From: Arthrobacter sp. NicSoilB8
GTDB lineage: Bacteria > Actinomycetota > Actinomycetes > Actinomycetales > Micrococcaceae
Direction of reading: 5' to 3'
DNA length: 64,000 nt
Assembly: GCF_019977355.1 (NCBI RefSeq)
Contig: NZ_AP024655.1
Location: 3,968,001-4,032,000 of the forward strand
Below, piece by piece: positions 1-64,000 of the stretch (position 1 is the first letter of the stretch; each line of letters starts with the position of its first letter). The position numbers and the translations under genes are program-made. A model generated the notes under the pieces. It saw only the letters and a list, made by a program, of their open reading frames with translations. It was not told where the DNA came from and ran no database searches.

Positions 1-902
1 CAGGGCAAAGGGTCATCCAGAAGGAACTCGGAGGACTCTACAACCTCCTCGACAGAGGTATTCCTATACGCGATCACCGGGCATCCAGAGGCCATGGCCT
101 CTTGGGGCGGCAGCCCCTGACCCTCGTATGCGGTTGGGTAGTACATTGCGACGGCCAACGAATATAAGGCCGAGAGCTCTATATCTGTTAGCGGAGGCAC
201 CACAACACTATTTGGAAAGTCCTCCTGGGAAATGCCTCTTCCAGTCACAAGCATGGGTACGTTGCGCGCGGCTAGGCTCTCTGCGATTTCGTCGATCCAG
301 TGGTAGCGCTTCCGCGGATCCGGAGTTCGCAGATCAGCCAGGGCAACGACGAACGGACGTGCAGAGTCAATTCCGGCTTCACTCAACAGGCGGGTTACGA
401 AGGACAGTGATTCACCAGAGGCATCAGCAGTGAACGACTTTGAAATAGGAAGTGAGCAGATCTTAATGCGATTTGGGGAAATGCCAAGCCTAGAAGCGAT
501 GCGGCTTTTTGTATATTTTGAATTAGCCAAAATCATGTCGGAACGCCTTGCGTTAGCGAATAACATTCTGGATTTTATGCCAAGTTTCTTATAATCATCT
601 AAATCAAGAGGGATCACATCCTGAATCGAGCAAATCCAAGGACGGTCTTTGACTATCGGCAGGTGATAGACCGAAGTTGAGTGATATGGAACGCCCCTGT
701 CCAGCCGCAACCTCCAAATATCTCGTTGGATAAGGAATGCGTCTGGGGCCTTAAGCGCATAGGGGGTTCGGATGAGCCTCTCGACGGCCACATCTGATAA
801 CTCCGTAATTCCGACCGCCATCATGGCAGCATATCTGCCAAGTCCTCGGTCAGAACCTGGTTCCGAAAGAGAGTACTGGTCGAGAAGGATGGTTTGATTC
901 AC
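1..902 (-). CDS. GT4 glycosyltransferase, 3' part cut by window edge
   Basis: About 300 codons read leftward from a GTG at 902 to the window edge without a stop. The visible protein has the two-lobe GT-B layout: an N-terminal acceptor half (begins NQTILLDQYSLSEPGSDRG) and a C-terminal donor half with the pattern YEGQGLPPQEAMASGCPVIA, the E(x7)E-type nucleotide-sugar-binding signature of family GT4. It probably transfers a sugar to a lipid-linked oligosaccharide at the inner face of the membrane. It starts 9 bases after the stop of the next glycosyltransferase, so the two are co-transcribed in a polysaccharide cluster that continues left of the window. AT content is somewhat higher than in the flanking catabolic genes, common for polysaccharide loci. 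Donor and acceptor cannot be told from sequence. Confidence 0.85.
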   Translation of the reverse strand, partial: MNQTILLDQYSLSEPGSDRGLGRYAAMMAVGITELSDVAVERLIRTPYALKAPDAFLIQRDIWRLRLDRGVPYHSTSVYHLPIVKDRPWICSIQDVIPLDLDDYKKLGIKSRMLFANARRSDMILANSKYTKSRIASRLGISPNRIKICSLPISKSFTADASGESLSFVTRLLSEAGIDSARPFVVALADLRTPDPRKRYHWIDEIAESLAARNVPMLVTGRGISQEDFPNSVVVPPLTDIELSALYSLAVAMYYPTAYEGQGLPPQEAMASGCPVIAYRNTSVEEVVESSEFLLDDPLP

Positions 903-911
903 GGAAAATTC

Positions 912-2066
912 TCACTTTGCTGCCATCGAAGGTTGGGGTTTCCGAGGAAGTACCGTTTTGCTGGTATCCCCATCGCATACGTCTTGCAGAGCGCTCTCGT
1001 AGGCCGAGCAAATGGCATCCCAAGTGTATTCTTCCTCTGCTCGGTTCACTGCCGCGATAGAGAGCCAGGACTGCCTAACAGGGTCGTCGAGCAGACCGTG
1101 CAAAGTATCTGCGATGTGCTGCGGTGAGGTCTGCACAAAAATGCCGGCCGCTTGAAGAACTTCACGGTTATAAACCGTGTCTCTGGCAACAGTTGGAGCG
1201 CCACAAGCCATGGCTTGCACTAGAGCCGGGTTCGTTCCGCCGACGCTGTGACCGTGGAAGTAGGCTCCGGCATGCTGCCACAAAGCTAGGAGGTGCTGGT
1301 GGTTGTCCACATGGCCCAGCCACCGGACGTTCGAGTGGTTTTGCGACAGTTCTTGGACAGCCTCGTCGAGCTCGCCACCGTGGCCAGACGACCCTACAAT
1401 GACAACAGGAATGGTCTTGCGCAGGAGTCCCACCGCGTTGATAAACTCCCTAATCGAATTTTCAGGTACGAATCTCGCGACTAGGAGCACGTAAGAGCGG
1501 GATTTGAGGCCCTCAACGGGCTCCAAGGATCCCGGGTTGTCGCCGCCGTAGGGGATCACGTATCCGTCCAGGTCAAACTCGCTCTTCCACCTTGCAGCAA
1601 TGGCATGCGCATCGTAGATCATTCGTGACCCCCAGCGCGCAGTGGCACGTGCCCCATTCCTGAAAAGAGCCTTGGCAAGCCGGCCCCACTTCGCTCGTTC
1701 CCACTCGATACCGTCAACATTAACAAGAGAGGGGATGCCCCGCAGCTTGAGCAGAGGAAGCCAGAACCCATTAGCGACGTTCATTACGAGAACAACGTCT
1801 GGCTTTGTTCGGACAACGTTAATGACCGCGGAGAGACCGAAAGTGAGCGTACTAAGGGATTTTGAGTCAATGCCGATGGTTGTAGGCGTCTGAATCCGGG
1901 GATCCTTCGAGGCGTCGTCCACTTTCGTGGCTCCGGGACGCCCATAGACAGTGACGTCCCATCCGGAATCTGCAAGATAGGGAGCCAACTTCCTCACGGC
2001 AGTTTCGAACCCGCCGTAATAGCTGGGATATCCCCGTGTCCCAATAATCGCAACTGATCGACGCAC
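912..2066 (-). CDS. DUF1972-type glycosyltransferase (rhamnosyltransferase-like)
   Basis: A 384-residue protein starting RRSVAIIGTRGYPSYYGGFE after the initiator. This is the signature of DUF1972/GT4 glycosyltransferases, several of which are annotated as rhamnosyltransferases. The C-terminal half carries the donor-site region (HSVGGTNPALVQAMACGAP). I chose the GTG at 2066 because it begins right at the conserved domain and has a run of six G (2071-2076) at Shine-Dalgarno distance; an ATG at 2078 adds four residues. The longer open frame to 2222 has no family support. It lies upstream of and is coupled to the partial glycosyltransferase, and is divergent from the initiating sugar transferase, fitting exopolysaccharide or cell-wall glycan assembly in the cytoplasm. 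Sugar specificity is inference only. Confidence 0.88.
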   Translation of the reverse strand: MRRSVAIIGTRGYPSYYGGFETAVRKLAPYLADSGWDVTVYGRPGATKVDDASKDPRIQTPTTIGIDSKSLSTLTFGLSAVINVVRTKPDVVLVMNVANGFWLPLLKLRGIPSLVNVDGIEWERAKWGRLAKALFRNGARATARWGSRMIYDAHAIAARWKSEFDLDGYVIPYGGDNPGSLEPVEGLKSRSYVLLVARFVPENSIREFINAVGLLRKTIPVVIVGSSGHGGELDEAVQELSQNHSNVRWLGHVDNHQHLLALWQHAGAYFHGHSVGGTNPALVQAMACGAPTVARDTVYNREVLQAAGIFVQTSPQHIADTLHGLLDDPVRQSWLSIAAVNRAEEEYTWDAICSAYESALQDVCDGDTSKTVLPRKPQPSMAAK

Positions 2067-2375
2067 GCAACCCCCCATTTTTGACACTATTCGAAGGCCC
2101 ATGTACAGTGCCGCACCTGACGATATCATGCGCGACGCACTAGTCGTGACCATTAACAAGAGCGGAGTATCCCCGTATAGGCACCTTGTTCCGGTCGAGG
2201 TAAGGATTGCCCGGGGACACACTCCCTGTTCCGGAACTTTCTCTGGAGCGCCGCTCCTTGCCGTATCAATTGGAAGCTAGCCGACACTTGCACGTTGCGA
2301 GACTGTGGAGCAGCAAATTACAGCGACAGGCTTGTCCGGCTGTAACCTGTCGTCTGGCATCTCGCGGCTGGCGAT
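2067..2375. other. Divergent intergenic region of the polysaccharide cluster
   Basis: 309 bases separate the leftward glycosyltransferase from the rightward sugar transferase. The region must hold both promoters, but I see no clear -35/-10 pair. It is richer in A and T than the flanking genes. Short open frames here are not supported by family resemblance. Confidence 0.5.
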
Positions 2376-3824
2376 ATGGATTTTTTTGGGGGGGCGTTGG
2401 TGGATTGGCGGGTAAAGACGGCACGAACACTGCGCTTTGTGGATGGATTCGTGGTCATATGGTCCGTAGCTGGCGCATACGTGATCAGATTCGGAGTAGA
2501 ACCCAGCTTCGTTGTCTCAGGTGCCGAGCCAAATTACTTCTGGTTTTCAGTAGGATTGTGCGTTGCTTGGTGGCTCATGTTGGAAGCATGGAACAGCAGG
2601 AACAGCAGGATTTTGGGTTCGGGGCCCGATGAGTACAAGCGAGTGGCCGCGGCTTCGCTCTGGCTCTTTGGCTTGGTGGCGATATTCTCATACGTCTTCC
2701 AGGTCGAAACTGCACGTGGCTATGTAGGGGTTGCACTGCCGGTCGGTCTGCTGGGACTTATCTTGGGACGGTGGCTGCTCAGACAACATCTAAGCGTGAA
2801 CCGGCAAGGCGGTTCGAGCATGTCGCGGCTGATGCTCCTGGGCGGTCCGAGCGCCGTAGCTCACTTAGCGTCGAGCCTCGTAGCCGCTAAGCACGCAGGA
2901 TATCTTCCGATTGCCGCGTACACACCCGGAGCGCATGAGAAGCTATCGATTGAACCCGAATCCGGGCTACCTGTCCTTGGTCACGAAGTAGATGCCAAAG
3001 CGATTTTGAACGCCATAGACCGGTGCAAGGCTGATGCGGTCGCAGTTTCGGCAGGCGTTCAGTTGAGCCCAAAGACTCTCCGGCACCTAGGGTGGGAACT
3101 GGCTGCACGAAACGTTGGACTCATTATGGCCCCTGCGCTGACTGACATCGCAGGTCCGCGTATTCACACCCAGCAAGTGGCCGGCCTTCCTCTCATTCAC
3201 GTCACAACACCAGCCCTTGACGGCGGGCAGCGTGTGGCCAAGAGGCTTTTCGACATCGTTGTCTCGGCGATCCTAATAGTCCTCTCATCGCCCGTCATGA
3301 TTGTCGTTGCACTATTGCTCAAGCTCACCGATCCTGGACCGGTACTGTTCAAGCAGCAACGGGTCGGGATTCAAGGAGCGCACTTCGGCATGCTGAAGTT
3401 CCGGTCCATGGTTATTGACGCTGAGCAGCGCCTTGTAGAACTTCAACATAAAAACGAGGGCAACGGCGTTCTTTTCAAAATGAAGAGCGACCCTCGGATC
3501 ACCCCGGTCGGAAGATTCCTTAGAAAATTCAGCCTCGACGAGCTGCCTCAACTCTTCAATATCCTTGCGGGTTCTATGAGCCTCGTGGGCCCGCGTCCGC
3601 CTCTCCCGAGCGAAGTTGCAGCCTATGAGAAGGACGTCCGTCGAAGGCTATTGGTGAAGCCCGGCCTGACCGGCCTCTGGCAGGTCAGCGGCCGGTCGAA
3701 TCTGTCGTGGCAAGACTCAGTGCGCCTTGATCTCTATTACGTCGAAAACTGGTCCCTGGCAGGCGACCTACTCATCATCCTGAAAACCGCTAGGGCTGTT
3801 TTCCGCAGCACGGGCGCGTACTAG
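2376..3824 (+). CDS. Polyprenyl glycosylphosphotransferase (initiating sugar transferase)
   Basis: A 482-residue membrane protein of the WcaJ/WbaP/CpsE group. The N-terminal part has about four hydrophobic segments (residues about 20-130), then a Rossmann-like domain (about 145-265), then a membrane segment (about 290-310) leading into the bacterial sugar transferase domain. Hallmarks of that domain are visible: KRLFDIVVS, DPGPVLFKQQRVG, FRSM, DELPQLFNIL, GPRPPLP and PGLTGLWQVSGRS. The family moves a hexose-1-phosphate from a nucleotide sugar to undecaprenyl phosphate, the first step of glycan repeat-unit assembly at the inner membrane. The start is an ATG at 2376 with a weak ribosome-binding site, so the exact N-terminus is uncertain. 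Its neighbours are glycosyltransferases and a DUF4012 protein. Confidence 0.93.
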   Translation: MDFFGGALVDWRVKTARTLRFVDGFVVIWSVAGAYVIRFGVEPSFVVSGAEPNYFWFSVGLCVAWWLMLEAWNSRNSRILGSGPDEYKRVAAASLWLFGLVAIFSYVFQVETARGYVGVALPVGLLGLILGRWLLRQHLSVNRQGGSSMSRLMLLGGPSAVAHLASSLVAAKHAGYLPIAAYTPGAHEKLSIEPESGLPVLGHEVDAKAILNAIDRCKADAVAVSAGVQLSPKTLRHLGWELAARNVGLIMAPALTDIAGPRIHTQQVAGLPLIHVTTPALDGGQRVAKRLFDIVVSAILIVLSSPVMIVVALLLKLTDPGPVLFKQQRVGIQGAHFGMLKFRSMVIDAEQRLVELQHKNEGNGVLFKMKSDPRITPVGRFLRKFSLDELPQLFNILAGSMSLVGPRPPLPSEVAAYEKDVRRRLLVKPGLTGLWQVSGRSNLSWQDSVRLDLYYVENWSLAGDLLIILKTARAVFRSTGAY

Positions 3825-3898
3825 AAAATCGGCATTTTGACCACTGGCCCCTCGCGGGTCTTATCCCTATGCCCCGTCGGGGAAGGACACCCTGCTTC

Positions 3899-5785
3899 AT
3901 GACTGAACCCAACTTCAAGGAACCGGAGGAAGGTGAGCAGCGCCATCGGGTTGATTCACCTGCGCATCCAGCGCGCCGCCGTCGCCGTCGCCGTTACGTC
4001 ATTTCTGGCGCCTGCCTAGTCATCACTGCGGCACTGTTGGTTGGTGTCGTGACTTGGTTGGGTACACGAGCCACTATCATCAAGGATCAACTTGAGGCCG
4101 CCGCACAACTCATCCCCGCACTTAAAGACGATATCGCGGGAGGCAGACCACAGGAGGCCCAAGAAACGTCGGATAGCCTACGGTCCCATGCGGCCGCCGC
4201 CCGCAATGCTGCGGAAGATCCGCTGTGGACCTTAGCGGCGTCGCTTCCCTGGATCGGTACAAATTTCAGCGCCGTCGCAGAAGTGGCTCGATCAGCAGAC
4301 GACGTTGCCGCTTTGGGCGTTGCCCCTTTAGTGCAGGTTTTCGATTCCCTCGACTGGGACAGCCTCCTCCCCAGCCCCACGGGGACGAACCTGGAACCCC
4401 TGCGAGCGGCTTCCCCTAGCGTTTCGTCCGCTGCGCACGCCGTGCGGGCATCGGCCGAGCGGCTGGACGGAATCGACGCCAGAAATCTGTGGCCTCAGGT
4501 GGCTGAGCCTTTGGCGCGCGCCAGGGAGCAACTCCAAACAGTGACGGGTGCGCTGGATGCATCCGCGAATGCAGCCCAAATCGTCCCTGGAATGTTGGGG
4601 GCTGATGGGAAGCGGGACTACTTGCTCATGATCCAGAACAATTCAGAGGCTCGCGCCTCAGGCGGCATTCCCGGGGCACTAGCAATACTGACGCTGGACA
4701 AAGGCAAGCTGACACTTGGTAGACAAAGCAGTGCTGGAGATGTCGGCATCATGTCACCAGTGTTGCCCGTGGATGAGGAACAACAACAGATCTATTCCGA
4801 ACGACTCGGCAAGTACATGCAAGACGTCAACCTGACCCCTGACTTCCCCACCGCCGCAGCCACCGCGCAGGCCATGTGGGAAAGGAAGACCGGACAGCAC
4901 GTGGACGGCGTACTCTCCCTGGACCCGGTAGCGCTGGGCTATATCCTCGACGCGACCGGGCCGGTCAAGATCACCAGCCCGGAGCTCCTGTCCCGCGCAA
5001 AAGATAGATTGCCTACAGAGCTGAATGGCAAGAACGTGGTCCCAACTCTGCTGTCCGATGTCTATGCCAAAATTGCGTCGCCAACAGATCAGGATGCCTA
5101 CTTTGCGGGCGTTGCCAAGGAAATCTTCGGAGCGATGTCCAGCGGCAAGGGTGAAGCCAAAGGCCTGATCAGAGGCATCACGCGAGGAGCGGCGGAGAGC
5201 CGAGTCCTCGTTTGGTCCGCCGCGGCTACGGAACAGAACATCATCGCGAACTATCCACTCAGCGGATCAATCACAGGCAAGAGCGTCACACCCGCGCAGT
5301 TCGGTGTCTACTTCAACGATGGCACCGGGGCCAAAATGGACTACTACGTCAAGCGGACCGTACAGCTCGTGAAGGAATGCACCAGTGACGGCTACGGGCA
5401 GGTCAAGGTCCGCATCACGAGCACCAACACGGCACCCTTAGACGCTGCGACGTCGCTGCCGGCCTACGTCACCGCCGGAGGTATCTTCGGCGTGCCGGCC
5501 GGGACAGTCCAGACCAATGTGATTGCCTATGGTCCTGTCCAGGCCAACGTGGAAACAGCCACAGTGGACGGCACAAAGACCGACTTCGCCGCCCACCGCC
5601 ACGCCGATAGGCCCGTGGGAACCGTCACCGTCGCCCTGGCCCCGGGCCAGAGCAGCACGGTAGAGCTGGCCTTCGGCAAAATCGTCCAGCACACGGAACC
5701 TAACGTAGTTGTCACACCCAGCGTTCAAGCCGTCAAAGATGTTGTCATACCCACGAAGCCGGCTGAATGCGTTCCCGGCAAGTAG
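3899..5785 (+). CDS. DUF4012 membrane-anchored protein
   Basis: A 628-residue protein with an Arg-rich cytoplasmic N-terminus, one membrane segment (about residues 36-56) and a large extracytoplasmic part. The core (about 215-480) matches the DUF4012 family as I know it: a segment like DYLLMIQNNSEARASGGIPG followed by a domain that vaguely recalls LCP proteins. Members often sit in actinobacterial polysaccharide clusters; their function is not established. I chose the ATG at 3899, with GGAAGGA some 12 bases upstream, over the ATG at 3869, which would add ten residues. It follows the initiating sugar transferase by 74 bases and is probably in the same operon. A role in export or attachment of the glycan is inferred from position only. 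Confidence 0.82.
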   Translation: MTEPNFKEPEEGEQRHRVDSPAHPARRRRRRRYVISGACLVITAALLVGVVTWLGTRATIIKDQLEAAAQLIPALKDDIAGGRPQEAQETSDSLRSHAAAARNAAEDPLWTLAASLPWIGTNFSAVAEVARSADDVAALGVAPLVQVFDSLDWDSLLPSPTGTNLEPLRAASPSVSSAAHAVRASAERLDGIDARNLWPQVAEPLARAREQLQTVTGALDASANAAQIVPGMLGADGKRDYLLMIQNNSEARASGGIPGALAILTLDKGKLTLGRQSSAGDVGIMSPVLPVDEEQQQIYSERLGKYMQDVNLTPDFPTAAATAQAMWERKTGQHVDGVLSLDPVALGYILDATGPVKITSPELLSRAKDRLPTELNGKNVVPTLLSDVYAKIASPTDQDAYFAGVAKEIFGAMSSGKGEAKGLIRGITRGAAESRVLVWSAAATEQNIIANYPLSGSITGKSVTPAQFGVYFNDGTGAKMDYYVKRTVQLVKECTSDGYGQVKVRITSTNTAPLDAATSLPAYVTAGGIFGVPAGTVQTNVIAYGPVQANVETATVDGTKTDFAAHRHADRPVGTVTVALAPGQSSTVELAFGKIVQHTEPNVVVTPSVQAVKDVVIPTKPAECVPGK

Positions 5786-5953
5786 ACACCGCGTTAACAG
5801 TATGTAAAGCGACTTGATTCACTTTGGTGGCACTCGTTTTAGATGCTAGTCTCTGCATGGGCTTATCAAATGAGATTTCAATCCGCGGCCGCTCGGGGGG
5901 CCGGAAGTCTCCACAATCGCGTGACACAGGAATTTACGGTCTCAGGGGGACAC

Positions 5954-6562
5954 ATGAAAAAAACACTTGCAACAATCACACTCGCGGGCTCCATCGCGCT
6001 CATCGGCGCATTTCCGGCCGTGGCAGCCGATCACTACCCGGCACCGCCCGCAAACGCCGCCGTTTCTGACGGCGTTGTTGGCCCGGGCGCGGATTTCGTT
6101 TTCCGCGGCAAGGGCTTTAAAGCCGGCGAGGGGCTCATCATCAAGGTCACACCCGGGACCAAGCCTGCATCGACGGGCGCAAGCGTCAACGGCCGCGGCA
6201 TGAGCGTTACCGGCAAGATCATCCTGCCGCTGGCACCGCAGCAGCTCTCCGCCCGTGCAGACGCCAGTGGCGCCTTCGCCCTCCCGCTCAGCATCAGCGA
6301 GCCGGGCGTCTACACGATCACCGCGACCGGTTTGGAGTCTGGCATTACCGCCACCTCGAGCGTCACCGTGGCAGGCGCCGCAGTAGCGCCCGCCTCCACG
6401 ACCACCTCGACCTCCACCTCCGCTTCCACGAGCGGACTGGCCAACACCGGCGCTGACTCCAACCTCATGATCTGGTCATTGGTTGGCGGAGGCGCACTGG
6501 CAGCCGGCATCACCTCTGTTGTGGTGGTTCGCCGCCGCGCCAAGGCCGACGTCGCAGTCTAA
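5954..6562 (+). CDS. LAxTG cell-wall-anchored surface protein
   Basis: A 202-residue secreted protein. It begins MKKTLATITLAGS with a signal peptide cleaved near AVAA (about residue 24), followed by a beta-rich domain (about 25-140) and a Thr/Ser linker. The C-terminal sorting signal is LANTG at residues 162-166, then a hydrophobic helix and an RRRAK tail. LAxTG is the form recognised by class E sortases of Actinobacteria, so the protein is probably linked covalently to peptidoglycan. The ATG at 5954 has AGGGGGAC just upstream and starts the signal peptide; the longer frame from 5843 would bury it. No sortase gene lies in the window. A strong terminator follows. Confidence 0.86.
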   Translation: MKKTLATITLAGSIALIGAFPAVAADHYPAPPANAAVSDGVVGPGADFVFRGKGFKAGEGLIIKVTPGTKPASTGASVNGRGMSVTGKIILPLAPQQLSARADASGAFALPLSISEPGVYTITATGLESGITATSSVTVAGAAVAPASTTTSTSTSASTSGLANTGADSNLMIWSLVGGGALAAGITSVVVVRRRAKADVAV

Positions 6563-6582
6563 GCAGTAAATGACAAGCACGA

Positions 6583-6622
6583 AGGGTGGGGGTCTCCGGT
6601 ATTCCGGAGACCCCCACCCTTT
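6583..6622 (+). terminator. Strong intrinsic terminator
   Basis: A perfect 17-bp stem (6583-6599 with 6604-6620) and a four-base loop, followed by TTT. It ends the transcript of the LAxTG protein gene. Confidence 0.85.
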
Positions 6623-6700
6623 GCATTGTTGCACGGAGCGGCGCGGACCCTGTTTCCTGATGAACTGTGGTTAGGATGTGCTGTGGTAGAGACTTCGGCT

Positions 6701-6853
6701 ATGGGGAGACATTGGCGCACAAGAACACGGCGACGGCAGCCGCACTTTTCCGTGCCGTTGCCAACGCCGCGGGCACTCCCCTACATCCTTTTAGTGCTCC
6801 TGGCGGCTGCCGCCTTCGGAACAGCGGCCTTGGCCGTCCTGAAGACCTCCTAG
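6701..6853 (+). CDS. Small single-span membrane protein (possible)
   Basis: A 50-residue frame starting MGRHWRTRTRRRQ, with a basic N-terminus and one hydrophobic segment (about residues 27-47) typical of an N-in single-span protein. Its stop is 7 bases before the TTG start of the VanZ-like gene, which would fit a bicistronic unit. No clear ribosome-binding site precedes the ATG. I recognise no family. It may be a chance frame; support is only the amino-acid composition and position. Confidence 0.35.
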   Translation: MGRHWRTRTRRRQPHFSVPLPTPRALPYILLVLLAAAAFGTAALAVLKTS

Positions 6854-6860
6854 GGCTGGT

Positions 6861-7331
6861 TTGAGGACGCTGGAACGGCCCCGGGTCTGGCAAGGTGTCC
6901 TGGGCGGAGCATTTATCCTGCTGGCGCTTATCGGTTTTTGGCCCAGTCCCGTGGACCGGCCCGTCCAAGGCGAAATTGCCCGGACCCTGCTTTGGCTCCA
7001 TTCGCACGGAATTCCTCGCTGGATCAACTACGCGTTTGTAGAAGCCACCGCAAACGTCGTGCTCTTTATTCCCGTGGGCATCGCGGCCACCTTGGCTTTC
7101 CCGAATAGGAAATGGTGGCAAAACGCGGCCCTGGGGATGCTGGCGTCCGCCTGCATGGAACTCGGTCAGCTATTGTTCCTCAGCAGCCGATTCGCCAGCC
7201 CGCTGGATATTATTACCAACACCGCAGGCTGCGTGGCAGGCACCCTGATGGCAGCCGCCACAATCAGATCCGTAAATGACCAACAGGCCCGGCGCCTGTC
7301 AGCGCCGGGCCTGCCGGAGTCTCGAGCTTAG
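6861..7331 (+). CDS. VanZ-like membrane protein
   Basis: A 156-residue protein with four hydrophobic segments and the VanZ-family pattern: an acidic FVEATANVVLFIPVGI segment, an ELGQLLF segment and a C-terminal SPLDIITNTAGCVAG segment. VanZ proteins are small membrane proteins, one linked to teicoplanin resistance; their molecular role is unknown. The start is TTG at 6861. The last codons contain a 12-bp inverted repeat (7284-7313) that also works as a transcription terminator between this gene and the convergent galU, so the C-terminal tail is constrained by that hairpin. Confidence 0.82.
   Translation: MRTLERPRVWQGVLGGAFILLALIGFWPSPVDRPVQGEIARTLLWLHSHGIPRWINYAFVEATANVVLFIPVGIAATLAFPNRKWWQNAALGMLASACMELGQLLFLSSRFASPLDIITNTAGCVAGTLMAAATIRSVNDQQARRLSAPGLPESRA
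7284..7313. terminator. Hairpin inside the 3' end of the VanZ-like gene
   Basis: Perfect 12-bp stem (7284-7295 with 7302-7313) and a six-base loop. It is placed to end leftward transcription from galU and possibly rightward transcription from the VanZ-like gene. On the galU side it is followed by a moderately T-rich stretch. Confidence 0.6.
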
Positions 7332-7339
7332 ATTGCGGT

Positions 7340-8230
7340 TTAGTTCACGAATTCCTTCAGCCAGGACTTGAGCTCCTCGCCGAATTCCACCCGCTCTGAG
7401 GCGATGGAAATGACCGCCTTCAGGTAGCTGAGCTTGTCCCCGGTGTCATACCGGCGCCCGCGGAAAACCACGCCGTAGACGCCGCCGCCCTCGCAGTCGG
7501 AGACGGCCAGGGTCTGGAGGGCATCCGTCAGCTGGATCTCCCCGCCGCGGCCCGGTTCCGTTTCCTCCAGGACGTCGAAGATTTCGGGGTGAAGAACGTA
7601 CCGCCCGATCACGGCGAGGTTGGAGGGGGCGTCTGCCACCGCAGGCTTTTCCACGAGGCGGTTCACGCGGAAGTAGTCCTCGCCTTCCACGGCGGAAATA
7701 TCGGCACAGCCGTAGGCGCTGATCTGGGACGGATCCACCTCGATCAGGGCGACTACCGAGCCGCCGGTTCTGGCCTGGACCTCGATCATGGTGCTGAGAA
7801 GCTCGTCGCGGTCGTCGATCAGGTCATCACCCAGCAGGACGGCGAAGGGCTCGTCTCCCACGTGCTGGCGGGCGCACAGGACGGCATGGCCCAGGCCCTT
7901 GGGGTCGCCTTGGCGGACATAGTGCAAGGGGCCCAGGTTGGACGCGTGCTGTATTGCCTCCAAGCGGCTCAGATCGCCCTTGAGCTCCAGCGTCCGCTCC
8001 AGGGCCGGAGCGCGGTCAAAGTGGTCCTCCAGCGCCCGCTTGTTGCGCCCTGTGATCATCAGCAAGTCCGTAAGACCTGCGTTGACGGCCTCTTCCACTA
8101 CATACTGGATGGCCGGCTGGTCAACCACCGGCAGCATTTCTTTCGGCATTGCCTTGGTGGCGGGCAGGAATCGTGTCCCCAGTCCGGCAGCAGGAATGAC
8201 GGCTTTTCTTATTGGTTTCCCCAAAGTCAT
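7340..8230 (-). CDS. galU: UTP--glucose-1-phosphate uridylyltransferase
   Basis: A 296-residue cytoplasmic enzyme that makes UDP-glucose from UTP and glucose-1-phosphate, the donor for polysaccharide and glycolipid synthesis. The N-terminus carries the nucleotidyltransferase signature GLGTRFLPATKAMPKEML, followed by EEAVNAGLTDLLMITGRNK, LGDDLIDD and VEKP, all typical of GalU. The ATG at 8230 starts MTLGKPIRKAVIPAAG, the normal GalU N-terminus; the longer frame to 8404 is an artefact. It is convergent with the VanZ-like gene and sits next to a polysaccharide cluster that would use its product. Family length is normal. Confidence 0.95.
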   Translation of the reverse strand: MTLGKPIRKAVIPAAGLGTRFLPATKAMPKEMLPVVDQPAIQYVVEEAVNAGLTDLLMITGRNKRALEDHFDRAPALERTLELKGDLSRLEAIQHASNLGPLHYVRQGDPKGLGHAVLCARQHVGDEPFAVLLGDDLIDDRDELLSTMIEVQARTGGSVVALIEVDPSQISAYGCADISAVEGEDYFRVNRLVEKPAVADAPSNLAVIGRYVLHPEIFDVLEETEPGRGGEIQLTDALQTLAVSDCEGGGVYGVVFRGRRYDTGDKLSYLKAVISIASERVEFGEELKSWLKEFVN

Positions 8231-8286
8231 AGCTGAACCATACAAATCAATGGAGCAAAGTGGCAATCGTGACCGGCGTGTAAAGC

Positions 8287-9069
8287 TTATTGACCTTTGA
8301 ACACCGGGGCGCGCTTTTCCTGAAAAGCACGGAACCCCTCGGCGTAGTCCTCGCTCTTGCACAGCCGCGCCTGCTCGGCGTTCTCCTCTTCCATGGCCTC
8401 CCACAGCCCTAGGCGCTGGTCCCGGATGTGCGCCACGAGCTCCTTGCTGGCGTTGAAGGCACCCGTGGCGCCGGTGGCTACGGCGGCGACGATGGACCGG
8501 GTGTTCTCCAGCAGTTCCGCGGCAGGCATGGCCCGGCTAAACAGGCCCTGGGCCACGGCATCGGCGCCGCTCATGAGCTCGGCGGTATAGATCAGGTCCA
8601 GAGTCCGGTGCATGCCAAGGCGCTCGGTGAAATACCAGTGGCCGCCGGAATCGAGGGTGGCACCGAGCTTGGCGAACGGTGAGCCGAACTTGGCATTCTC
8701 CGCCACGTAGACCACATCAGTGGCCAGCAGCAGGCCGAGCCCCACGCCGAGGCAGGCGCCTTGGGCCGCGGCGAACGTGGGCGCCGGGAAGGCGCTCATC
8801 TTCTTCAGCAGCGGCTGCACTAGGCCGCCCAGGTAGGCCTGCGCGTCGTCGCTCTCCGGGGTCACGCCGGCAATGTCGCGGCCGGCGCAGAAGGCGCGTC
8901 CTTCGCCGCGGAGCAGCAGTGCCCGCACCTCGCCGCGTGCGGCGGCGTCAGCGGCACGATCGTACGCCTTGGACAGATCCGCCAGCGCCTGTTCGTCGAG
9001 CGAGTTCAACTTATGCGGGGCGTCGAGCACTACTTCGGCAACGCCGTCCGCGATGGAAAGGGAAATCAT
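8287..9069 (-). CDS. paaG: 1,2-epoxyphenylacetyl-CoA isomerase (PaaG-like crotonase)
   Basis: A 260-residue crotonase-fold protein. The oxyanion-hole segments are visible (GRAFCAGRDI and AQGACLGVGLGL). The catalytic region reads LGATLDSGGHW: an Asp sits where hydratases carry Glu, the position of the catalytic Asp in PaaG of E. coli. This points to the isomerase that turns ring-1,2-epoxyphenylacetyl-CoA into the oxepin-CoA, rather than a hydratase. It is the last gene of paaABCDE-G, 40 bases after paaE, with AAGGAG before the ATG. It probably shares the paaA promoter and repressor box. A separate crotonase at 50.2 kb is the likely PaaF. Confidence 0.85.
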   Translation of the reverse strand: MISLSIADGVAEVVLDAPHKLNSLDEQALADLSKAYDRAADAAARGEVRALLLRGEGRAFCAGRDIAGVTPESDDAQAYLGGLVQPLLKKMSAFPAPTFAAAQGACLGVGLGLLLATDVVYVAENAKFGSPFAKLGATLDSGGHWYFTERLGMHRTLDLIYTAELMSGADAVAQGLFSRAMPAAELLENTRSIVAAVATGATGAFNASKELVAHIRDQRLGLWEAMEEENAEQARLCKSEDYAEGFRAFQEKRAPVFKGQ

Positions 9070-9109
9070 GGGGCTCCTTGGATCGGAAACGGCCTAGACG
9101 TCGAAAAAC

Positions 9110-10336
9110 CTAGACGTCGAAGTCGACCGTGACTTCCGGGGTGGTGGGGTGGGACTGGCAGGTCAGAACGTAGCCTTTGTCCAGCTCGTCCTGCTCCAGG
9201 GCGTAGTTCTCGTCCATGGTGACACTGCCGGTGACCACCTTGGCCCGGCAGGTGCCGCAGACGCCGCCGGCGCAGGCGAACGGCACATCGGGCCGGACCC
9301 GGAGGGCGGCGTTGAGAATGGATTCCCGGGCGTGGGTGGGGCTCGCCACTTCGCCCTGCAGGCCGTCCAGCTTGAACGTGATCTTGTACGTGTCCTGCGA
9401 CTCGTCGGCAATGACGGGCCGGCCGATGTTGCCCTCGGGCCGGTCGGGCTTGCCGGAGGTGAACAGTTCAAAGCGGACGTGCTCGGGGGCGACGCCGCGC
9501 GCGGCGAGGGTGTCCCGGCAGAGCTGGACGAGTTCGAACGGGCCGCAGAGGAACCATTCGTCGACGTCGTCCGCGTGGATGGCGGTACCCAGCAGCGCCT
9601 GGAGCTTCTCGGCGTCGATCCTGCCGCTGAGCAGCGGCGCGATCCGCTGCTCACGGGAGAGCACGTGGTGCAGTGCCAGCCGGGCCGGGTACTTGTCCTT
9701 CAGGTCCGCGAGTTCTTCGAGGAACATCACGTCCATGGCGGCCTTGTTGGCGTAGATGAGGTCGAAGCGGGTTTCGGGGTGGGCCGCCAGCAGGGTGCGG
9801 GCGATGGCGATCACGGGAGTGATGCCGGATCCGGCGGCGATGGCCACGAACGAGCCGGGCTCCCCCGCCAGCTCTTCCGGATGGTTCATCGAGTTCATGA
9901 CGTTCTGTTCCACGGGCTTGCCGTCGCGGCCGTGCTTGGAGACGAAGGCGCCCATGGGGCTCATGACGTCCAGGACGTCGCCGGCCTTGAGTTCGGCGTT
10001 GGCCCACGTGGAGAAGATGCCGCCGAGGTCCTTCTTGATGGCCACGCGGATTTCGCTGCTGCCATCCTCGAAGCTGCGCGGTTCGGCGCAGATCGAGTAG
10101 CTGCGCCGGATCTCGTGCGGCTGGCCGTCGGCATCGGGCAGGGTGGTGCGCAGGGCGACGTACTGGCCCGGCAGGTAGTCGAACTGGCCGGCGAGCTCGG
10201 CCGGGACAGCGAAGGTCACCTCGATGGCGTCGTCGGTGAGCCGGCGGACCTCGTCCACCGTCAGTGGGTGGAAGGACGCCCGACGGCGGCCGGTGGCTGC
10301 GGCCGACTCCGCGGCGGTCTGGCGGACAACAGTCAT
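9110..10336 (-). CDS. paaE: Phenylacetyl-CoA epoxidase reductase subunit
   Basis: A 408-residue reductase feeding electrons from NAD(P)H to the PaaAC di-iron centre. It has an FAD-binding barrel (RRSYSIC), an NAD(P)-binding domain (AAGSGITPVIAIA) and a C-terminal plant-type ferredoxin domain with CAGGVCGTC followed by a distant TCQSH cysteine, the four ligands of a 2Fe-2S cluster. Domain order and length match PaaE. The ATG at 10336 follows the paaD stop by 15 bases. The first 20 residues form a Ala-rich tail before the barrel, slightly longer than in E. coli PaaE. Confidence 0.95.
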   Translation of the reverse strand: MTVVRQTAAESAAATGRRRASFHPLTVDEVRRLTDDAIEVTFAVPAELAGQFDYLPGQYVALRTTLPDADGQPHEIRRSYSICAEPRSFEDGSSEIRVAIKKDLGGIFSTWANAELKAGDVLDVMSPMGAFVSKHGRDGKPVEQNVMNSMNHPEELAGEPGSFVAIAAGSGITPVIAIARTLLAAHPETRFDLIYANKAAMDVMFLEELADLKDKYPARLALHHVLSREQRIAPLLSGRIDAEKLQALLGTAIHADDVDEWFLCGPFELVQLCRDTLAARGVAPEHVRFELFTSGKPDRPEGNIGRPVIADESQDTYKITFKLDGLQGEVASPTHARESILNAALRVRPDVPFACAGGVCGTCRAKVVTGSVTMDENYALEQDELDKGYVLTCQSHPTTPEVTVDFDV

Positions 10337-10351
10337 GGAGGCACCTGTTCC

Positions 10352-10915
10352 TTACAAAACTTTGAAGTAGTCGAACGGTTCCTTGCAGTCCTGGCACACA
10401 TAGAGGGCCTTGCAGGACGTGGAACCGAAGCGGGTGAGTTCTTTGGTGTTCAGCGATGAGCACTGGGGACATTTGACGGCGAGCGAGAGCCGGACCGGGC
10501 CGGCGTGGCGGAGGGCCGCCGAGTGGCCGGACGGCGGGGCGATCCCGTACTTCTCCAGCTTGGCCTTGCCGTCCTCGCTCATCCAGTCCGTGGTCCAGGC
10601 CGGGGAGAGGACGAGTTCCACCCGGACGCTCGGGTACCCCGCGCGGTGGAAGGCCGCAGTGATGTCGTCCCGGATGGCGTCCATGGCGGGGCAGCCGGAG
10701 TAGGTCGGGGTGATGGTGACCTGGACGGCCGGAACCATCCCGCCGTCGTCGTAGAGCTGGACGTCGCGCAAGATGCCGAGATCGGCAATGGTGAGGACCG
10801 GGATTTCGGGGTCGCAGACCGTGGCGGCCACCGCCCAGGCTTTCTCCTGGGCGGTGTTGCCCTGGGCGACCTTGCGGCGCTCCGCGGTTTCCGGATCGGA
10901 CACAAACATTTCCAT
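10352..10915 (-). CDS. paaD: Phenylacetyl-CoA epoxidase accessory protein
   Basis: A 187-residue protein with an N-terminal DUF59/MIP18-like domain (PEIPVLTIADLGILRDV, and TYSGCPAMD with its conserved Cys) and a C-terminal zinc-ribbon (CPQC with a later CQDC). PaaD is needed for epoxidase activity and is thought to help iron-sulphur or di-iron centre assembly. I chose the ATG at 10915, 5 bases after the paaC stop, because the upstream frame overlaps paaC and shows no family resemblance. It lies in order in paaABCDE. Confidence 0.93.
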   Translation of the reverse strand: MEMFVSDPETAERRKVAQGNTAQEKAWAVAATVCDPEIPVLTIADLGILRDVQLYDDGGMVPAVQVTITPTYSGCPAMDAIRDDITAAFHRAGYPSVRVELVLSPAWTTDWMSEDGKAKLEKYGIAPPSGHSAALRHAGPVRLSLAVKCPQCSSLNTKELTRFGSTSCKALYVCQDCKEPFDYFKVL

Positions 10916-10920
10916 GATGC

Positions 10921-11856
10921 TTACCAGCTGGCCCCGGGGTACTCGCGGGCGAGCACCTGCATTTCGGCGAGGATGTAGCCGAGGTGTTCGGAGTGCAGGC
11001 CCCGCCGGCCTCCGCCGGGTGCGGGCTGCACATCGGGGACGTCGAGCTCCGCCTCGGCCAGGACCTCGCCGGTGAGCCGGTCGAAGTCCGCGCGCAGGCT
11101 CGAGGGCTGCGGCGCCACGCCGGCGTCGTTGAGGCGCCCGGTGAGTTCGTCGTCGCGGAACAGCTCGTCCACGTAGGGCCAGATGACCTTGAACGCGTGG
11201 ATCATGCGCTGGCGGGACTCGTCCGTGCCCTGGGCCAGGCGCAGGACCCACTGGGTGCTGTGGTCCCGGTGGTAGTCCACTTCCTTGGCTGCCTTGGCGG
11301 CGATGCCGGCGAGGGTGGCGTCGGTGGAGGACGTCAGCCGGCGGTAGAGCTCGAACTGGTAGTGGCTGACCACGAACTGCCGGGCGATGGTGACGGCGAA
11401 GTCCCCGTTGGGCTGTTCGAAGAGCTCCACCGAGCGGAACTCGTGTTCGCGGCGGAAGTAGGCGAGATCGTCCTCGCTGCGGGCTGTGCCGTCCTCTCCG
11501 AGAGCGCCGCCGGCGTAGCTGAGGAAGGACCGGGCGTGGCCGAGCTCGTCCAGGGCGATGTTGCCCAGGGCGATGTCCTCTTCGAGTTCGGGTGCGCGGG
11601 AGATCCAGTGGCCAAGGCGCTGGGCCAGGATCAGGGCGTCGTCGCCCAGCCGCAGGGCGAACTCGGCGACGTCCTCGCTCGGCTTGGCGGTGCCGCGGCT
11701 GACGGCCAGCGCGATGTCTTCGGGGCGGAGGGCGTTGCCTGGTGTGATGCGAGTGGCGCTGGCGGTACCGTCGCCGCTGGCTCCGGCACCGGACACGCCA
11801 ACGGAGATATCGCCGTGGCCGCCTTCGTGCAGATCTGTTTCAGGTGTTGTGCTCAC
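10921..11856 (-). CDS. paaC: Phenylacetyl-CoA epoxidase structural subunit
   Basis: A 311-residue all-helical ferritin-like protein. It pairs with PaaA; it keeps the fold but lacks a full catalytic iron site in characterised members. Visible landmarks are LGDDALILAQRLGHWISRAPELEEDIALGN (in part) and DYHRDHSTQWVLRL. The first about 50 residues are a Gly/Ala/Thr-rich extension absent from enterobacterial PaaC (about 248 residues). It overlaps paaB by 4 bases, indicating translational coupling, and is followed directly by paaD. Confidence 0.94.
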   Translation of the reverse strand: MSTTPETDLHEGGHGDISVGVSGAGASGDGTASATRITPGNALRPEDIALAVSRGTAKPSEDVAEFALRLGDDALILAQRLGHWISRAPELEEDIALGNIALDELGHARSFLSYAGGALGEDGTARSEDDLAYFRREHEFRSVELFEQPNGDFAVTIARQFVVSHYQFELYRRLTSSTDATLAGIAAKAAKEVDYHRDHSTQWVLRLAQGTDESRQRMIHAFKVIWPYVDELFRDDELTGRLNDAGVAPQPSSLRADFDRLTGEVLAEAELDVPDVQPAPGGGRRGLHSEHLGYILAEMQVLAREYPGASW

Positions 11857-12158
11857 AGGTGCTTCACGCCCTCACTCTTGGTGTAGTACGTGGCGTGCCG
11901 GTAGTCCTTGCCCTGCGGGGATTCAAAGAAGGACCCTTTGGAATCGGGGTCGCTGGACGCGATGGCGTCCGCCGGGACCACCCAGATGGACACGCCCTCG
12001 TTCCGGCGGGTGTAGAGGTCGCGGGCGTTCCGCAGGGCCATGGCCGCGTCCGGGGCGTGCAGGGATCCTGCGTGGACGTGGGACAGGCCGCGGCTGGAGC
12101 GGACGAATACTTCCCAGATCGGCCAGACGTTGCCTGCGTGGGGTTCGGGGGTTGTCAT
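11853..12158 (-). CDS. paaB: Phenylacetyl-CoA epoxidase small subunit
   Basis: A 101-residue protein matching Paa[27 protein letters not shown] near the N-terminus in split form ([19 protein letters not shown]), then [19 protein letters not shown]. PaaB bridges PaaAC heterodimers in the epoxidase complex. Both ends overlap neighbours by 4 bases (ATGA-type junctions with paaA and paaC), so translation of the three subunits is coupled. Confidence 0.95.
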
Positions 12159-13186
12159 GCTGCGGATTCCTTCTCTGCTTGCTTGCGGCGCTGCTTGTCG
12201 GCATAGGCTGCGGCGGCTTCGCGCACCCAGGCGCCGTTCTGGTGTGCCTCGCGGCGCCGTTCCAGGCGCTGGGCGTTGCAGGGGCCGCGGCCGGCCAGGA
12301 CTTCGTGGAATTCATCCCAGTCCAGCGGCCCGTGCTCCCATTTCTTGGTTTCCTCGTTGAAACGGATGTCCTTGTCCGGCAGCGTCAGTCCCAGGACCTT
12401 GACCTGCTCCATCATCATGCCGACGAACCGGTTGCGGAGCTCGTCATTGCTGAAGCGCTTGATGTTCCAGGCCATGGACTGCTTGGAGTTGGGCGAATCG
12501 TCATCCGGCGGCCCGAACATCATCAGGGCCGGGGCGTACCAGCGGTTCACCGCGTCCTGGGCCATCTGCTTCTGCTCGGGGGTGCCGTGCGAGAGTTCCA
12601 GCAGGATCTCGAAGCCCTGGCGCTGGTGGAAGGATTCTTCCTTGCAGACGCGGACCATCGCGCGGCCGTAGGGGCCGAAGGACGCGCGGCACAGCGGCAC
12701 CTGGTTGGCGATAGCGGCGCCGTCGACCATCCAGCCGATGGCCCCCATGTCCGCCCAGGTCCGGGCGGGGTAGTTGAAGATGGAGGAATATTTGGCCTTG
12801 CCGTCCATCAGGTCCTGCATCATCTGGTCACGCGGCTGGCCGAGAGTCTCGGCGGCAGAGTAGAGGTAGAGTCCGTGGCCGGCCTCGTCCTGGACCTTGG
12901 CCATGAGGATGGCCTTGCGCTTCAGGCTCGGGGCGCGGGAGATCCAGTTGGCTTCGGGCTGCATGCCGATGATTTCCGAGTGCGCATGCTGCGAGATCTG
13001 GCGCAGGAGGGTCTTGCGGTACGCCGGGGGCATCCAGTCGCGCGGCTCGATCCGGGAATCTTCCGCCATGACCTTGTCGAAATAGGCCTGGCCCTCGGCG
13101 TCGCGCCGGGCCGCGTCCTCGAGGCTCTGTTCATGCCGTGCCGGCGATGGCTCGGCGGGCACTGACTGCAGGGTCTGCGATGCCAT
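12155..13186 (-). CDS. paaA: Phenylacetyl-CoA 1,2-epoxidase catalytic subunit
   Basis: A 343-residue ferritin-like di-iron oxygenase subunit that epoxidises the aromatic ring of phenylacetyl-CoA with O2. Iron-ligand motifs of the family are visible: [11 protein letters not shown] and [13 protein letters not shown], plus the substrate-pocket segment [13 protein letters not shown]. The length is slightly above the enterobacterial form owing to a tail rich in Lys, Arg and Glu at the C-terminus. The ATG at 13186 has AGGAG six bases upstream. It is the first gene of paaABCDE-G and carries the promoter and repressor box described just upstream. Confidence 0.96.
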
Positions 13187-13217
13187 GGTTGCTCCTATGA
13201 ATTTCCGATAAATAATT

Positions 13218-13262
13218 ACCGACCGTTCGTTCAGGATATGGGGAAGGGCGCAGACGCGTCAA
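13218..13262 (-). promoter_or_regulatory. paaA promoter with PaaR-type operator
   Basis: On the minus strand a -35 TTGACG (13257-13262) and a -10 TATCCT (13233-13238) are 18 bases apart. Directly downstream lies ACCGACCGTTCGTT (13218-13231), matching ACCGNNCGNNCGGT except for one base. The position just after the -10 suits repression by the TetR protein encoded at 37.0 kb. The same core occurs at three other paa promoters in the window. Confidence 0.75.
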
Positions 13263-13315
13263 GCGGTTCTGACCGCAAAGGTGGCCAGGGTGGAGCCCAG
13301 GCGTGAAGGGGGCAG

Positions 13316-14749
13316 CTATGGAGCCCTGTACTCCAGGATGAGGAGCGGCTCAGATGGCGGGATCACTGCCCGGGGCTTGTCACCGTTCACGGGCATCGAG
13401 CGCCACTGCAGGATGTAGACGCTCTTGCCGGACTTTGTCGTGGTTTTGTTGGTCACCAGCTGGGGATCGTCTCTCAGCACAGGGAGGACCGGTGAGCCAA
13501 CGAGCGGTGACGGAGTCGGGGCGTCCGACTTTACGCCGAGTGACTTTTCATCCAGGACTATAGTGCGCGTATTGCTGTTGCAGGTGTAGTTGAGCTGGAG
13601 AGTGCCGTTTGCTGCTCTCTTGACGGCCCCGACGGAGAAGGGGAAGCGCAGGCTGCCCGTGCCCTGGACAGGAAATACGCCGTTCCAGCGGGTGATCCGC
13701 GTTCGATACCAGGTCCCTGAGGCGTCGCCCCGGGCGAGGAAGAGTTGGTTCCCTCTCGCGGCGTCGTAGCGCGTGTAGCTGATGATGGGCCGGTTGGCGC
13801 TGTCAAAGCCAATGCCCACGATTCCGTTGACCAAACCCGAACCCACGGTTGCGGGGTCGACCGTGGCGGGGCTCTGTTTTGTCATGGGCATGGTCAAGTT
13901 TGCTCCCTGGACATTCTGCCAGTGGATGAAATCCTTGGTCTTCGCATATGAAAGCGAATGGTTGGTGGATACGTCCGTTGTATCTCGCCACATCCATGCC
14001 ATGTGGAAATAGCCGTCAGGCCCGGGGATCGGAGAAGTGGAATAGGCGCTGCTATTTCCCTGCCCATCCAATATGCCCCTGGAGGCGACAACCTGCCACT
14101 TTCTGCTCGGCGCGATGAAGCGGTAGATGTATTCACTGCCATTACCACTGCGGCCGTACCTGAATTTGAAATATAACTCCCCCGAGGCACTTTTCAGGAA
14201 TTGGGGATAGGTGACCCTGGATTCGAGCGTTGAATTAGCCAGCGTGGGAACCCGGGCGAGGGTGGCGATATTCCCGGGTGTGGAGGTCATGTAGTAGTTC
14301 AGGCTTGAGTCGTGCATATTGCCGGCCACATGCAGATTTCCATTGATGTCCAGCTCCATGGTGATGTATTTGTGGCTGTCCCAGTCAACGCTGGTATCTA
14401 GAACCTTGGTGGTCCAGCCGCCGGTGCCCACCCGACTCTTGATAATGAGCCTGCGGTGGCCGTCGTAGTAGCCCACGTACTGCCTGCTTCCGTCGACCAG
14501 GATGTCCTGCCCCACCGGCTGGCCCGCCCATGTGGTGCCGACCTGGGTGGTGGAGAAATAACGGTACGTGGGCGACCCGCTAGAGTCACCGGGAACCCCG
14601 CGGTCCTTGTTGCAGACAAGAGTGTTGGCGGCCAACACGGTGGGTGCCAGCGCAACTGGAAGTTGGCTCCGAACTTCGACGGGGCCAAGTGCATTACTCG
14701 TCACTACGAGTACCGCCGCGAGGGCCGCGGCCAGGCCACCCAATATCAT
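13316..14749 (-). CDS. Secreted BNR-4 repeat protein (possible glycan-active enzyme)
   Basis: A 477-residue protein with a hydrophobic N-terminus (residues 1-25, few positive charges) that may be a signal or anchor sequence. The rest resembles BNR_4 proteins, a beta-propeller family: DGHRRLIIKSR, DWDSHKYITMELDINGNLHVAGNMH (split in reading) and YFHMAWMWRDT. Related propellers include polysaccharide lyases that act on rhamnose-uronic acid glycans, but others have no known activity. Its place between the paa operon and the exopolysaccharide-control genes suggests work on surface or environmental glycan; that is inference. Start is ATG at 14749. It is not co-transcribed with paaA. Confidence 0.7.
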   Translation of the reverse strand: MILGGLAAALAAVLVVTSNALGPVEVRSQLPVALAPTVLAANTLVCNKDRGVPGDSSGSPTYRYFSTTQVGTTWAGQPVGQDILVDGSRQYVGYYDGHRRLIIKSRVGTGGWTTKVLDTSVDWDSHKYITMELDINGNLHVAGNMHDSSLNYYMTSTPGNIATLARVPTLANSTLESRVTYPQFLKSASGELYFKFRYGRSGNGSEYIYRFIAPSRKWQVVASRGILDGQGNSSAYSTSPIPGPDGYFHMAWMWRDTTDVSTNHSLSYAKTKDFIHWQNVQGANLTMPMTKQSPATVDPATVGSGLVNGIVGIGFDSANRPIISYTRYDAARGNQLFLARGDASGTWYRTRITRWNGVFPVQGTGSLRFPFSVGAVKRAANGTLQLNYTCNSNTRTIVLDEKSLGVKSDAPTPSPLVGSPVLPVLRDDPQLVTNKTTTKSGKSVYILQWRSMPVNGDKPRAVIPPSEPLLILEYRAP

Positions 14750-15174
14750 GCGCGAACGGTAACATGCTGACTTCGTCCGGAATAGGTGATTTTGGCTTGA
14801 AAATTCGCCTTTGTTTCTGATTTCACATCAGGAGGGGACTCGCGCAACAGGACTTCACATGCGTAACGCAGTGACGCGAATTCATCTACTTACTTCATCT
14901 ACGCACACCGGAAAAGAAATACCTATACGCCTCCGTTTAAATACCTAGCGGCCGACGCTTAACTCCGGAAATTGACCCGCGTAGGGTTCCGGAGGACTGC
15001 GTATCGGTGCTGGGTTTTTACGGCCTTCCACCTGCAAAAGCTGTGAGTTCCCTGACAGTGTGTAATGAGGGCTATTTGTTGCCGAAGAGTAGGCGTAGCT
15101 TTCGAAGTGAAAGCGTCTCTCTCCACGGGGCCACATCCTGGAGGGGCCGGCCTCCGGATTCGGGATAGGTCACA
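14750..15174. other. Intergenic region, no gene seen
   Basis: 425 bases between the divergent BNR protein gene and a small secreted-protein gene. It is AT-richer than the flanks, with several short TA-rich stretches near 14870-14945 where promoters are likely. A 63-codon leftward frame (14945-15136) has no signal, ribosome-binding site or recognisable family, and I do not call it. Confidence 0.5.
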
Positions 15175-15531
15175 ATGAATGCTCATAAGCGTGGTGCGTC
15201 ACTCCTGGCCATCAGCTCCATCCTCTTGGGGGCGGCCAGCTACGCAGCGGCGATCGCCCCGGTACAGGCAGGGCAGCAAGTCGCGGACAACAGTGCCATC
15301 CTGATCTCAACGATCGCCGAAGAGCACGACGCACGTTCAACACACCAGAACCGTGAGCCGGCCCACCGGGCCACTAACGGGAAAAGGGCAACCAAGGCCG
15401 GGCTGGATGTGACTTCCGACGAAGCGCAGCCGGTGGAGCAGACCGTCGCCCAGTCCACGAAAGGCAGCAACTTGGACGTGGTGCTGAGATCCCTGCCGAG
15501 ACGAGACAGCCAACCGTCGGATTGCTCGTAG
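15175..15531 (+). CDS. Small secreted protein of unknown function
   Basis: A 118-residue frame starting MNAHKRGASLLAISSILLGAA, a good signal peptide with a likely cleavage near VQAGQ (about residue 32). The remainder is hydrophilic, rich in Thr, Ala, Glu and Arg and low in order-promoting residues, so probably unstructured. I recognise no family. It ends 53 bases before the signal peptidase gene, which may be in the same transcript and could process it. A weak GGATAGG lies before the ATG. Confidence 0.5.
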   Translation: MNAHKRGASLLAISSILLGAASYAAAIAPVQAGQQVADNSAILISTIAEEHDARSTHQNREPAHRATNGKRATKAGLDVTSDEAQPVEQTVAQSTKGSNLDVVLRSLPRRDSQPSDCS

Positions 15532-15584
15532 AACCTGTATCCCCGTCGTCTACACCGAAAGATCGCCGGTGATAGCTTGAACTC

Positions 15585-16298
15585 GTGAAGATCGCTGCCG
15601 GCAAGAAGCTCCCCCTCTGGGCCTCCATGGCCCTGAACATGCTGATTGCCCTGGTGGCCGTCGCCCTGGTGCAAGGGTTCCTGATGAAGGCCTACCGGAT
15701 ACCGTCCGGATCAATGGAGCCGACGCTCCAGGGGTCTGCGGGCGACGGAGACAGAATCCTGGTCAACCGGATTGCCTACGCCGGCTCAGAACCGCACACC
15801 GGCGACATCGTGGTGTTCACCCGGCCGGACAGCTGGCAGGCCGAATCGGCGGTGGCACGCGGCGGCGGCATCGCCGGGCTGGCCCGGTCCTTCGGAGACG
15901 TGACAGGGATCGGGCCCTCCAACGAGCAATTCCTGGTGAAGCGGGTAGTTGCCACCGGCGGCCAAACCATCAGCTGCTGCGGACAGGATGGCAAACTGCT
16001 CATCGACGGCCAACCCCTCGATGAGCCCTACATCTTTGAAGATCTGCCGTTTGAGCCAGGCAGCATTGACTGCCAGACCAGCCCCCGGTCGCTCCGGTGT
16101 TTTCCCGCGTTTTCCGTCCCCAAGGGAGAGCTCGTGGTGCTGGGGGACCACCGTTCGGTCTCGAATGATTCCGCCATCAACTGCCGGACCCTGACTGTTG
16201 TGGCGGGCGACTGCATGAGGACGATCAAGTCCTCAGCCGTTGTCGGGCAAGTGGCGGCGAGATTCTGGCCGCTGGAGCGCGCCGGCGGCGTGGGCTGA
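15585..16298 (+). CDS. lepB: Signal peptidase I
   Basis: A 237-residue membrane protease that removes signal peptides from exported proteins. One membrane helix (about 13-33) precedes the catalytic box PSGSMEPTL with Ser43; the general-base Lys is in FLVKRVVATGG (Lys119), and the C-terminal box is GDHRSVSNDS. The start is GTG at 15585. Unusually it has six Cys in its extracytoplasmic part (SCCGQ, IDCQ, RCFP, NCRT, GDCM), suggesting disulfide bridges. It sits among exopolysaccharide and exported-protein genes rather than in the usual rplS-lepB-rnhB locus, so it is probably a second, locus-specific signal peptidase. Confidence 0.93.
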   Translation: MKIAAGKKLPLWASMALNMLIALVAVALVQGFLMKAYRIPSGSMEPTLQGSAGDGDRILVNRIAYAGSEPHTGDIVVFTRPDSWQAESAVARGGGIAGLARSFGDVTGIGPSNEQFLVKRVVATGGQTISCCGQDGKLLIDGQPLDEPYIFEDLPFEPGSIDCQTSPRSLRCFPAFSVPKGELVVLGDHRSVSNDSAINCRTLTVVAGDCMRTIKSSAVVGQVAARFWPLERAGGVG

Positions 16299-16316
16299 CC
16301 CTCCCAGGAAGAAGAA

Positions 16317-16353
16317 ATCCCCTCGGAGCGGGTGCTCCAAGGGGATCTCTTTA
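16317..16353. terminator. Bidirectional terminator between lepB and the BY-kinase gene
   Basis: An about 13-bp stem with one mismatch (16317-16329 with 16334-16346), followed rightward by TCTCTTT. It lies between two convergent genes. Confidence 0.7.
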
Positions 16354-16367
16354 GTGCCAGTTGGCGT

Positions 16368-17828
16368 CTATCGCGCCGCCACCGGCTCGGCGGACTGATA
16401 CGAGGTGTAGTACCTGTACGAGTCCGCGCCGGTCACGGGCACGCGGTTGAGAATGGTGCCGAAGACGTTGGCGTTCACGCGCCCGAGGTTGCCGAGCGAC
16501 TTGCCAAGCTCCTCATCGGTGGTTTTGCCGGACCTGACAACAACGATTGCTCCGTCGGCGATGCGGCTGAGGACGGCGGCGTCCGTCACGGGGAGCAACG
16601 GCGGGGCGTCAACGAGCACAATGGCGTCCTGGGCGAGCGTCTTGAGCAACGTCTTCATGGCCTGCGAGCCCAACAGCTCACTGGGGTTCGGCGGGATCCG
16701 GCCGGATCCGAGTACACGCAGGTTTGGCATCGCGCTCCATTCCTGCAGCACGTCCTCCAGCTCGGCATGGCCGCTCAGGACGTCGGTGACACCGACTCCG
16801 GGGATCAGGTTGAAGACATCGACCAGCGTGGGGCGGCGCAGGTCGCCGTCGACGACCACAACGTTCTCGCCGGCGGCGGCCATGGTGACCGCCAGGTTGG
16901 CCGTCACCGTTGATTTGCCCTCGGCCGGAACTGAACTCGTCACGACAATAATCCGCGGGGGATTGTCGACGTCGACATACTGCAGATTCGTCCGGAGTTC
17001 CCGCAGCGCTTCAGTGATGGCATGCGAGCCTTCGCCCGATGCGACCGGGCTAAACCCGTCGTCCAGCACTGTGCTTTTCCCGTCCAAGCGGTGATCCACC
17101 GGGAGCGTGCCCAGCACCGGCACGCCGAACCGGCGTTCGATCGCCGTGGCGCTGCGGAGCCTGCGGTCCAGACGGTGGCGAAGCATCGCGTAGAGAAGTC
17201 CGAGAGCCAGACCGGCCAGGGCTCCGATGCCGAGAGCCAGCTTTACGTTAGGGGATGTCGGGGCTGTCGGCAGGACGGCCTCGCCCAGCGGAACCACCCG
17301 GATGACCGGTACGGGGACGACGGTGGAGCCTTCCACCGCTTGGATGCTTTCCAGTTCCTTAACTTGCTCGGCCAGGCCCTTGACCCAGGCATCTGCTACC
17401 CGCTGGGCCATTGCGGGGTCAGTGGACGTGGCAGTGACGGCAAGCTGGGCGCTTTCCTTCGGCACGGTCACGGAGACGGACCCCAGCAGGGCGTCCGGCG
17501 AGGTTGCGAGGCCAAGCGAGGTGACGACGCGCTCGGCCACGAGCCGGGACTTGGCCACGGACTCATACTTGGCGGCCTTGGTCTGGGCCAGGTTCTCGCT
17601 CATGAGCGAAAGGCTAAGGTCGCCTGAACCGCCTGCCACCACAATCCCAGTGGACTGTGCGGCGTAAATCTTCGGCTGCAAGAGGGTCCAGCAGAAGGCG
17701 AGTACGGTCAGGGCCAGTGTGAAGGCCAGTATGCCCTTCCAGCGGGCCCGGGCAATGCGCAGGTAGTCCTCCAGGGCAAGGCCTGCCGGTGTCTGCCCGT
17801 TGTTCTCGGCCGTATCAAAACCAGTCAC
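16368..17828 (-). CDS. Wzz/BY-kinase polysaccharide co-polymerase (tyrosine autokinase)
   Basis: A 486-residue fusion of a chain-length-determinant membrane part and a cytoplasmic bacterial tyrosine kinase. Two membrane helices (about 34-54 and 187-207) flank an extracytoplasmic Wzz domain. The kinase has Walker A (VPAEGKSTVTAN), Walker A' (VVVVDGDLRRPT) and Walker B (AIVLVDAPPLL). The C-terminus has a Tyr cluster (DSYRYYTSYQ), the usual autophosphorylation sites. Such proteins control polymer length and export. The GTG at 17828 has GAGAGGA upstream and was chosen over the ATG at 17870. The matching phosphatase lies at 20.1 kb. Confidence 0.93.
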   Translation of the reverse strand: MTGFDTAENNGQTPAGLALEDYLRIARARWKGILAFTLALTVLAFCWTLLQPKIYAAQSTGIVVAGGSGDLSLSLMSENLAQTKAAKYESVAKSRLVAERVVTSLGLATSPDALLGSVSVTVPKESAQLAVTATSTDPAMAQRVADAWVKGLAEQVKELESIQAVEGSTVVPVPVIRVVPLGEAVLPTAPTSPNVKLALGIGALAGLALGLLYAMLRHRLDRRLRSATAIERRFGVPVLGTLPVDHRLDGKSTVLDDGFSPVASGEGSHAITEALRELRTNLQYVDVDNPPRIIVVTSSVPAEGKSTVTANLAVTMAAAGENVVVVDGDLRRPTLVDVFNLIPGVGVTDVLSGHAELEDVLQEWSAMPNLRVLGSGRIPPNPSELLGSQAMKTLLKTLAQDAIVLVDAPPLLPVTDAAVLSRIADGAIVVVRSGKTTDEELGKSLGNLGRVNANVFGTILNRVPVTGADSYRYYTSYQSAEPVAAR

Positions 17829-17921
17829 GCGTTGGTCCTCTCCCCCGTGCCTGGTCCCAACGACCCACACGAAAAGTTACTTTACGGTACGGTGACCGCG
17901 TTGGTGTGCATATTAACTGCG

Positions 17922-19112
17922 TTAACCGCGCAGGAATATTCCGCGGTCCACGAGCCCGTCAACAGCCGCATTTAGCAGGGCCTCATAGCCCCCAGGCAGC
18001 CCATGTTCGGCCTCGAGGTGGCCCGCCAAAGTTTGCATTGAGACCGGCCTGCGGGCGGACTTCCAGATGACGGGTCCGATGCCGCTGAGCCTAATGACTT
18101 CGGAATCCGTCAGCACAAGCAAGTCCTCGCCGATCTCTACCGCGTCGACGGGTTCGGCCCGTCGCAGCCAACCTGCGGGGATTGGCTCTGGTGGTTGCTC
18201 ATCGGCCTGATCCGCCGCTAGCTCTGCTTCCGGTTGGATCAGCGCCGGTGACCATTCTCTAGTGACTTCCTGCGGGTTACCGGGTTTCGTCAAGAAAAGC
18301 GGCGCCAAGCCGTCCGCCAGGTCGGCCGCTTCGGAGTAGCTGACGCGGAACACTCCGCCCACGCTGTCAATTAGCTTGCAGAGGGACTGAAGCGGCTGGA
18401 ACACGGCCGCTTGGGAGGACGTGTCCGGTATCAGCGCAAGCACTGCATCCGCCAGAGGGACCGGATCGATGACGGGCACCCGATAGTCCCCGCCGGCAAC
18501 CCTGTCGAGCAAAGCGATGGCCGCAATGCGGAGCTGGTCCGGCGCGACCTGCAGGCCCAACTCATCCGGGCCCACCTGCAGTTTGGCGGCAGCGGCCAAG
18601 GCCTGCTTAACGGACAAGGGCTTGGGGTACGGGACAACGCTTCCATCAGCCCGGATAGCGACGGTCTCGTCCGTTATATAGCCGAAGGTCCGGGCGAGCT
18701 GCGATGAGGCGGTTGTTTTGCCCGTGCCGGATTTCGCCACCAATGCAATGACGGCGCCTTCGGGATCCGCGACGCCACAAGCGTGGAGCATTGTCAGCTC
18801 GCCGGCGCGTTCCAAAATGGCCGCGATAGTCACCTCCGAGGTCACGGCTTCCGCCAGGTCCTCAAAGGTGTCCGAGCCAAGGTGCCGCACGCCATCGCCT
18901 GGGAGCTTCGAATCGAAGTAGATGGAGGCTAAGAAAGGCAACCCTGATGTGCGGGGCTGACTCCTCGGTGTGATTGGGCCCGTCACATCGCTGAGACATC
19001 GGCTCCAGGCCTTTGACATAGCTTGTTGCTGATCGGGGGTGACGGCCCCACCCCAGTGGACGGCGAAGGTTGTGCCCAAAACATCGATGGCCAACTCGCT
19101 CGAGACCTTCAA
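17922..19112 (-). CDS. HPr-kinase-like ATPase with C-terminal PqqD-like domain
   Basis: A 396-residue cytoplasmic protein. The middle part carries a P-loop (VAKSGTGKTTASSQLA) in an HprK-like fold, with YITDETVAI where a second acidic motif is expected. The last about 85 residues (from EPVDAVEIGEDLLVL to the end) look like a PqqD-type winged helix, a domain that binds leader peptides in RiPP pathways. Similar fusions are seen near peptide-modification loci and in polysaccharide loci; a substrate is not known. The TTG at 19112 is the only reasonable start. It is followed by a Wzz/BY-kinase gene and preceded by a secreted-protein gene 187 bases upstream. Confidence 0.7.
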   Translation of the reverse strand: MKVSSELAIDVLGTTFAVHWGGAVTPDQQQAMSKAWSRCLSDVTGPITPRSQPRTSGLPFLASIYFDSKLPGDGVRHLGSDTFEDLAEAVTSEVTIAAILERAGELTMLHACGVADPEGAVIALVAKSGTGKTTASSQLARTFGYITDETVAIRADGSVVPYPKPLSVKQALAAAAKLQVGPDELGLQVAPDQLRIAAIALLDRVAGGDYRVPVIDPVPLADAVLALIPDTSSQAAVFQPLQSLCKLIDSVGGVFRVSYSEAADLADGLAPLFLTKPGNPQEVTREWSPALIQPEAELAADQADEQPPEPIPAGWLRRAEPVDAVEIGEDLLVLTDSEVIRLSGIGPVIWKSARRPVSMQTLAGHLEAEHGLPGGYEALLNAAVDGLVDRGIFLRG

Positions 19113-19299
19113 CTAGTTTCACCAATCCCGGAAAGCTTTCGGACGTTCTTGCTCTCCGCCATCAACCGCACACGCACACGCCACCAAACTTGTTCCAAAA
19201 TGGCACTCCCTACGAACTCCGCGGCCTCTTACTTCTGGCCATTAGATCACTGCTGGAGTGCCACCCGAGCCATCGTTTTGGAGGCGAGTGCGAGTGCTA

Positions 19300-19893
19300 T
19301 TAGGTGAAGGTAATCGGTGATGTCGCTATCACCTTGCGCCCGCCTGGGAAGGTAACCGCGACGGCAATGGTGTATTTGCCGCCGGCGGCGGTTCCGTTTC
19401 CGGTGTAGCTGTAGCGAAAACCGCCAAGGGAAAATTCGATAGAACCGCCGCTCTTGAGACCACCGGTTTGGGTGAAAGAGCCCGAGTAAGTCGTTCCCGA
19501 AAAACTACCGGAATACAACGTTGTCGACTCCGTAAGCGACGTGAATCCCACTCCCGGGGCTTTTGTTGCAGCCGGAGTATCGGGCGTGATGGTTATAAGA
19601 CCAGTTATGTCGCCCGAAATGCCGCCCGGGGTGGGGTTCGCAATCGTGAACTTTGGTGCGGCTGCTCCGTGCCTGGTCTGCCCGGGGCTCTGTTCTTGGC
19701 CGACGCGCACGAACGAAGTGGACCCTGCCGCAGGGACCGATGCAAAAACTACCGTCGCGCCCTTCTCCGACGCCGACGCGGCCGGCGCTGCGATAGCTGC
19801 CGCAATAACAGGCACGCTCCACGCAGCGCCCTTCACGACGGAACGGCGGTCGAAACTCGCTTTAGGTGCGGCCAGGCTCTTTGTCTCCGACAT
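19300..19893 (-). CDS. Exported protein with Tat-like signal
   Basis: A 197-residue protein. The N-terminus has FDRRSVVKGAAWSVPVIAAAI, a twin-arginine-type signal (RRSVVKG followed by a hydrophobic stretch) with cleavage probably near ASAS at about residue 42. The mature part is rich in Gly, Ser and Thr and predicted to be beta-structured, with the ending VTFPGGRKVIATSPITF. I recognise no family. It lies upstream of the HprK-like/PqqD-like gene on the same strand, which may act on it. A GGGG stretch precedes the ATG at 19893. Confidence 0.72.
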   Translation of the reverse strand: MSETKSLAAPKASFDRRSVVKGAAWSVPVIAAAIAAPAASASEKGATVVFASVPAAGSTSFVRVGQEQSPGQTRHGAAAPKFTIANPTPGGISGDITGLITITPDTPAATKAPGVGFTSLTESTTLYSGSFSGTTYSGSFTQTGGLKSGGSIEFSLGGFRYSYTGNGTAAGGKYTIAVAVTFPGGRKVIATSPITFT

Positions 19894-20114
19894 CTTTTAC
19901 CCCAAGTTCTTGTGCGGCGGAGAACCCAGTCGGGCCAGCTCCTGCCGAGCGTTTCGGCATCTTTGGACGACTGTACGCAGAAAAGCATGAATCTTCAATA
20001 TCAAGATGCTTTATTTTCAAGAACGACAGAATCCGGCCCTATCTCCGCCCGGAGATTTGACGGGGCCCTGCGCGGATAGACTCGGAAGCCACGCCGCTGG
20101 CACGAGTCTCGCTA

Positions 20115-20771
20115 ATGGAAGTTGGGAAAACCTTGGATACGCCCCGCCCCGTCCGGATCCTCACGGTCTGCACCGGCAACATCTGCCGGTCGCCGGTGGC
20201 TGAGCGCCTGCTGCAGGCAGGCCTGGACCAGGTGCAATCTGGCGCCTTTGAGGTGCGGAGCGCCGGCACGCGGGCCATGGTGGGCGATCCGATCCAGCCA
20301 CTCTCGGCCGACATCATCAAGACCTACGGCGGAACGCCGGACGGCTTTGCGGCCCGTCAACTGACGCCAAAGATCCTCAGGGAGTCCGATCTGGTGTTGG
20401 CGATGACCGCCAAACACCGCGGCGAAGTGATGCAGATGGATGCCTCGTTGCTGAAGCGGACCTTTACTATCCGGGAGTTTGCCCGGATGCTGAAGATCCT
20501 TGAGCAGCGCGAAGCGGACGCCACCGCGCCGCCGGCTGTCACGTCCCCTGTGAAGTCGCCCACTCCGTCCCCCGCCAGCGACATTCCGGCCTTCTGGCGG
20601 GAACTCCCCGGCCGTGCGGCGTCAGTGCGCCACCTGGCGCTGGCCCCGGACGCCTCCGACAACGACGTTGTGGATCCCTACCGGCGCGGGCCGGAGTTCT
20701 ACGAGCAGATGGAGGACGAGCTGGCCCCGGCCATCCTCGCCATCCTGCGGTTCGCCCGCCAGCACGGCTGA
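20115..20771 (+). CDS. Low-molecular-weight protein-tyrosine phosphatase
   Basis: A 218-residue phosphatase with the P-loop CTGNICRSP near the N-terminus (CX5RS) and the general-acid loop DPYRRG near the C-terminus. Family members are about 150 residues; this one carries a Pro/Ala/Ser-rich insert of about 45 residues (from ATAPPAVTSP to PGRAASV) between the core and the acid loop, which is probably flexible. It most likely dephosphorylates the BY-kinase encoded at 16.4-17.8 kb, as Wzb does for Wzc, to cycle polysaccharide export. Confidence 0.92.
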   Translation: MEVGKTLDTPRPVRILTVCTGNICRSPVAERLLQAGLDQVQSGAFEVRSAGTRAMVGDPIQPLSADIIKTYGGTPDGFAARQLTPKILRESDLVLAMTAKHRGEVMQMDASLLKRTFTIREFARMLKILEQREADATAPPAVTSPVKSPTPSPASDIPAFWRELPGRAASVRHLALAPDASDNDVVDPYRRGPEFYEQMEDELAPAILAILRFARQHG

Positions 20772-20790
20772 GTCAGGCCGGTACCTGAAT

Positions 20791-21120
20791 CTAGGCCGCC
20801 ACCAGCCTCCGGAGACGGGGAGCGGGTGCATCTTCCGCCGGCGCGACGATGCTGAGCTGGCATTCGGCCTGCTGCGGATCAATGGCTGCCGGCAGGTGGT
20901 GGGAGGCTGAGCACTCCCGCAGCTGCTCAAGGGCCGCCGGCTCGACGCGGGCGTGGCTGACGTCCAGCACCAGGCGGAGTCCTTCTTTCAGGTGGTTCGC
21001 CCGTTTGACCACCACATACAGGGCCTGGAGGCTCTGGGCCGTCACATGGCCCTGGGCCGCTACTTCCGCCTGACCGCAATCGAGGTCAAGCCTGACAAGA
21101 ACCCGGAGTTTGTGGTTCAA
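20791..21120 (-). CDS. STAS-like small protein (possible anti-sigma-factor antagonist)
   Basis: A 109-residue protein starting from TTG at 21120, with AGGGGAA upstream. The pattern of strands and helices (VRLDLDCGQAEVAAQGHVTA, then GLRLVLDVSHARVEPAALEQL in part) resembles a STAS domain, though the usual Asp-Ser phosphorylation site is not obvious. I recognise similar Arthrobacter hypothetical proteins but no established function. It is divergent from the LCP genes and convergent with the phosphatase gene. Confidence 0.55.
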   Translation of the reverse strand: MNHKLRVLVRLDLDCGQAEVAAQGHVTAQSLQALYVVVKRANHLKEGLRLVLDVSHARVEPAALEQLRECSASHHLPAAIDPQQAECQLSIVAPAEDAPAPRLRRLVAA

Positions 21121-21149
21121 AACGATTCCCCTGTTCGTGCATGTACCGC

Positions 21150-21193
21150 TTGGCCGCGACGCTGCGACCGGGTTGGCCGCGACGCTGCGACCG
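21150..21193. repeat. Short tandem duplication, 21 bp
   Basis: Two exact copies of a 21-base unit (21150-21170 and 21173-21193) containing GGCCGCGACGCTGCGACC lie 2 bases apart upstream of the STAS-like gene. Confidence 0.8.
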
Positions 21194-21398
21194 ACCTCAG
21201 CCTAGGCAGGGAGTGTGACGTAGGCAACACTTCGCTTCATATCCGGGAAACCTCGCGTTATCTGCCGCTTTATTGGCCGGCAAGTGTTGATTGCCGGGCC
21301 CGGTGTACTGTATTGGAGGCCGCCACGGCGCCCGCCCGGCACCTGGCATTGGCCCAGATCGACTCCGGGCACGGTGCCCGGCCGACGCAGAGGAACAC

Positions 21399-22457
21399 AT
21401 GACACACCCCTTCGACAGCTCAAACGACGCCGGCAGGGAAGACTTCAGCGAGCGACGGCGGCCCGTGAAGAAACGCCGCGGCCGCAAGGTGCTGATCGCC
21501 GTCGCCGCCGTGCTGGCGCTCGTCGCCGTCGTGGCCGGCGGTTACCTTTTCAACCTCGCCCACACCTTCGACTCCGGCAGCAGCAAGCTTGACCAGGCCT
21601 TCCCGGACGAGTCCACGCGCCCGAAGAAGACGGACAACTCGATCAACATCCTGGTGATGGGCAGCGACAGCCGTGGCGCCGCCGAGTCTGACACCGCCGG
21701 CACGCCCGCGGACCAGCGCGCGGACACGCTGATGCTCATGCACATCCCGGCGGACCGCAAGAACATCTACACCATGTCAATCATGCGCGACCTCTGGGTG
21801 GACATCCCCGGGCACGGCGAGGCGAAGATCAACTCGGCACTGGCCCTTGGCGGCACACCCCTGATGGTGCAGACCGTCGAGTCAGTTTTCCAGCAGCGCA
21901 TCGATCACGTGGCAATGATCGACTTCGAGGGCTTCAAGGGCCTCACGGACGCGCTGGGCGGGGTGACCGTGAACATCAAGCTGCCGTTCACGTCCACCGC
22001 ACTGCCGGGCCAGTCCTTCGCCCCGGGCCAGCACACCTTCAACGGCACCCAAGCCCTGGCCTTCGTGCGCGAACGCCACGCCTACGCGGACGGCGACTAC
22101 CAGCGGGTGCGCAACCAGCAGGAGTTCCTGCGGGCCATCATCAAGAAATCCACCGCCGGCCAGACGCTGAGCAACCCGTTCACAGTCAACAGCATGGTGG
22201 GCGCCGTCTCGCCGTTCGTCACCGTGGACAAGTCCCTGGATTCGGGAGCCGTGGCCGGGCTGGCGCTCGAACTCAGGGACATCCGGGCACAGAACACGGT
22301 CATGTTCACGCTGCCGACCGGCGGCACCGGCACGTCCGCGGACGGCCAGTCGATCGTGCTCGCCGACCCGAACGCCATCCAGGACATCTCGGGGGCGATG
22401 GCCAAGGGCACCATGGGCGAGTACGTCGCGGCGAACAAGCTGGAGAACGGGAACTGA
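21399..22457 (+). CDS. LCP family glycopolymer transferase 1
   Basis: A 352-residue LytR-CpsA-Psr protein. A basic cytoplasmic tail (KKRRGRK) precedes one membrane helix (about 30-50) and an extracytoplasmic LCP domain with NILVMGSDSRG, DTLMLMHIPAD, SIMRDLWVDIPG and ALAFVRERHAYADGDYQRVRNQQ. The Arg and Asp residues in these motifs bind the pyrophosphate lipid substrate. LCP enzymes move glycopolymers from undecaprenyl pyrophosphate to peptidoglycan. The ATG at 21399 has AGAGGA upstream and gives the usual N-terminus. A paralogue follows 75 bases downstream; both end in YVAANKL(E/Q)NGN. Confidence 0.93.
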   Translation: MTHPFDSSNDAGREDFSERRRPVKKRRGRKVLIAVAAVLALVAVVAGGYLFNLAHTFDSGSSKLDQAFPDESTRPKKTDNSINILVMGSDSRGAAESDTAGTPADQRADTLMLMHIPADRKNIYTMSIMRDLWVDIPGHGEAKINSALALGGTPLMVQTVESVFQQRIDHVAMIDFEGFKGLTDALGGVTVNIKLPFTSTALPGQSFAPGQHTFNGTQALAFVRERHAYADGDYQRVRNQQEFLRAIIKKSTAGQTLSNPFTVNSMVGAVSPFVTVDKSLDSGAVAGLALELRDIRAQNTVMFTLPTGGTGTSADGQSIVLADPNAIQDISGAMAKGTMGEYVAANKLENGN

Positions 22458-22532
22458 CCCGCGGCGCATGAGGCGGCCGGGGAGGTCCTTGGACCCATAG
22501 TCCGCGGCGGCCGGCGGTGGTAGCGTCCGGTC

Positions 22533-23636
22533 ATGGGGAACGCTCCGGAGCCAGCAGCCGCGGCTTCCGCGGCGTCCGGTCCCCCTGCCCCGCCGCCCGA
22601 GGCGGGCCGCCGCCGTCGGATCTTCCTGCTTGTGGGCGCCTTGCTCGTCCTCACGATCGCCGTCTCGGCCGTCGCGTTCGTCCTCACCCGGCCCCGGGCC
22701 GCGGCCCCCGCGCCGGCGGGAAGCGCCTCACCGGCTGCCGCCCCGGCCGCCGCGCCCTCGACGCCGCCCGCCCCCACACCCAGCCCGACCCCGACGCCGG
22801 AACCACCCGCCGTCGCGCTTAACATCCTGCTGATCGGGAGCGACAGCCGGGTCAACGAACGGGCCGCAGCGGCCGCCGGCAGCGCCTCCGACCAGCGCGG
22901 GGACACCCTCGTGCTGATCCACATCCCGGCGGACCGGCAGAGCGTCTACGGCATCTCGATCATGCGCGACCTGTGGGTGGACATCCCCGGCCACGGGGCC
23001 GCGAAAGTGAACGCCGGACTTGAGCTGGGCGGACTGCCCCTGATGACGCAGACGGTGGAGGCGCTGCTCGGTACGCACATCGACCACACCGTGATGGTTG
23101 ATTTCCAGGGGTTCGCGGCCATGACGGACGCGCTGGGCGGTGTCGACGTCAACGTCAAGCAGTCCTTCACGAGCACCGCCGATGACAAGGTGTATTTTCC
23201 GGCGGGCGTCAACCGGCTCAACGGGCTGCAGGCCCTGGCCTTTGTCCGCGAGCGCCATGCCTTCGCCGACGGCGACTACCAGCGGGTCCGGAACCAGCAG
23301 ACGTTCTTGAAGGCCCTGATGGCCAAGCTGGCCGCCGAGGGACGGCTGGCGGACCTCGAGACCGTGCGGAAACTCATCACGACGGTGCTGCCGCACGTGA
23401 CCGTGGACGCAAGCTCCAGCCAGAAGTCGCTCGAGGACCTCGCCTTCAGCCTCCGCCACACGGCCCCCGGACAGGCTGTTTTCTTCACGCTGCCGACCGC
23501 CGGCACCGGGTTCAGCCGGGACGGCCAGTCCATTGTCCGGCAGGACCCTGCCGCGACCGCCGCTGTCTCCGCCGCGCTGGGCTCGGGAACGCTCGCCGCA
23601 TACGTGGCGGCCAACAAGCTGCAGAACGGCAATTGA
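22533..23636 (+). CDS. LCP family glycopolymer transferase 2
   Basis: A 367-residue paralogue of the preceding protein, with an Ala/Pro-rich cytoplasmic tail, a membrane helix (about 30-52), a Pro/Thr/Ala-rich linker (about 58-90) and the LCP domain (NILLIGSDSRV, DTLVLIHIPAD, SIMRDLWVDIPG, ALAFVRERHAFADGDYQRVRNQQ). The identical motifs and C-terminus show a tandem duplication, with divergence in the linker. It probably attaches the same or a related polymer to the wall. Its stop is 29 bases before the oligopeptidase start. Confidence 0.92.
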   Translation: MGNAPEPAAAASAASGPPAPPPEAGRRRRIFLLVGALLVLTIAVSAVAFVLTRPRAAAPAPAGSASPAAAPAAAPSTPPAPTPSPTPTPEPPAVALNILLIGSDSRVNERAAAAAGSASDQRGDTLVLIHIPADRQSVYGISIMRDLWVDIPGHGAAKVNAGLELGGLPLMTQTVEALLGTHIDHTVMVDFQGFAAMTDALGGVDVNVKQSFTSTADDKVYFPAGVNRLNGLQALAFVRERHAFADGDYQRVRNQQTFLKALMAKLAAEGRLADLETVRKLITTVLPHVTVDASSSQKSLEDLAFSLRHTAPGQAVFFTLPTAGTGFSRDGQSIVRQDPAATAAVSAALGSGTLAAYVAANKLQNGN

Positions 23637-23664
23637 GGCGCCGCTCTTCGGTAGATTGGGTTCC

Positions 23665-25881
23665 ATGACCCAGACTCCCGTGCAGCCGTCCCCGCAGCCT
23701 CCCGTCGCCAAGAAGATCCCTGCCCTCCGCACACACCACGGCGACACGTTCGAGGACAACTACGAATGGCTGCGGAACAAGGAATCCGCGGAGGTGGTGG
23801 ACCTGCTCAAGGCCGAAAACGCCTACCAGGAGGCCGTGACCGCGCACCAGGAGCCGCTGCGCGAGGCCATCTTCCAGGAAATCAAGGGCCGCACCCAGGA
23901 AACAGACCTCTCGGTCCCCAACCGCAAGGACGGCTGGTGGTACTACACCCGCTCGGTCGAGGGCAAGGAATACGGGATCCACTGCCGCGTCCGGGGCCAG
24001 GACACCGGGGACCGCGTCGCGGACTGGACTCCCCCCGCCGTCGAGGCCGGCGTCAGCATCCCCGGCGAGGAAGTCCTCCTCGACGGCAACCTCGAGGCGG
24101 AGGGCAAGCCGTTCTTCGCCGTGGGCGGCGCGGCCACGACCATCGACGGCACCCTCTACGCTTACGCCGTGGACAACGCCGGCGACGAGCGCTTCACGCT
24201 GCGCATCAAGGACCTCCGCACCGGCGCGCTGCTGCCGGACGTGATCGAGAACGTCTTCTACGGCATCTCCTTCTCCCCCGACGGCAGCCGGATCTTCTAC
24301 ACCGTGGTGGACGATTCCTGGCGGCCCTACCAGGTGAAGTCCCACGTGCTCGGCACGCCTGTCGGCGAGGACCGGGTCATCTACCAGGAGGACGACGTCG
24401 CCATGTGGCTCGGCTTCGAGCTCTCCGCGGACCGGCGCCACCTGGTGCTGAGCATCGGCTGCTCCGAGTTCAGTGAAACGCGCCTGCTGCGCTTTGATGA
24501 CCCCGACGCCGGTCTCCGCACCGTGATCTCGCGCGACGAGCGCATCTTGTACGAGGCCGAACCGTTCCTGCTGCCGGACGCCTCCGGCCAGGGCGTGGAA
24601 CGGATCCTGCTGACCCACAACAAGGACGCCATCAACTCCATGGTCTCCCTCGTGGACCCGGCCGAGCTCGGCAAGCCGCTCGCCGAGCAGCACTGGAGCA
24701 CCGTCGTCGAACACTCCGACGAGGTGCGCGTCAACGGCGCCGGGGTGACGTCCACCCACGCGGTGGTCTCCGTCCGCAAGGACACTATTGAACGCGTCCA
24801 GGTCCTGCCCCTGGCCGGCCTGGGCACCCCCGAGCAGGGCGCCGCGGTGGAACCGGCCTTCGACGAGGAGCTGTACACGGCCGGCGTCGCGGGCTCGGAC
24901 TACGAGGCCCCCGTGATCCGGATGGGCTACACCTCCTACTTCACCCCGTCCCGGGTCTACGACTTCGTCCTCCCCACCCCGGAGCTTCCGGCCGGTGAAC
25001 TCCTGCTGCGCAAGGAAAGCCCGGTGCTGGGCGGCTACACGGCGTCGGACTATGTAGCCACCCGCGAGTGGGCGGTGGCCTCCGACGGGACCAGGATTCC
25101 GCTCTCCGTCCTCCGCCACGCCTCGGTCCGGCAGGATTCGACGGCGGCCGGCCTGGTGTACGGCTACGGCTCCTACGAGATGAGCATGGACCCGGGCTTC
25201 GGGATCCCCCGGCTGTCCCTGCTGGACCGGGGCGTCGTGTTCGTGATCGCGCACATCCGCGGCGGCGGCGAGCTGGGCCGGCACTGGTACGACGACGGCA
25301 AGAAGCTGCACAAGAAGAACACCTTCACCGATTTCATCGCGGCCACGGACTGGCTTGCCGGATCCGGCTGGGTGGACCCGGCCCGGATCGCGGCGATGGG
25401 GGGCTCCGCGGGCGGGCTGCTCATGGGCGCCGTCGCCAACCTCGCCCCGGAAAAGTACGCGGCGATTGTTGCGGCCGTCCCGTTCGTGGACGCGCTGACC
25501 ACCATCCTGGACCCCGAACTGCCGCTCTCGGCCCTGGAGTGGGAGGAATGGGGCAACCCGATCACGGACCCGGACGTCTACGCCTACATGAAGTCCTACA
25601 CGCCGTACGAGAACGTCCGCGCCGTGGCGTACCCGAAGATCGCCGCGGTTACCTCGTTCAATGACACGCGGGTACTGTACGTGGAGCCCGCCAAATGGGT
25701 GCAGCGGCTGCGCGAGGTGAACACCGGCAGCGAGCCGATCGTCATGAAGATCGAGATGGAGGGCGGCCACGGCGGCGCCTCGGGCCGGTACGTGCAGTGG
25801 CGCGAACGGGCCTGGGACTACGCGTTCGTGGCCGATTCCCTCGGCGCCACCGAACTGCTGCCGGGAGCCGGGCTGAAGTAA
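23665..25881 (+). CDS. ptrB: Prolyl oligopeptidase family serine peptidase (oligopeptidase B)
   Basis: A 738-residue cytoplasmic peptidase. An N-terminal beta-propeller (about 75-420) is followed by an alpha/beta-hydrolase domain with the nucleophile in MGGSAGGLLMGA and the histidine in EGGHGGASGRY. ARIRGGGELG-like text appears as AHIRGGGELGRHWYDDGKK, typical of S9A. The order and length match oligopeptidase B, which cleaves short peptides after basic residues; substrate choice here is inferred. The ATG at 23665 begins MTQTPVQPSPQPPVAKK; the longer frame runs back into the LCP gene. A long leftward open frame over this gene is an antisense artefact. Confidence 0.92.
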   Translation: MTQTPVQPSPQPPVAKKIPALRTHHGDTFEDNYEWLRNKESAEVVDLLKAENAYQEAVTAHQEPLREAIFQEIKGRTQETDLSVPNRKDGWWYYTRSVEGKEYGIHCRVRGQDTGDRVADWTPPAVEAGVSIPGEEVLLDGNLEAEGKPFFAVGGAATTIDGTLYAYAVDNAGDERFTLRIKDLRTGALLPDVIENVFYGISFSPDGSRIFYTVVDDSWRPYQVKSHVLGTPVGEDRVIYQEDDVAMWLGFELSADRRHLVLSIGCSEFSETRLLRFDDPDAGLRTVISRDERILYEAEPFLLPDASGQGVERILLTHNKDAINSMVSLVDPAELGKPLAEQHWSTVVEHSDEVRVNGAGVTSTHAVVSVRKDTIERVQVLPLAGLGTPEQGAAVEPAFDEELYTAGVAGSDYEAPVIRMGYTSYFTPSRVYDFVLPTPELPAGELLLRKESPVLGGYTASDYVATREWAVASDGTRIPLSVLRHASVRQDSTAAGLVYGYGSYEMSMDPGFGIPRLSLLDRGVVFVIAHIRGGGELGRHWYDDGKKLHKKNTFTDFIAATDWLAGSGWVDPARIAAMGGSAGGLLMGAVANLAPEKYAAIVAAVPFVDALTTILDPELPLSALEWEEWGNPITDPDVYAYMKSYTPYENVRAVAYPKIAAVTSFNDTRVLYVEPAKWVQRLREVNTGSEPIVMKIEMEGGHGGASGRYVQWRERAWDYAFVADSLGATELLPGAGLK

Positions 25882-26006
25882 GGCGAGCCCCACGGCGCGT
25901 CGGGCGCGTCGGGGCGCGCCGTAAGTGGCCTGATCCCGTGGCCTGATCCCGACGAGAGCCGGGTGTACTCTGTGGGCGACTTGAACCACAACTATGGGGG
26001 GCACCA

Positions 26007-26639
26007 TTGACTGAGAACATACCGCCGGTCCAGCCGGCCCTGCAGAGCCCGGAGCAGCCTCCGGCGGACTATGGGCAGCCGGCGCCCTATGCTCCGCCAG
26101 GGTACGCTCAGCAGCCGCCCTACGCTCCGTCAGGGTACGCTCAGCAGCCGGCGCCCTATGCTCCGCCGGCGTACGTTCAGCAGCCGAACCACCAGCAAAG
26201 GCAGTACATTCCCTATCCGCCTGCGCAGCAGTTCCCGCCCGCTGGTCAGTGGGTTCCTGTTGCACCCACGGAGCCCGGGTCCTCCGCTTACCGGCTTGCC
26301 TCGGGCATTGTGGCGATTGTGTTGGGAGTCTGGCTCTTCTTACAGTTCCTCGTCGGCGTCTCAAAGGTGGGTGGCTTCGCTCCGTTGCTATTCCTACTTC
26401 CGGCGATCGGCACGCTCGCCTCGGCTATCTTGCTCCTGGTCAAGCAGGGCCAACGGCTCCGCGCGGCGCCCTTCTTGCTGCTCGGCTGGACCCTGTACGC
26501 GCTCATGGCGTCTTTCATCGTGGCCATGGGCTTTGGGATCTACCCTGGCACGTACATAGCGCCCCTGCTGGCGGTGACGGTCCTCATCGTCTTGGGGATC
26601 GGGCTGTCCCGGGAGAAGCGGGTTCCCGGGCCACGGTGA
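26007..26639 (+). CDS. Membrane protein with Pro/Tyr/Gln-rich repeat tail
   Basis: A 210-residue protein starting at TTG 26007 just after the G-run GGGGGG. The first 90 residues are built of near repeats of YAPPGYAQQP, encoded by a degenerate DNA tandem repeat (about 26085-26190). Four hydrophobic segments follow (about 97-118, 124-145, 155-177, 181-199). This layout is common in actinobacterial DUF4190-like or interaction-tail membrane proteins. The function is unknown; proline-rich tails often bind partners. It is followed by a short gap and the convergent deaminase gene. Confidence 0.7.
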   Translation: MTENIPPVQPALQSPEQPPADYGQPAPYAPPGYAQQPPYAPSGYAQQPAPYAPPAYVQQPNHQQRQYIPYPPAQQFPPAGQWVPVAPTEPGSSAYRLASGIVAIVLGVWLFLQFLVGVSKVGGFAPLLFLLPAIGTLASAILLLVKQGQRLRAAPFLLLGWTLYALMASFIVAMGFGIYPGTYIAPLLAVTVLIVLGIGLSREKRVPGPR

Positions 26640-26736
26640 CCCCCGCGCGATGGGCTGCGGCGATGACTCCCAGCGCCATGTTGCTGTGGGCGGCAAACCC
26701 GCGACGTCCGTGGTGACGTCGACTGCTCGTCCCGGC

Positions 26737-27216
26737 CTACTCGGCAATGTCCTCCGCCCAGAGGTCCGGGTTGTCGTTCTGGAAGGCACGCATCATGTCC
26801 ACGCAACGCTGATCATCCAGCACCAAAACCTCAACGCCACGTGAGCGCAGAAGCTCGAATTCGCCGTCGAACGTGCGCGCTTCACCCACCACCACACGGG
26901 GGATTTTGAACTGGATGATGGTTCCGGTGCACATCGCACGCGGGGCGAGGGTGGTGTACAGCGTGGTGTCACGGTAGCTCCTCTGCCGGCCGGCCGCGCG
27001 GAGTGCGGACATTTCGCCGTGCGCGATGGGATCGCCATTTTGGACTCTGACGTTGTGTCCGCTCGCGATGACCACGCCGTCACGGGCGAGCGCCGCGCCG
27101 ATGGGGATGCCGCCTTCGCTGAGGCTCTTTTGGGCGGCCTGATAGGCGGCTTCGAAGGCGGGGTCCAGGGCTGCTTGTGGTTCCGGAGGGTCGATTTGTT
27201 GCAGATCGTGGGTCAT
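26737..27216 (-). CDS. Cytosine-deaminase homologue lacking one zinc cysteine
   Basis: A 159-residue protein closely patterned on the yeast Fcy1 type of cytosine deaminase: AHGEMSAL with His66 and Glu68, then LYTTLAP, MCTGTIIQFKIPRVVVGE and the ending DLWAEDIAE. The family needs His, Cys and Cys to hold zinc in PCxxC. Here the text is PRAMC: residue 93 is Arg (codon CGT at 26938-26940), while Cys96 is present. A single base change from TGT would explain it. As written the enzyme should bind zinc poorly or not at all. Either it is an inactive form, has another role, or the base is a sequencing error. Confidence 0.88.
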   Translation of the reverse strand: MTHDLQQIDPPEPQAALDPAFEAAYQAAQKSLSEGGIPIGAALARDGVVIASGHNVRVQNGDPIAHGEMSALRAAGRQRSYRDTTLYTTLAPRAMCTGTIIQFKIPRVVVGEARTFDGEFELLRSRGVEVLVLDDQRCVDMMRAFQNDNPDLWAEDIAE

Positions 27217-27377
27217 GCCGTCATTTTCGCATGCGGATTCTTTTCAAGATCTTCAGAAATTGGTCATCATGCTTACTATTTACTGGCATGATGGGCACTT
27301 CGACGTGGAACCCGGCCGCTGGGGGCGGGGCGTCGCAGGGCTTGACCGGGCACAGGGTGCCGGAGATGGAGTTTGTT

Positions 27378-28163
27378 ATGAGCGTTGAGCAGGGAATGAC
27401 CCCGTTGACTGATGATGAGCTGATGGCGCAGGGCGGCACGGCCCTTCCGGACAAGGAAGTGGCCTCCGTCCTGGACCTGAACGCGGACCTGAACCTCGGC
27501 ATCAGCGCCGCGGCGCCGATCGATCTTGGCGTCGCTGCCAATGCCAACGTGGCCGCCCCGATCGACGCCGGTGCGTCGGCCAACGTGCTCTCAGTCGGGT
27601 CCGAGTCGCAGGCCCTCGCTGACCAGGGAACGATCATCAACCAGGGCGTCACGGGCGACGCCACGGCAGACTCCACCCAGGACAGCGTCATCGACCAGGG
27701 CGCCGACGCCGGGACCGCGGCCTCCGAACCCGCCGCCGCGGATCCGGCCGCAACGGATCCGGCCGCAACGGATCCGGCCGCGACCGACCTTGGCGGCGCC
27801 GTGGATGCGGGTGCTGTTCCTGCGGATGCCACCGGCAGCCTGCCGGACGGCACGGCCCCCGACCTGGGCGGCGCGCTGCCGACCGATATCGCCGGAGCTG
27901 CCGGCGGCGCGGGCGCCCTCAGCGGGAACCTGCTCAACGTCGACGTGAACCTGGACGCCAATGCGGGGATCGCGGCCCCGATCAACGGTGCGGTGGCCGC
28001 CAACGCCAACGTGGCCGCACCGATCGATGCGGCAGTCGGCGCCAATATCGGCTCCATCGACAGCAACGCGTTCGCCGTCGCACAGCAGGACGCCATCATC
28101 AACCAGGACATCCATGGCGACGCCACGGCTTCGGCCGACCAGCAGTCCGACCTGAAGCAGTAG
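27378..28163 (+). CDS. Internally duplicated Ala/Asn/Asp-rich repeat protein, possible precursor peptide
   Basis: A 261-residue acidic protein with no signal peptide, membrane helix or Cys. It begins MSVEQGMTPLTDDELMAQGG and then TALPDKEVASVLDLN, which could be a leader. Two modules of about 65 residues follow, at about 34-100 and 193-258. Each has a segment like VAANANVAAPIDA and then IINQ..GDATA. Between them lies a low-complexity spacer with repeated ATDPA (a 15-bp DNA repeat at 27741-27785). The ATG at 27378 has GGAG seven bases upstream; longer frames are unsupported. It is 7 bases before the M50 protease gene, so the two are coupled. I do not recognise a characterised family; a substrate for the protease is the natural inference. 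Confidence 0.72.
   Translation: MSVEQGMTPLTDDELMAQGGTALPDKEVASVLDLNADLNLGISAAAPIDLGVAANANVAAPIDAGASANVLSVGSESQALADQGTIINQGVTGDATADSTQDSVIDQGADAGTAASEPAAADPAATDPAATDPAATDLGGAVDAGAVPADATGSLPDGTAPDLGGALPTDIAGAAGGAGALSGNLLNVDVNLDANAGIAAPINGAVAANANVAAPIDAAVGANIGSIDSNAFAVAQQDAIINQDIHGDATASADQQSDLKQ
27741..27785 (+). repeat. 15-bp tandem repeat inside the repeat-protein gene
   Basis: Three copies of GATCCGGCCGCAACG, the third with one or two changes, encode DPAAT repeats in the spacer between the two protein modules. Copy number may vary between strains. Confidence 0.85.
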
Positions 28164-28170
28164 CACCTAG

Positions 28171-30702
28171 ATGAGCACTGTGCACGGAGGGCCGTCCGGA
28201 CAGGACGGTCCTTCGGTCCTGCCCGCCGGCGGCGGGGATTCTGCCGCCGCTTCGGCCCGCGGCGCTTCCGGTACCGCCGCGGCCGCCGGCCCTGCCGGCG
28301 TTACTGGTGGTCCGGCGTCGTCCGTGGCGGTCAGCGAGCAGCCGGTTCCGGTGCGGGCCGCGGGCGTCCAGCTGATCGGCGAGGCCAAGGGCTCCGGCTA
28401 CAAGGAAGCCCCGTCCCTGGTGCGCCGCGCCGACGGCCAGACCATCCAGCTCACCCGCCTGCTCTACCTCGTGCTCGAGGCGATCGACGGCCGCCGGGGC
28501 CCGGAGGAAATCGCGCGGCACGCCAGCACCGGTTTCGGGCGGCTGGTCAGTGCCGACAACGTCCGCACGCTGATCACCTCGCAGCTCCTTCCCCTCGGGC
28601 TGCTCCGGCTGGCGGACGGCTCCGAGCCCGAGGTGAAGAAGGCGGATCCGCTGCTGGGCATGCGCTTCCGGTACTCGGTGACCGATCCGGACCGCACCCG
28701 GAAGCTCACGGCGCCGTTCGCCAGGCTGTTCAATCCCCTGATCGTGGCGGCCGTGACCGTTGCGTTCCTCGGCACGTGCTGGTGGGTGCTGATGGTCAAG
28801 GGACTGGCATCGGCCACGCACGAGGCATTCGCCAACCCCGGCCTGGTGCTCCTGATCCTGGTGGTGACAGTGCTGTCGGCCGGTTTCCATGAGTTCGGCC
28901 ACGCCGCCGGCGCGCGCCGCGGCGGGGCGACGCCGGGCGCCATGGGCACGGGCCTGTACCTGATGTGGCCCGCCTTCTACACGGACGTCACCGATTCCTA
29001 CCGGCTCGGCCGGGGCGGGCGCCTCCGCACCGATCTGGGCGGACTGTACTTCAACGCCATCGTGGCCGTCGCCATCATGGGCATCTGGTGGGCCACGGGC
29101 TTCGATGCCCTGCTGCTGGTGGTGGTCACCCAGATCCTGCAGATGGTCCGGCAGCTGATGCCGATGGTCCGTTTTGACGGCTATCACATCCTGGCCGACG
29201 CCACCGGCGTCCCGGACCTGTTCCAGCGCATCAAGCCCACCCTGATGGCCCTGGTGCCGTGGCGTCCGGCCGACCCCGAAGCCCGGCTCCTGAAGCCGTG
29301 GGCGCGGGCCGTGGTCACCGTCTGGGTGCTGGTCACGGTTCCCCTGCTGGTCTTCAGCATGGCCACCATGGTGTTCACCCTGCCCCGCGTCCTGGGCACC
29401 GCCTGGGACAACGGCCTGAAGCAGCAGGCGATGCTCTCGCACAGCCTCTCCACCGGAGACTTTGCCGACGCCGCCGTGCGGGTGATCGCACTCGCCTGCC
29501 TGGCACTGCCGGTGCTGGGCATCGGCTACATTCTGCAGCGCCTGGCCCGTCAGCTGGTCACCGGGCTGTGGCGGAAGACCCGCGGCAAGGCCGTACAGCG
29601 CGCCACGGCCATCGTTGCCATCACGGCCGTGGCCGCCGGTCTCGCCTGGGCCTGGTGGCCACGCGCCGACACCTACCGCCCTGTCCAGCCCTACGAGCGC
29701 GGCACGCTGGCCGACACCACCACGGCCGTCTTCCCGGCCTCGAGCACGGGCCGGATGGCCGAGGGCCAGTCGGGACGGACCGTGGCCCTGTGGCCGGAAG
29801 GCGCCCGGAAGCCCACCCGCGACGATCCGCAGCTGAGCATGGTCCTGGTGCCCCGGCAGGCCGGCGCAGGTTCTGCCGCGGCGGCGCCGACTGCTCCTTC
29901 CTGGGTTTTCCCGTTCGACAAGCCGGCTGCGCCGGAGGACGACGGCAACCAGTCCCTCGCGGTCACCACCACGGACGGTTCGGTGGTCTACGACGTCGCC
30001 TTCGCCCTGGTCTGGGCCGACGACGGCGACTCCGTGGACACCAAGAACGAGGCCTACGCCTTCGCCAGCTGCGCGGACTGCGCCGCCGTGGCCGTGGGCT
30101 TCCAGGTGGTCCTGATCGTGGGCCAGACCGACGTGATCGTCCCGGAAAACCTCTCGGCATCCGCCAACTACAACTGCGTCCGCTGCCTGACCTACGCCCT
30201 GGCGAGCCAACTGGTGCTCACGCTCGACGGGCCCCTGAGCCGCGACGGCACCGCCAGGCTCAACGCGCTGTGGCAGGAGATCGCCGCCTACGGCAAGGAC
30301 CTGCGGGACCAGCCGCTCTCGGAGATCCAGGGCCGGCTCAGCGCGTACAAGGAACAGATCATGAACCTCATCAAGGCCGATCCCAGCGCCACCCCGGCCG
30401 GGTCCTCCGGCACGGCCGCCACGCCGGGGAGTTCGCCGGGGGCAACGCCTGGGGCCACATCTGGCGCTAGTTCAGGGGCCACCCCGTCCCCGGAAGCCAC
30501 TGCCGGAACCACGGCGCCGGCCGGCGGCCCCGCGCCGACCGGTGGTACGGCGTCGACCGCTCCGGGCTCGGGTTCAGGTTCCACGGCGCCGGCAGCGCAG
30601 GAACCGACGCAGCCCGCGGCATCGGCGACGGCCGGTTCCACAGCTCCCGCCGCAGGCACGGCCACGCCAGTTCCGGCGGAGACCACCCCGCCGGCGCCGT
30701 AG
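28171..30702 (+). CDS. M50 membrane metalloprotease with N-terminal PqqD-like domain
   Basis: An 843-residue membrane protein. Residues about 65-150 resemble a PqqD-type winged helix (LVRRADGQTIQLTRLLYLV, then VSADNVRTLITSQLL). Then come membrane segments and the zinc motif HEFGH (His240-His244), with a later FDGYH (Asp336) as the third ligand region, as in site-2 proteases of family M50. About six hydrophobic segments lie between 175 and 500. A soluble extracytoplasmic part follows with a CADC and a CVRC pair, then a C-terminal Ser/Thr/Pro/Ala-rich tail of about 110 residues. The start is ATG at 28171, 7 bases after the repeat protein gene. It likely processes or exports that partner. Related proteins are annotated as putative peptide zinc metalloproteases. 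Confidence 0.8.
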   Translation: MSTVHGGPSGQDGPSVLPAGGGDSAAASARGASGTAAAAGPAGVTGGPASSVAVSEQPVPVRAAGVQLIGEAKGSGYKEAPSLVRRADGQTIQLTRLLYLVLEAIDGRRGPEEIARHASTGFGRLVSADNVRTLITSQLLPLGLLRLADGSEPEVKKADPLLGMRFRYSVTDPDRTRKLTAPFARLFNPLIVAAVTVAFLGTCWWVLMVKGLASATHEAFANPGLVLLILVVTVLSAGFHEFGHAAGARRGGATPGAMGTGLYLMWPAFYTDVTDSYRLGRGGRLRTDLGGLYFNAIVAVAIMGIWWATGFDALLLVVVTQILQMVRQLMPMVRFDGYHILADATGVPDLFQRIKPTLMALVPWRPADPEARLLKPWARAVVTVWVLVTVPLLVFSMATMVFTLPRVLGTAWDNGLKQQAMLSHSLSTGDFADAAVRVIALACLALPVLGIGYILQRLARQLVTGLWRKTRGKAVQRATAIVAITAVAAGLAWAWWPRADTYRPVQPYERGTLADTTTAVFPASSTGRMAEGQSGRTVALWPEGARKPTRDDPQLSMVLVPRQAGAGSAAAAPTAPSWVFPFDKPAAPEDDGNQSLAVTTTDGSVVYDVAFALVWADDGDSVDTKNEAYAFASCADCAAVAVGFQVVLIVGQTDVIVPENLSASANYNCVRCLTYALASQLVLTLDGPLSRDGTARLNALWQEIAAYGKDLRDQPLSEIQGRLSAYKEQIMNLIKADPSATPAGSSGTAATPGSSPGATPGATSGASSGATPSPEATAGTTAPAGGPAPTGGTASTAPGSGSGSTAPAAQEPTQPAASATAGSTAPAAGTATPVPAETTPPAP

Positions 30703-30725
30703 GCGCGGACCCGAACGGCGCCCGG

Positions 30726-30776
30726 TCTGACGCAAATGGCCGGAATGAGGGCTTCATTCCGGCCATTTGCGTCAGA
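30726..30776. terminator. Long perfect inverted repeat (terminator or REP-like)
   Basis: A perfect 23-bp stem (30726-30748 with 30754-30776) and a five-base loop lie between the convergent M50 protease and GNAT genes. There is no T-run. It probably ends transcription from both sides, but its length suggests a dispersed palindromic element. Confidence 0.7.
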
Positions 30777-30837
30777 TCGGCGCTTCGGTCAGATCCAAAT
30801 TCAGTCAGATCGGTGCTTCCGTCAGATCGGTGCTTCC
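30771..30837. repeat. Four GTCAGATC direct repeats, 16-17 bp period
   Basis: Starting inside the right arm of the palindrome there are four units: GTCAGATCGGCGCTTCG, a diverged GTCAGATCCAAATTCA, and two identical copies of GTCAGATCGGTGCTTCC (30804-30820 and 30821-30837). They are non-coding. Confidence 0.8.
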
Positions 30838-30863
30838 CGGCGCCCTCAGCCGCGGCACTCCGG

Positions 30864-31427
30864 CTAGCGGGCCTTCCATTCGTCCGCGAGGATGGCGTAC
30901 ACCACCTCCGTGGCCCATTCGCCCTTGTAGTGCCATTTGTCCACCTGCCGTGATTCCAGGCGCATGCCGAGCCGTTCGCAGAGCGCCGCCGAGGCAGTGT
31001 TCAGGGCATCAAGCTTGGCGTCGATCCGGTGGAAGCCCAGGTCCTCGAAGCCAAGCTTCAGCATCGCGGCGGCAGCCTCCGCCGCGAACCCCTTGCCCCG
31101 GGCCTCCGGCGCGAGGCTCCAGCCGACCTCGGCCTGCCCGCACCCCTCCAGCCATTTCAGCACCACCTCGCCGAGCAGTCCGGGCGAGTCCTGGCCCTCG
31201 ATGGCCAGGGCCACCCAGTCGCCCTCCTTCTCGAACTCGAAGTTGGCGTACCGTCCCACGGTCTCCATCGACTGGGTGTAGCTCTTGGCCTCGCGCGGCA
31301 GGAACCGGGCGGTTTCGGGCAGCGAGTGGTAGGCGTGGAAGGCTTCGAGGTCGGAGGCCTCGAAGCGCCGCAGCACCAGCCGTTCGGTGCGGATGGGCAG
31401 CGGAGGCAGGGGTTTGGGGTCAGTCAT
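30864..31427 (-). CDS. GNAT N-acetyltransferase (RimJ/RimL type)
   Basis: A 187-residue protein with the acetyl-CoA-binding layout of RimJ/RimL-type GNATs: RTERLVLRRFEASDLEAFHAY at the N-terminus (in part), VGWSLAPEARGKGFAAEAAAAM (RGKGFA as the pyrophosphate-binding loop) and LNTASAALCERLGM near the C-terminus. Such enzymes acetylate N-termini of proteins or small amines; the substrate is unknown. The ATG at 31427 gives MTDPKPLPPLPIRTERL; the frame to 31448 runs into a palindromic element. Confidence 0.85.
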   Translation of the reverse strand: MTDPKPLPPLPIRTERLVLRRFEASDLEAFHAYHSLPETARFLPREAKSYTQSMETVGRYANFEFEKEGDWVALAIEGQDSPGLLGEVVLKWLEGCGQAEVGWSLAPEARGKGFAAEAAAAMLKLGFEDLGFHRIDAKLDALNTASAALCERLGMRLESRQVDKWHYKGEWATEVVYAILADEWKAR

Positions 31428-31447
31428 TCCCCCAACGCTACCCCTCA

Positions 31448-31513
31448 CCCAACTGACTCGCAGCAGGGGCCGTTTTGAGGGCTCAAAACGGCCCCTGCTG
31501 CTAGCTAGTTGGG
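31448..31513. repeat. 66-bp palindromic REP-like element, copy 1
   Basis: Starts CCCAACTGACTCGCA, has a perfect 20-bp inner stem (31460-31479 with 31482-31501) and ends AGTTGGG. The same boundary sequence, length and inner CCGTT...AAAACGG region recur at 62200-62265. It lies 4 bases from the ackA stop, and may act as the ackA terminator. Confidence 0.75.
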
Positions 31514-31517
31514 TCGG

Positions 31518-32687
31518 TTAGGGGGCGACCGATGCCCGGGCGACGACGGCGGCCGTCGCCTCCGCGATCGCCCGCTCCTCGTCGGTGGGGACCACCAGGA
31601 CGGGCAGGGCCGACGTCGGGACGGAAATGACGCGGGGTTCCTTGGACCGCTCCCGGTTCAGCCCGGCGTCGAGCTCCACGCCCAGGGCGCCGAGCCGCTG
31701 CGCCACGAGGTTCCGGAACTGGTGCGAGTTCTCGCCGATCCCGGCCGTGAACACGAGGGCCTTCGCGCCGCCGACGGCCACGTGGTACCCGCCGATGTAC
31801 TTCGCGAGCCGGTAGGACGCGACCGCCAGGGCCATGGCCGCCCTGGCGTCCCCGGCTTCCGCGGCCTCCACCACCGAGCGCATGTCATTGTTCCCGGTCA
31901 GGCCCTTGAGCCCGGACTGCCGGTTCAGCATCGCATCCAGGTCCTCGGGCGACCAGCCGGCCCGGCCCAGGAAGACGAGGATGGACGGATCGAGGTCGCC
32001 GGAGCGGGTGCCCATGACCAGGCCCTCGAGGGGCGTGAACCCCATGGACGTGTCGATGGACTGGCCGCCGCGGATCGCCGTGACGGAGGCGCCGTTCCCC
32101 AGGTGGGCGATCACGGCGTCGAACTCCTCCACCGGAACATCCAGCAGCGCCGCCGCGCGGTGCGCCACGTATTCGTGCGAGGTGCCGTGGAACCCGTAGC
32201 GGCGGATCCCGTGGTTGGTGTAGAGCTCGTCCGGCACCGCGTAGCGCCAGGCGTGCTCGGGCATGGTGCGGTGGAAGGCGGTGTCGAACACGGCCACCTG
32301 CGGCAGCTCCGGCCACTTCTTCGAGATCGCGCGGATGCCAAGGACGTTGGCGGGGTTGTGCAGCGGCGCGAGCGGGTTCAGCCGTTCGATGGCCCGGGTG
32401 ATCTCGTTGTTGACCAGCACCGGCTCGGCGAAGCGCTCCCCGCCGTGCACCACGCGGTGGCCGACGGCGTCGAGCGCCCGGTCCCCCAGGGCCGCGTGGA
32501 TGGCCGCGTCCACCAGTTCCAGGGCCTCGGCGTGGTCGCGCGGGCCCTCGATCTGGCCGTCCCCCTCACCCCCGGTCCCCATCCCGATCTTCTCGACCAG
32601 GCCTTCGGTGAGCACGCTGTGGGAAGCCACGTCCCGCACCTGGTACTTGAGTGAGGACGAGCCGGAGTTGATGACGAGCACGAGCAT
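31518..32687 (-). CDS. ackA: Acetate kinase
   Basis: A 389-residue enzyme interconverting acetate plus ATP with acetyl phosphate. The N-terminal signature VINSGSSSLKYQ and the second ASKHA signature (GFTPLEGLVMGTRSGDLDPS in part), plus HLGNGAS and FTAGIGENS, are typical. It follows pta by 10 bases with GGAGG before the ATG, forming the usual pta-ackA operon. Beside phenylacetate genes it can manage acetyl-CoA overflow, though it is a core metabolic pair. Confidence 0.96.
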   Translation of the reverse strand: MLVLVINSGSSSLKYQVRDVASHSVLTEGLVEKIGMGTGGEGDGQIEGPRDHAEALELVDAAIHAALGDRALDAVGHRVVHGGERFAEPVLVNNEITRAIERLNPLAPLHNPANVLGIRAISKKWPELPQVAVFDTAFHRTMPEHAWRYAVPDELYTNHGIRRYGFHGTSHEYVAHRAAALLDVPVEEFDAVIAHLGNGASVTAIRGGQSIDTSMGFTPLEGLVMGTRSGDLDPSILVFLGRAGWSPEDLDAMLNRQSGLKGLTGNNDMRSVVEAAEAGDARAAMALAVASYRLAKYIGGYHVAVGGAKALVFTAGIGENSHQFRNLVAQRLGALGVELDAGLNRERSKEPRVISVPTSALPVLVVPTDEERAIAEATAAVVARASVAP

Positions 32688-32697
32688 GGAGGGCCTC

Positions 32698-34815
32698 CTA
32701 GGCCTTGGCTTCGACGGGCTGTTCGGGTGCCTTTTCGGGTGCCGGCGCGGACTGCGCCTGCACGGCGGTGATGGCTACGGTGTTCACGATGTCCTCCACG
32801 GTGCAGCCGCGGGAGAGGTCGTTGACCGGCTTGCGGAGCCCCTGCAGGACGGGCCCGACGGCGACCGCCCCCGAGGACTGCTGCACCGCCTTGTAGGTGT
32901 TGTTGCCGGTGTTGAGGTCCGGGAAGATGAACACGGTGGCCTGCCCGGCGACGGACGAGCCGGGCATCTTGGACTGCGCGATCGCGGCATCCACGGCGGC
33001 GTCGTACTGGATTGGGCCTTCGACGGCGAGGTCCGGGCGGCGGGCCTTCACGACTTCGGTGGCCTGCCGGACTTTGTCCACGGCCTCGCCGGTGCCGGAT
33101 CCGCCGGTGGAGTAGGACAGCATAGCCACGCGCGGCTCCACGCCGAACTGGGCCGCGGTCTCGGCCGAGGCCAGCGCGATGTCCGCCAGCTGCTCCGCGT
33201 TCGGGTCCGGATTGACCGCGCAATCGCCGTAGACCAGCACCCGGTCCGGCATCAGCATCAGGAACACCGAGGAGACGATCTTCACGCCGTCGCGCGTCTT
33301 GACGAACTCCAGCGCGGGACGGATGGTGTGGGCGGTGGTGTGCGCGGCACCGGAAACCATGCCGTCCACCACGCCCAGCTGCACCATCATGGTGCCGAAG
33401 TAGCTGCCGTCCAGCATGACTTCCAGGGCGCGGGCGAGGTCCACGCCCTTGTGCGCCCGCAGCTCGGCATACTTCTCCGCAAACCGCTGGCGCAGCTCCG
33501 ACGTCGCGGGGTCCACGATGCTCATGCCCGAGAGGTCGATGCCCTGGGTGGAGGCCAGCTCCCGGACATCGGACTCGTTGCCCAGGATGGTGAGGTCGCA
33601 GACGTCCCGGCGGTGCAGGATCTCGGCGGCACGCAGGATCCGCACGTCGTTCCCCTCCGGCAGGACAATGTGCCGGCGCTGCTGCCGGGCCCGCTCAATG
33701 AGGTCGTGCAGGAACCGCAGCGGCGTCATCCGTTCCGGCCGCGGCAGGTGCAGCCGCTCCAGCAGCTCGGCCTCGTCCACCCGCTTGGCCCACAGGCCCA
33801 GGGCGGAGGCCACCTTGCGGCGGTGCCCGGACCAGATCTCGCTGCGCACCTCGGAGACCCGTTTGGCGGTCACGTAGGTGTCATCCGGGGCGGCGAAGAT
33901 GGGGAACGGGGCCTGCGCCAGCAGCGAGTAGATGGTGGGATCGGGCGCCAGGCCGCCGGTCAGGATCAGCGCGGACGGGACCGGGAACTCGGGCGAGAAC
34001 GACGACGCCAGGCAGGCGACCAGCACATCCGCCCGGTCACCGGGAACGATCACCAGGGCGCCGTCGTCGAGCACATGCAGGAAGTTGGCGACGTTCATGG
34101 CGGCCACCTTGACCGAATGCACGTCGCGTTCCAGGTCCGGCAGCCCGGCCACCTGGCCCAGGCCAAGGGCGGAGGCGACCTCGCCGGTGGTGGGCCGGGC
34201 GATCGAGTCCAGCTCCGGCAGGACGTACACGGGCCGGCCCGAGGCGCCGGGGCGCACGGCCGCGGCAATGCCGTCCAGGTCCTCCGGGTCGGCCCGGTTC
34301 ACCATGATGGCCAGGAGCGTGCAGCGTTCGGCGAGGAGTTCCTTCCGGGCGACCTCGACGGCGTCGGCGGCCTCCGCGACAGAGCGCCCCTTCGCGCCCA
34401 CCACGGCCACGATCGAGGCGGCGAGGTTGTTTGCCAGGCGTGCGTTGAGGTCGAACTCGACGGCGGCATCCTGGCCGGTGAGGTCCGTCCCCTCCACAAT
34501 CACCACATCGCAGTGGCGCGACATCTCGGCGAAGATCTCCACGCAGCGGGCGTCGATCTCGGCCCTCTTCCCCTCGGCCAGCAGCCCGCGGACCTCGGCA
34601 AACGTCAGGCCGCCGCGGCAGCGCTGGTCATCAAGATCGAACCGGGCCTTCATCAGTGCCACCATCGGGTCCGCCGCGACGTCGTTGCCGTGAACCACCG
34701 GCTTGAAGAAGCCGATGCGGTCCGCATGCCGGTGCAGCGTGTCAGCCAGCCCCAGTGCGATGAGCGACTTTCCGGATCCCGGTGTGGTCGCGCTGACGTA
34801 TATCCCCTTGGCCAT
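32698..34815 (-). CDS. pta: Phosphate acetyltransferase (long, DRTGG-domain form)
   Basis: A 705-residue enzyme converting acetyl-CoA and phosphate to acetyl phosphate and CoA. The N-terminal part is a P-loop BioD-like domain (SATTPGSGKSLIALGLAD), the middle is the DRTGG regulatory domain (about 215-330) and the C-terminal about 320 residues are the PTA_PTB catalytic domain (VLPEGNDVRILRAA, GMVSGAAHTTAHTIRPA and FPDLNTGNNTYKAVQ). This matches the long Pta of E. coli and actinobacteria. The start ATG at 34815 lies directly before the P-loop motif. It is co-transcribed with ackA. Confidence 0.95.
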   Translation of the reverse strand: MAKGIYVSATTPGSGKSLIALGLADTLHRHADRIGFFKPVVHGNDVAADPMVALMKARFDLDDQRCRGGLTFAEVRGLLAEGKRAEIDARCVEIFAEMSRHCDVVIVEGTDLTGQDAAVEFDLNARLANNLAASIVAVVGAKGRSVAEAADAVEVARKELLAERCTLLAIMVNRADPEDLDGIAAAVRPGASGRPVYVLPELDSIARPTTGEVASALGLGQVAGLPDLERDVHSVKVAAMNVANFLHVLDDGALVIVPGDRADVLVACLASSFSPEFPVPSALILTGGLAPDPTIYSLLAQAPFPIFAAPDDTYVTAKRVSEVRSEIWSGHRRKVASALGLWAKRVDEAELLERLHLPRPERMTPLRFLHDLIERARQQRRHIVLPEGNDVRILRAAEILHRRDVCDLTILGNESDVRELASTQGIDLSGMSIVDPATSELRQRFAEKYAELRAHKGVDLARALEVMLDGSYFGTMMVQLGVVDGMVSGAAHTTAHTIRPALEFVKTRDGVKIVSSVFLMLMPDRVLVYGDCAVNPDPNAEQLADIALASAETAAQFGVEPRVAMLSYSTGGSGTGEAVDKVRQATEVVKARRPDLAVEGPIQYDAAVDAAIAQSKMPGSSVAGQATVFIFPDLNTGNNTYKAVQQSSGAVAVGPVLQGLRKPVNDLSRGCTVEDIVNTVAITAVQAQSAPAPEKAPEQPVEAKA

Positions 34816-34973
34816 GATCCGCCCTTAGGTCGTGTCGTGGTGGTGCTCCGTCCCTCCATACTTTCACTTGTTGCCGCGGTTTCTCCATGCGGCACCCGGG
34901 GCTGCGCACAGGACTGGTCCTGCAATGTGTCCGCGGTGCCGGCGCAGCAGGCGCCTCACGCGGTCGCCGGCTC

Positions 34974-35019
34974 TTGACAGAAGGCACCCAAATGGGATTA
35001 CCTAATGAACATTCGGTAA
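34974..35019 (+). promoter_or_regulatory. paaI-paaK promoter with operator over the -10
   Basis: A perfect -35 TTGACA (34974-34979) is followed after 18-19 bases by a -10 near TACCTA. A 22-base inverted repeat (34998-35019), with arms TTACC and GGTAA and the internal core AATGAACATTCGGT, covers the -10. Its right half matches the CGGT of the shared paa box, its left half is degenerate. The arrangement fits repression by the TetR protein encoded downstream. Confidence 0.75.
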
Positions 35020-35041
35020 ATAAAGCTGGAGGCAACGACGC

Positions 35042-35581
35042 ATGGCTGAAGTGACGATTTCCGGTGACACCCACCCCATCCTCAAAGACGACTATGCCTC
35101 GGAGTGGATGGGCATCGAAGTGGTGGCACTGGACGACGGACATGCCACGATCCGCATGACGCTCCGGCAGGAAATGCTCAATGGATTCGGCATGGCCCAC
35201 GGCGGAATGATCTTCGCCTTCGGCGACACAGCCTTCGCGCTGGCATGCAACCCGGCCCACCCGAAACCGGGCGAAGCCGGGCTCGACACAGGCACCATCA
35301 CCGTGGCCTCCGGCGTCGACATCAACTTCCTCAAGCCGGCCTTCCGCGGCCAGGTGCTGACCGCCGTCGCCAACCGCCGCGCCAGCACCGGGCGCAGCGG
35401 CCTCTACGACGTCCAGATCTACGCCGCTGATCCCGGCACAGGCCCGCAGCCGGCCCGCGCCGGCTCGGCGCCCGCCGCCACGATCCCGGGCGAACTCCCC
35501 TCCGATATCGCCACCGATGCCCCTACATGGGAACTCGTCGCCGAGTTCCGCGGCCGCAGCCGCACCATCTCCAAGAAATAG
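35042..35581 (+). CDS. paaI: PaaI-type hotdog thioesterase
   Basis: A 179-residue hotdog-fold protein with the family stretch MLNGFGMAHGGMIFAFGDTAFALACN: Asn and Asp at the catalytic positions, with HGG. PaaI hydrolyses dead-end CoA thioesters made during phenylacetate breakdown and frees trapped CoA. The last about 45 residues form an extension not seen in the enterobacterial protein. GGAGG precedes the ATG. It is the first gene of paaI-paaK, 16 bases before paaK. Confidence 0.92.
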   Translation: MAEVTISGDTHPILKDDYASEWMGIEVVALDDGHATIRMTLRQEMLNGFGMAHGGMIFAFGDTAFALACNPAHPKPGEAGLDTGTITVASGVDINFLKPAFRGQVLTAVANRRASTGRSGLYDVQIYAADPGTGPQPARAGSAPAATIPGELPSDIATDAPTWELVAEFRGRSRTISKK

Positions 35582-35597
35582 AAACAGGGAACCCCAG

Positions 35598-36926
35598 ATG
35601 ACCCAAGAAACCGTCGCCGCCACCAGTGATGCTGTCCTGGACCGCGAAGAAACCATCTCCCGCGACGAGCTCGAGGCACTGCAGCTGAGCCGCCTGCAGC
35701 ACACCGTGGCGTACGCCTACGACCGCGTTCCCCTGTACAAGCGCAAGTTCGACGAGGCCGGCGTCCACCCCACGGACCTCCGCGAACTCTCGGACCTCGG
35801 CAAGTTCCCCTTCACCACCAAGGAAGACCTCCGCCTGGAGTACCCCTTCGGCATGTTCGCCGTGCCGCAGCACGAGGTGGCCCGCATCCACGCCAGCTCC
35901 GGCACCACGGGCCGGGCCACCGTGGTGGGCTACACCAAGAAGGACCTCGCCGACTGGGCCAAGCTCGTGGCCCGCTCGCTGCGCGCCTCCGGTGTCCGGC
36001 CGGGCATGAAAGTGCACAACGCCTACGGCTACGGCCTGTTCACCGGCGGCATGGGCGCCCACGCCGGCGCCGAGGCCCTCGGCTGCACCGTCATCCCGAT
36101 CTCCGGCGGCCAGACCGAACGCCAGATCACGCTCATCCAGGACTTCAAGCCCGATGCCATCCTGGCCACCCCCACCTACCTGCTGACCATTGCCGACGCC
36201 ATGATCAAGCAGGGCATCGACCCGGCCTCCACCTCGCTGAAGTACGCGGTCCTGGGCGCCGAGCCGTGGACCGAGGAAATGCGGCACGAGCTCGAGGTGA
36301 CCATGAACCTCAAGGCCTGCGACATCTACGGCCTCTCCGAGGTCATGGGCCCGGGCGTCGCCGGCGAAGCCGTGGAGACGCAGGACGGCAGCCACATCTG
36401 GGAGGACCACTTCCGGCCCGAGATCATCGACGCCTTCGACCCCTCCGTGGTCCTGGCCGACGGCGAACCGGGCGAGCTGGTCTTCACCTCGCTCACCAAG
36501 GAAGCCCTGCCGATCATCCGGTACCGCACCAAGGACCTCACCCGGCTGCTGCCGGGCACCGCGCGCCCGGCGCACCGCCGCATGGGCCGCATCACCGGCC
36601 GCAGCGACGACATGATCATCCTGCGCGGCGTGAACCTGTTCCCGTCGCAGATCGAGGAAATCGCCCTGCGCATCCCGGAGCTGAGCCCGCACTTCCAGCT
36701 GGAACTCACGCGGCCGGAGGGCCACCGGATGGACCAGATGACCGTCAAAATTGAACGCCGCGACACCGTCACGATCGAGAGCGGTGCTGCGGCGGCCAAG
36801 GTCCTGCAGCAGCAGATCAAGATCCACGTCGGCTCCTCCTGCACTGTCGACGTCGTCGAGCCCGGCTCGCTGGAGCGGTCCAACGGCAAGCTGCGGCGGA
36901 TCTACGACATGCGCCCCAAGGGCTGA
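35598..36926 (+). CDS. paaK: Phenylacetate--CoA ligase
   Basis: A 442-residue adenylating enzyme that activates phenylacetate to phenylacetyl-CoA with ATP. The phosphate loop SSGTTGRATVVGYT, the YGLSEVMGPGV segment, the YRTKDL segment and the C-terminal SNGKLRRIYD are those of PaaK. Length is normal. The ATG at 35598 follows paaI closely with AGGGAA upstream; the track from 35517 reads through paaI. It commits phenylacetate to the pathway encoded elsewhere in the window and precedes the tetR gene. Confidence 0.96.
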   Translation: MTQETVAATSDAVLDREETISRDELEALQLSRLQHTVAYAYDRVPLYKRKFDEAGVHPTDLRELSDLGKFPFTTKEDLRLEYPFGMFAVPQHEVARIHASSGTTGRATVVGYTKKDLADWAKLVARSLRASGVRPGMKVHNAYGYGLFTGGMGAHAGAEALGCTVIPISGGQTERQITLIQDFKPDAILATPTYLLTIADAMIKQGIDPASTSLKYAVLGAEPWTEEMRHELEVTMNLKACDIYGLSEVMGPGVAGEAVETQDGSHIWEDHFRPEIIDAFDPSVVLADGEPGELVFTSLTKEALPIIRYRTKDLTRLLPGTARPAHRRMGRITGRSDDMIILRGVNLFPSQIEEIALRIPELSPHFQLELTRPEGHRMDQMTVKIERRDTVTIESGAAAAKVLQQQIKIHVGSSCTVDVVEPGSLERSNGKLRRIYDMRPKG

Positions 36927-36996
36927 CCCGCCCCGCTTGATCAGCCACCCGGTCAGCCCGGCCGGCGTGTCCTTCGAGGCCACGCTGGCCGGGCTG

Positions 36997-37010
36997 ACCG
37001 ACCGTTCATG
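36997..37010 (+). promoter_or_regulatory. Partial PaaR-type box upstream of paaR
   Basis: ACCGACCGTTCATG has a complete left half of the paa box and a degenerate right half. It lies 15-28 bases before the regulator start. It may serve autoregulation; no good -35/-10 pair is visible here, so this is the weakest of the five boxes. Confidence 0.45.
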
Positions 37011-37024
37011 AGAAACTAGCGAGT

Positions 37025-37636
37025 ATGCCCACCTCAGAGACAAACACCAAGCGCGGCCGGCCCGGCTATGACCAGCAGTCGGTGCTGCTGATCGCCGTCG
37101 ACGTCTTCAACCGCCACGGCTACGACGCCACGTCCATGGGCATCCTCGCCGAGAACCTGGGCATCTCCAAGTCCGCGATTTACCACCACGTGCCGTCCAA
37201 AGGCGATCTCCTCAAACTCGCGCTGGACCACGCCCTCGGCGGCCTCGAGGCCATCCTGGACCGGCCCGGGGCGCAGTCCGGGTCCGCCGAGGCCCGGCTG
37301 GAATTCGTGGTCCGTGAAACCATCTCGGTGCTGGTGGAACGGCTGCCGTTCGTCACGCTGCTGCTGCGCCTGCGCGGCAACACTGAAATCGAGCGGGACG
37401 CGCTGGAACGCCGGCGCACGTTCGACCACAAGGTGGCGGCGCTCATCTCGGCCGCCCGCGACGAAGGCTCGCTGCGCCAGGACATCGACCCGCGCACCGT
37501 CACCCGGCTGCTGTTCGGCACCATCAACTCGATCGTCGAGTGGTACAAGCCCGGCGGCTCGCTGTCCCCGGAGAAGCTGGCGGACGACGTCATCACCATG
37601 GCCTTCCACGGCCTCCACGTCCCTAGCCAGGCCTGA
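37025..37636 (+). CDS. paaR: TetR-family regulator of phenylacetate genes
   Basis: A 203-residue regulator. The N-terminal helix-turn-helix (about residues 12-58) reads VLLIAVDVFNRHGYDATSMG and then NLGISKSAIYHHVPSKGDLL in part, typical of TetR. The C-terminal helical part is the ligand domain. Its position after paaIK and the repeated palindromic box at paa promoters make phenylacetyl-CoA-responsive repression likely, as for other actinobacterial PaaR proteins; that ligand is inferred from the family. The start ATG at 37025 is preceded by a partial copy of the box. Confidence 0.88.
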   Translation: MPTSETNTKRGRPGYDQQSVLLIAVDVFNRHGYDATSMGILAENLGISKSAIYHHVPSKGDLLKLALDHALGGLEAILDRPGAQSGSAEARLEFVVRETISVLVERLPFVTLLLRLRGNTEIERDALERRRTFDHKVAALISAARDEGSLRQDIDPRTVTRLLFGTINSIVEWYKPGGSLSPEKLADDVITMAFHGLHVPSQA

Positions 37637-37651
37637 CGCGACCCGTCAGCC

Positions 37652-38023
37652 TCAAAGTGCCCCGGCACTGCCGGGAATACCCTTCTCGGCCACGAACCAG
37701 CCCATGTACAGCAGCACTGCCGACAGGGCGAGCACGGCCAGACCGAGCAGCATCGAATAATCCTTGGCCCGGAGCAGCGCGGTCAGGTTGACTACCAGGG
37801 TGCCGGCGACCACGAGTGCTTGGAAGATGCTGTTCGCGGCCACCGCCCGGGGCGACTCGAACATGCCGCCGGCACCCGCCAGGAACGTGACGAGAAACCA
37901 GGTCGGAAGGACCCAGGCCGGGAAGCACACCATGGCCAGGTCCAGGCCCAGGGCCACCTTGCCGATTTTGGTACGCGGCAGCCAGGCGATGCTGCGGCCG
38001 CGCGGCTTCGACGACTCCGTCAT
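37652..38023 (-). CDS. Small four-helix membrane protein A
   Basis: A 123-residue protein with a charged N-terminus (SIAWLPRTKIGKVAL) and about three to four hydrophobic segments. It is a paralogue of the next gene: both share the (R/S)..AW(L/F)P.T..GK.AL start, an AWV motif, a (R/W)AK(D/E).S(M/I)L segment and the AVLLYM/ALMYF ending. I recognise no characterised family. ATG at 38023 overlaps the stop of the upstream paralogue (ATGA), so the two are coupled. Confidence 0.75.
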   Translation of the reverse strand: MTESSKPRGRSIAWLPRTKIGKVALGLDLAMVCFPAWVLPTWFLVTFLAGAGGMFESPRAVAANSIFQALVVAGTLVVNLTALLRAKDYSMLLGLAVLALSAVLLYMGWFVAEKGIPGSAGAL

Positions 38024-38367
38024 CAGGCCGCCGACCCCGGGGCGGTCGTGACCCACCAAAGGAAGTACATCAGCGCGGCCGACAGGACCACGGTGAACGC
38101 CGCGACGAGGATGGAGTGTTCCTTCGCCCAGAGCAGGGAACTCCAGAGCGCCACGACCGTGCCCACCAGCAGGGCTATCACCACGTCATCGGACGCGCCT
38201 GCCATGTAGATGCCCTGCCCCAGGAGCAGGAAGACCCAGGCGGGAGACAAGACGGTGACATACGCCAGCGTCAGCGCCGCCTTGCCGCTTCGGGTGGTGG
38301 GGAACCAGGCGACGCGGCGGATCCGGGCTTTGGGCGCCGGCCCGGGCCAAGGCCGGGAATCCGTCAT
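38023..38367 (-). CDS. Small four-helix membrane protein B
   Basis: A 114-residue paralogue of the preceding protein, with the start RIRRVAWFPTTRSGKAAL and three to four membrane segments. The ATG at 38367 has GAGG eight bases upstream; a GTG three codons earlier is possible. A tandem 7-bp repeat tract lies about 30 bases upstream, in the promoter or leader. No function known. Confidence 0.75.
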   Translation of the reverse strand: MTDSRPWPGPAPKARIRRVAWFPTTRSGKAALTLAYVTVLSPAWVFLLLGQGIYMAGASDDVVIALLVGTVVALWSSLLWAKEHSILVAAFTVVLSAALMYFLWWVTTAPGSAA

Positions 38368-38393
38368 GTCGGGCACCTCGCATCGGCCGGCCT

Positions 38394-38463
38394 GAACTCT
38401 GAACTCTGAACTCTGAACTCTGAACTCTGAACTCAGAACTCAGAACTCAGAACTCAGAACTCA
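38394..38463. repeat. Ten-unit 7-bp tandem repeat
   Basis: Five copies of GAACTCT followed by five of GAACTCA make an uninterrupted 70-base tract between the membrane-protein pair and the VOC gene. It is outside coding sequence, at 27-96 bases before the ATG of membrane protein B. Confidence 0.95.
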
Positions 38464-38501
38464 AGCTACACCTGATTGGCGCAGGTTAGGGGACACCGGA
38501 A

Positions 38502-38531
38502 GGGGAACACAGGACAGGGGAACACAGGACA
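38502..38531. repeat. Two 15-bp direct repeats
   Basis: GGGGAACACAGGACA occurs twice without a gap, followed by a partial third start. It is non-coding and near the heptamer tract. Confidence 0.85.
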
Positions 38532-38580
38532 GGGATCACGCGGCAGCCTGCGGCGCCGCGAGATCGCTAACCGGGCACAG

Positions 38581-38608
38581 AAAAGGCGCCCCGCTGAGCC
38601 GGAGCGCC
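38581..38608 (-). terminator. Intrinsic terminator of the VOC gene
   Basis: Read on the minus strand: a 9-bp stem (one G-U pair), loop GCTCAG and then TTTTCT. It lies 54 bases after the VOC stop. Confidence 0.8.
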
Positions 38609-38661
38609 GTCCATCTACCCGCCTCGATTCCGTCGGTCCCATTTCAGGGCATGATCGAACC

Positions 38662-39069
38662 TCAGAGCTGGTAGTCGGCTACCGTGGTGATGTTCTCGTG
38701 CACGCAGAGAATATTGTGCTCGGAGTCCATGAACCAGGCGCACTTCTCGGAATCCGTCGTACAAATATGGTTCTCGGTCTTGAGATCCGGGAGATCGTAG
38801 TCCTGGAACGTGATGCCCTTGGCTTCCATCTCGTGAACCGTGCGTTCGATCTCGTTGACTTCAAAACTCAAGGCGGTGTGCTCTGAATGCTTTCCGTCCT
38901 TGACAGGCATCAGCTGCAGCATCGGGCCGCCTTCTGAGCCGAACAATTCACTTCCGTCGTCTGCCACGCCACGGTGCGGGAGTCCAAGAGTGTCCTCGTA
39001 GAAATGCCGGGCACGCTCTGCATCATCGACTGGCAGGACTGTTGTGGCTTTACTGAGTACTAGGGACAT
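38662..39069 (-). CDS. VOC (glyoxalase/bleomycin-resistance) family protein
   Basis: A 135-residue protein of the vicinal oxygen chelate fold: VLPVDDAERARHFYEDTLGLP at the N-terminus in part, HTALSFEVNEIERTVHEM in the middle and DSEHNILCVHEN at the end. The family binds metals and includes dioxygenases, glyoxalases and resistance proteins; the substrate here is unknown. AGGAGG precedes the ATG at 39069. It is a single gene with its own terminator. Confidence 0.85.
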   Translation of the reverse strand: MSLVLSKATTVLPVDDAERARHFYEDTLGLPHRGVADDGSELFGSEGGPMLQLMPVKDGKHSEHTALSFEVNEIERTVHEMEAKGITFQDYDLPDLKTENHICTTDSEKCAWFMDSEHNILCVHENITTVADYQL

Positions 39070-39184
39070 TTCGCCACCTCCTACGAGCAAGATTTTACGC
39101 CGGAGCGGGCCGGAAAGAACCTGCAAGTTCCGCCGCGGACGCCGGACGCGCCTTGGCTTCCGGCAGCTGGCTGCCAGCAGCCGG

Positions 39185-39221
39185 CTGCCGGCGCTCCCCG
39201 CGGGATGAGGAGCGCCGGCAG
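39185..39221. terminator. Hairpin downstream of paaZ
   Basis: Perfect 13-bp GC-rich stem (39185-39197 with 39209-39221) and an 11-base loop, 31 bases after the paaZ stop. No T-run follows, so it may be a factor-aided terminator or a 3' stabiliser. Confidence 0.55.
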
Positions 39222-39251
39222 CGGAGCCGCACGGCCTGAGGAAGCGCCGGG

Positions 39252-41354
39252 CTACTTCTCGACGAGGGTCAGGACGTCGTAGGTGGCCACGATTTCGTCG
39301 TTCTGGTTGGTCAGGACGGCGTCCCAGGCCACCTCGCCGTATTCGTCGGTTTCGCGCGGGGTGATCTTCTTGGCCGTCAGCGTGACCCGGATGGAGTCGC
39401 CGGCGGCCACGGGGGTGATGAAGCGCAGGTTCTCCAGGCCGTAGTTGGCCAGGACAGGGCCCGGCGCGGGCTCCACGAACAGGCCGGCGCCCCAGGCCAG
39501 GAGCAGGTAGCCGTGCGCCACGATGCCCGGGAAGAACGGGTTGGCCGCGGCGGCCTCCTGGTTGGTGTGGGCGTAGAAGGTGTCACCGGTGGAGTTCGCG
39601 AACTTGGTGATTTCCTCCAGCGAAACCTCACGCAGCTCCGAGCGGATGGCATCGCCAATGTGCAGCGTGGCCAGGGATTTCCGGAACGGGTGCTGGCCCT
39701 CGGTCTCCAGCGTGAAGTTGCGGTCCGCCCCGGTGTGCCAGACCCCGGTGACGGCGGTCAGCATGTTGGGCGAACCCTGGATGGCGGTGCGCTGCATGTG
39801 GTGCATCACCGAGCGGATGCCGCCCAGCTCTTCGCCGCCGCCGGCGCGGCCCGGTCCGCCGTGGACCAGGTGCGGGACGGGGGAACCGTGACCGGTGGAG
39901 CTGCGGGCGTCCTCGCGGTTGAGCATGAGCACGCGGCCGTGGTGGGCCGCGATCCCGGTGACCAGCTGCTGCGCCACGGCGGGATCGTTGGTGCAGACCG
40001 ATGCGACCAGCGAACCGCCGCCGCGGGCGGCGAGGCGGACGGCGTCGGCCAGGTCCGTGTAGCCGATCACCGACGACACCGGGCCGAAAGCCTCAAGCGA
40101 ATGGACCTCCTCGGCCTCCGGGTCGGCCCAGCTCAGCAGGACCGGGGACATGAAGGCGCCGCCGTCGACGACGCCGACGCTTCCGTCTGCACTGGTGACC
40201 TTCGGCGCATCGAGCGTGCCGTAGGCAAGCTCGCCGCCGGCGTCGAGCATGGACTGGACGGCGGCGCGCACGTCGGCGAGCTGCTCGAGGGAGGCCAGGG
40301 CGCCCATCGTGACACCCTCCGCGCGGGGGTCACCCAGCACGACGCGCTCCTTGATGCGGTCCCCCACGGCGGCGACGACGTCGGACACCAGGTCCTGCGG
40401 GACGATTGCGCGGCGGATCGAGGTGCACTTCTGGCCCGCCTTGGCGGTCATCTCGGTGACGAGGGACTTGATGAAGGCGTCGAATTCCGGGGTGCCCTTG
40501 ACCGCATCCGGGCCGAGGATTGCGGCGTTGAGGGAGTCGGTCTCGGAGGTGAAGCGGACGCCGCCCTTGACCACGTTGACGTGGGACTTCAGCGTGTTGG
40601 CGGTCGAGGCCGAACCCGTGAAGGCCACGAGGTCGCGGTAGTCCAGGTGGTCCAGCAGGGTGCGGACGGAGCCGGAAATGAGCTGCAGGGAGCCCTTGGG
40701 CAGGATGCCGGATTCGTCGATCGCCTTGACCACGGCAGCCGCCACGTAGCCCGTGGGCGTGGCCGGTTTGACGATGGTGGGGACGCCGGCGATGAAGGCC
40801 GGGGCGAGCTTTTCCAGCATGCCCCACACGGGGAAGTTGAAGGCGTTGATCTGCACGGCGACGCCGGGGATGCGGGTGTAGATGTGCTCGCCGGCGAACG
40901 AGCCGTCCCGGGACAGGACCTCCATGGGACCGTCCACCACCACCTGGGCGTTGGGGAGTTCCCGCCGGCCCTTGGACCCGAACGTGAACAGCACGCCGAT
41001 TCCGCCGTCGATGTCGATCATGGAGTCGATCTTGGTGGCGCCGGTCTGCGCCGAGAGTTCGTAGAACTCCTCGCGGCGGCCGTTGAGGTACTGCGCGAGT
41101 TCCTTGAGTTTGAGGGCGCGCTGGTGGAAGGTCAGCTTGCCCAGTTCCGCCTGGCCGGTGGTGCGGCCGTAGTCCACGACGGCGGCGAGGTCGAGCCCCT
41201 CGGTGCTCACCTTGGCCAGGAGCTCGCCGGTGCTGGCGTCCAGGACGGGCGCGGCGCCCGCGGCGGAGGCGGCGTCAGGAGTCCACCAGGAACCCCGGAT
41301 AAAGCTGGGAACGATCTCTACAGTGTCTACTGCGGGTGCGGCTGTGGCGGTCAT
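39252..41354 (-). CDS. paaZ: Bifunctional oxepin-CoA hydrolase / aldehyde dehydrogenase
   Basis: A 700-residue fusion. Residues about 1-530 are an aldehyde dehydrogenase (AVQINAFNFPVWGMLEKLAPA, VAFTGSAST, AGQKCTSIRR with the catalytic Cys). Residues about 540-690 are a MaoC-type hotdog hydratase (GDTFYAHTNQEAAAANPFFPG in part, IVAHGYLLL). PaaZ opens the oxepin-CoA ring and oxidises the aldehyde to 3-oxo-5,6-dehydrosuberyl-CoA. Domain order and length match. The ATG at 41354 lies 55 bases from a perfect paa box shared with the divergent thioesterase gene. Confidence 0.95.
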   Translation of the reverse strand: MTATAAPAVDTVEIVPSFIRGSWWTPDAASAAGAAPVLDASTGELLAKVSTEGLDLAAVVDYGRTTGQAELGKLTFHQRALKLKELAQYLNGRREEFYELSAQTGATKIDSMIDIDGGIGVLFTFGSKGRRELPNAQVVVDGPMEVLSRDGSFAGEHIYTRIPGVAVQINAFNFPVWGMLEKLAPAFIAGVPTIVKPATPTGYVAAAVVKAIDESGILPKGSLQLISGSVRTLLDHLDYRDLVAFTGSASTANTLKSHVNVVKGGVRFTSETDSLNAAILGPDAVKGTPEFDAFIKSLVTEMTAKAGQKCTSIRRAIVPQDLVSDVVAAVGDRIKERVVLGDPRAEGVTMGALASLEQLADVRAAVQSMLDAGGELAYGTLDAPKVTSADGSVGVVDGGAFMSPVLLSWADPEAEEVHSLEAFGPVSSVIGYTDLADAVRLAARGGGSLVASVCTNDPAVAQQLVTGIAAHHGRVLMLNREDARSSTGHGSPVPHLVHGGPGRAGGGEELGGIRSVMHHMQRTAIQGSPNMLTAVTGVWHTGADRNFTLETEGQHPFRKSLATLHIGDAIRSELREVSLEEITKFANSTGDTFYAHTNQEAAAANPFFPGIVAHGYLLLAWGAGLFVEPAPGPVLANYGLENLRFITPVAAGDSIRVTLTAKKITPRETDEYGEVAWDAVLTNQNDEIVATYDVLTLVEK

Positions 41355-41408
41355 CGTTGACGGGTCCTTCCAACGGGGAGCAAGATCAACACGGCCGGAA
41401 CATTACTG

Positions 41409-41430
41409 ACCGTCCGTTCGGTAATATGAT
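41409..41430. promoter_or_regulatory. Perfect PaaR-type operator between paaZ and thioesterase gene
   Basis: ACCGTCCGTTCGGT (41409-41422) is an exact match to ACCGNNCGNNCGGT. A rightward -10 TATGAT (41425-41430) abuts it, with only a weak -35. One repressor site can thus control both divergent genes. Confidence 0.75.
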
Positions 41431-41519
41431 CTAGAGTACATGAATGAGGCCTGCCGCACACTAGCCGCGGCGGCACCGACCGTCCGGACCCGCCGCCGGC
41501 CGGCAACAAAGGAGACACT

Positions 41520-41936
41520 ATGACGCCCGAGACCGGCAGCACCGAGTTGTGGAAGATCACCCTCGGGGAACTCGACGAGAAGATGGGCGTGAAGATCGTC
41601 GAGGAGTCCGTGGACCGGGTGGTCGCGACCATGCCGGTGGAGGGCAACCGGCAGTCGTTCGGGCTGCTGCATGGCGGCGCCTCGCTGGCCGTGGGCGAGG
41701 CCGTGGGCTCCTGGGCCGCCGTCATCCACGCCAGCACCCTGGGCAAGACGGCGGTGGGCGTGGACGTCTCGGCCACGCATCACAAGTCGGCCCGGGAGGG
41801 GACCATCACCATCACGGCAACCCCCATCCACCTGGGCGGCACGCTGACCACCCACGAGGTGCTGATCACCAACGAGACCGGCCAGCGGCTCTGCACGCTG
41901 CGGATCACCAACCTGCTGCTGGACCGCAAGGCCTGA
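41520..41936 (+). CDS. Hotdog-fold thioesterase
   Basis: A 138-residue protein of the PaaI/YdiI/MenI hotdog group: QSFGLLHGGASLAVGEAVGS holds the catalytic Glu and the HGG turn, and DVSATHHKSAREG follows. It cleaves acyl-CoA thioesters. The gene is divergent from paaZ over a perfect paa box, so a role in phenylacetate breakdown beside the 179-residue PaaI is likely. Homologues act on dihydroxynaphthoyl-CoA, so that cannot be excluded. AAAGGAGA precedes the ATG. Confidence 0.88.
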   Translation: MTPETGSTELWKITLGELDEKMGVKIVEESVDRVVATMPVEGNRQSFGLLHGGASLAVGEAVGSWAAVIHASTLGKTAVGVDVSATHHKSAREGTITITATPIHLGGTLTTHEVLITNETGQRLCTLRITNLLLDRKA

Positions 41937-42091
41937 CCGCCGGGTCCGTGGCCCCGGGCTCCCTGCACCGGTCTCCCCCGCCGATGTAGGGCCGATCGGC
42001 CCGGAAGGCCTGCCGCCCCGGCTGTTAGCGTGGAAATGCTGAGTCGCCCGGCACCGCCGGGTAATACCGGTCGCACCGGAAGGGGTCCACC

Positions 42092-43300
42092 ATGCTCTCA
42101 GACACTTCACTTCCCGTTATCCAGGCAACGCTGCCCGTGGTCGGCGAGCACATCGAGGAGATCGCCAAGCGCTTCTACATGCACATGTTCGAGGCACGGC
42201 CGGATCTCCTGGACGGCCTCTTCAACCGGGGGAACCAGGCGGACGGCCGCCAACAGCAGGCGCTCGCCGGATCCATCGCGGCATTCGCCGGCATGCTCGT
42301 GGAGCATCCGGATCAGGTGCCGGACCATCTGCTCTCCCGGGTGGCCCACAAACACGTCTCGCTGGGGCTCAGCCCGGACCAGTACCAGATTGTCCACGAC
42401 CACCTCATGTGGGCGATCGTGGACGTGCTCGGGGATGCCGTCACTCCGGAGGTCGCCGCCGCCTGGGACGAGGTCTACTGGCTGATGGCGAACCTGCTCA
42501 TCAACAAGGAGCGCGGGCTGTACAACGCCGTGCACCTCTCCCCCGAGACCATCTGGCGGACGTGGAGGGTGGTGCGGCGGATCCAGGAGACGGACGACGT
42601 CGTCTCCTTCGTCGTCGAACGTACCGACGAGCGCGACGTCAAGCCGTCCCTGCCGGGGCAGTACGTGACCATCAAGATGACCATGCCCGACGGCGTGCAG
42701 CAGCCCCGCCAGTACAGCCTGACCAAGGCCGACGACGGCCACCACCGGCAGTTCGCGGTCAAACGCGTCCATGGACTCGAGACTCCCGACGGCGAGATGT
42801 CCACCCTGCTCCACAACAATGTCCAGGTGGGCGATGAGGTGGTGCTCTCGGCACCGTTCGGCGACGTCGTGCTCGAGTACACGGACCGACCCCTGGTCAT
42901 GGCCAGCGCCGGAATCGGCATCACTCCGATGGCCGGGATGCTCTCCCACCTGGTGCAGTCCGGTTCCCAGCGCCAGGTGGTGCTCCTGCACGCCGATGAC
43001 AGCGAGGCATCATTCCCGCTCCGCGCGCAGGTCACCGAGGATCTCGCGAAACTGGCCGACGGGACCTTGAAGACGTGGTTCCTGACCCCGGCCGGGGCCG
43101 GAGATGCAGCCGGATCCGTGTTCACCGGTTTCATGGATGTCAGCCAGGTGGATCTCCCGGACGACGCCGAGTACTACCTCTGCGGTCCCCTGCCGTTCCT
43201 GAAATCGGTCCGGAGCGCCCTGATTGCCGGTGGCGTGCCGGCCAAGGACATTCAATACGAGGTGTTCGGCCCGGATCTCTGGCTGGCCGACTTCCAGTAG
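42092..43300 (+). CDS. hmp: Flavohemoprotein (nitric oxide dioxygenase)
   Basis: A 402-residue cytoplasmic enzyme turning NO into nitrate with O2 and NAD(P)H. The N-terminal globin domain (about 1-140) carries VAHKHVSLG, the proximal His region. It is followed by an FAD barrel (QPRQYSLTKA) and an NAD(P) domain (ASAGIGITPMAGML, YYLCGPLPFL). Length and order match Hmp. A GGAAGGGG lies before the ATG. No NsrR-type or other box is obvious upstream, and it is a single gene ended by a hairpin. Confidence 0.95.
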   Translation: MLSDTSLPVIQATLPVVGEHIEEIAKRFYMHMFEARPDLLDGLFNRGNQADGRQQQALAGSIAAFAGMLVEHPDQVPDHLLSRVAHKHVSLGLSPDQYQIVHDHLMWAIVDVLGDAVTPEVAAAWDEVYWLMANLLINKERGLYNAVHLSPETIWRTWRVVRRIQETDDVVSFVVERTDERDVKPSLPGQYVTIKMTMPDGVQQPRQYSLTKADDGHHRQFAVKRVHGLETPDGEMSTLLHNNVQVGDEVVLSAPFGDVVLEYTDRPLVMASAGIGITPMAGMLSHLVQSGSQRQVVLLHADDSEASFPLRAQVTEDLAKLADGTLKTWFLTPAGAGDAAGSVFTGFMDVSQVDLPDDAEYYLCGPLPFLKSVRSALIAGGVPAKDIQYEVFGPDLWLADFQ

Positions 43301-43347
43301 CCGCGGCCCGCTATCCTGACCCGCACCCGCGGGATCGCCCCAACCAT

Positions 43348-43381
43348 GCGGGGGTCGCCGTAGCCGTACGGCGACCCCCGC
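43348..43381. terminator. GC-rich hairpin between hmp and the serine protease gene
   Basis: Perfect 15-bp stem (43348-43362 with 43367-43381) and a four-base loop between two convergent genes. There is no T-run. Confidence 0.65.
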
Positions 43382-43414
43382 AGCTTCCGGCGGCCCCGCA
43401 GCTTCCAGGCAAGC

Positions 43415-43452
43415 CCGGAGCTTTCCGGCGAGACCGGAGCTTTCCGGCGAGA
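43415..43452. repeat. Two 19-bp direct repeats
   Basis: CCGGAGCTTTCCGGCGAGA occurs twice in tandem, each copy holding the short palindrome CCGGAGCTTTCCGG. It is non-coding and follows the hairpin. Confidence 0.75.
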
Positions 43453-43472
43453 CCGGGTCTGGAGTCCGCCGG

Positions 43473-46265
43473 CTAACGAACCGCCCGACGCCGGCCGAAC
43501 GCCACGAACGCCGCACCGAGCAGCAGGGCCCCGGCACCAAGACCGGCGGCGGGCAGCAGCCCGCCGGCACCGGTGCTGGCCAGCTGGTCTGCACTTCCCG
43601 ACGGCGCGACGGTAACCTGCGCCGGGTCCGCCGGCGGGGCGGCGGGCTGCTGGACAGCCGGCTGAGCGGGCGTACCCGGTTTCTGGGCAGCCGGCTGCTG
43701 GGCGGCCGGCGTCTCGTCGGGGGTACCGGCCGAAACGGACGCGGGGTCGACCGTGAACGCCACGTCGGCCGGACCCGAAGCGACAGCATCAACGGCCTGT
43801 GTGACCGTCAGCGTGTGGGCTCCGGCGGCCAGGCCCGCGGGGAAGGGAACACTCCACCGCGCGTCAAGAGCCGCACTGGCTCCAGCCGCCCTGGCCCCTG
43901 CGGCTCTGGACCCTGCCGTCCCGGACCCTGCGTCGGCGGAGCCGGCCTGCGCGGATCCCACGGCCACGCCGTCCACGGACACGCTCACCTTGGCTCCGTC
44001 CACACCGGTGCCGGAGATGGCCGAGGGCAGGGCGTCCTGGGGCAGGTGTTTGCCGTCCCGGATGCTCGATACGGCCGGGGCTGGTGGAATCACGGTGTAA
44101 CTGCCGGTGGCCGGGGGGCTGTCCGCCTCGCCGGGGGCCGTGAGCACCGCCGTGACCGACACCTTTCCGAAGACCGGCTGATCGGCCACCTTGATGCTCC
44201 AACGGCCGTCGGCGTCGACCAGCCCGGTCCCGGTGAAGTCGCCGGAAAGCCGCACCGTGCGGCCGGCCTCCCCGGTGCCCTCGATCGCGTCAATGGCGGT
44301 CAGCGCTGTGCCGCCCGCCTGGCTGTCCGCCGGTGAGGTGATGGCCGGAGCCGCGAGACGTGACACGTCCACGGACAGGGAGACGGCCCCGGAACGGCTG
44401 AAGCCGTTCACGGTCTCCGCCGAGAACTTGAACTGCCCGGCCGACGCCGGTGCGGGGAACTGCCAATTTCCCGACGAGTCCACGGGCACTTCCAGCGGCT
44501 CGCCGGATTTCCGGCCTGATGCCGCGTCCACAACAGTAATGCGGACCTTGGAATTCGGTGCCACGACGGACGCCGAACCGGCACCCACATGCCCCTTAAT
44601 CGGCGCCCCGGCGGTAACAGTTCCGCCGGCGTCCGCCGTGAGCGTCGGCTTGGTCAGGAACAGCTGCAGCTGGACACCGCCGGGGACCCGGCCTGTGGCG
44701 TCCTCGAGCGTGGTCGCGATGGCTCGCGTCTGTACGCCGCCCTCGCTTTCCGCCCCGGTGTGCATGCCGACCGCGAAGTTTCCGCTGATCCACGGCCCGC
44801 CGGAGTCCCCCGGCCGGGACTTCACCGTGGTGGAGTCGAAGCCGGTCAGCGCCCGGAGATCGTTGTCGTAGTCCGGGGGCAGGGAGTTCGGCCCGGCGAT
44901 GACCCACGTTCCCACGGAGTCCACGGTGCCGCAGGACCACCCGAGGCTCCGGCCGGAGCGGCACACGGGCTGGCCCTGGAACGGTGCCACCGTGCCGACG
45001 ATCTTCACGGACGTGGGACCCGGATCGGCGGGGTTGTCCCACCGGGTGACGGCGGGCTGGAGGTCCAGGCCGCTCCTGATGCCCTGCAGGACGGCGATGT
45101 CCGTGCCGACGTTGGTACCGTCCGCCGCCACTTTGGAGTTGCCCGGGCCGCCGAACTGGCTGAACCCGAAGGTGCCCAGGATTCCGGCGGCCGGGCCCGA
45201 ACCGGCCCCGCCGGCTGCCGGCGCCCGGGTCGGATCTTCGAGCTCCGCCTGCTTGGCGGCGCCGTCGTCGGCACAGTGTCCGGCCGTCAGGACGAGGGGC
45301 TCGCCGGCGGGGCCGAAGGCGCCGAATCCGGCCGAACACACGGTGCGGCCGTCAATGATGTACCCCTGGCCGCCAAAGACGTCCTCCTCCGTGGAAATCC
45401 GCGCCCCCTCTTCCAGCGCGACGTTGGCGTAGCGGGCGACGAACTCCGCCGCGGACATCTTCGGCTTGGCGCCCGGCGCGGTGGCGGGCGACGGGCCGGA
45501 GACGGGGGCGCCGGCGGAGGCCGGGACGGACGCCGGGACAGAGGCTGGGAGAGATTGCGCGGTGGTGGTGCCGCCGGTGCGGATGACGAAGTGGCCGCCG
45601 GTGTAAGTAACGGCCTGCAGCCCGGCCGCGCCGACCTCTCGGACGTAAGCCTCGAACAGCTGCTGGGTGCTGGAGGCCAGGAGCTCCGCGGCCGAGGGCA
45701 CCGCGGCGGGGCCGGCGGCTGCGGGAACGGCCGCAGGGGCGGCCAGCACGAAGTCGGCCGGGCCGGCCTGGTTCAGTTGGTCCACCCGGGCCCGGAGCTC
45801 CGGGCCGTTGCCCTCGACCGAAATCTTGCCGCCGCCGAGGCTGATCCCCACGTAGCCGGGGAGGGTGCGCAGGGAGGGGACGGCGTCGGCGGCCCGCCGT
45901 GCCAGCGCTCCCGCGGCGTTGAATTCCGCCAGGGTCATCCCAAGGTCCCGCTGCACGGCCTCGGCGAGGCCGGCATCGCTGATGAGCGGGGCCGCTGCCG
46001 TCGCGCCTGCCGCCGGCGCCGTCGTGGTCGTGTCAACCGGCGCCACCGGGCCGGCCGCTGCCGGAGGTGCTGCCGGGCTGCCGGTTGCCGTTGGCGAAGC
46101 TGTTGCGATTGGCGAAGCTGGTGGCGTAGCCGACGGCGACACTGCCGGCGCGGGTTCCGTTCCCCCGGCTTCGGCGAGGGCAGGAACGGCGTAGAACGAT
46201 CCCGCAAGCGCGAGGGCGGCAGCCGCCACCGCCCGCACTGTCAGCTGATACCTCGGAGTCTTCAC
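43473..46265 (-). CDS. Large cell-wall-anchored trypsin-like serine protease
   Basis: A 930-residue secreted protein. A signal peptide ends near ALAEA (residue about 32). A Pro/Thr/Ala linker is followed by a prodomain-like region (about 96-235; GYVGISLGGGKISVEGN), then a protease domain with the triad in LTAGHC, GTDIAVL and PGDSGGP, as in streptogrisin-type S1E peptidases. Two or three Ig-like modules (about 545-830) and a Pro/Gln/Ala linker lead to the sorting signal LASTG (895-899), a membrane helix and an RRR tail. It should be linked to the wall by a class E sortase. Substrate unknown. Start ATG at 46265. Confidence 0.9.
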   Translation of the reverse strand: MKTPRYQLTVRAVAAAALALAGSFYAVPALAEAGGTEPAPAVSPSATPPASPIATASPTATGSPAAPPAAAGPVAPVDTTTTAPAAGATAAAPLISDAGLAEAVQRDLGMTLAEFNAAGALARRAADAVPSLRTLPGYVGISLGGGKISVEGNGPELRARVDQLNQAGPADFVLAAPAAVPAAAGPAAVPSAAELLASSTQQLFEAYVREVGAAGLQAVTYTGGHFVIRTGGTTTAQSLPASVPASVPASAGAPVSGPSPATAPGAKPKMSAAEFVARYANVALEEGARISTEEDVFGGQGYIIDGRTVCSAGFGAFGPAGEPLVLTAGHCADDGAAKQAELEDPTRAPAAGGAGSGPAAGILGTFGFSQFGGPGNSKVAADGTNVGTDIAVLQGIRSGLDLQPAVTRWDNPADPGPTSVKIVGTVAPFQGQPVCRSGRSLGWSCGTVDSVGTWVIAGPNSLPPDYDNDLRALTGFDSTTVKSRPGDSGGPWISGNFAVGMHTGAESEGGVQTRAIATTLEDATGRVPGGVQLQLFLTKPTLTADAGGTVTAGAPIKGHVGAGSASVVAPNSKVRITVVDAASGRKSGEPLEVPVDSSGNWQFPAPASAGQFKFSAETVNGFSRSGAVSLSVDVSRLAAPAITSPADSQAGGTALTAIDAIEGTGEAGRTVRLSGDFTGTGLVDADGRWSIKVADQPVFGKVSVTAVLTAPGEADSPPATGSYTVIPPAPAVSSIRDGKHLPQDALPSAISGTGVDGAKVSVSVDGVAVGSAQAGSADAGSGTAGSRAAGARAAGASAALDARWSVPFPAGLAAGAHTLTVTQAVDAVASGPADVAFTVDPASVSAGTPDETPAAQQPAAQKPGTPAQPAVQQPAAPPADPAQVTVAPSGSADQLASTGAGGLLPAAGLGAGALLLGAAFVAFGRRRAVR

Positions 46266-46274
46266 CCGGTTACT

Positions 46275-47012
46275 CTAGCGCCCCAATTTGGCCAGAATGG
46301 CAGTCAACTCCCGGTCCGTTATGCCATTGTGGCGTAAGAAATCGCCGGTCTTCACGTGGCGCACGAACCGCAGGAGGCTTTCCGACCGCGTTTCGAGCAG
46401 CGGAGCCAGAACTTCCTCGGGCAGATACCGCTCATGTGGATGCGGGACCCCCGATACCCGGAGATGCTCGTTGATGCCCCGCATGGAGCACTGGTAGGCG
46501 CGCACAATGGCCTCGTCGCTGTCCCCGGCGAGGTCCTGCAGCATGGCGGCGATCATGCCGCTCCGGTCCCGCCCGGCGGAACAGTGAATGATCACCCCGC
46601 CGTCCGCGGCCGCCACTGCTTTGAAGACGCCCGCCAGCAGGTGCGGGAACAATCTGGCGTTGTCGGCATAGGAGGCGGGGTCGTTCAGGTATGGCACACA
46701 GAGTTCGCGGAATTCGCTGTTGGCGGGGTCTTCGGTGGGGGCCAGCACGACGTCGAATCCCGCCAGCGCTGCTTCTGTCACCGGCGGATCGGTCTCCCGG
46801 CGCCGGATTTCCGCTTCGTTGCGGAGATCGACGACGGTCCGGATCCCGCCGTCGTACACCTGCCGCCAGCCGGCCTCGGTGAGCCACTCACGGCGTCCCA
46901 TCCGGAACACGCTGCCGGCGACGTGCCAGGCGTTGACCGCCCCATCCCACGCCATGGCGCCCGGCGCGGCCATCCCCCTGGCGTAGCTTCCGGGCGCGGC
47001 AGGAATCCTCAT
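46275..47012 (-). CDS. Tyrosine-protein phosphatase (Iphp/PTP family)
   Basis: A 245-residue protein with the phosphatase signature HCSAGRDRSG (HCX5R) and the upstream Arg-Asp-type strand GIRTVVDLRNEAEI, as in Y_phosphatase3 proteins that act on phosphotyrosine or phosphoinositides. The N-terminal domain start (WDGAVNAWHVAGSVFRMG) is usual for the family. The true start is uncertain: ATG at 47012, 46973 or 46955 are all in frame and none has an ideal ribosome-binding site. It lies 9 bases upstream of the serine protease gene on the same strand. Confidence 0.85.
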   Translation of the reverse strand: MRIPAAPGSYARGMAAPGAMAWDGAVNAWHVAGSVFRMGRREWLTEAGWRQVYDGGIRTVVDLRNEAEIRRRETDPPVTEAALAGFDVVLAPTEDPANSEFRELCVPYLNDPASYADNARLFPHLLAGVFKAVAAADGGVIIHCSAGRDRSGMIAAMLQDLAGDSDEAIVRAYQCSMRGINEHLRVSGVPHPHERYLPEEVLAPLLETRSESLLRFVRHVKTGDFLRHNGITDRELTAILAKLGR

Positions 47013-47128
47013 CCTGAAAGCTAAGCACACGCACCGGCGCCGATCCACGGCAGGATTCACGAAAGATATCCACAACGGGACTATTGGCATGGTGGCTGAC
47101 TAGGGCTGCCGCATAGGGTGGCTGTGAA

Positions 47129-47148
47129 CCCGGCAGTTGCCGGGCTTT
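47129..47148 (+). terminator. Short hairpin plus T-run upstream of the SGNH hydrolase gene
   Basis: CCCGGCA and TGCCGGG form a 6-7-bp stem (47129-47144) followed by CTTTT. It lies 80 bases before the SGNH gene; no gene ends here on the plus strand, so it could be an attenuator-like leader structure or chance. Confidence 0.35.
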
Positions 47149-47226
47149 TCAGCTCACCTGCCGCCAGGACTCACACCCTTCCGAGGCACGGGGCCCTGAA
47201 ACCTGCGTGCTACTGAGGGGAACGCT

Positions 47227-48045
47227 ATGGGAACTCTGAAACTTCGACGCCGGCGAACGGTCCTGGCGGCCGGTCTCGCCACCCTGGCCATGGCGGTCGG
47301 TTTGGCGGCGGCCCCGGCGCAGGCCGTGGACAAGACCAAGTACATCGCGCTCGGCGACTCCTACGCCGCCGGACAGGGCGCCGGGCCCTACAAGAACGAC
47401 ACTTGTTACCGCAGCGAAAACAGCTACTCCGAACTCGCGGCTGATACCAAGGCCATCAAGCTGGTCACCAACGCGGCCTGCAGCGGCAACACGACGCAGG
47501 ATGTCGTTGCCGCCCAGTTGCTCCAGTTGAACAAAACCACACAGCTCGTGACCATTACTGCCGGCGGCAACAACCTCGGGTTTGGGGATATCGTCACCAA
47601 TTGCGGCTCCGCCGATCCCGCCCGTGCTGCGGCGTGCGCCCGAGCCAGCGCTACCGCGACTGCCCTGCTCGTCAGCGGACAGTTGGCCCGTGATGTGGCC
47701 GCGATGATCCAGAGCGTGCATGCGGCCGCGCCGAACGCCAAGATTGTGGTGACCGGCTACCCGTACCTCTTCGACCCGTTCAACCTCGATCCGACCGATC
47801 CGATGACCCCCTTCATCTACCAGGCCACGGCCCTGGCTGACCGACTGAACGAGAGCATCGCCGCGGGGGCGGCTGGGGCGCAGTACGTCGACGTCCGGAC
47901 CGCATTCGCCGGCCACGGCATCAATTCGGAAAGCCCGTGGATTAACGGCGCCACCGGCAGCCCCGATAGCTTCCACCCGAATGCCAAGGGCTACTGGGCG
48001 TACTACACGGCGCTGAGGGACGCCGACGTCTATTCGGCGCCGTAG
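47227..48045 (+). CDS. Secreted SGNH-family esterase/lipase
   Basis: A 272-residue protein with a signal peptide (basic LRRRR start, cleavage near AQAVD at about residue 34). SGNH blocks are clear: GDSYAAG (block I nucleophile), CSGNTT, GGNN (block III) and the C-terminal DSFHPN (block V with Asp and His). It resembles the Streptomyces scabies/S. coelicolor esterase group with several Cys (TCYR, AACSG, NCGS, ACAR) that may form disulfides. It hydrolyses esters outside the cell; substrate unknown. GAGGGG precedes the ATG. Its 3' end overlaps the convergent GNAT gene by 16 bases. Confidence 0.9.
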   Translation: MGTLKLRRRRTVLAAGLATLAMAVGLAAAPAQAVDKTKYIALGDSYAAGQGAGPYKNDTCYRSENSYSELAADTKAIKLVTNAACSGNTTQDVVAAQLLQLNKTTQLVTITAGGNNLGFGDIVTNCGSADPARAAACARASATATALLVSGQLARDVAAMIQSVHAAAPNAKIVVTGYPYLFDPFNLDPTDPMTPFIYQATALADRLNESIAAGAAGAQYVDVRTAFAGHGINSESPWINGATGSPDSFHPNAKGYWAYYTALRDADVYSAP

Positions 48046-48650
48046 CGCCGCTTCGCCAGCCGGGCCTCGAGGCCGTTGCGGACCATGGGCCACTCGTGTT
48101 CGAGGATCGAGAAGACCACCGTGTCCCGCAGGGCACCGTCACTGCTGCGGGAGTGGCTGCGCAGGACGCCGTCCTGCTTGGCGCCCAGCCTGGCGATGGC
48201 GTCGCGGGACTGGTGGTTGAGCCAGTGCGTCCGGAATTCGACCGCCGGGCACCCGAGCACCTCGAACGCGTGCCGCAGCAGCAGGAGCTTGGAGTCCGGG
48301 TTGGTCCCGCTGCCGTGGGTGGAGGCGGCGTTCCAGGTGGATCCGATCTCGACGCGCGGCGTATCGGCGTCGATGTTCATGTAGGTGGTCATGCCGATGA
48401 CCGCGCCCGGGGCGCCGGTGGCCGGATCGATCAGCCGCGTGGCGAACGGCAGCATGGAACCCTGCTCCTGGAGGGCGAGCCTGCGGTCAATCTCCGCGGC
48501 CATCGCCTCTGGGGCGGGGACCCCGGTGTACCAGAGCTTCCACAGTTCGCCGTCGCGCACAGCATCAACGAGGCCGTCATGGTGGGCCTGGCTGAGCGGT
48601 TCCAGGACGACGTATTTGCCGGTAAGCGTGGTGGGATGAATGGGGTTCAC
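48030..48650 (-). CDS. GNAT N-acetyltransferase
   Basis: A 206-residue protein of the RimJ/RimL-like GNAT group (LTGKYVVLEPLSQAHHDGL start; VEIGSTWNAASTHGSGTNPDSKLLL as acetyl-CoA loop region, in part; FRTHWLNHQSRDAIARLGA). The start is GTG at 48650 with AGGA nine bases upstream. The usual R/Q-x-x-G-x-G/A loop reads HGSGTN. Substrate unknown. Its stop lies inside the convergent SGNH gene, a 16-base antisense overlap. Confidence 0.85.
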   Translation of the reverse strand: MNPIHPTTLTGKYVVLEPLSQAHHDGLVDAVRDGELWKLWYTGVPAPEAMAAEIDRRLALQEQGSMLPFATRLIDPATGAPGAVIGMTTYMNIDADTPRVEIGSTWNAASTHGSGTNPDSKLLLLRHAFEVLGCPAVEFRTHWLNHQSRDAIARLGAKQDGVLRSHSRSSDGALRDTVVFSILEHEWPMVRNGLEARLAKRRYGAE

Positions 48651-48764
48651 GGGACCATCCTAGGGGGATCCGGCGGCGTGCCCGGCCGGGCCGTGCCGGA
48701 CCGTCCGGGCCGGGGCCGGGCCTGGGCCGGTCCCGACGTCGGGCCTTCTGGGTAGGCTGGGCCC

Positions 48765-49205
48765 ATGATCACAGTCACCGGCACGGTCCGTTCCAGCCTG
48801 GAGGCCGGCAAGGCCTTCGGGTACCTCTCAGCTTTCGAGCACACGCCGGAGTGGGACCCCGGGACGCCGGTGGTCAAGAAGCTCACCGAAGGCCCCGTGG
48901 CGGTGGGGCACCGCTATCACGCCGAAGCGGACTTCCGCGGCAAGCGGCAGACGCTGGTCTACGAGGTCGTGGAGCTGGCAGGAACCATTATCAAGCTGCG
49001 CGGCGAGAACAAGACGGTCATCTCCGTGGACACCATCGATGTGAAGCCCTCGGGATCTGGATCCGAAGTCCGGTATACGGCCGAATTCCAGCTCAAAGGA
49101 TGGCTCAAGTTCGCCGAACCGTTCGTGAAGCCCGCATTCCAGTCACTGGCGGCTCCGGCCATGGACGGCATGAAGAGGACTCTCGACTCGATGGCTTCGA
49201 AGTAG
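48765..49205 (+). CDS. SRPBCC family polyketide-cyclase-like protein
   Basis: A 146-residue protein with the helix-grip layout of the SRPBCC superfamily: SLEAGKAFGYLSAFEHTPEWDPG near the N-terminus (in part), EADFRGKRQTLVYEVVEL, and a long C-terminal helix ending SLAAPAMDGMKRTLDSMA. These bind hydrophobic ligands; the ligand is unknown. ATG at 48765. It stands alone between a GNAT gene and the paaH operon end. The gap that follows (49206-49320) holds three imperfect copies of CCGGGGTTAGCC. Confidence 0.82.
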   Translation: MITVTGTVRSSLEAGKAFGYLSAFEHTPEWDPGTPVVKKLTEGPVAVGHRYHAEADFRGKRQTLVYEVVELAGTIIKLRGENKTVISVDTIDVKPSGSGSEVRYTAEFQLKGWLKFAEPFVKPAFQSLAAPAMDGMKRTLDSMASK

Positions 49206-49320
49206 CCATCGCCCCGGGGTCAGCCGGCCCGGGGTTTAGCCCCGCCGACTGCCTGACCGGTCCGGTCCGGGGTTAGCCCCCGCCGCCTGCCTGGCCGGTC
49301 AGGTCCGGTCAGGTCCGGGG

Positions 49321-50223
49321 TTAGCCGTTCCAGTCGAAGAATCCTTTGCCGGTCTTGCGGCCCAGTTCGCCGCGGGCCACCTTGTCGCGGAGGATCTGCG
49401 GCGGGGCGAAGCGCTCGCCCAGCGTGGACTGCAGGTATTCGGCGATGCCGAGGCGCACGTCGAGGCCCACGATGTCCGTGGTCCGCAGCGGGCCGGTGGG
49501 GTGTTTGTAGCCCAGGACCATGGCGTTGTCGATGTCCTCGGCGGTGGCCACACCCTCTTCGACCATGCGCATCGCTTCGAGGGCGATCGCGACGCCCAGC
49601 CTGGAGGAGGCGAAGCCGGGGGCGTCGTTGACCACGACGGCGGTCTTGCCCAGGGCCTGGACCCACCCGCGGGCGGCCCGGGCCAGGGCATCGGAGGTCT
49701 GCTCGCCGAGGACCACTTCGATCAGCGTCGACGCGGGCACGGGGTTGAAGAAGTGCAGGCCCAGGAAGTTCTGCGGCCGCTTCAGCTCGCGGGCCAGCCC
49801 GTTGACGGACAGCGATGACGTGTTGGAGGCGAGGTAGGCGTCGTCGTCGAGCCGTTCCTCGATGCCGCGCAGCGCGGTGACCTTCAGGTCCCAGTCCTCC
49901 GGAACGGCCTCCACCACCAGCTGGCGGCCGGCGAAGTCGTCGTAGTCCACCGTGACGGTGAGCCGGGAGACCATCTCGTCCAGGTTGCCGTCCAGGGCGC
50001 CGCGTTCGATGCTCTTGGCGGCGGCGGACTCGACCCGCTCGCGGGCGGCCTCGGCCGAGGCGTCGTCGCGCTCCACGACCAGGACGTTGGCGCCCTTGAT
50101 CAGGAAGGCATGGGCGATGCCGGCGCCCATGCGGCCGCCGCCGAGAACCCCGACGAACTCGGGAAGGTTGCTGCCGGGGAGGTTATCTGCGGGAGGGTTG
50201 GCGGGGAGTGCGGAGTTGCCCAT
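49321..50223 (-). CDS. paaH: 3-hydroxyacyl-CoA dehydrogenase
   Basis: A 300-residue NAD-dependent enzyme. The NAD loop GVLGGGRMGAGIAHAFL and the C-terminal catalytic region (SNTSSLSVNGLA, HFFNPVPASTLIEVV) are typical of single-domain 3-hydroxyacyl-CoA dehydrogenases. In the phenylacetate route it oxidises 3-hydroxyadipyl-CoA to 3-oxoadipyl-CoA. The assignment as PaaH rests on position: third gene of thiolase-hydratase-dehydrogenase under a paa box. A 20-residue Pro/Asn-rich N-terminal tail is unusual. It starts 2 bases after the paaF stop. Confidence 0.88.
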   Translation of the reverse strand: MGNSALPANPPADNLPGSNLPEFVGVLGGGRMGAGIAHAFLIKGANVLVVERDDASAEAARERVESAAAKSIERGALDGNLDEMVSRLTVTVDYDDFAGRQLVVEAVPEDWDLKVTALRGIEERLDDDAYLASNTSSLSVNGLARELKRPQNFLGLHFFNPVPASTLIEVVLGEQTSDALARAARGWVQALGKTAVVVNDAPGFASSRLGVAIALEAMRMVEEGVATAEDIDNAMVLGYKHPTGPLRTTDIVGLDVRLGIAEYLQSTLGERFAPPQILRDKVARGELGRKTGKGFFDWNG

Positions 50224-50225
50224 GT

Positions 50226-51059
50226 CTATTTCTTCTCTTCGGACTCTTTGGCGGGGTTCTGGTCAGATTTCTTGGCGGCGTTCTTTTCGGCCTTCTTTTC
50301 GGCCTTCTTATCCAGGAACGCCTGCATGCGGTCGAATTTGGCCTGGGATTCGAAGAGGATCCCCTGTGCCAGCTGGTCGATGAGGGGGTGCGCCTCGGCC
50401 GGGGCGTGGAACACGGATTTGGTGATCCGGACGGCGAGCGGGTCCTGGGTGGCGATCCGGTCGGCGAGCTTGTGGGCCGCGGTCATCAGCTCGGACGGTT
50501 CGTGGATTTCGGTGATGAGGTTGACGGCGAGGGCGCGTTCGGCGCGCAGCACGGCGCCGGCGAGCAGCATTTCCTTGGCGACGGGCTCCCCGACGAGCTC
50601 TTTGAGGCGCCAGCTGGCACCGGCCGCGGCCAGGATGCCGAGCCCGGCTTCGGGGTTGCCGATCCGGACCGACGGGGTGCCGATCCGGAAGTCGGCGGCG
50701 TAGGCCAGTTCGGCGCCGCCGCCGAGGCAGAAGCCGTCCAGTGCCGCGATAACGGGCATCGGCAGCTTGGCGATCCGGACGAAGATCGTGGAATTGATCC
50801 CCTGCAGGGCGTCATCGCGGCGGCGTTCGCGCAGCTGCCCGATGTCCGCGCCGGAGGCGAACACCCCGTCCGCGCCGGCGATGATCAGGACCTTGGGGTG
50901 CTGCTCAAGATGCGCGCACACGGCGTGGAGTTCGTCGACCATCTGCTGGTCGATCGCGTTGCGGACCTCGGGGCGGTTGAGCACCACCACCACACGGTCC
51001 TCGCGCTCGTCGACCAGGAGCGTGCCGAAGCCGGCCGGGTCGAATGCCGGGGCCGCCAC
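50226..51059 (-). CDS. paaF: Enoyl-CoA hydratase (PaaF-like)
   Basis: A 277-residue crotonase with oxyanion segments ADGVFASGADI and LDGFCLGGGAELA, and NPEAGLGILAAAGASWRL in the catalytic region. In context it hydrates 2,3-dehydroadipyl-CoA. The first catalytic Glu (NPEAGLG) is present, in contrast with PaaG at 8.3 kb. The GTG at 51059 shares one base with the thiolase stop (TAGTG) and has GGAGCG upstream, so I prefer it over the longer frame. The C-terminus has a Lys/Glu/Ala-rich tail of about 25 residues beyond the crotonase fold. Confidence 0.88.
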   Translation of the reverse strand: MAAPAFDPAGFGTLLVDEREDRVVVVLNRPEVRNAIDQQMVDELHAVCAHLEQHPKVLIIAGADGVFASGADIGQLRERRRDDALQGINSTIFVRIAKLPMPVIAALDGFCLGGGAELAYAADFRIGTPSVRIGNPEAGLGILAAAGASWRLKELVGEPVAKEMLLAGAVLRAERALAVNLITEIHEPSELMTAAHKLADRIATQDPLAVRITKSVFHAPAEAHPLIDQLAQGILFESQAKFDRMQAFLDKKAEKKAEKNAAKKSDQNPAKESEEKK

Positions 51060-52270
51060 TAGACGCGCTCCAGCAGCATGGCCGTGCCCTGGCCGACGCC
51101 GATGCACATGGTGGCGAGGCCGATCCTGGCGTCCTCGCGTTCCATCCGGCCCAGCAGCGTGATGGCGATCCGCGAACCGGACGAGCCCAGCGGGTGGCCC
51201 AGGGAGATCGCACCGCCGTCGCGGTTGACGATCTCCGGGTCCAGGCCGAGCCGGCGCATGCTGGCCAGGGACTGGGTGGCGAATGCTTCGTTGAGTTCGA
51301 CGGCGCCGAGGTCACCGACGCTGAGGCCACTGCGTTTGAGGACCTTCTGGGTGGCCGGAACCGGGCCGATGCCCATGATTTCGGGCTCACAGCCGGCCGA
51401 GGCGCCGTCGATGATCCGTGCGCGCGGGGTGAGGCCAAGCTTCTGGATCGCGGCCTCAGAGGCCACGATGATGGCGGAGGCGCCGTCGTTGAGGGTGGAG
51501 GAGTTGCCGGCGGTGACGATCGAACCGCCCTTGATCACCGGCCGCAGCCCGGCGAGGACATCCATGGTGGTACCGGCGCGGGGGCCTTCATCCGTGTCCA
51601 CGACGGTCTCGCCCTTGCGGGTTGCGACGGTCACGGGGACGATTTCCTCGGCGAAGCGTCCGGCGGCGATGGCGGCGAGGGCGCGTTCGTGGGAGCGGAC
51701 GGCGAAGGCGTCGGCGTCCTCCCGCGAGATCCCGTCAACGCGCCCCACTTCCTCCGCCGTCTCCGGCATGGAGTAGGTCATCTTGCCGTCGCGGGCGAGC
51801 TCGCCCTTGGTGAACTGCGGGTTGACGAAGCGCCAGCCGATGGAGGTGTCGAAGATTTCACCCGGCTTGGCGAAGGCCGTCCGCGGCTTCTCCTGGACCC
51901 ACGGTGCCCGGCTCATGGATTCGACGCCGCCGGCGATCACGATGTCGGCGGCGCCGGACTTGATCATCTGACTGGCCATGATGATGGCGCTCAGGCCCGA
52001 GGCGCAGAGCCGGTTCACGGTGATGCCGGGAATGTGGAGGGGAAGCCCGGCCAGGAGCGTGGCCATCCGGGCCACGTTGCGGTTCTCCTCGCCGGCGCCG
52101 TTGGCGTTGCCGAGGATCACCTCGTCGATGCTGTCCGGGTCGACGCCGGCGCGGACCACGGCCTCGCGGACCACCAGTGCGGCCAGATCATCGGGGCGGA
52201 CTGCGGAGAGGGCGCCGCCGTAGCGGCCGACCGGGGTGCGGGCACCGCCAACAAGAAAAGCCTCGACCAT
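51059..52270 (-). CDS. paaJ: 3-oxoadipyl-CoA thiolase
   Basis: A 403-residue thiolase. The nucleophile Cys is in NRLCASGLSAI, the second active-site stretch is NEAFATQSL and the C-terminal Cys is in TMCIGVGQGTAM; GHPLGSSGSR supplies the His. It cleaves 3-oxoadipyl-CoA to succinyl-CoA and acetyl-CoA. The ATG at 52270 (MVEAFLVGGARTP) has GAAGGA upstream. It is the first gene of paaJ-paaF-paaH and has a paa box in its promoter. The same enzyme could serve the beta-ketoadipate pathway (PcaF). Confidence 0.93.
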   Translation of the reverse strand: MVEAFLVGGARTPVGRYGGALSAVRPDDLAALVVREAVVRAGVDPDSIDEVILGNANGAGEENRNVARMATLLAGLPLHIPGITVNRLCASGLSAIIMASQMIKSGAADIVIAGGVESMSRAPWVQEKPRTAFAKPGEIFDTSIGWRFVNPQFTKGELARDGKMTYSMPETAEEVGRVDGISREDADAFAVRSHERALAAIAAGRFAEEIVPVTVATRKGETVVDTDEGPRAGTTMDVLAGLRPVIKGGSIVTAGNSSTLNDGASAIIVASEAAIQKLGLTPRARIIDGASAGCEPEIMGIGPVPATQKVLKRSGLSVGDLGAVELNEAFATQSLASMRRLGLDPEIVNRDGGAISLGHPLGSSGSRIAITLLGRMEREDARIGLATMCIGVGQGTAMLLERV

Positions 52271-52316
52271 GAGAACATCCTTCACCAAGAAAGCGGGGCC
52301 GGCAGAAGAGTAATTT

Positions 52317-52364
52317 ACCGACCGTTCGTTCTATAAAGATTACACGGCGGGGCAGGCGGGTCAA
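52317..52364 (-). promoter_or_regulatory. paaJFH promoter with PaaR-type operator
   Basis: On the minus strand a -35 TTGACC (52359-52364) and a -10 TAATCT (52337-52342) are 16 bases apart. ACCGACCGTTCGTT (52317-52330) lies just downstream and is identical to the paaA box. Confidence 0.75.
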
Positions 52365-52379
52365 CCGGATGCCGCCGGA

Positions 52380-53057
52380 TTACGCGACGACGATGCCCAG
52401 ATGGGCCGCGAGCAACGGTGCCAGCAAGGTGAGCTGGTAGTCGTCAACCACAAGGCCGGTCAGGCTGCCCAGGCCGCTGATCGTGCGGAAGTCCGCGCCT
52501 CGGAGGTCGAAGTCCTTGAGCTTGGCGCCGGTGAAGTCCAGGGTCCCGATCGTGCAGTTCTTCAAGGCGACCCGCGTGGCCGTGCAGGAGCCCAGATCCA
52601 GCTCGCTGATGATGCAGTCGCTGATCTGGACGTCGGTGAGCTTGGCTCCGCGCAGGTTCACATAATCGAGCTTGCCACCGTCGATCCGCACCGACTGCCA
52701 GCCGCTCTCGTAGAGCTCAGCCGATCCCCAGCGCGGGTTGCCGATCTCCACATCGCGCAGGCTGGCCCGGGCGGCAGTGAACACCGGGGCGTAGACGTCG
52801 GTGAGGATGCAGTCGCGGAAGGTGGCGCCGCGCAGTTGGGTCTCGTTGAAGGACACGCCCGTAAATTCGCATTCGGCGAAGACCGTGCCGTTGAGCTCCA
52901 GACCGTCAGCCGCCGCGCGGCTGTACCGGACGCCGTCGTACCGTTCGCCGCTATGGAGGTCCGGGGCGGGGTCGTCCCGCAGCTCTCCCGGCCGAACCGG
53001 CACGAGGCGCGGGGCGGTGACCTTGGAGGCTTTGGCCGCCGCGGCGTGCCGGACCAT
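52380..53057 (-). CDS. Pentapeptide repeat protein
   Basis: A 225-residue protein with A(D/N/E)L-type pentapeptide repeats forming a right-handed quadrilateral helix: NGTVFAECEFTGVSFNETQLRGATF (in part), KLDYVNLRGAKLTDVQIS and TLDFTGAKLKDFDLRGADF. Members can mimic DNA and shield topoisomerases (MfpA, Qnr) but most have no known role, and this one has no evident dimerisation domain of that type. The start ATG at 53057 overlaps the SRPBCC stop by one base, so the pair is coupled. Confidence 0.85.
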   Translation of the reverse strand: MVRHAAAAKASKVTAPRLVPVRPGELRDDPAPDLHSGERYDGVRYSRAAADGLELNGTVFAECEFTGVSFNETQLRGATFRDCILTDVYAPVFTAARASLRDVEIGNPRWGSAELYESGWQSVRIDGGKLDYVNLRGAKLTDVQISDCIISELDLGSCTATRVALKNCTIGTLDFTGAKLKDFDLRGADFRTISGLGSLTGLVVDDYQLTLLAPLLAAHLGIVVA

Positions 53058-53530
53058 CAGAGGGACTCGGCTTTGGCCGCGATTTCCGCCAGGTCTTTCG
53101 ACAGGGCCTTCCGGGTGATGCGCATCCCGAGCGGGCCGAGGACAGCGAGCATGACCCTGCTGAGCCGGGTGGGGCTGGTGAGCTCGGCGGCGAAGGTCAG
53201 CGTGAGGTCGGTGCCGCCGTCGCGCTCTGCCAGGGCGAACCGTGAGGTGTAGTCGGCGCCGCCCTGGAGGGCTTTCACAGTGGTGCTGCCGGTCCGGCCC
53301 GGTGACGGTGCCGTGCACTGGGAAACCCACATTTCCACCGTTTCCGAGCGCCCCATCAGGGTGCGGGTTTCCTTCCAGCGGGTGCCCACGTCGTAAGGTC
53401 CGTCGGTGAGCATCTGGATCGAATCAACACCGGACAAGGTCGCGGCGGATCCGGGAATGTCCGACACCACCGCCCAGACCGAGTCCGCCGGAGCATTGAT
53501 GTGCTGCGTGAGAGTGGTCTTGTGGTCCAT
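53057..53530 (-). CDS. SRPBCC family protein
   Basis: A 157-residue helix-grip protein: HINAPADSVWAVVSDIPG at the start, DGPYDVGTRWKETR in the middle, and a long C-terminal helix with KALSKDLAEIAAKAE. It resembles polyketide cyclase/dehydratase-like SRPBCC proteins, which bind hydrophobic ligands. The ATG at 53530 is chosen over the one at 53575. It is translationally coupled to the pentapeptide protein. Confidence 0.82.
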   Translation of the reverse strand: MDHKTTLTQHINAPADSVWAVVSDIPGSAATLSGVDSIQMLTDGPYDVGTRWKETRTLMGRSETVEMWVSQCTAPSPGRTGSTTVKALQGGADYTSRFALAERDGGTDLTLTFAAELTSPTRLSRVMLAVLGPLGMRITRKALSKDLAEIAAKAESL

Positions 53531-53626
53531 GCCCTCGAGCCTAGCCCGCGGGCCCGTCTGCCGGGAAAAGTTCATCCCGTCGCGGGCCGGCCAACCTGCT
53601 GGTCCCCGGCCAATCTGCTCGGCCCC

Positions 53627-53657
53627 TTGAAATAGTAAGCATGCTTTGTGTTATTCT
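53627..53657 (+). promoter_or_regulatory. Promoter of the csbD-like gene
   Basis: TTGAAA (53627-53632) and TATTCT (53652-53657) or TTATTC (53651-53656) at 18-19 bases spacing, with the palindrome AAGCATGCTT (53637-53646) in between, which could bind a regulator. This is a rather AT-rich island. Confidence 0.5.
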
Positions 53658-53702
53658 GAGTGAACGTTGATTTTCTACCGGAAACGAAAGGTGGCCTGCA
53701 CC

Positions 53703-53879
53703 ATGGGTATCGGAGACAAGATTCAGAACGAAGCGGAGCACCTTGGCGGCAAGGCCAAGGAAGCTGCCGGAAATGCCACTGACAACGACCAGCTGCGGGC
53801 CGAGGGCCAGCGCGACCAGGTTGTGGCCGACGCGAAGAAGGTCGGCGAAAACGTCAAGGACGCTTTCAAGAAGGACTAG
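53703..53879 (+). CDS. CsbD-like stress protein
   Basis: A 58-residue hydrophilic helical protein: GIGDKIQNEAEHLGGKAKEAAG, then NDQLRAEGQRDQ, in the form of CsbD family proteins (IxNKxxxxxGKxKExxG type). These are abundant general-stress proteins of unknown mechanism. The ATG at 53703 has AAAGGTGG upstream. The last four codons and stop form half of a perfect 30-base palindrome that runs into the terminator. Confidence 0.9.
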   Translation: MGIGDKIQNEAEHLGGKAKEAAGNATDNDQLRAEGQRDQVVADAKKVGENVKDAFKKD

Positions 53880-53892
53880 TCCTTCTTGAAAG
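53863..53892. repeat. Perfect 30-bp palindrome over the csbD stop codon
   Basis: The 15 bases CTTTCAAGAAGGACT (53863-53877) are followed by their exact reverse complement (53878-53892), so the TAG stop is at the dyad axis. Confidence 0.95.
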
Positions 53893-53937
53893 GCGGCGCC
53901 GGACTTTCCTTTGGGGGATGTCCGGCGCCGCTTTTTT
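53893..53937 (+). terminator. Intrinsic terminator of the csbD-like gene
   Basis: 12-bp GC-rich stem (53893-53904 with 53920-53931) and six T. It directly adjoins the 30-bp palindrome. Confidence 0.88.
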
Positions 53938-54026
53938 GTGCCCGGCCCGCGGCGCCGGGAATTTTTCTCCGTGGCGCCGGGATTTCCCTGCAAGAATGGC
54001 TCCCACCAGCCGACGGAGGAGACAGC

Positions 54027-54797
54027 ATGGCACGGACAGCGGCACACCAGGGCAAGCCCGCCAGCCGGGACCTCAGCAACGTCGACCTGAGCGAGGCCAG
54101 CGCGGCGGCCGGCGGTTCGCCCGTTTTGCGCGGCTACCTGGCAACACCGGAAGGTGAAGGGCCCTTTCCGGCCGTCCTGATGATCCACGAAGTGTTCGGC
54201 CTGAACGACATCACCGTCCGCCACGCCGACCGTCTGGCGGCGGCCGGCTACCTGACGCTGGCCGTTGACCTGTTCAGCGACGGCGGCGCCCGCCGGTGCC
54301 TCGTGGCCACCATGCGTGCATTGGCGGCCGGCGAGGGCCGGGCCTTCACCGATCTCGCGACAGCACGGGACTGGCTGCAGGAATCCGGCCGGACCACGGG
54401 CAAGATCGGTGTGATCGGCTTCTGCATGGGCGGCGGCTTCGCCCTGCTCCTGGCCAACGACGACTTTGATGCGGCGGCCGTCAATTACGGCCGGCGCCCG
54501 AAAAACCCCGAGGAGGCACTGGCCGGCGCCTGCCCCATCGTGGCCAACTTCGGCGGCAAGGACCGCAGCCTGCCTGATGAGGCGGCAAAGCTATCGGCCG
54601 TGCTGGACCGGATGGGCGTGGAAAACGACATCAAGGAGTTCCCGAACGCCGGGCATGCCTTCCTCAACGATGTGGAAACCGGCCCGAGGCCCCTGCGCCC
54701 GCTGTTCCGCGTCATGGGCATCAAGCCGGATCCGCAGTCCGCGCCGGAGGCATGGCAGCGGATCGAGGACCACTTCGCCAAACACCTGAAGGCCTGA
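54027..54797 (+). CDS. Dienelactone hydrolase family protein
   Basis: A 256-residue alpha/beta hydrolase of the dienelactone hydrolase group: MIHEVFGLNDITVRHADRLA, the nucleophile Cys in GFCMGGGFA, the acid in GKDRSLPDE and the His in NAGHAFLND. Family members hydrolyse lactones or esters of aromatic breakdown; the substrate is unknown, and no chlorocatechol genes are near. GGAGGAGA precedes the ATG at 54027. The frame that starts at 53886 reads through the terminator and is not used. Confidence 0.9.
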   Translation: MARTAAHQGKPASRDLSNVDLSEASAAAGGSPVLRGYLATPEGEGPFPAVLMIHEVFGLNDITVRHADRLAAAGYLTLAVDLFSDGGARRCLVATMRALAAGEGRAFTDLATARDWLQESGRTTGKIGVIGFCMGGGFALLLANDDFDAAAVNYGRRPKNPEEALAGACPIVANFGGKDRSLPDEAAKLSAVLDRMGVENDIKEFPNAGHAFLNDVETGPRPLRPLFRVMGIKPDPQSAPEAWQRIEDHFAKHLKA

Positions 54798-54928
54798 GCG
54801 CCAGCCCGGCGGGCGCGCCGGGCGCTCACCCCCATCTGACGGGCGCGGCGGGCGCGTGCCTTCGCGGAATCCCCGAATGGGACGCCAAAAGCGAGCCGGT
54901 TGGGTACGTGGGCTCCCGGCATGACACC

Positions 54929-55795
54929 ATGCCAACCATGGTCCAGAAGATTGCATATCAGGGTGAGCCCGGCGCCAATTCCAATATTGCCTGCTCGCAG
55001 ATGTTTCCCGAGCTGGAAAGTGTCCCCTGCGCCAGCTTCGAGGACGCTTTGGAGCTGGTCTCCAGCGGCGAGGCCGCCCTGGCGATGATTCCTATCGAGA
55101 ACTCGATCGCCGGCCGGGTGGCTGACATCCACGTCCTGCTGCCCCAATCCCGTCTGCAGATAGTGGGCGAGTACTTCCTTCCGATCCATTTCGACCTGAT
55201 GGGCATCCCCGGCAGCACCATCGAGGGGGCCACCGAGGTCCACAGCCACATCCACGCCCTGGGTCAGTGCCGCAAGTTGATCCGCAGTGCAGGCCTGAAG
55301 CCTGTTATTGCCGGGGATACCGCGGGTTCCGCCCGTGAGGTGCGGGAGTGGAACGATCCAGCCAAGCTCTCCCTCGCTCCCCCGCTCGCGGCCCGGATCT
55401 ACGGCTTGGAGGTTCTGGCGTCGCGAGTGGAGGATGACCCGTCCAACACCACCCGGTTCGTGGTCCTGGCGCCGGAAAAGGACCTGCCGTCCCGGGAGGC
55501 GTTGCCGGGAGCGGTCATGACCAGCTTCCTGTTCCGAGTCCGGAATGTCCCCTCCGCACTCTTCAAGGCGCTGGGCGGGTTTGCCACGAATGGCGTGAAC
55601 ATGACAAGGCTGGAGAGCTACATGGTGGGCAACGAGTTTGCTGCCACCATGTTCATGGCCGACGTCGAAGGCCACCCCGAGGACCTGCCCGTCAGGCTGG
55701 CCCTTGAGGAGCTGAACTTCTTCACCATCGAAGTGCGCATCCTGGGGGTCTATGCCGCCGCCGAATACCGGACCGGGCAAGCAGTCCCCGGCTGA
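54929..55795 (+). CDS. pheA: Prephenate dehydratase
   Basis: A 288-residue enzyme forming phenylpyruvate from prephenate. The catalytic domain has IAYQGEPGANS, MIPIENSIAGRV and the TRF motif as TTRFVVL. The ACT regulatory domain (about 200-280) starts RNVPSALFKALGGFA and has LESYMVG where many bacteria have the Phe-binding ESRP, so feedback control may differ. This QGEPGANS form is common in alphaproteobacteria and also present in some Actinobacteria. The start may be ATG 54929 or 54938; ribosome-binding site is weak. Confidence 0.92.
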   Translation: MPTMVQKIAYQGEPGANSNIACSQMFPELESVPCASFEDALELVSSGEAALAMIPIENSIAGRVADIHVLLPQSRLQIVGEYFLPIHFDLMGIPGSTIEGATEVHSHIHALGQCRKLIRSAGLKPVIAGDTAGSAREVREWNDPAKLSLAPPLAARIYGLEVLASRVEDDPSNTTRFVVLAPEKDLPSREALPGAVMTSFLFRVRNVPSALFKALGGFATNGVNMTRLESYMVGNEFAATMFMADVEGHPEDLPVRLALEELNFFTIEVRILGVYAAAEYRTGQAVPG

Positions 55796-56301
55796 GCGTC
55801 CGCAGCAATTCGCTACGGATCCGGATCGGCGACGCGCAATTTACCCGACGCGCCGGTATACGCGCAGCGCCAGGCCGTTGCCTTGTCGCGGAAGGTTTTC
55901 CGCAGCGGAACCAGGCCGGAGCGCAATTTCGCTACGGACCCGGATCGACGACGCGCAATCTACCCGACGCGCCGGTTTACGCGTAGCGCCAGGCCGTTGC
56001 CTTGTCGCGGAAGGTTTTCCGTAGCGGAACCAGGCCGGAGTGTGAACGGGATGTCCGGGTTCGCCCCCGCTCCCCGCGTGTGTGCGGACGCTCCATCCCG
56101 GCGACTCGATGCCGGACTCCGCCTCACCTCTAGGCACCCCCGGACTTTCGCGGGTGCGTAGAGGTGAGGCCAGCAGCAACTGGGCGGGAGCGTCAGTGCG
56201 TCAGTGCGTCATCGGACGGGTACCCGTATGCCGGCGGTTAGCCCGTGTGGTTCTGGAACTCCCCGGCGCGGTGAACGCAGGGGACGTCTCAGACAGCGCG
56301 G
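55796..56301. other. Intergenic region with tandem 118-bp repeat
   Basis: 506 bases between pheA and the convergent hydroxylase gene. It holds the tandem repeat listed separately and GC-rich sequence with no supported gene. Short rightward frames translate both repeat copies in different frames, which argues against coding. Confidence 0.7.
55805..56040. repeat. Two tandem copies of a 118-bp repeat
   Basis: Copy 1 is about 55805-55922 and copy 2 about 55923-56040. Each runs from GCAATT..CGCTACGGA through GACGCGCCGG to GGAAGGTTTTCCG..AGCGGAACCAGG. They are over 90% identical by eye, differing at about eight positions. The sequence lies outside genes. Confidence 0.92.
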
Positions 56302-58203
56302 TCACACCGACTGGGGCTGTCCTGCCTGCAGGAGAGGTGCGAAGAACGCGGCGAGTTCCGCCGTCGCCGTCAGCGGCAGGACGTTGGCCACGTACTGGTC
56401 CGGGCGCACCACCACGACGACGCCGCCGCGGTCCAGGCCGCGGAGCTCGAAGATGTCCGCCTCGGGATCGGTGCCGTAGACCTTCTCCAGGTACGTGAGT
56501 TTGAACGGGCCGACCTCCGGTTTGAACACCGCCGGCACCGCGCCGATATCGATGCCCGTGTGGTCCTGCTGGTAGATGACCTTCACGTCGAACCAGGCGT
56601 CGCCGTCAGCGCCCTCCGGTGTGGCGGCGAGCGGCGAGTCCGGCGCGTTGGCAAGCCACGCGGCCAAGTCCGTGGTCGGCGACGGGGCTCCAGCAACGGC
56701 TGGGTCGGCGAAGACGTAGATGCGCCAGCGGCCGTCCGCCGTGGCCTGGTGGCCGAGCTGGAGCGGGTTGGTGTCGCAGACCCGCACAGCCGGGGCGGAC
56801 TTGAAGCGCTTGCCCACGGGGAAGCCGGTGGCCAGGTTCTGATGTGTGGCCTCGGCGACGATCATCGACGGCGAGTACTCGGTCATGAAGCCGGCGGGGA
56901 ATTCGGCGGTGCGCACGTAGAAGTCCTCGAGCTCCGAGGGGTTCTCGAACTCCTCGGGCTTCTTCGCCATGAGCGTGGACCACACCTTGTCGAAGTCGAT
57001 CAGGTTCTTCGCGACAACCTGCCGCTCGGCCGAATAGGTGGCCAGCAGGCTCTCGGGGCTGCGGCCCTCCAGCACGTGCCCGAGCTTCCAGCCGATGTTG
57101 AAGCCGTCCTGCATGGAGACGTTCATGCCCTGGCCGGCCTTGGCGCTGTGCGTGTGGCAGGCGTCGCCGGTGATGAACACGCGCGGCGTGCGGGTGCCGA
57201 GCTCCTCCGGCAGGACGTCGTCGAACCGGTCGGTGAGGCGGTGGCCGACCTCGTACACGCTGTGCCAGGCCACGTTGCGCACCTCGAGCGTGTAGGGGTG
57301 GATGATCGCGTTGGCCTTGGCGATGATCTGCTCGATGGTGGTCTTGCGGACGGCCCCGTTGTCATCCGCCGCGACCTCGCCGAGGTCCACGTACATGCGG
57401 AAGAGATGCCCGCCTTCACGCGGGATCAGCAGGATGCTGCCGCCGTCATGGGACTGGATGGCGCACTTGAGCCGGATGTCGGGGAAGTCCGTGGAGGCGA
57501 GCACGTCCATGACGCCCCACGCGTGGTTGGCCTGGTCACCGGCGAGCGTGCAGCCGATCGAGTCCCGCACCTTGCTCCGTGCGCCGTCCGCACCGACGAC
57601 GTACTTCGCCCGGACAATGCGCTCCTGGCCCTCGTCGGGTCCTGCGGTGCGGACGAGCGTCACGGTGACCGGGTACTCCCCTTCACCGGTGACCTCGAGG
57701 CTGCGGAACTCGTAGCCATAGTCCGGGGTCATGCGGGCGGGTGAGTTCGCCATGAACTCGCCGAAGTAATCCAGCACGCGGGCCTGGTTGACGATCAGGT
57801 GCGGGAACTCACTGATTCCCGTCGTGTCGTCCACGGCACGGGCGGCGCGGACAATCCGGCCGGGGTCGGCGGGGTCCGGCTTCCAGAAGGCCATCTCGGT
57901 GATGCGGTAGGCCTCGGCGATGATCCGCTCCGCGAAGCCGAAGGCCTGGAAGGTCTCGACGCTCCGGGCCTGGATGCCGTCAGCCTGGCCGATGGCAAGC
58001 CGCCCGCCACGGCGCTCCACGATCCGGGTCGTGACGCCCGGGAACTGGGACAGCTGCGCGGCGGTGACTACGCCCGCGGGCCCGGTGCCCACAATGAGCA
58101 CATCGACCTCGTCGGGAAGCTGGGCGGGGCGGTCGATGCCGGTGCCGGCGGCCGGCTGGACTCGCGGGTCACCGGATACGTAACCGTGATGGTGGAACTG
58201 CAC
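56302..58203 (-). CDS. FAD-dependent aromatic hydroxylase (MobA/phenol hydroxylase type)
   Basis: A 633-residue flavoprotein monooxygenase. The FAD fold reads VLIVGTGPAGVVTAAQL, with GADGARSKVRDS in the middle and GDACHTHSAKAGQGMN as the second FAD motif; the C-terminal about 200 residues are a thioredoxin-like phenol-hydroxylase dimer domain. Length and order resemble 3-hydroxybenzoate 4-monooxygenase (MobA). Divergent from homoprotocatechuate genes, it may hydroxylate 3- or 4-hydroxyphenylacetate to homoprotocatechuate; that is inference. GTG at 58203 with GAGGAAA upstream. It replaces the two-part HpaBC usually found there. Confidence 0.86.
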   Translation of the reverse strand: MQFHHHGYVSGDPRVQPAAGTGIDRPAQLPDEVDVLIVGTGPAGVVTAAQLSQFPGVTTRIVERRGGRLAIGQADGIQARSVETFQAFGFAERIIAEAYRITEMAFWKPDPADPGRIVRAARAVDDTTGISEFPHLIVNQARVLDYFGEFMANSPARMTPDYGYEFRSLEVTGEGEYPVTVTLVRTAGPDEGQERIVRAKYVVGADGARSKVRDSIGCTLAGDQANHAWGVMDVLASTDFPDIRLKCAIQSHDGGSILLIPREGGHLFRMYVDLGEVAADDNGAVRKTTIEQIIAKANAIIHPYTLEVRNVAWHSVYEVGHRLTDRFDDVLPEELGTRTPRVFITGDACHTHSAKAGQGMNVSMQDGFNIGWKLGHVLEGRSPESLLATYSAERQVVAKNLIDFDKVWSTLMAKKPEEFENPSELEDFYVRTAEFPAGFMTEYSPSMIVAEATHQNLATGFPVGKRFKSAPAVRVCDTNPLQLGHQATADGRWRIYVFADPAVAGAPSPTTDLAAWLANAPDSPLAATPEGADGDAWFDVKVIYQQDHTGIDIGAVPAVFKPEVGPFKLTYLEKVYGTDPEADIFELRGLDRGGVVVVVRPDQYVANVLPLTATAELAAFFAPLLQAGQPQSV

Positions 58204-58251
58204 GGGCTTTCCTCACTTCGTTGTGTGGCGGACTGTCGCCGTCGCTAAGGT

Positions 58252-58286
58252 GTTCGATATTAGAATTCATAGTTCTATAATCGAAC
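58252..58286. promoter_or_regulatory. 35-bp inverted repeat between hydroxylase gene and hpaG
   Basis: Arms GTTCGATATTAGAA (58252-58265) and TTCTATAATCGAAC (58273-58286) match at 12 of 14 positions around a seven-base centre. It lies 50 bases upstream of the hydroxylase GTG and likely covers its promoter. An operator is probable. Confidence 0.65.
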
Positions 58287-58362
58287 TCGAACGTTGATCC
58301 AACACTGTACGGCAGATATGGCGTGGGTTACAAGGGCCCCCTAAAACACTGGAGCAGAGGGG

Positions 58363-58403
58363 TTGACGGCACGCCTCTCCGGGGTGATAGTTTTCGTATA
58401 CGA
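58363..58403 (+). promoter_or_regulatory. hpa operon promoter with GntR-type operator
   Basis: -35 TTGACG (58363-58368), 17 bases, -10 GATAGT (58386-58391), then TCGTATACGA (58394-58403), a perfect 10-bp palindrome of the form bound by FadR/FCD-type GntR proteins. A GntR gene is second in this operon. Confidence 0.65.
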
Positions 58404-58428
58404 TTTCGTACTCGATGAGGAGTAACTC

Positions 58429-59937
58429 TTGGAACTGGTCACCGACCGCATCCTGGCCGCGGCCCGCAAGGTCATCGCGGTGCACATCAACTACCCCAGC
58501 CGGGCCGCCCAGCGCGGCCGGACGCCGGAACAGCCCTCCTACTTCCTGAAGCCCTCTTCCTCCCTGGCAGTCGGTTCGGCACAAGCCCCTTCCGTGGTGG
58601 AACGCCCGGCCGGCTGCGAACTCCTCGGCTACGAGGGCGAAATCGCGTTGATCATCGGCAAGCCCGCCCGCCGCGTAGGCATCGAGGACGCCTGGAGCCA
58701 TGTCGAGTGGGTTACGGCCAGCAACGACCTCGGCGTGTACGACCTCCGCTACGCGGACAAGGGCTCCAACCTCCGTTCCAAGGGCGGCGATGGCTTCACG
58801 CCCGTGGGCCCGGGCCTGATCGCCGCGGACACCGTGGACCCGGCCAGCCTGCGGATCCGCACGTGGCACAACGGCGAGCTCGTCCAGGACGACACCACCG
58901 AAGACCTCCTCTTCCCCTTCGCCCGGCTCGTCGCCGACCTCTCCCAGCTGCTCACCCTCGAAGAGGGCGACATCATTCTCACCGGCACCCCCGCCGGGGC
59001 CTCGGTCGCCAGGCCGGGCGACGTCGTCGAGGTTGAAGTCAGCACGACGACGGCGGGCGCCGCCGCCTCCGGCCTCACCACCGGCCGTCTGGCCACCCGG
59101 ATCGAGGAAGGCACGACGCCGTTCGCGGACTTCGGCGCCCGGCCCAAGACCGATGATCTCCAGCGGGAGGAAGCGTACGGCTCCCGCGAAGCCGCCGGCC
59201 TTGCTGCTCTCGCACCGGAGGCGCCGGCTCCGGTCCTGTCCCCGGAACTGAAGGCGAAGCTCGAAAGCGTCTGCACCGCCACCCTGTCCTCCCAGCTGCG
59301 CAAGCGCGGCCTGAACAACGTCAGCATCGACGGCCTGACCTCCACCCGGCCGGACAAGCGGATCGTGGGACTGGCCCGGACCCTGCGCTACGTGCCCAAC
59401 CGCGAGGACCTCTTCAAGACCCACGGCGGCGGCTTCAACGCCCAGAAGAAGGCCATCGATTCCGTGAACGAGGGCGAGATCCTGGTCATGGAAGCCCGCG
59501 GCGAAAAGGGCACCGGCACCATCGGCGACATCCTGGCACTCCGAGCCCAGGTCCGCGGCGCCGCGGCCATCATCACCGACGGCGGCGTGCGCGACTTCTC
59601 CGCCGTCGCCGCGATGGACATGCCCACCTACTACGCCAACCCGCACCCCGCCGTCCTGGGCCGCCGGCACATCCCGTGGGACACCGACATCACCATCGCC
59701 TGCGGCGGCACCACCGTCCAGCCCGGGGACATTATCGTGGCCGACGCCGACGGCATCCTGGTGATTCCGCCGGCCCTCGCCGACGAGCTCGCCGACGACT
59801 CCATCGCCCAGGAACGCGAGGAAACCTTCATCGCCGAAATGGTGCAGCAGGGCCACAGCGTGGACGGGCTCTACCCGCTCAACGCCGCATGGCGGACCCG
59901 CTACGAGGAATGGGAAGCAGGCAAAGCCAATGACTGA
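58429..59937 (+). CDS. hpaG: HpaG-type FAH isomerase/decarboxylase fused to RraA-like domain
   Basis: A 502-residue fusion. Residues about 1-235 are a fumarylacetoacetate-hydrolase fold (GYEGEIALIIGK with Glu69 and Glu71 as metal ligands, SNDLGVYDL and GDIILTGTPAG). Residues about 275-490 are RraA/HMG-aldolase-like, with DGGVRDF (Arg388, Asp389) at the active site of that family. HpaG decarboxylates and isomerises the ring-cleavage product of homoprotocatechuate; in E. coli it is two FAH domains, so the RraA half is unusual. TTG at 58429 with GAGGAG upstream. It overlaps the GntR gene by 8 bases. Confidence 0.87.
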   Translation: MELVTDRILAAARKVIAVHINYPSRAAQRGRTPEQPSYFLKPSSSLAVGSAQAPSVVERPAGCELLGYEGEIALIIGKPARRVGIEDAWSHVEWVTASNDLGVYDLRYADKGSNLRSKGGDGFTPVGPGLIAADTVDPASLRIRTWHNGELVQDDTTEDLLFPFARLVADLSQLLTLEEGDIILTGTPAGASVARPGDVVEVEVSTTTAGAAASGLTTGRLATRIEEGTTPFADFGARPKTDDLQREEAYGSREAAGLAALAPEAPAPVLSPELKAKLESVCTATLSSQLRKRGLNNVSIDGLTSTRPDKRIVGLARTLRYVPNREDLFKTHGGGFNAQKKAIDSVNEGEILVMEARGEKGTGTIGDILALRAQVRGAAAIITDGGVRDFSAVAAMDMPTYYANPHPAVLGRRHIPWDTDITIACGGTTVQPGDIIVADADGILVIPPALADELADDSIAQEREETFIAEMVQQGHSVDGLYPLNAAWRTRYEEWEAGKAND

Positions 59938-60622
59938 GACGGCCGCGGCCGCAGGCACTCAGACAGCGAGCAAGTCCGAGCAGGCCTACGCGGCCGTCAA
60001 ATCCCGGATCGTCGACGGGACCTACTCCCCCGGCTACCGGCTGGTGCTGGCCAAGATCGCCGAGGACCTGGGCGTCAGCGTGGTCCCGGTCCGCGAAGCC
60101 ATCCGCCGGCTCGAAGCCGAAGGCCTGGTCACGTTCGAGCGGAACGTCGGCGCCACCGTCGCCGGGATCGACCCCACCGAATACCTCTACACGATGCAGA
60201 CCCTCAGCATCGTCGAGGGCGCCGCCACGGCCCTCTCGGCTCCGCTGATCGGGGAGGCGGATGTGGCCCGCGCCCGGGCGGTGAACGCCGAAATGCGGGA
60301 GTGTCTGGAACACTTCGATCCCGTCCGGTTCACCCGGCTGAACCAGGACTTCCACAGCGTCCTGTTCGAGCACTGCCCCAACCCGCACATTCTGGACCTC
60401 GTCCACCGCGGCTGGAACCGGCTCGCATCCCTGCGGTCCTCGACGTTCCGCTTCGTCCCGGGACGCGCCCACGACTCCGTCGACGAGCACGAGGCGCTGC
60501 TGCGGCTCATCGAAACCGGCTCCAGCCCGGACGAGATCGAAAAAGCCGCCCGACTCCATCGCTCCGCCACCCTGGACGCGTACCTCGCCCAAACCAACGC
60601 GGGGTCACTTAGCGCCCATTAA
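59930..60622 (+). CDS. GntR-family (FCD) regulator of the hpa operon
   Basis: A 230-residue regulator. The winged helix (about 10-80: AYAAVKSRIVDGTYSPGYRL, then VSVVPVREAIRRLEAEGLV) is GntR-type; the rest is an FCD ligand domain with LNQDFHSVLFEH and DEHEALLRLI, residues that usually bind a metal and a carboxylate. It is translationally coupled to hpaG and probably binds the TCGTATACGA palindrome at the operon promoter. The last nine codons (NAGSLSAH and stop) lie inside a palindromic element at 60596-60656. Confidence 0.88.
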   Translation: MTETAAAAGTQTASKSEQAYAAVKSRIVDGTYSPGYRLVLAKIAEDLGVSVVPVREAIRRLEAEGLVTFERNVGATVAGIDPTEYLYTMQTLSIVEGAATALSAPLIGEADVARARAVNAEMRECLEHFDPVRFTRLNQDFHSVLFEHCPNPHILDLVHRGWNRLASLRSSTFRFVPGRAHDSVDEHEALLRLIETGSSPDEIEKAARLHRSATLDAYLAQTNAGSLSAH

Positions 60623-60656
60623 GGCCCCATTCATGGGCCGTAAGTGACCCCGCGTT
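60596..60656. repeat. 61-bp palindromic element at the GntR gene end
   Basis: Arms AACGCGGGGTCACTTA (60596-60611) and its exact complement (60641-60656) with smaller paired CCAT/ATGG inside. The GntR stop codon is within it. REP-like in form; may end or stabilise the hpaG-gntR transcript portion. Confidence 0.75.
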
Positions 60657-60684
60657 GCATTATCAGTTAGTTAGGAAGACAACA

Positions 60685-62199
60685 ATGACGTTCACTGCTC
60701 CTGTTACCACCACGCACTACGTTCCGCAGGACCTTCCCACCCACATCCAGCACTACATCAACGGCGAATTCGTCGACTCCGTGGGCGGGAAGACCTTCGA
60801 CGTCCTGGACCCGGTGTCCAACACCAACTACGCCACCGCCGCCGCCGGGCAGAAGGAGGACATCGACCTCGCCGTCGCCGCCGCCCGTGAAGCGTTTGTC
60901 AACGGCCCGTGGCCGAGGATGAAGCCCCGCGAGCGGGCCCGCGTCCTGAACCGGATCGCCGACGCCGTCGAGGCCCAGGAGGCACGGCTCGCCGAGCTCG
61001 AGACCTTCGACACCGGCCTGCCGATCACCCAGGCCAAGGGCCAGGCGCTGCGCGCGGCCGAGAACTTCCGCTTCTTCGCGGACCTGATCGTCGCCCAGTT
61101 CGACGACGCCATGAAGGTCCCCGGCGCCCAGATCAACTACGTCAACCGCAAGCCGATCGGCGTCGCCGGCCTCATCACGCCGTGGAACACCCCGTTCATG
61201 CTCGAGTCCTGGAAGCTCGCCCCGGCCCTGGCCACCGGCAACACCGTGGTCCTCAAGCCGGCCGAGTTCACCCCGCTCTCGGCCTCGCTGTGGGCGCAGA
61301 TCTTCAAGGACGCCGGGCTCCCGGACGGCGTGTTCAACCTCGTCAACGGCCTCGGCGAGGAAGCCGGCGACGCCCTCGTCAAGCACCCGGACGTACCGCT
61401 GATCTCCTTCACCGGCGAAACCACCACGGGCCAGACGATCTTCCGCAACGCCGCGGCCAACCTCAAGGGCCTGTCCATGGAGCTCGGCGGCAAGTCCCCG
61501 TGCGTCGTGTTCGCCGACGCCGACCTCGACGCCGCAATCGACTCCGCCCTGTTCGGCGTCTTCTCCCTCAACGGCGAACGCTGCACGGCTGGCTCCCGCA
61601 TCCTCGTGGAGCGCGCCGTGTATGAAGAGTTCTGCGACAAGTACGCCGCCCGGGCGAAGAACATCGTGGTCGGTGACCCGCACGATCCGAAGACCGAGGT
61701 CGGCGCCCTGGTCCACCCGGAGCACTACGCCAAGGTGGCCTCCTACGTCGAGATCGGCAAGTCCGAAGGCCGGCTGCTCGCCGGCGGCGGCCGCCCGGAT
61801 CACCTGCCCGAGGGCAACTACATCGCCCCGACCGTGTTCGCCGACGTGGCCCCCGACGCGCGGATCTTCCAGGAGGAGATCTTCGGCCCCGTCGTTGCCA
61901 TCACCCCCTTCGACACCGACGACGAAGCCCTCGCCCTGGCGAACAACACCAAATACGGCCTCGCGGCGTACATCTGGACCCAGAACCTCACCCGGGCACA
62001 CAACTTCTCCCAGAACGTCGAGGCCGGCATGGTCTGGCTCAACAGCCACAACGTCCGCGACCTGCGCACCCCGTTCGGCGGCGTCAAAGCCTCCGGCCTG
62101 GGCCACGAGGGCGGCTACCGCTCCATCGACTTCTACACCGACCAGCAGGCCGTCCACATCACCCTCGGCACCGTCCACACGCCCAAGTTCGGCGCGTAG
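60685..62199 (+). CDS. hpaE: 5-carboxymethyl-2-hydroxymuconate semialdehyde dehydrogenase
   Basis: A 504-residue NAD-dependent aldehyde dehydrogenase. PWNTPFMLESWKLAPALATGN, FTGETTTGQ, MELGGKSP (catalytic Glu) and NGERCTAGS (catalytic Cys) are clear, and the N-terminal HYINGEFVDS is typical of HpaE. It oxidises the semialdehyde formed by HpaD to 5-carboxymethyl-2-hydroxymuconate. AGGAAG precedes the ATG at 60685; the upstream M at 60655 is in the palindrome. It is followed at once by a 66-bp palindrome. Confidence 0.92.
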   Translation: MTFTAPVTTTHYVPQDLPTHIQHYINGEFVDSVGGKTFDVLDPVSNTNYATAAAGQKEDIDLAVAAAREAFVNGPWPRMKPRERARVLNRIADAVEAQEARLAELETFDTGLPITQAKGQALRAAENFRFFADLIVAQFDDAMKVPGAQINYVNRKPIGVAGLITPWNTPFMLESWKLAPALATGNTVVLKPAEFTPLSASLWAQIFKDAGLPDGVFNLVNGLGEEAGDALVKHPDVPLISFTGETTTGQTIFRNAAANLKGLSMELGGKSPCVVFADADLDAAIDSALFGVFSLNGERCTAGSRILVERAVYEEFCDKYAARAKNIVVGDPHDPKTEVGALVHPEHYAKVASYVEIGKSEGRLLAGGGRPDHLPEGNYIAPTVFADVAPDARIFQEEIFGPVVAITPFDTDDEALALANNTKYGLAAYIWTQNLTRAHNFSQNVEAGMVWLNSHNVRDLRTPFGGVKASGLGHEGGYRSIDFYTDQQAVHITLGTVHTPKFGA

Positions 62200-62265
62200 C
62201 CCAACTGACTCGCACTTGCGGCCGTTATGAGGCTCCAAAACGGCACTTACTGCGAGTCAGTTGGG
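62200..62265. repeat. 66-bp palindromic REP-like element, copy 2
   Basis: Starts directly after the hpaE stop with CCCAACTGACTCGCA and ends with its exact complement (62251-62265), the 15-bp outer stem. The inner part (CCGTTATGAG ... AAAACGG) pairs partly. It has the same length and boundary as the element at 31448-31513. Confidence 0.8.
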
Positions 62266-62338
62266 TGGCGTCCGGCACCCGAGCCAGCCACCGCCGTCGA
62301 ACATTAACCAGACCCCCTTTCAAAGAAGAGAGAAGACC

Positions 62339-63412
62339 ATGACCAACTTCGTCCCCACCCCTTCCGTCCCGGCTCCGGACATCGTCCGCTGCGCCTACAT
62401 GGAAATCGTCGTCACCGACCTCGCCAAGTCCAGGGAGTTCTACGTTGACCTCCTGGGCCTGCACGTCACCGAGGAGGACGAGAATGTCATCTACCTCCGC
62501 TCCCTGGAGGAGTTCATCCACCACAACCTGGTGCTCCGCAAGGGACCCATCGCCGCCGTCGCAGTCTTTGCCTACCGGGTGAAGTCCCCCGCCGAAGTGG
62601 ACGCCGCCGAGGCGTACTACAAGGAACTGGGCTGCCGCACCGAACGCCGCAAGGACGGCTTCACCAAGGGCATCGGCGACTCCGTCCGCGTCGAGGACCC
62701 GTTGGGCTTCCCCTACGAGTTCTTCTACGAGACCGAACACGTCGAGCGCCTCACCCAGCGCTACGACCTCTACTCCGCCGGGGAGCTCGTCCGCCTGGAC
62801 CACTTCAACCAGGTCACCCCCGACGTCCCGCGCGGCCGCAAATACCTCGAGGACCTGGGCTTCCGCGTCTCGGAGGACATCAAGGACTCCGACGGCGTCA
62901 CCTACGCGGCGTGGATGCACCGCAAGCAGACCGTGCACGACACCGCACTGACCGGCGGCGACGGGCCGCGCATGCACCACGTCGCGTTCGCCACTCACGA
63001 GAAGCACAACATCATCCAGATCTGCGACAAGATGGGTGCCCTGCGCATCAGCGACCGGATCGAACGCGGCCCCGGACGGCACGGTGTCTCCAACGCGTTC
63101 TACCTCTACATCCTGGACCCGGACGGCCACCGCGTGGAGATCTACACCCAGGACTACTACACCGGCGATCCGGACAACCCCACCATCACCTGGGACGTGC
63201 ATGACAACCAGCGCCGCGACTGGTGGGGCAACCCCGTGGTCCCGTCCTGGTACACCGAGGCCTCCCTCGTCCTGGACCTCGACGGCAACCCGCAGCCTGT
63301 CATCGAACGCACCGACGTCTCAGAAATGGCCGTCACCATCGGAGCGGACGGCTTCGCCTACACCCGCGAACCCGGCGAAGAACGCGGCTTCAAGCTCGGG
63401 GCGCAGGTCTAG
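62339..63412 (+). CDS. hpaD: Homoprotocatechuate 2,3-dioxygenase (extradiol)
   Basis: A 357-residue type I extradiol dioxygenase that cleaves the ring of 3,4-dihydroxyphenylacetate. The metal ligands are His155 (LDHFNQ), His214 (MHHVAF) and Glu267 (RVEIYT). Residues Asn157, Trp192, His200, Arg243 and Tyr257 are in place as well. These numbers equal those of the well-studied Brevibacterium fuscum (iron) and Arthrobacter globiformis (manganese) enzymes, so this is an orthologue; the metal cannot be told from sequence. ATG at 62339 with an AGAGAG upstream. hpaH starts 1 base after its stop. Confidence 0.97.
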   Translation: MTNFVPTPSVPAPDIVRCAYMEIVVTDLAKSREFYVDLLGLHVTEEDENVIYLRSLEEFIHHNLVLRKGPIAAVAVFAYRVKSPAEVDAAEAYYKELGCRTERRKDGFTKGIGDSVRVEDPLGFPYEFFYETEHVERLTQRYDLYSAGELVRLDHFNQVTPDVPRGRKYLEDLGFRVSEDIKDSDGVTYAAWMHRKQTVHDTALTGGDGPRMHHVAFATHEKHNIIQICDKMGALRISDRIERGPGRHGVSNAFYLYILDPDGHRVEIYTQDYYTGDPDNPTITWDVHDNQRRDWWGNPVVPSWYTEASLVLDLDGNPQPVIERTDVSEMAVTIGADGFAYTREPGEERGFKLGAQV

Positions 63413-63413
63413 C

Positions 63414-64000
63414 GTGCTGGATGCCAAGACCATTGAGGCCATCGCCGACGAACTGCTGGAAGCCGGGCGGTCCAGGACACCGGTCCCCCGGCTGACGGCC
63501 CGCTACCCGGAGATGACGGTCGAGGACTCCTACGCGGTCCAGCAGCTGTGGCGGCGCCGCAACGAGGCCGCCGGCCGGAAGCTGGTGGGCCGCAAGATCG
63601 GCCTCACGTCCAAGGCCATGCAGGCCGCCACCGGCATCACCGAGCCGGACTACGGCGCGATCTTCGATGACATGGTGCTGGAGACCGGCTGCTCGGTGCA
63701 GTGGGACCGCTACACCCACCCGCGGGTGGAGGTGGAACTGGCGTTCGTGCTGAAGAAGGACCTCGCCGGGCCCGGCTGCACCATCTTCGATGTCCTGAAC
63801 GCCACCGACTACGTGGTCCCGGCCTTGGAGATCCTGGACTCCAGGATCGAAATGGAGGGCCGGACCATCGTGGACACCATCGCCGACAACGCCGCGATGG
63901 GCGCCATGGTGATCGGCGGCAACCCGGTCAAGCCCGACGCCGTCGACCTCCGCTGGGTCTCCGCGATCCTCTACAAGAACCAGACCGTGGAGGAGACCGG
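63414..64000 (+). CDS. hpaH: 2-oxohept-4-ene-1,7-dioate hydratase, 3' part cut by window edge
   Basis: About 195 codons from a GTG at 63414 to the window end with no stop. The protein starts LDAKTIEAIADELLEAG and has VGRKIGLTSKAMQAATGI, the EPDYGAIFDD segment and PRVEVELAFVLKKDL, all as in HpaH/MhpD-type hydratases of the FAH-related fold. It adds water to the product of HpaG in homoprotocatechuate breakdown. It starts one base after the hpaD stop, so it is coupled. The full protein should be about 260 residues. Confidence 0.92.
   Translation, partial: MLDAKTIEAIADELLEAGRSRTPVPRLTARYPEMTVEDSYAVQQLWRRRNEAAGRKLVGRKIGLTSKAMQAATGITEPDYGAIFDDMVLETGCSVQWDRYTHPRVEVELAFVLKKDLAGPGCTIFDVLNATDYVVPALEILDSRIEMEGRTIVDTIADNAAMGAMVIGGNPVKPDAVDLRWVSAILYKNQTVEET

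Follow-up and report, generated by a model that had tools for sequence, protein, structure and literature searches.

RRE domains of the TbiB1 and PqqD type, belonging to the lasso-peptide and PQQ systems, deliver leaders to other enzymes, and epipeptide loci carry a radical SAM enzyme. According to excerpts of PMC10036551, an RRE domain is used to flag modified peptide natural products. In the same excerpts, the daptide systems (MpaA/MpaP; DapP) were described as having an intramembrane site-2 protease whose N-terminus is fused to an RRE, next to which lie short precursors sharing the leader motif ELExMEAP. EpeP, an M50 protease, is believed both to cut and to export its peptide (excerpts of PMC10885120).

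The locus studied here lies in a window of 64,000 nucleotides, the whole stretch of DNA that was analysed, from Arthrobacter sp. NicSoilB8. Two genes of the + strand are separated by 7 bases: P1 (27378..28163, +) encodes a 261-aa two-module precursor protein, and P2 (28171..30702, +) encodes an 843-aa protein arranged as an RRE, an M50 protease, a CxxC domain and a low-complexity tail. The daptide arrangement, an RRE-site-2 protease fusion with adjoining leader-bearing precursors, is like that of P2 and P1, and profile comparison places P2 among the relatives of the leader protease of daptides. The NF041824 profile of that protease matched P2 with 102.3 bits over residues 79-363, not reaching the cut-off of 300, whereas the proteases of loci L151 and L150 exceeded it with 405.5 and 482.7 bits, respectively. 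However, the leaders of the P1 system carry LPxKE or LPxRE in place of ELExMEAP, and its cores are larger or Ala/Gln-rich and are accompanied by a CxxC partner. The C-terminal Thr of daptide precursors is invariant, whereas none of the 68 P1 rows ended in Thr and 59 ended in Gln.

The genome of the window was searched for the daptide RRE protein NF041823 (DapB-type), with 0 matches at E≤1. Genome G008 was used as a positive control: its daptide locus was recovered with NF041820, NF041822, NF041823 (215 bits, L151) and NF041824 above their cut-offs, and a P1-P2 pair was present elsewhere in the same genome. In the ML tree, all three daptide rows fell outside the 45-row family, with unsure deep joins and long branches; two of these rows (L150, L151) were assigned by the NF041824 cut-off and the third (L173) was labelled by eye from its precursors. 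On the features compared, P1-P2 was set apart from daptide biosynthesis: NF041824 stayed below its cut-off, NF041823 was absent, and both the leader and the C-terminus differed.

EpeP/YydH (NF058609) is an M50 protease like P2, but the match of P2 (E 1.8e-7) amounted to 31 bits only against a cut-off of 225, and the radical SAM enzyme of epipeptide loci was not seen with P1-P2. The fold of the TbiB1 and PqqD RREs is like that of P2 residues 57-150, but those deliver leaders to other enzymes, whereas P2 carries its RRE within a membrane protease. Curli (CsgA/CsgB) and chaplins may be compared with P1 by analogy only, the Gln spacing and predicted hairpins of P1 being set beside the features of curlin repeats; P1 differs by having no Pfam match, no apparent signal peptide and another secretion route. 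A distant precursor (L144) matched ChpA-C at E 0.046, below the cut-off. Neither the CxxC partner domain nor the substrate size of the P1-P2 system was found in the literature searched, and the main text of PMC12710340 mentions neither M50 nor daptide. We class P1-P2 as a form of RRE-dependent leader processing that is distinguished by its partner domain and its large substrate.

Architecture of P1 and P2

An earlier sequence-only reading had described P1 as a leader followed by two repeat modules, and the genes were found to be as described. The leader (residues 1-32; 27378..27473, +) was defined by the alignment and a leader-only profile as L[ST]xxELxxxxxxxLPDKEVxSxL. When 20 diverse P1 proteins were aligned, the residues L10, E14, L23, P24, K26, E27, V28 and S30 were invariant, and the rows carried LPDKEV or LPAKEV. 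Module 1 (residues 33-107; 27474..27698, +) and module 2 (residues 183-261; 27924..28160, +), the latter delimited by this identity, the alignment and the model, were 55% identical over 76 positions, with a score of 184, whereas 1000 shuffles did not exceed 81. They are separated by a variable linker (residues 108-182; 27699..27923, +), where the mean column identity was 0.41 (residues 109-182) compared with 0.71-0.87 in the modules.

P1 is acidic and soluble-looking, with 24.5% Ala and a net charge of -34. Analysis of its 261 residues revealed no transmembrane or hydrophobic segment, and no signal peptide was apparent. The length of P1 varied from 211 to 506 aa across the 68 rows. The modules contain Gln at positions 83, 89, 101, 107 and 237, 243, 255, 261. 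The predicted model placed strand pairs at residues 78-106 and 232-260, those of module 1 at 78-92 and 95-106, all with low confidence. The mean pLDDT of the model was 49, which is poor, and therefore a hairpin and surface reading of P1 is weak. At E≤1, neither Pfam, curlin and chaplin included, nor NCBIfam contained a family matching P1, and a PDB sequence search gave no match. The nearest named relatives of both proteins were from Arthrobacter. Several relatives of P1 are named peptidoglycan-binding proteins by NCBI; this assignment was rejected, since P1 has no recognisable peptidoglycan-binding domain by the same Pfam and NCBIfam searches.

The downstream membrane protease with HEFGH and FDGYH was likewise recovered as first read. 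The M50 site-2 protease region (residues 189-494; 28735..29652, +) carries HEFGH (28888-28902, +) and FDGYH (29173-29187, +), thus HExxH and (L/F)DG within membrane helices, and its core is intact. The PqqD-like domain noticed earlier was placed at residues 57-150 (28339..28620, +), where the structure comparison gave a winged-helix fold like that of RRE/PqqD domains, with some unrelated winged-helix chains scoring as high as RREs. A Foldseek search with this region returned no match at E≤0.001. The CxxC...CxxC domain (residues 576-735; 29896..30375, +) was defined by alignment and stand-alone homologues; 13 columns were invariant, all four Cys among them. The P2 model is poor over most of this domain, residues 555-613, 618-642 and 648-679 having pLDDT under 50. 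The C-terminal tail (residues 741-843; 30391..30699, +) is rich in Ala, Thr, Pro, Gly and Ser by composition.

Four features lay beyond the first reading of the locus: the domain with its CxxC pairs, the short precursors of split loci, the homology of P2 to the daptide protease, and the absence of conserved modification enzymes.

Gene pairing, leader retention and the split form

Homologues of P2 were found at 68 loci of Micrococcaceae, Mycobacteriaceae, Kribbella, Intrasporangium, Terrabacter and a Nocardioidaceae MAG. In 67 of these, a relative of P1 directly preceded the protease gene in the same orientation; in the sole exception, L062, the P2-type protease had no P1 relative. With the first in-frame Met taken as the start, the gap was 6-8 bases in 49 and at most 70 bases in 64 of the 67 pairs. 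P1 was present in 15 of 197 genomes of the family (only partial in one, G444), and in all 15 a protease scoring above 550 bits adjoined it. Long P1 proteins occurred in 8 of 296 genomes of the phylum sample, each with an adjoining protease and with the CxxC domain in the protease reading frame. The linkage held down to 46% P2 identity, and the 14 long two-module proteases formed one group (100/100) in an ML tree of 54 proteases. The pairing of the two genes is shown by computation. The co-occurrence check asked whether P1 occurs mostly without the protease, and this was not seen.

The leader was also followed beyond the two-module proteins. Among 26 protease places above 250 bits in the phylum sample, 15 had module-type precursors adjacent, 10 had a small ORF with a similar leader and another core, and one (G167:C2) had no adjacent precursor. 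The leader-only profile was run on 3103 ORFs from 16 loci outside its training set. The best six ORFs (24.3-15.5 bits, E 3e-6 to 0.0016) were directly upstream of a family protease, and so were the seventh and eighth (8.4 and 7.5 bits, barely above the best shuffled score of 6.5); the ninth (E 1.5) was not beside a protease. At the loci with other cores, the leader profile gave E<0.01 in 6 of 10, values of 0.27-1.8, near the best shuffled score, in L141, L139 and L146, and the leader of L147 was spotted by eye only. The cores of L142-L145 faintly resembled the module, and a short-precursor profile extended into some cores; hence clearly different cores, judged by eye, were limited to L138-L140, L146 and L147. 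The core of L138 is arginine-rich and ends in Tyr/Pro, those of L146 and L147 are of the LLGLPLVGVSDVGVNVDTTGPGWL type, and some precursor cores are short and hydrophobic. Precursors with a conserved N-terminal leader are therefore encoded next to P2-type proteases, and the leader is conserved while the core changes, as predicted by recognition through an RRE. The earlier proposal that P1 is the substrate of P2 gained from the genome comparison, the pairing and the leader retention, while the binding, cleavage and export that it included are still what we infer.

The P1 profile also detected short proteins, mostly of 60-75 aa and 2-4 per locus, in nine other genomes of the phylum sample. Each has a leader of the consensus LSxEELEAxxGExLPEREEMSL followed by a single module; a precursor in L095, with two modules, is the exception. 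An RRE-M50 protease adjoined seven of the nine sets; in G167 the protease and the precursors were on different contigs, and in G006, where the precursors sit at a contig end, the protease was not found. A separate CxxC protein was encoded in the stretches around five of the sets (L091-L094, L099) and anywhere in the genome in six of the nine, the genome search giving none in G124, G130 and G184. Among 16 genomes with CxxC matches, G006 and G046 had no protease match.

A second class of proteases was found at 13 places (349-389 bits) within the family of the window. Short precursors, 2-4 in number, were nearby in all 13 and a CxxC protein was in the stretches examined in 11; of the exceptions, L160 starts at a contig end and L163 had no CxxC protein in its stretch. 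The stand-alone CxxC proteins examined begin with a signal-peptide-like stretch, as judged from hydropathy and by eye, and on this basis the fused CxxC domain of P2 is probably located outside. Given the split forms elsewhere, P1 appears to be built from fused modules, and P2 from the protease fused to its partner. By eye, the CxxC proteins share a similar Asn/Ala/Gln pattern with the P1 modules.

Neighbouring genes and the upstream element

The ORFs of 29 loci were compared all-vs-all, and families present in at least four loci at E 1e-8 were collected. The conserved families were the precursor and the protease with their shadow ORFs. Further clusters comprised a few that resembled, by eye, mycobacterial regional synteny or common regulators, and one cluster of four whose family was not assigned. 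Within these 29 loci there was no conserved modification enzyme, the dehydrogenase, aminotransferase and methyltransferase of daptide biosynthesis included, and no conserved exporter family. The neighbours scanned in the window were two LCP genes, genes of the prolyl oligopeptidase, deaminase, GNAT and thioesterase types, and one gene without a Pfam match. Because no modification enzymes are conserved, P1-P2 is unlike a standard RiPP system.

An operator- or promoter-like element, ATCATGCTTACTAT (27266..27279, +), was recognised by its recurrence upstream of P1 relatives; 98 bases separate its end from P1. The core CATGCTTACTA was present in 43 of 68 P1 upstream stretches, namely that of the window and those of 42 Arthrobacter or Pseudarthrobacter loci; the 25 stretches lacking it included all those from outside the Micrococcaceae. 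When up to one mismatch was allowed, the whole genome contained the 14-mer four times and its reversed control 0 times; the four sites lie before P1, beside a Transgly_assoc gene, beside an operon with a Holin-X gene and beside CsbD. Across the family, the element occurred in 9 of 61 genomes at 22 sites, the reversed control giving 2 matches, and 15 proteins adjoining the sites were compared with Pfam. Thirteen sites adjoined P1 (3), Transgly_assoc (5, one below its cut-off), CsbD (2), Holin-X (1), PRC-barrel/DUF2382 (1) or Hva1_TUDOR (1). The remaining 9 had no P1 or nameable stress-type gene beside them, and their neighbours included a molybdopterin oxidoreductase. Families such as CsbD and Transgly_assoc are presumably stress proteins, and from this shared element we read P1-P2 as belonging to a stress regulon.

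Proposed maturation of P1 and alternative explanations

We consider it rather probable that P1 and P2 constitute a self-contained system for the leader-guided maturation, and perhaps export, of an unmodified beta-rich surface protein within a stress regulon. P1 would be made in the cytoplasm with its N-terminal leader, which the RRE domain on the cytoplasmic side of P2 would bind. The M50 core would then cut the leader off within the membrane and may pass the product outward. The unmodified two-module product, predicted to be rich in beta-hairpins, would reach the cell surface, where the CxxC domain, outside if P2 has seven TM helices, would serve as its assembly partner or anchor, with expression tied to the general or envelope stress regulon. 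That P2 binds and cuts the leader of P1, and may export the product, is proposed by analogy (excerpts of PMC12338566).

Since the pair is kept in related actinobacteria without the modification genes that usually go with such leaders, it may place an unmodified protein on the cell surface. The Gln spacing, the low-confidence strand pairs and the Asn/Ala/Gln pattern of the CxxC proteins together suggest a beta-rich surface assembly, which is the weakest step. The usual substrates of site-2 proteases are unlike soluble, acidic proteins without a TM segment, and this property of P1 speaks against the proposed maturation. So do the lack of a conserved exporter family, the poor models of P1 and of the CxxC domain, the unrelated winged-helix chains that score like RREs, the lack of a Foldseek match, locus L062, the partial P1 of G444, the separate contigs of G167 and the three short-precursor genomes without a CxxC protein.

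A more far-reaching version is doubtful as a whole: a widespread and so far undescribed secretion-and-assembly pathway of Actinomycetota, in which an RRE borrowed from peptide natural-product biosynthesis would read the leader, the M50 protease would cut and translocate, and the CxxC protein would template or cap a stress-induced surface fibre. The substrates would be unmodified beta-hairpin proteins with Gln/Ala ladders, P1 being a two-module fusion of the 2-4 separate subunits of ~65 residues of other lineages. The CxxC repeat protein would be secreted there, and in this window it would be fused to the protease.

It is unlikely that the loci produce secreted bioactive peptides, bacteriocin-like or daptide-like, on which a modification enzyme from another part of the genome acts and of which P1 is a large form. 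The homology of P2 to the daptide leader protease, the several short paralogous precursors per split locus, as in RiPP clusters, and the short hydrophobic cores agree with such a role. However, the 29 loci share no modification enzyme, NF041823 is absent from the genome of the window, P1 is long, acidic in the window and never ends in Thr, and the upstream element is common to stress-type genes.

Site-2 proteases commonly act in signalling, and the element links the pair to stress-type genes, so that P2 could be a signalling protease of the regulated intramembrane type, and P1 a signal or anchor that is cleaved to drive gene expression rather than a secreted product. Such a function is quite improbable, as P1 has neither a TM segment nor a Pfam match and several short paralogous precursors per locus are unlike regulators. 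That P1 and P2 are mere neighbours and P2 processes something else is scarcely credible: the 68 loci, being related, do not count as independent cases, but the linkage persists at low P2 identity, the precursors change form yet stay with the protease, and the leader is kept next to related proteases whose precursors have other cores.

The preferred reading, leader-guided maturation of an unmodified protein, would concern a system in which the RRE sits on a membrane protease, the substrates have 211-506 residues and a modification step is not recognisable. If true, leader-RRE recognition would also act as an address for protein maturation and export in Gram-positive bacteria, and some matches of RRE-guided genome mining would need re-reading. 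The family of short precursors is large: a search of 5.8 billion proteins gave at least 8000 matches, every one of the 8000 candidates scored matching the short-precursor profile.

Linkers and cores of the leader-bearing proteins

The linker of the relatives of P1, the two-module precursor protein, was enlarged through imperfect repeats, e.g., VVDSAGNVVGTL, in the L059 and L063 loci, resulting in a P1 length of ~500 amino acids. The leader was also found with other cores. Small proteins adjoining RRE-M50 proteases in L142, L143, L144 and L145 combined it with a VQVPIGIAANVCG-like, Cys-containing core, and the L144 protein gave a chaplin PF03777 match at an E-value of 0.046, below the cut-off. 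A leader-bearing ORF of L138 (7525-7806, forward strand) was located directly 5' of an RRE-M50 protease, and its core was arginine-rich, then Asn/Tyr/Pro-rich (NNGIYYPPPYY).

Second small peptide family

Members of a second small peptide family (L080, 1839-2066, reverse strand; L096, 13641-13985, forward strand; L137, 8266-8526, reverse strand) were located near loci encoding the split, short precursors and followed a pattern like AANVGEP...VSSxQRxxIVQR. The family looks like a basic counterpart to the acidic precursors and may be a partner.

Upstream element and other genes

The element CATGCTTACTAT from upstream of P1 recurred in the window at 53632-53643 (reverse strand) and was seen again in L176, L177, L180, L183 and L190-L196. 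Genes adjoining its copies in this and related genomes included those for CsbD, Transgly_assoc, Holin-X, PRC-barrel/DUF2382 and Hva1_TUDOR proteins; in Arthrobacter-like bacteria, the genes so marked may constitute a stress regulon. Tandem LytR-CpsA-Psr family genes (n = 2), followed by a prolyl oligopeptidase gene, occupied 21291-25881 of the window (forward strand).

Genome G008, from the genus of the window, carried the pair of P1 and its RRE-M50 protease P2 besides a daptide locus (L151), where NF041820, NF041822, NF041823 and NF041824 each scored above their own cut-offs.
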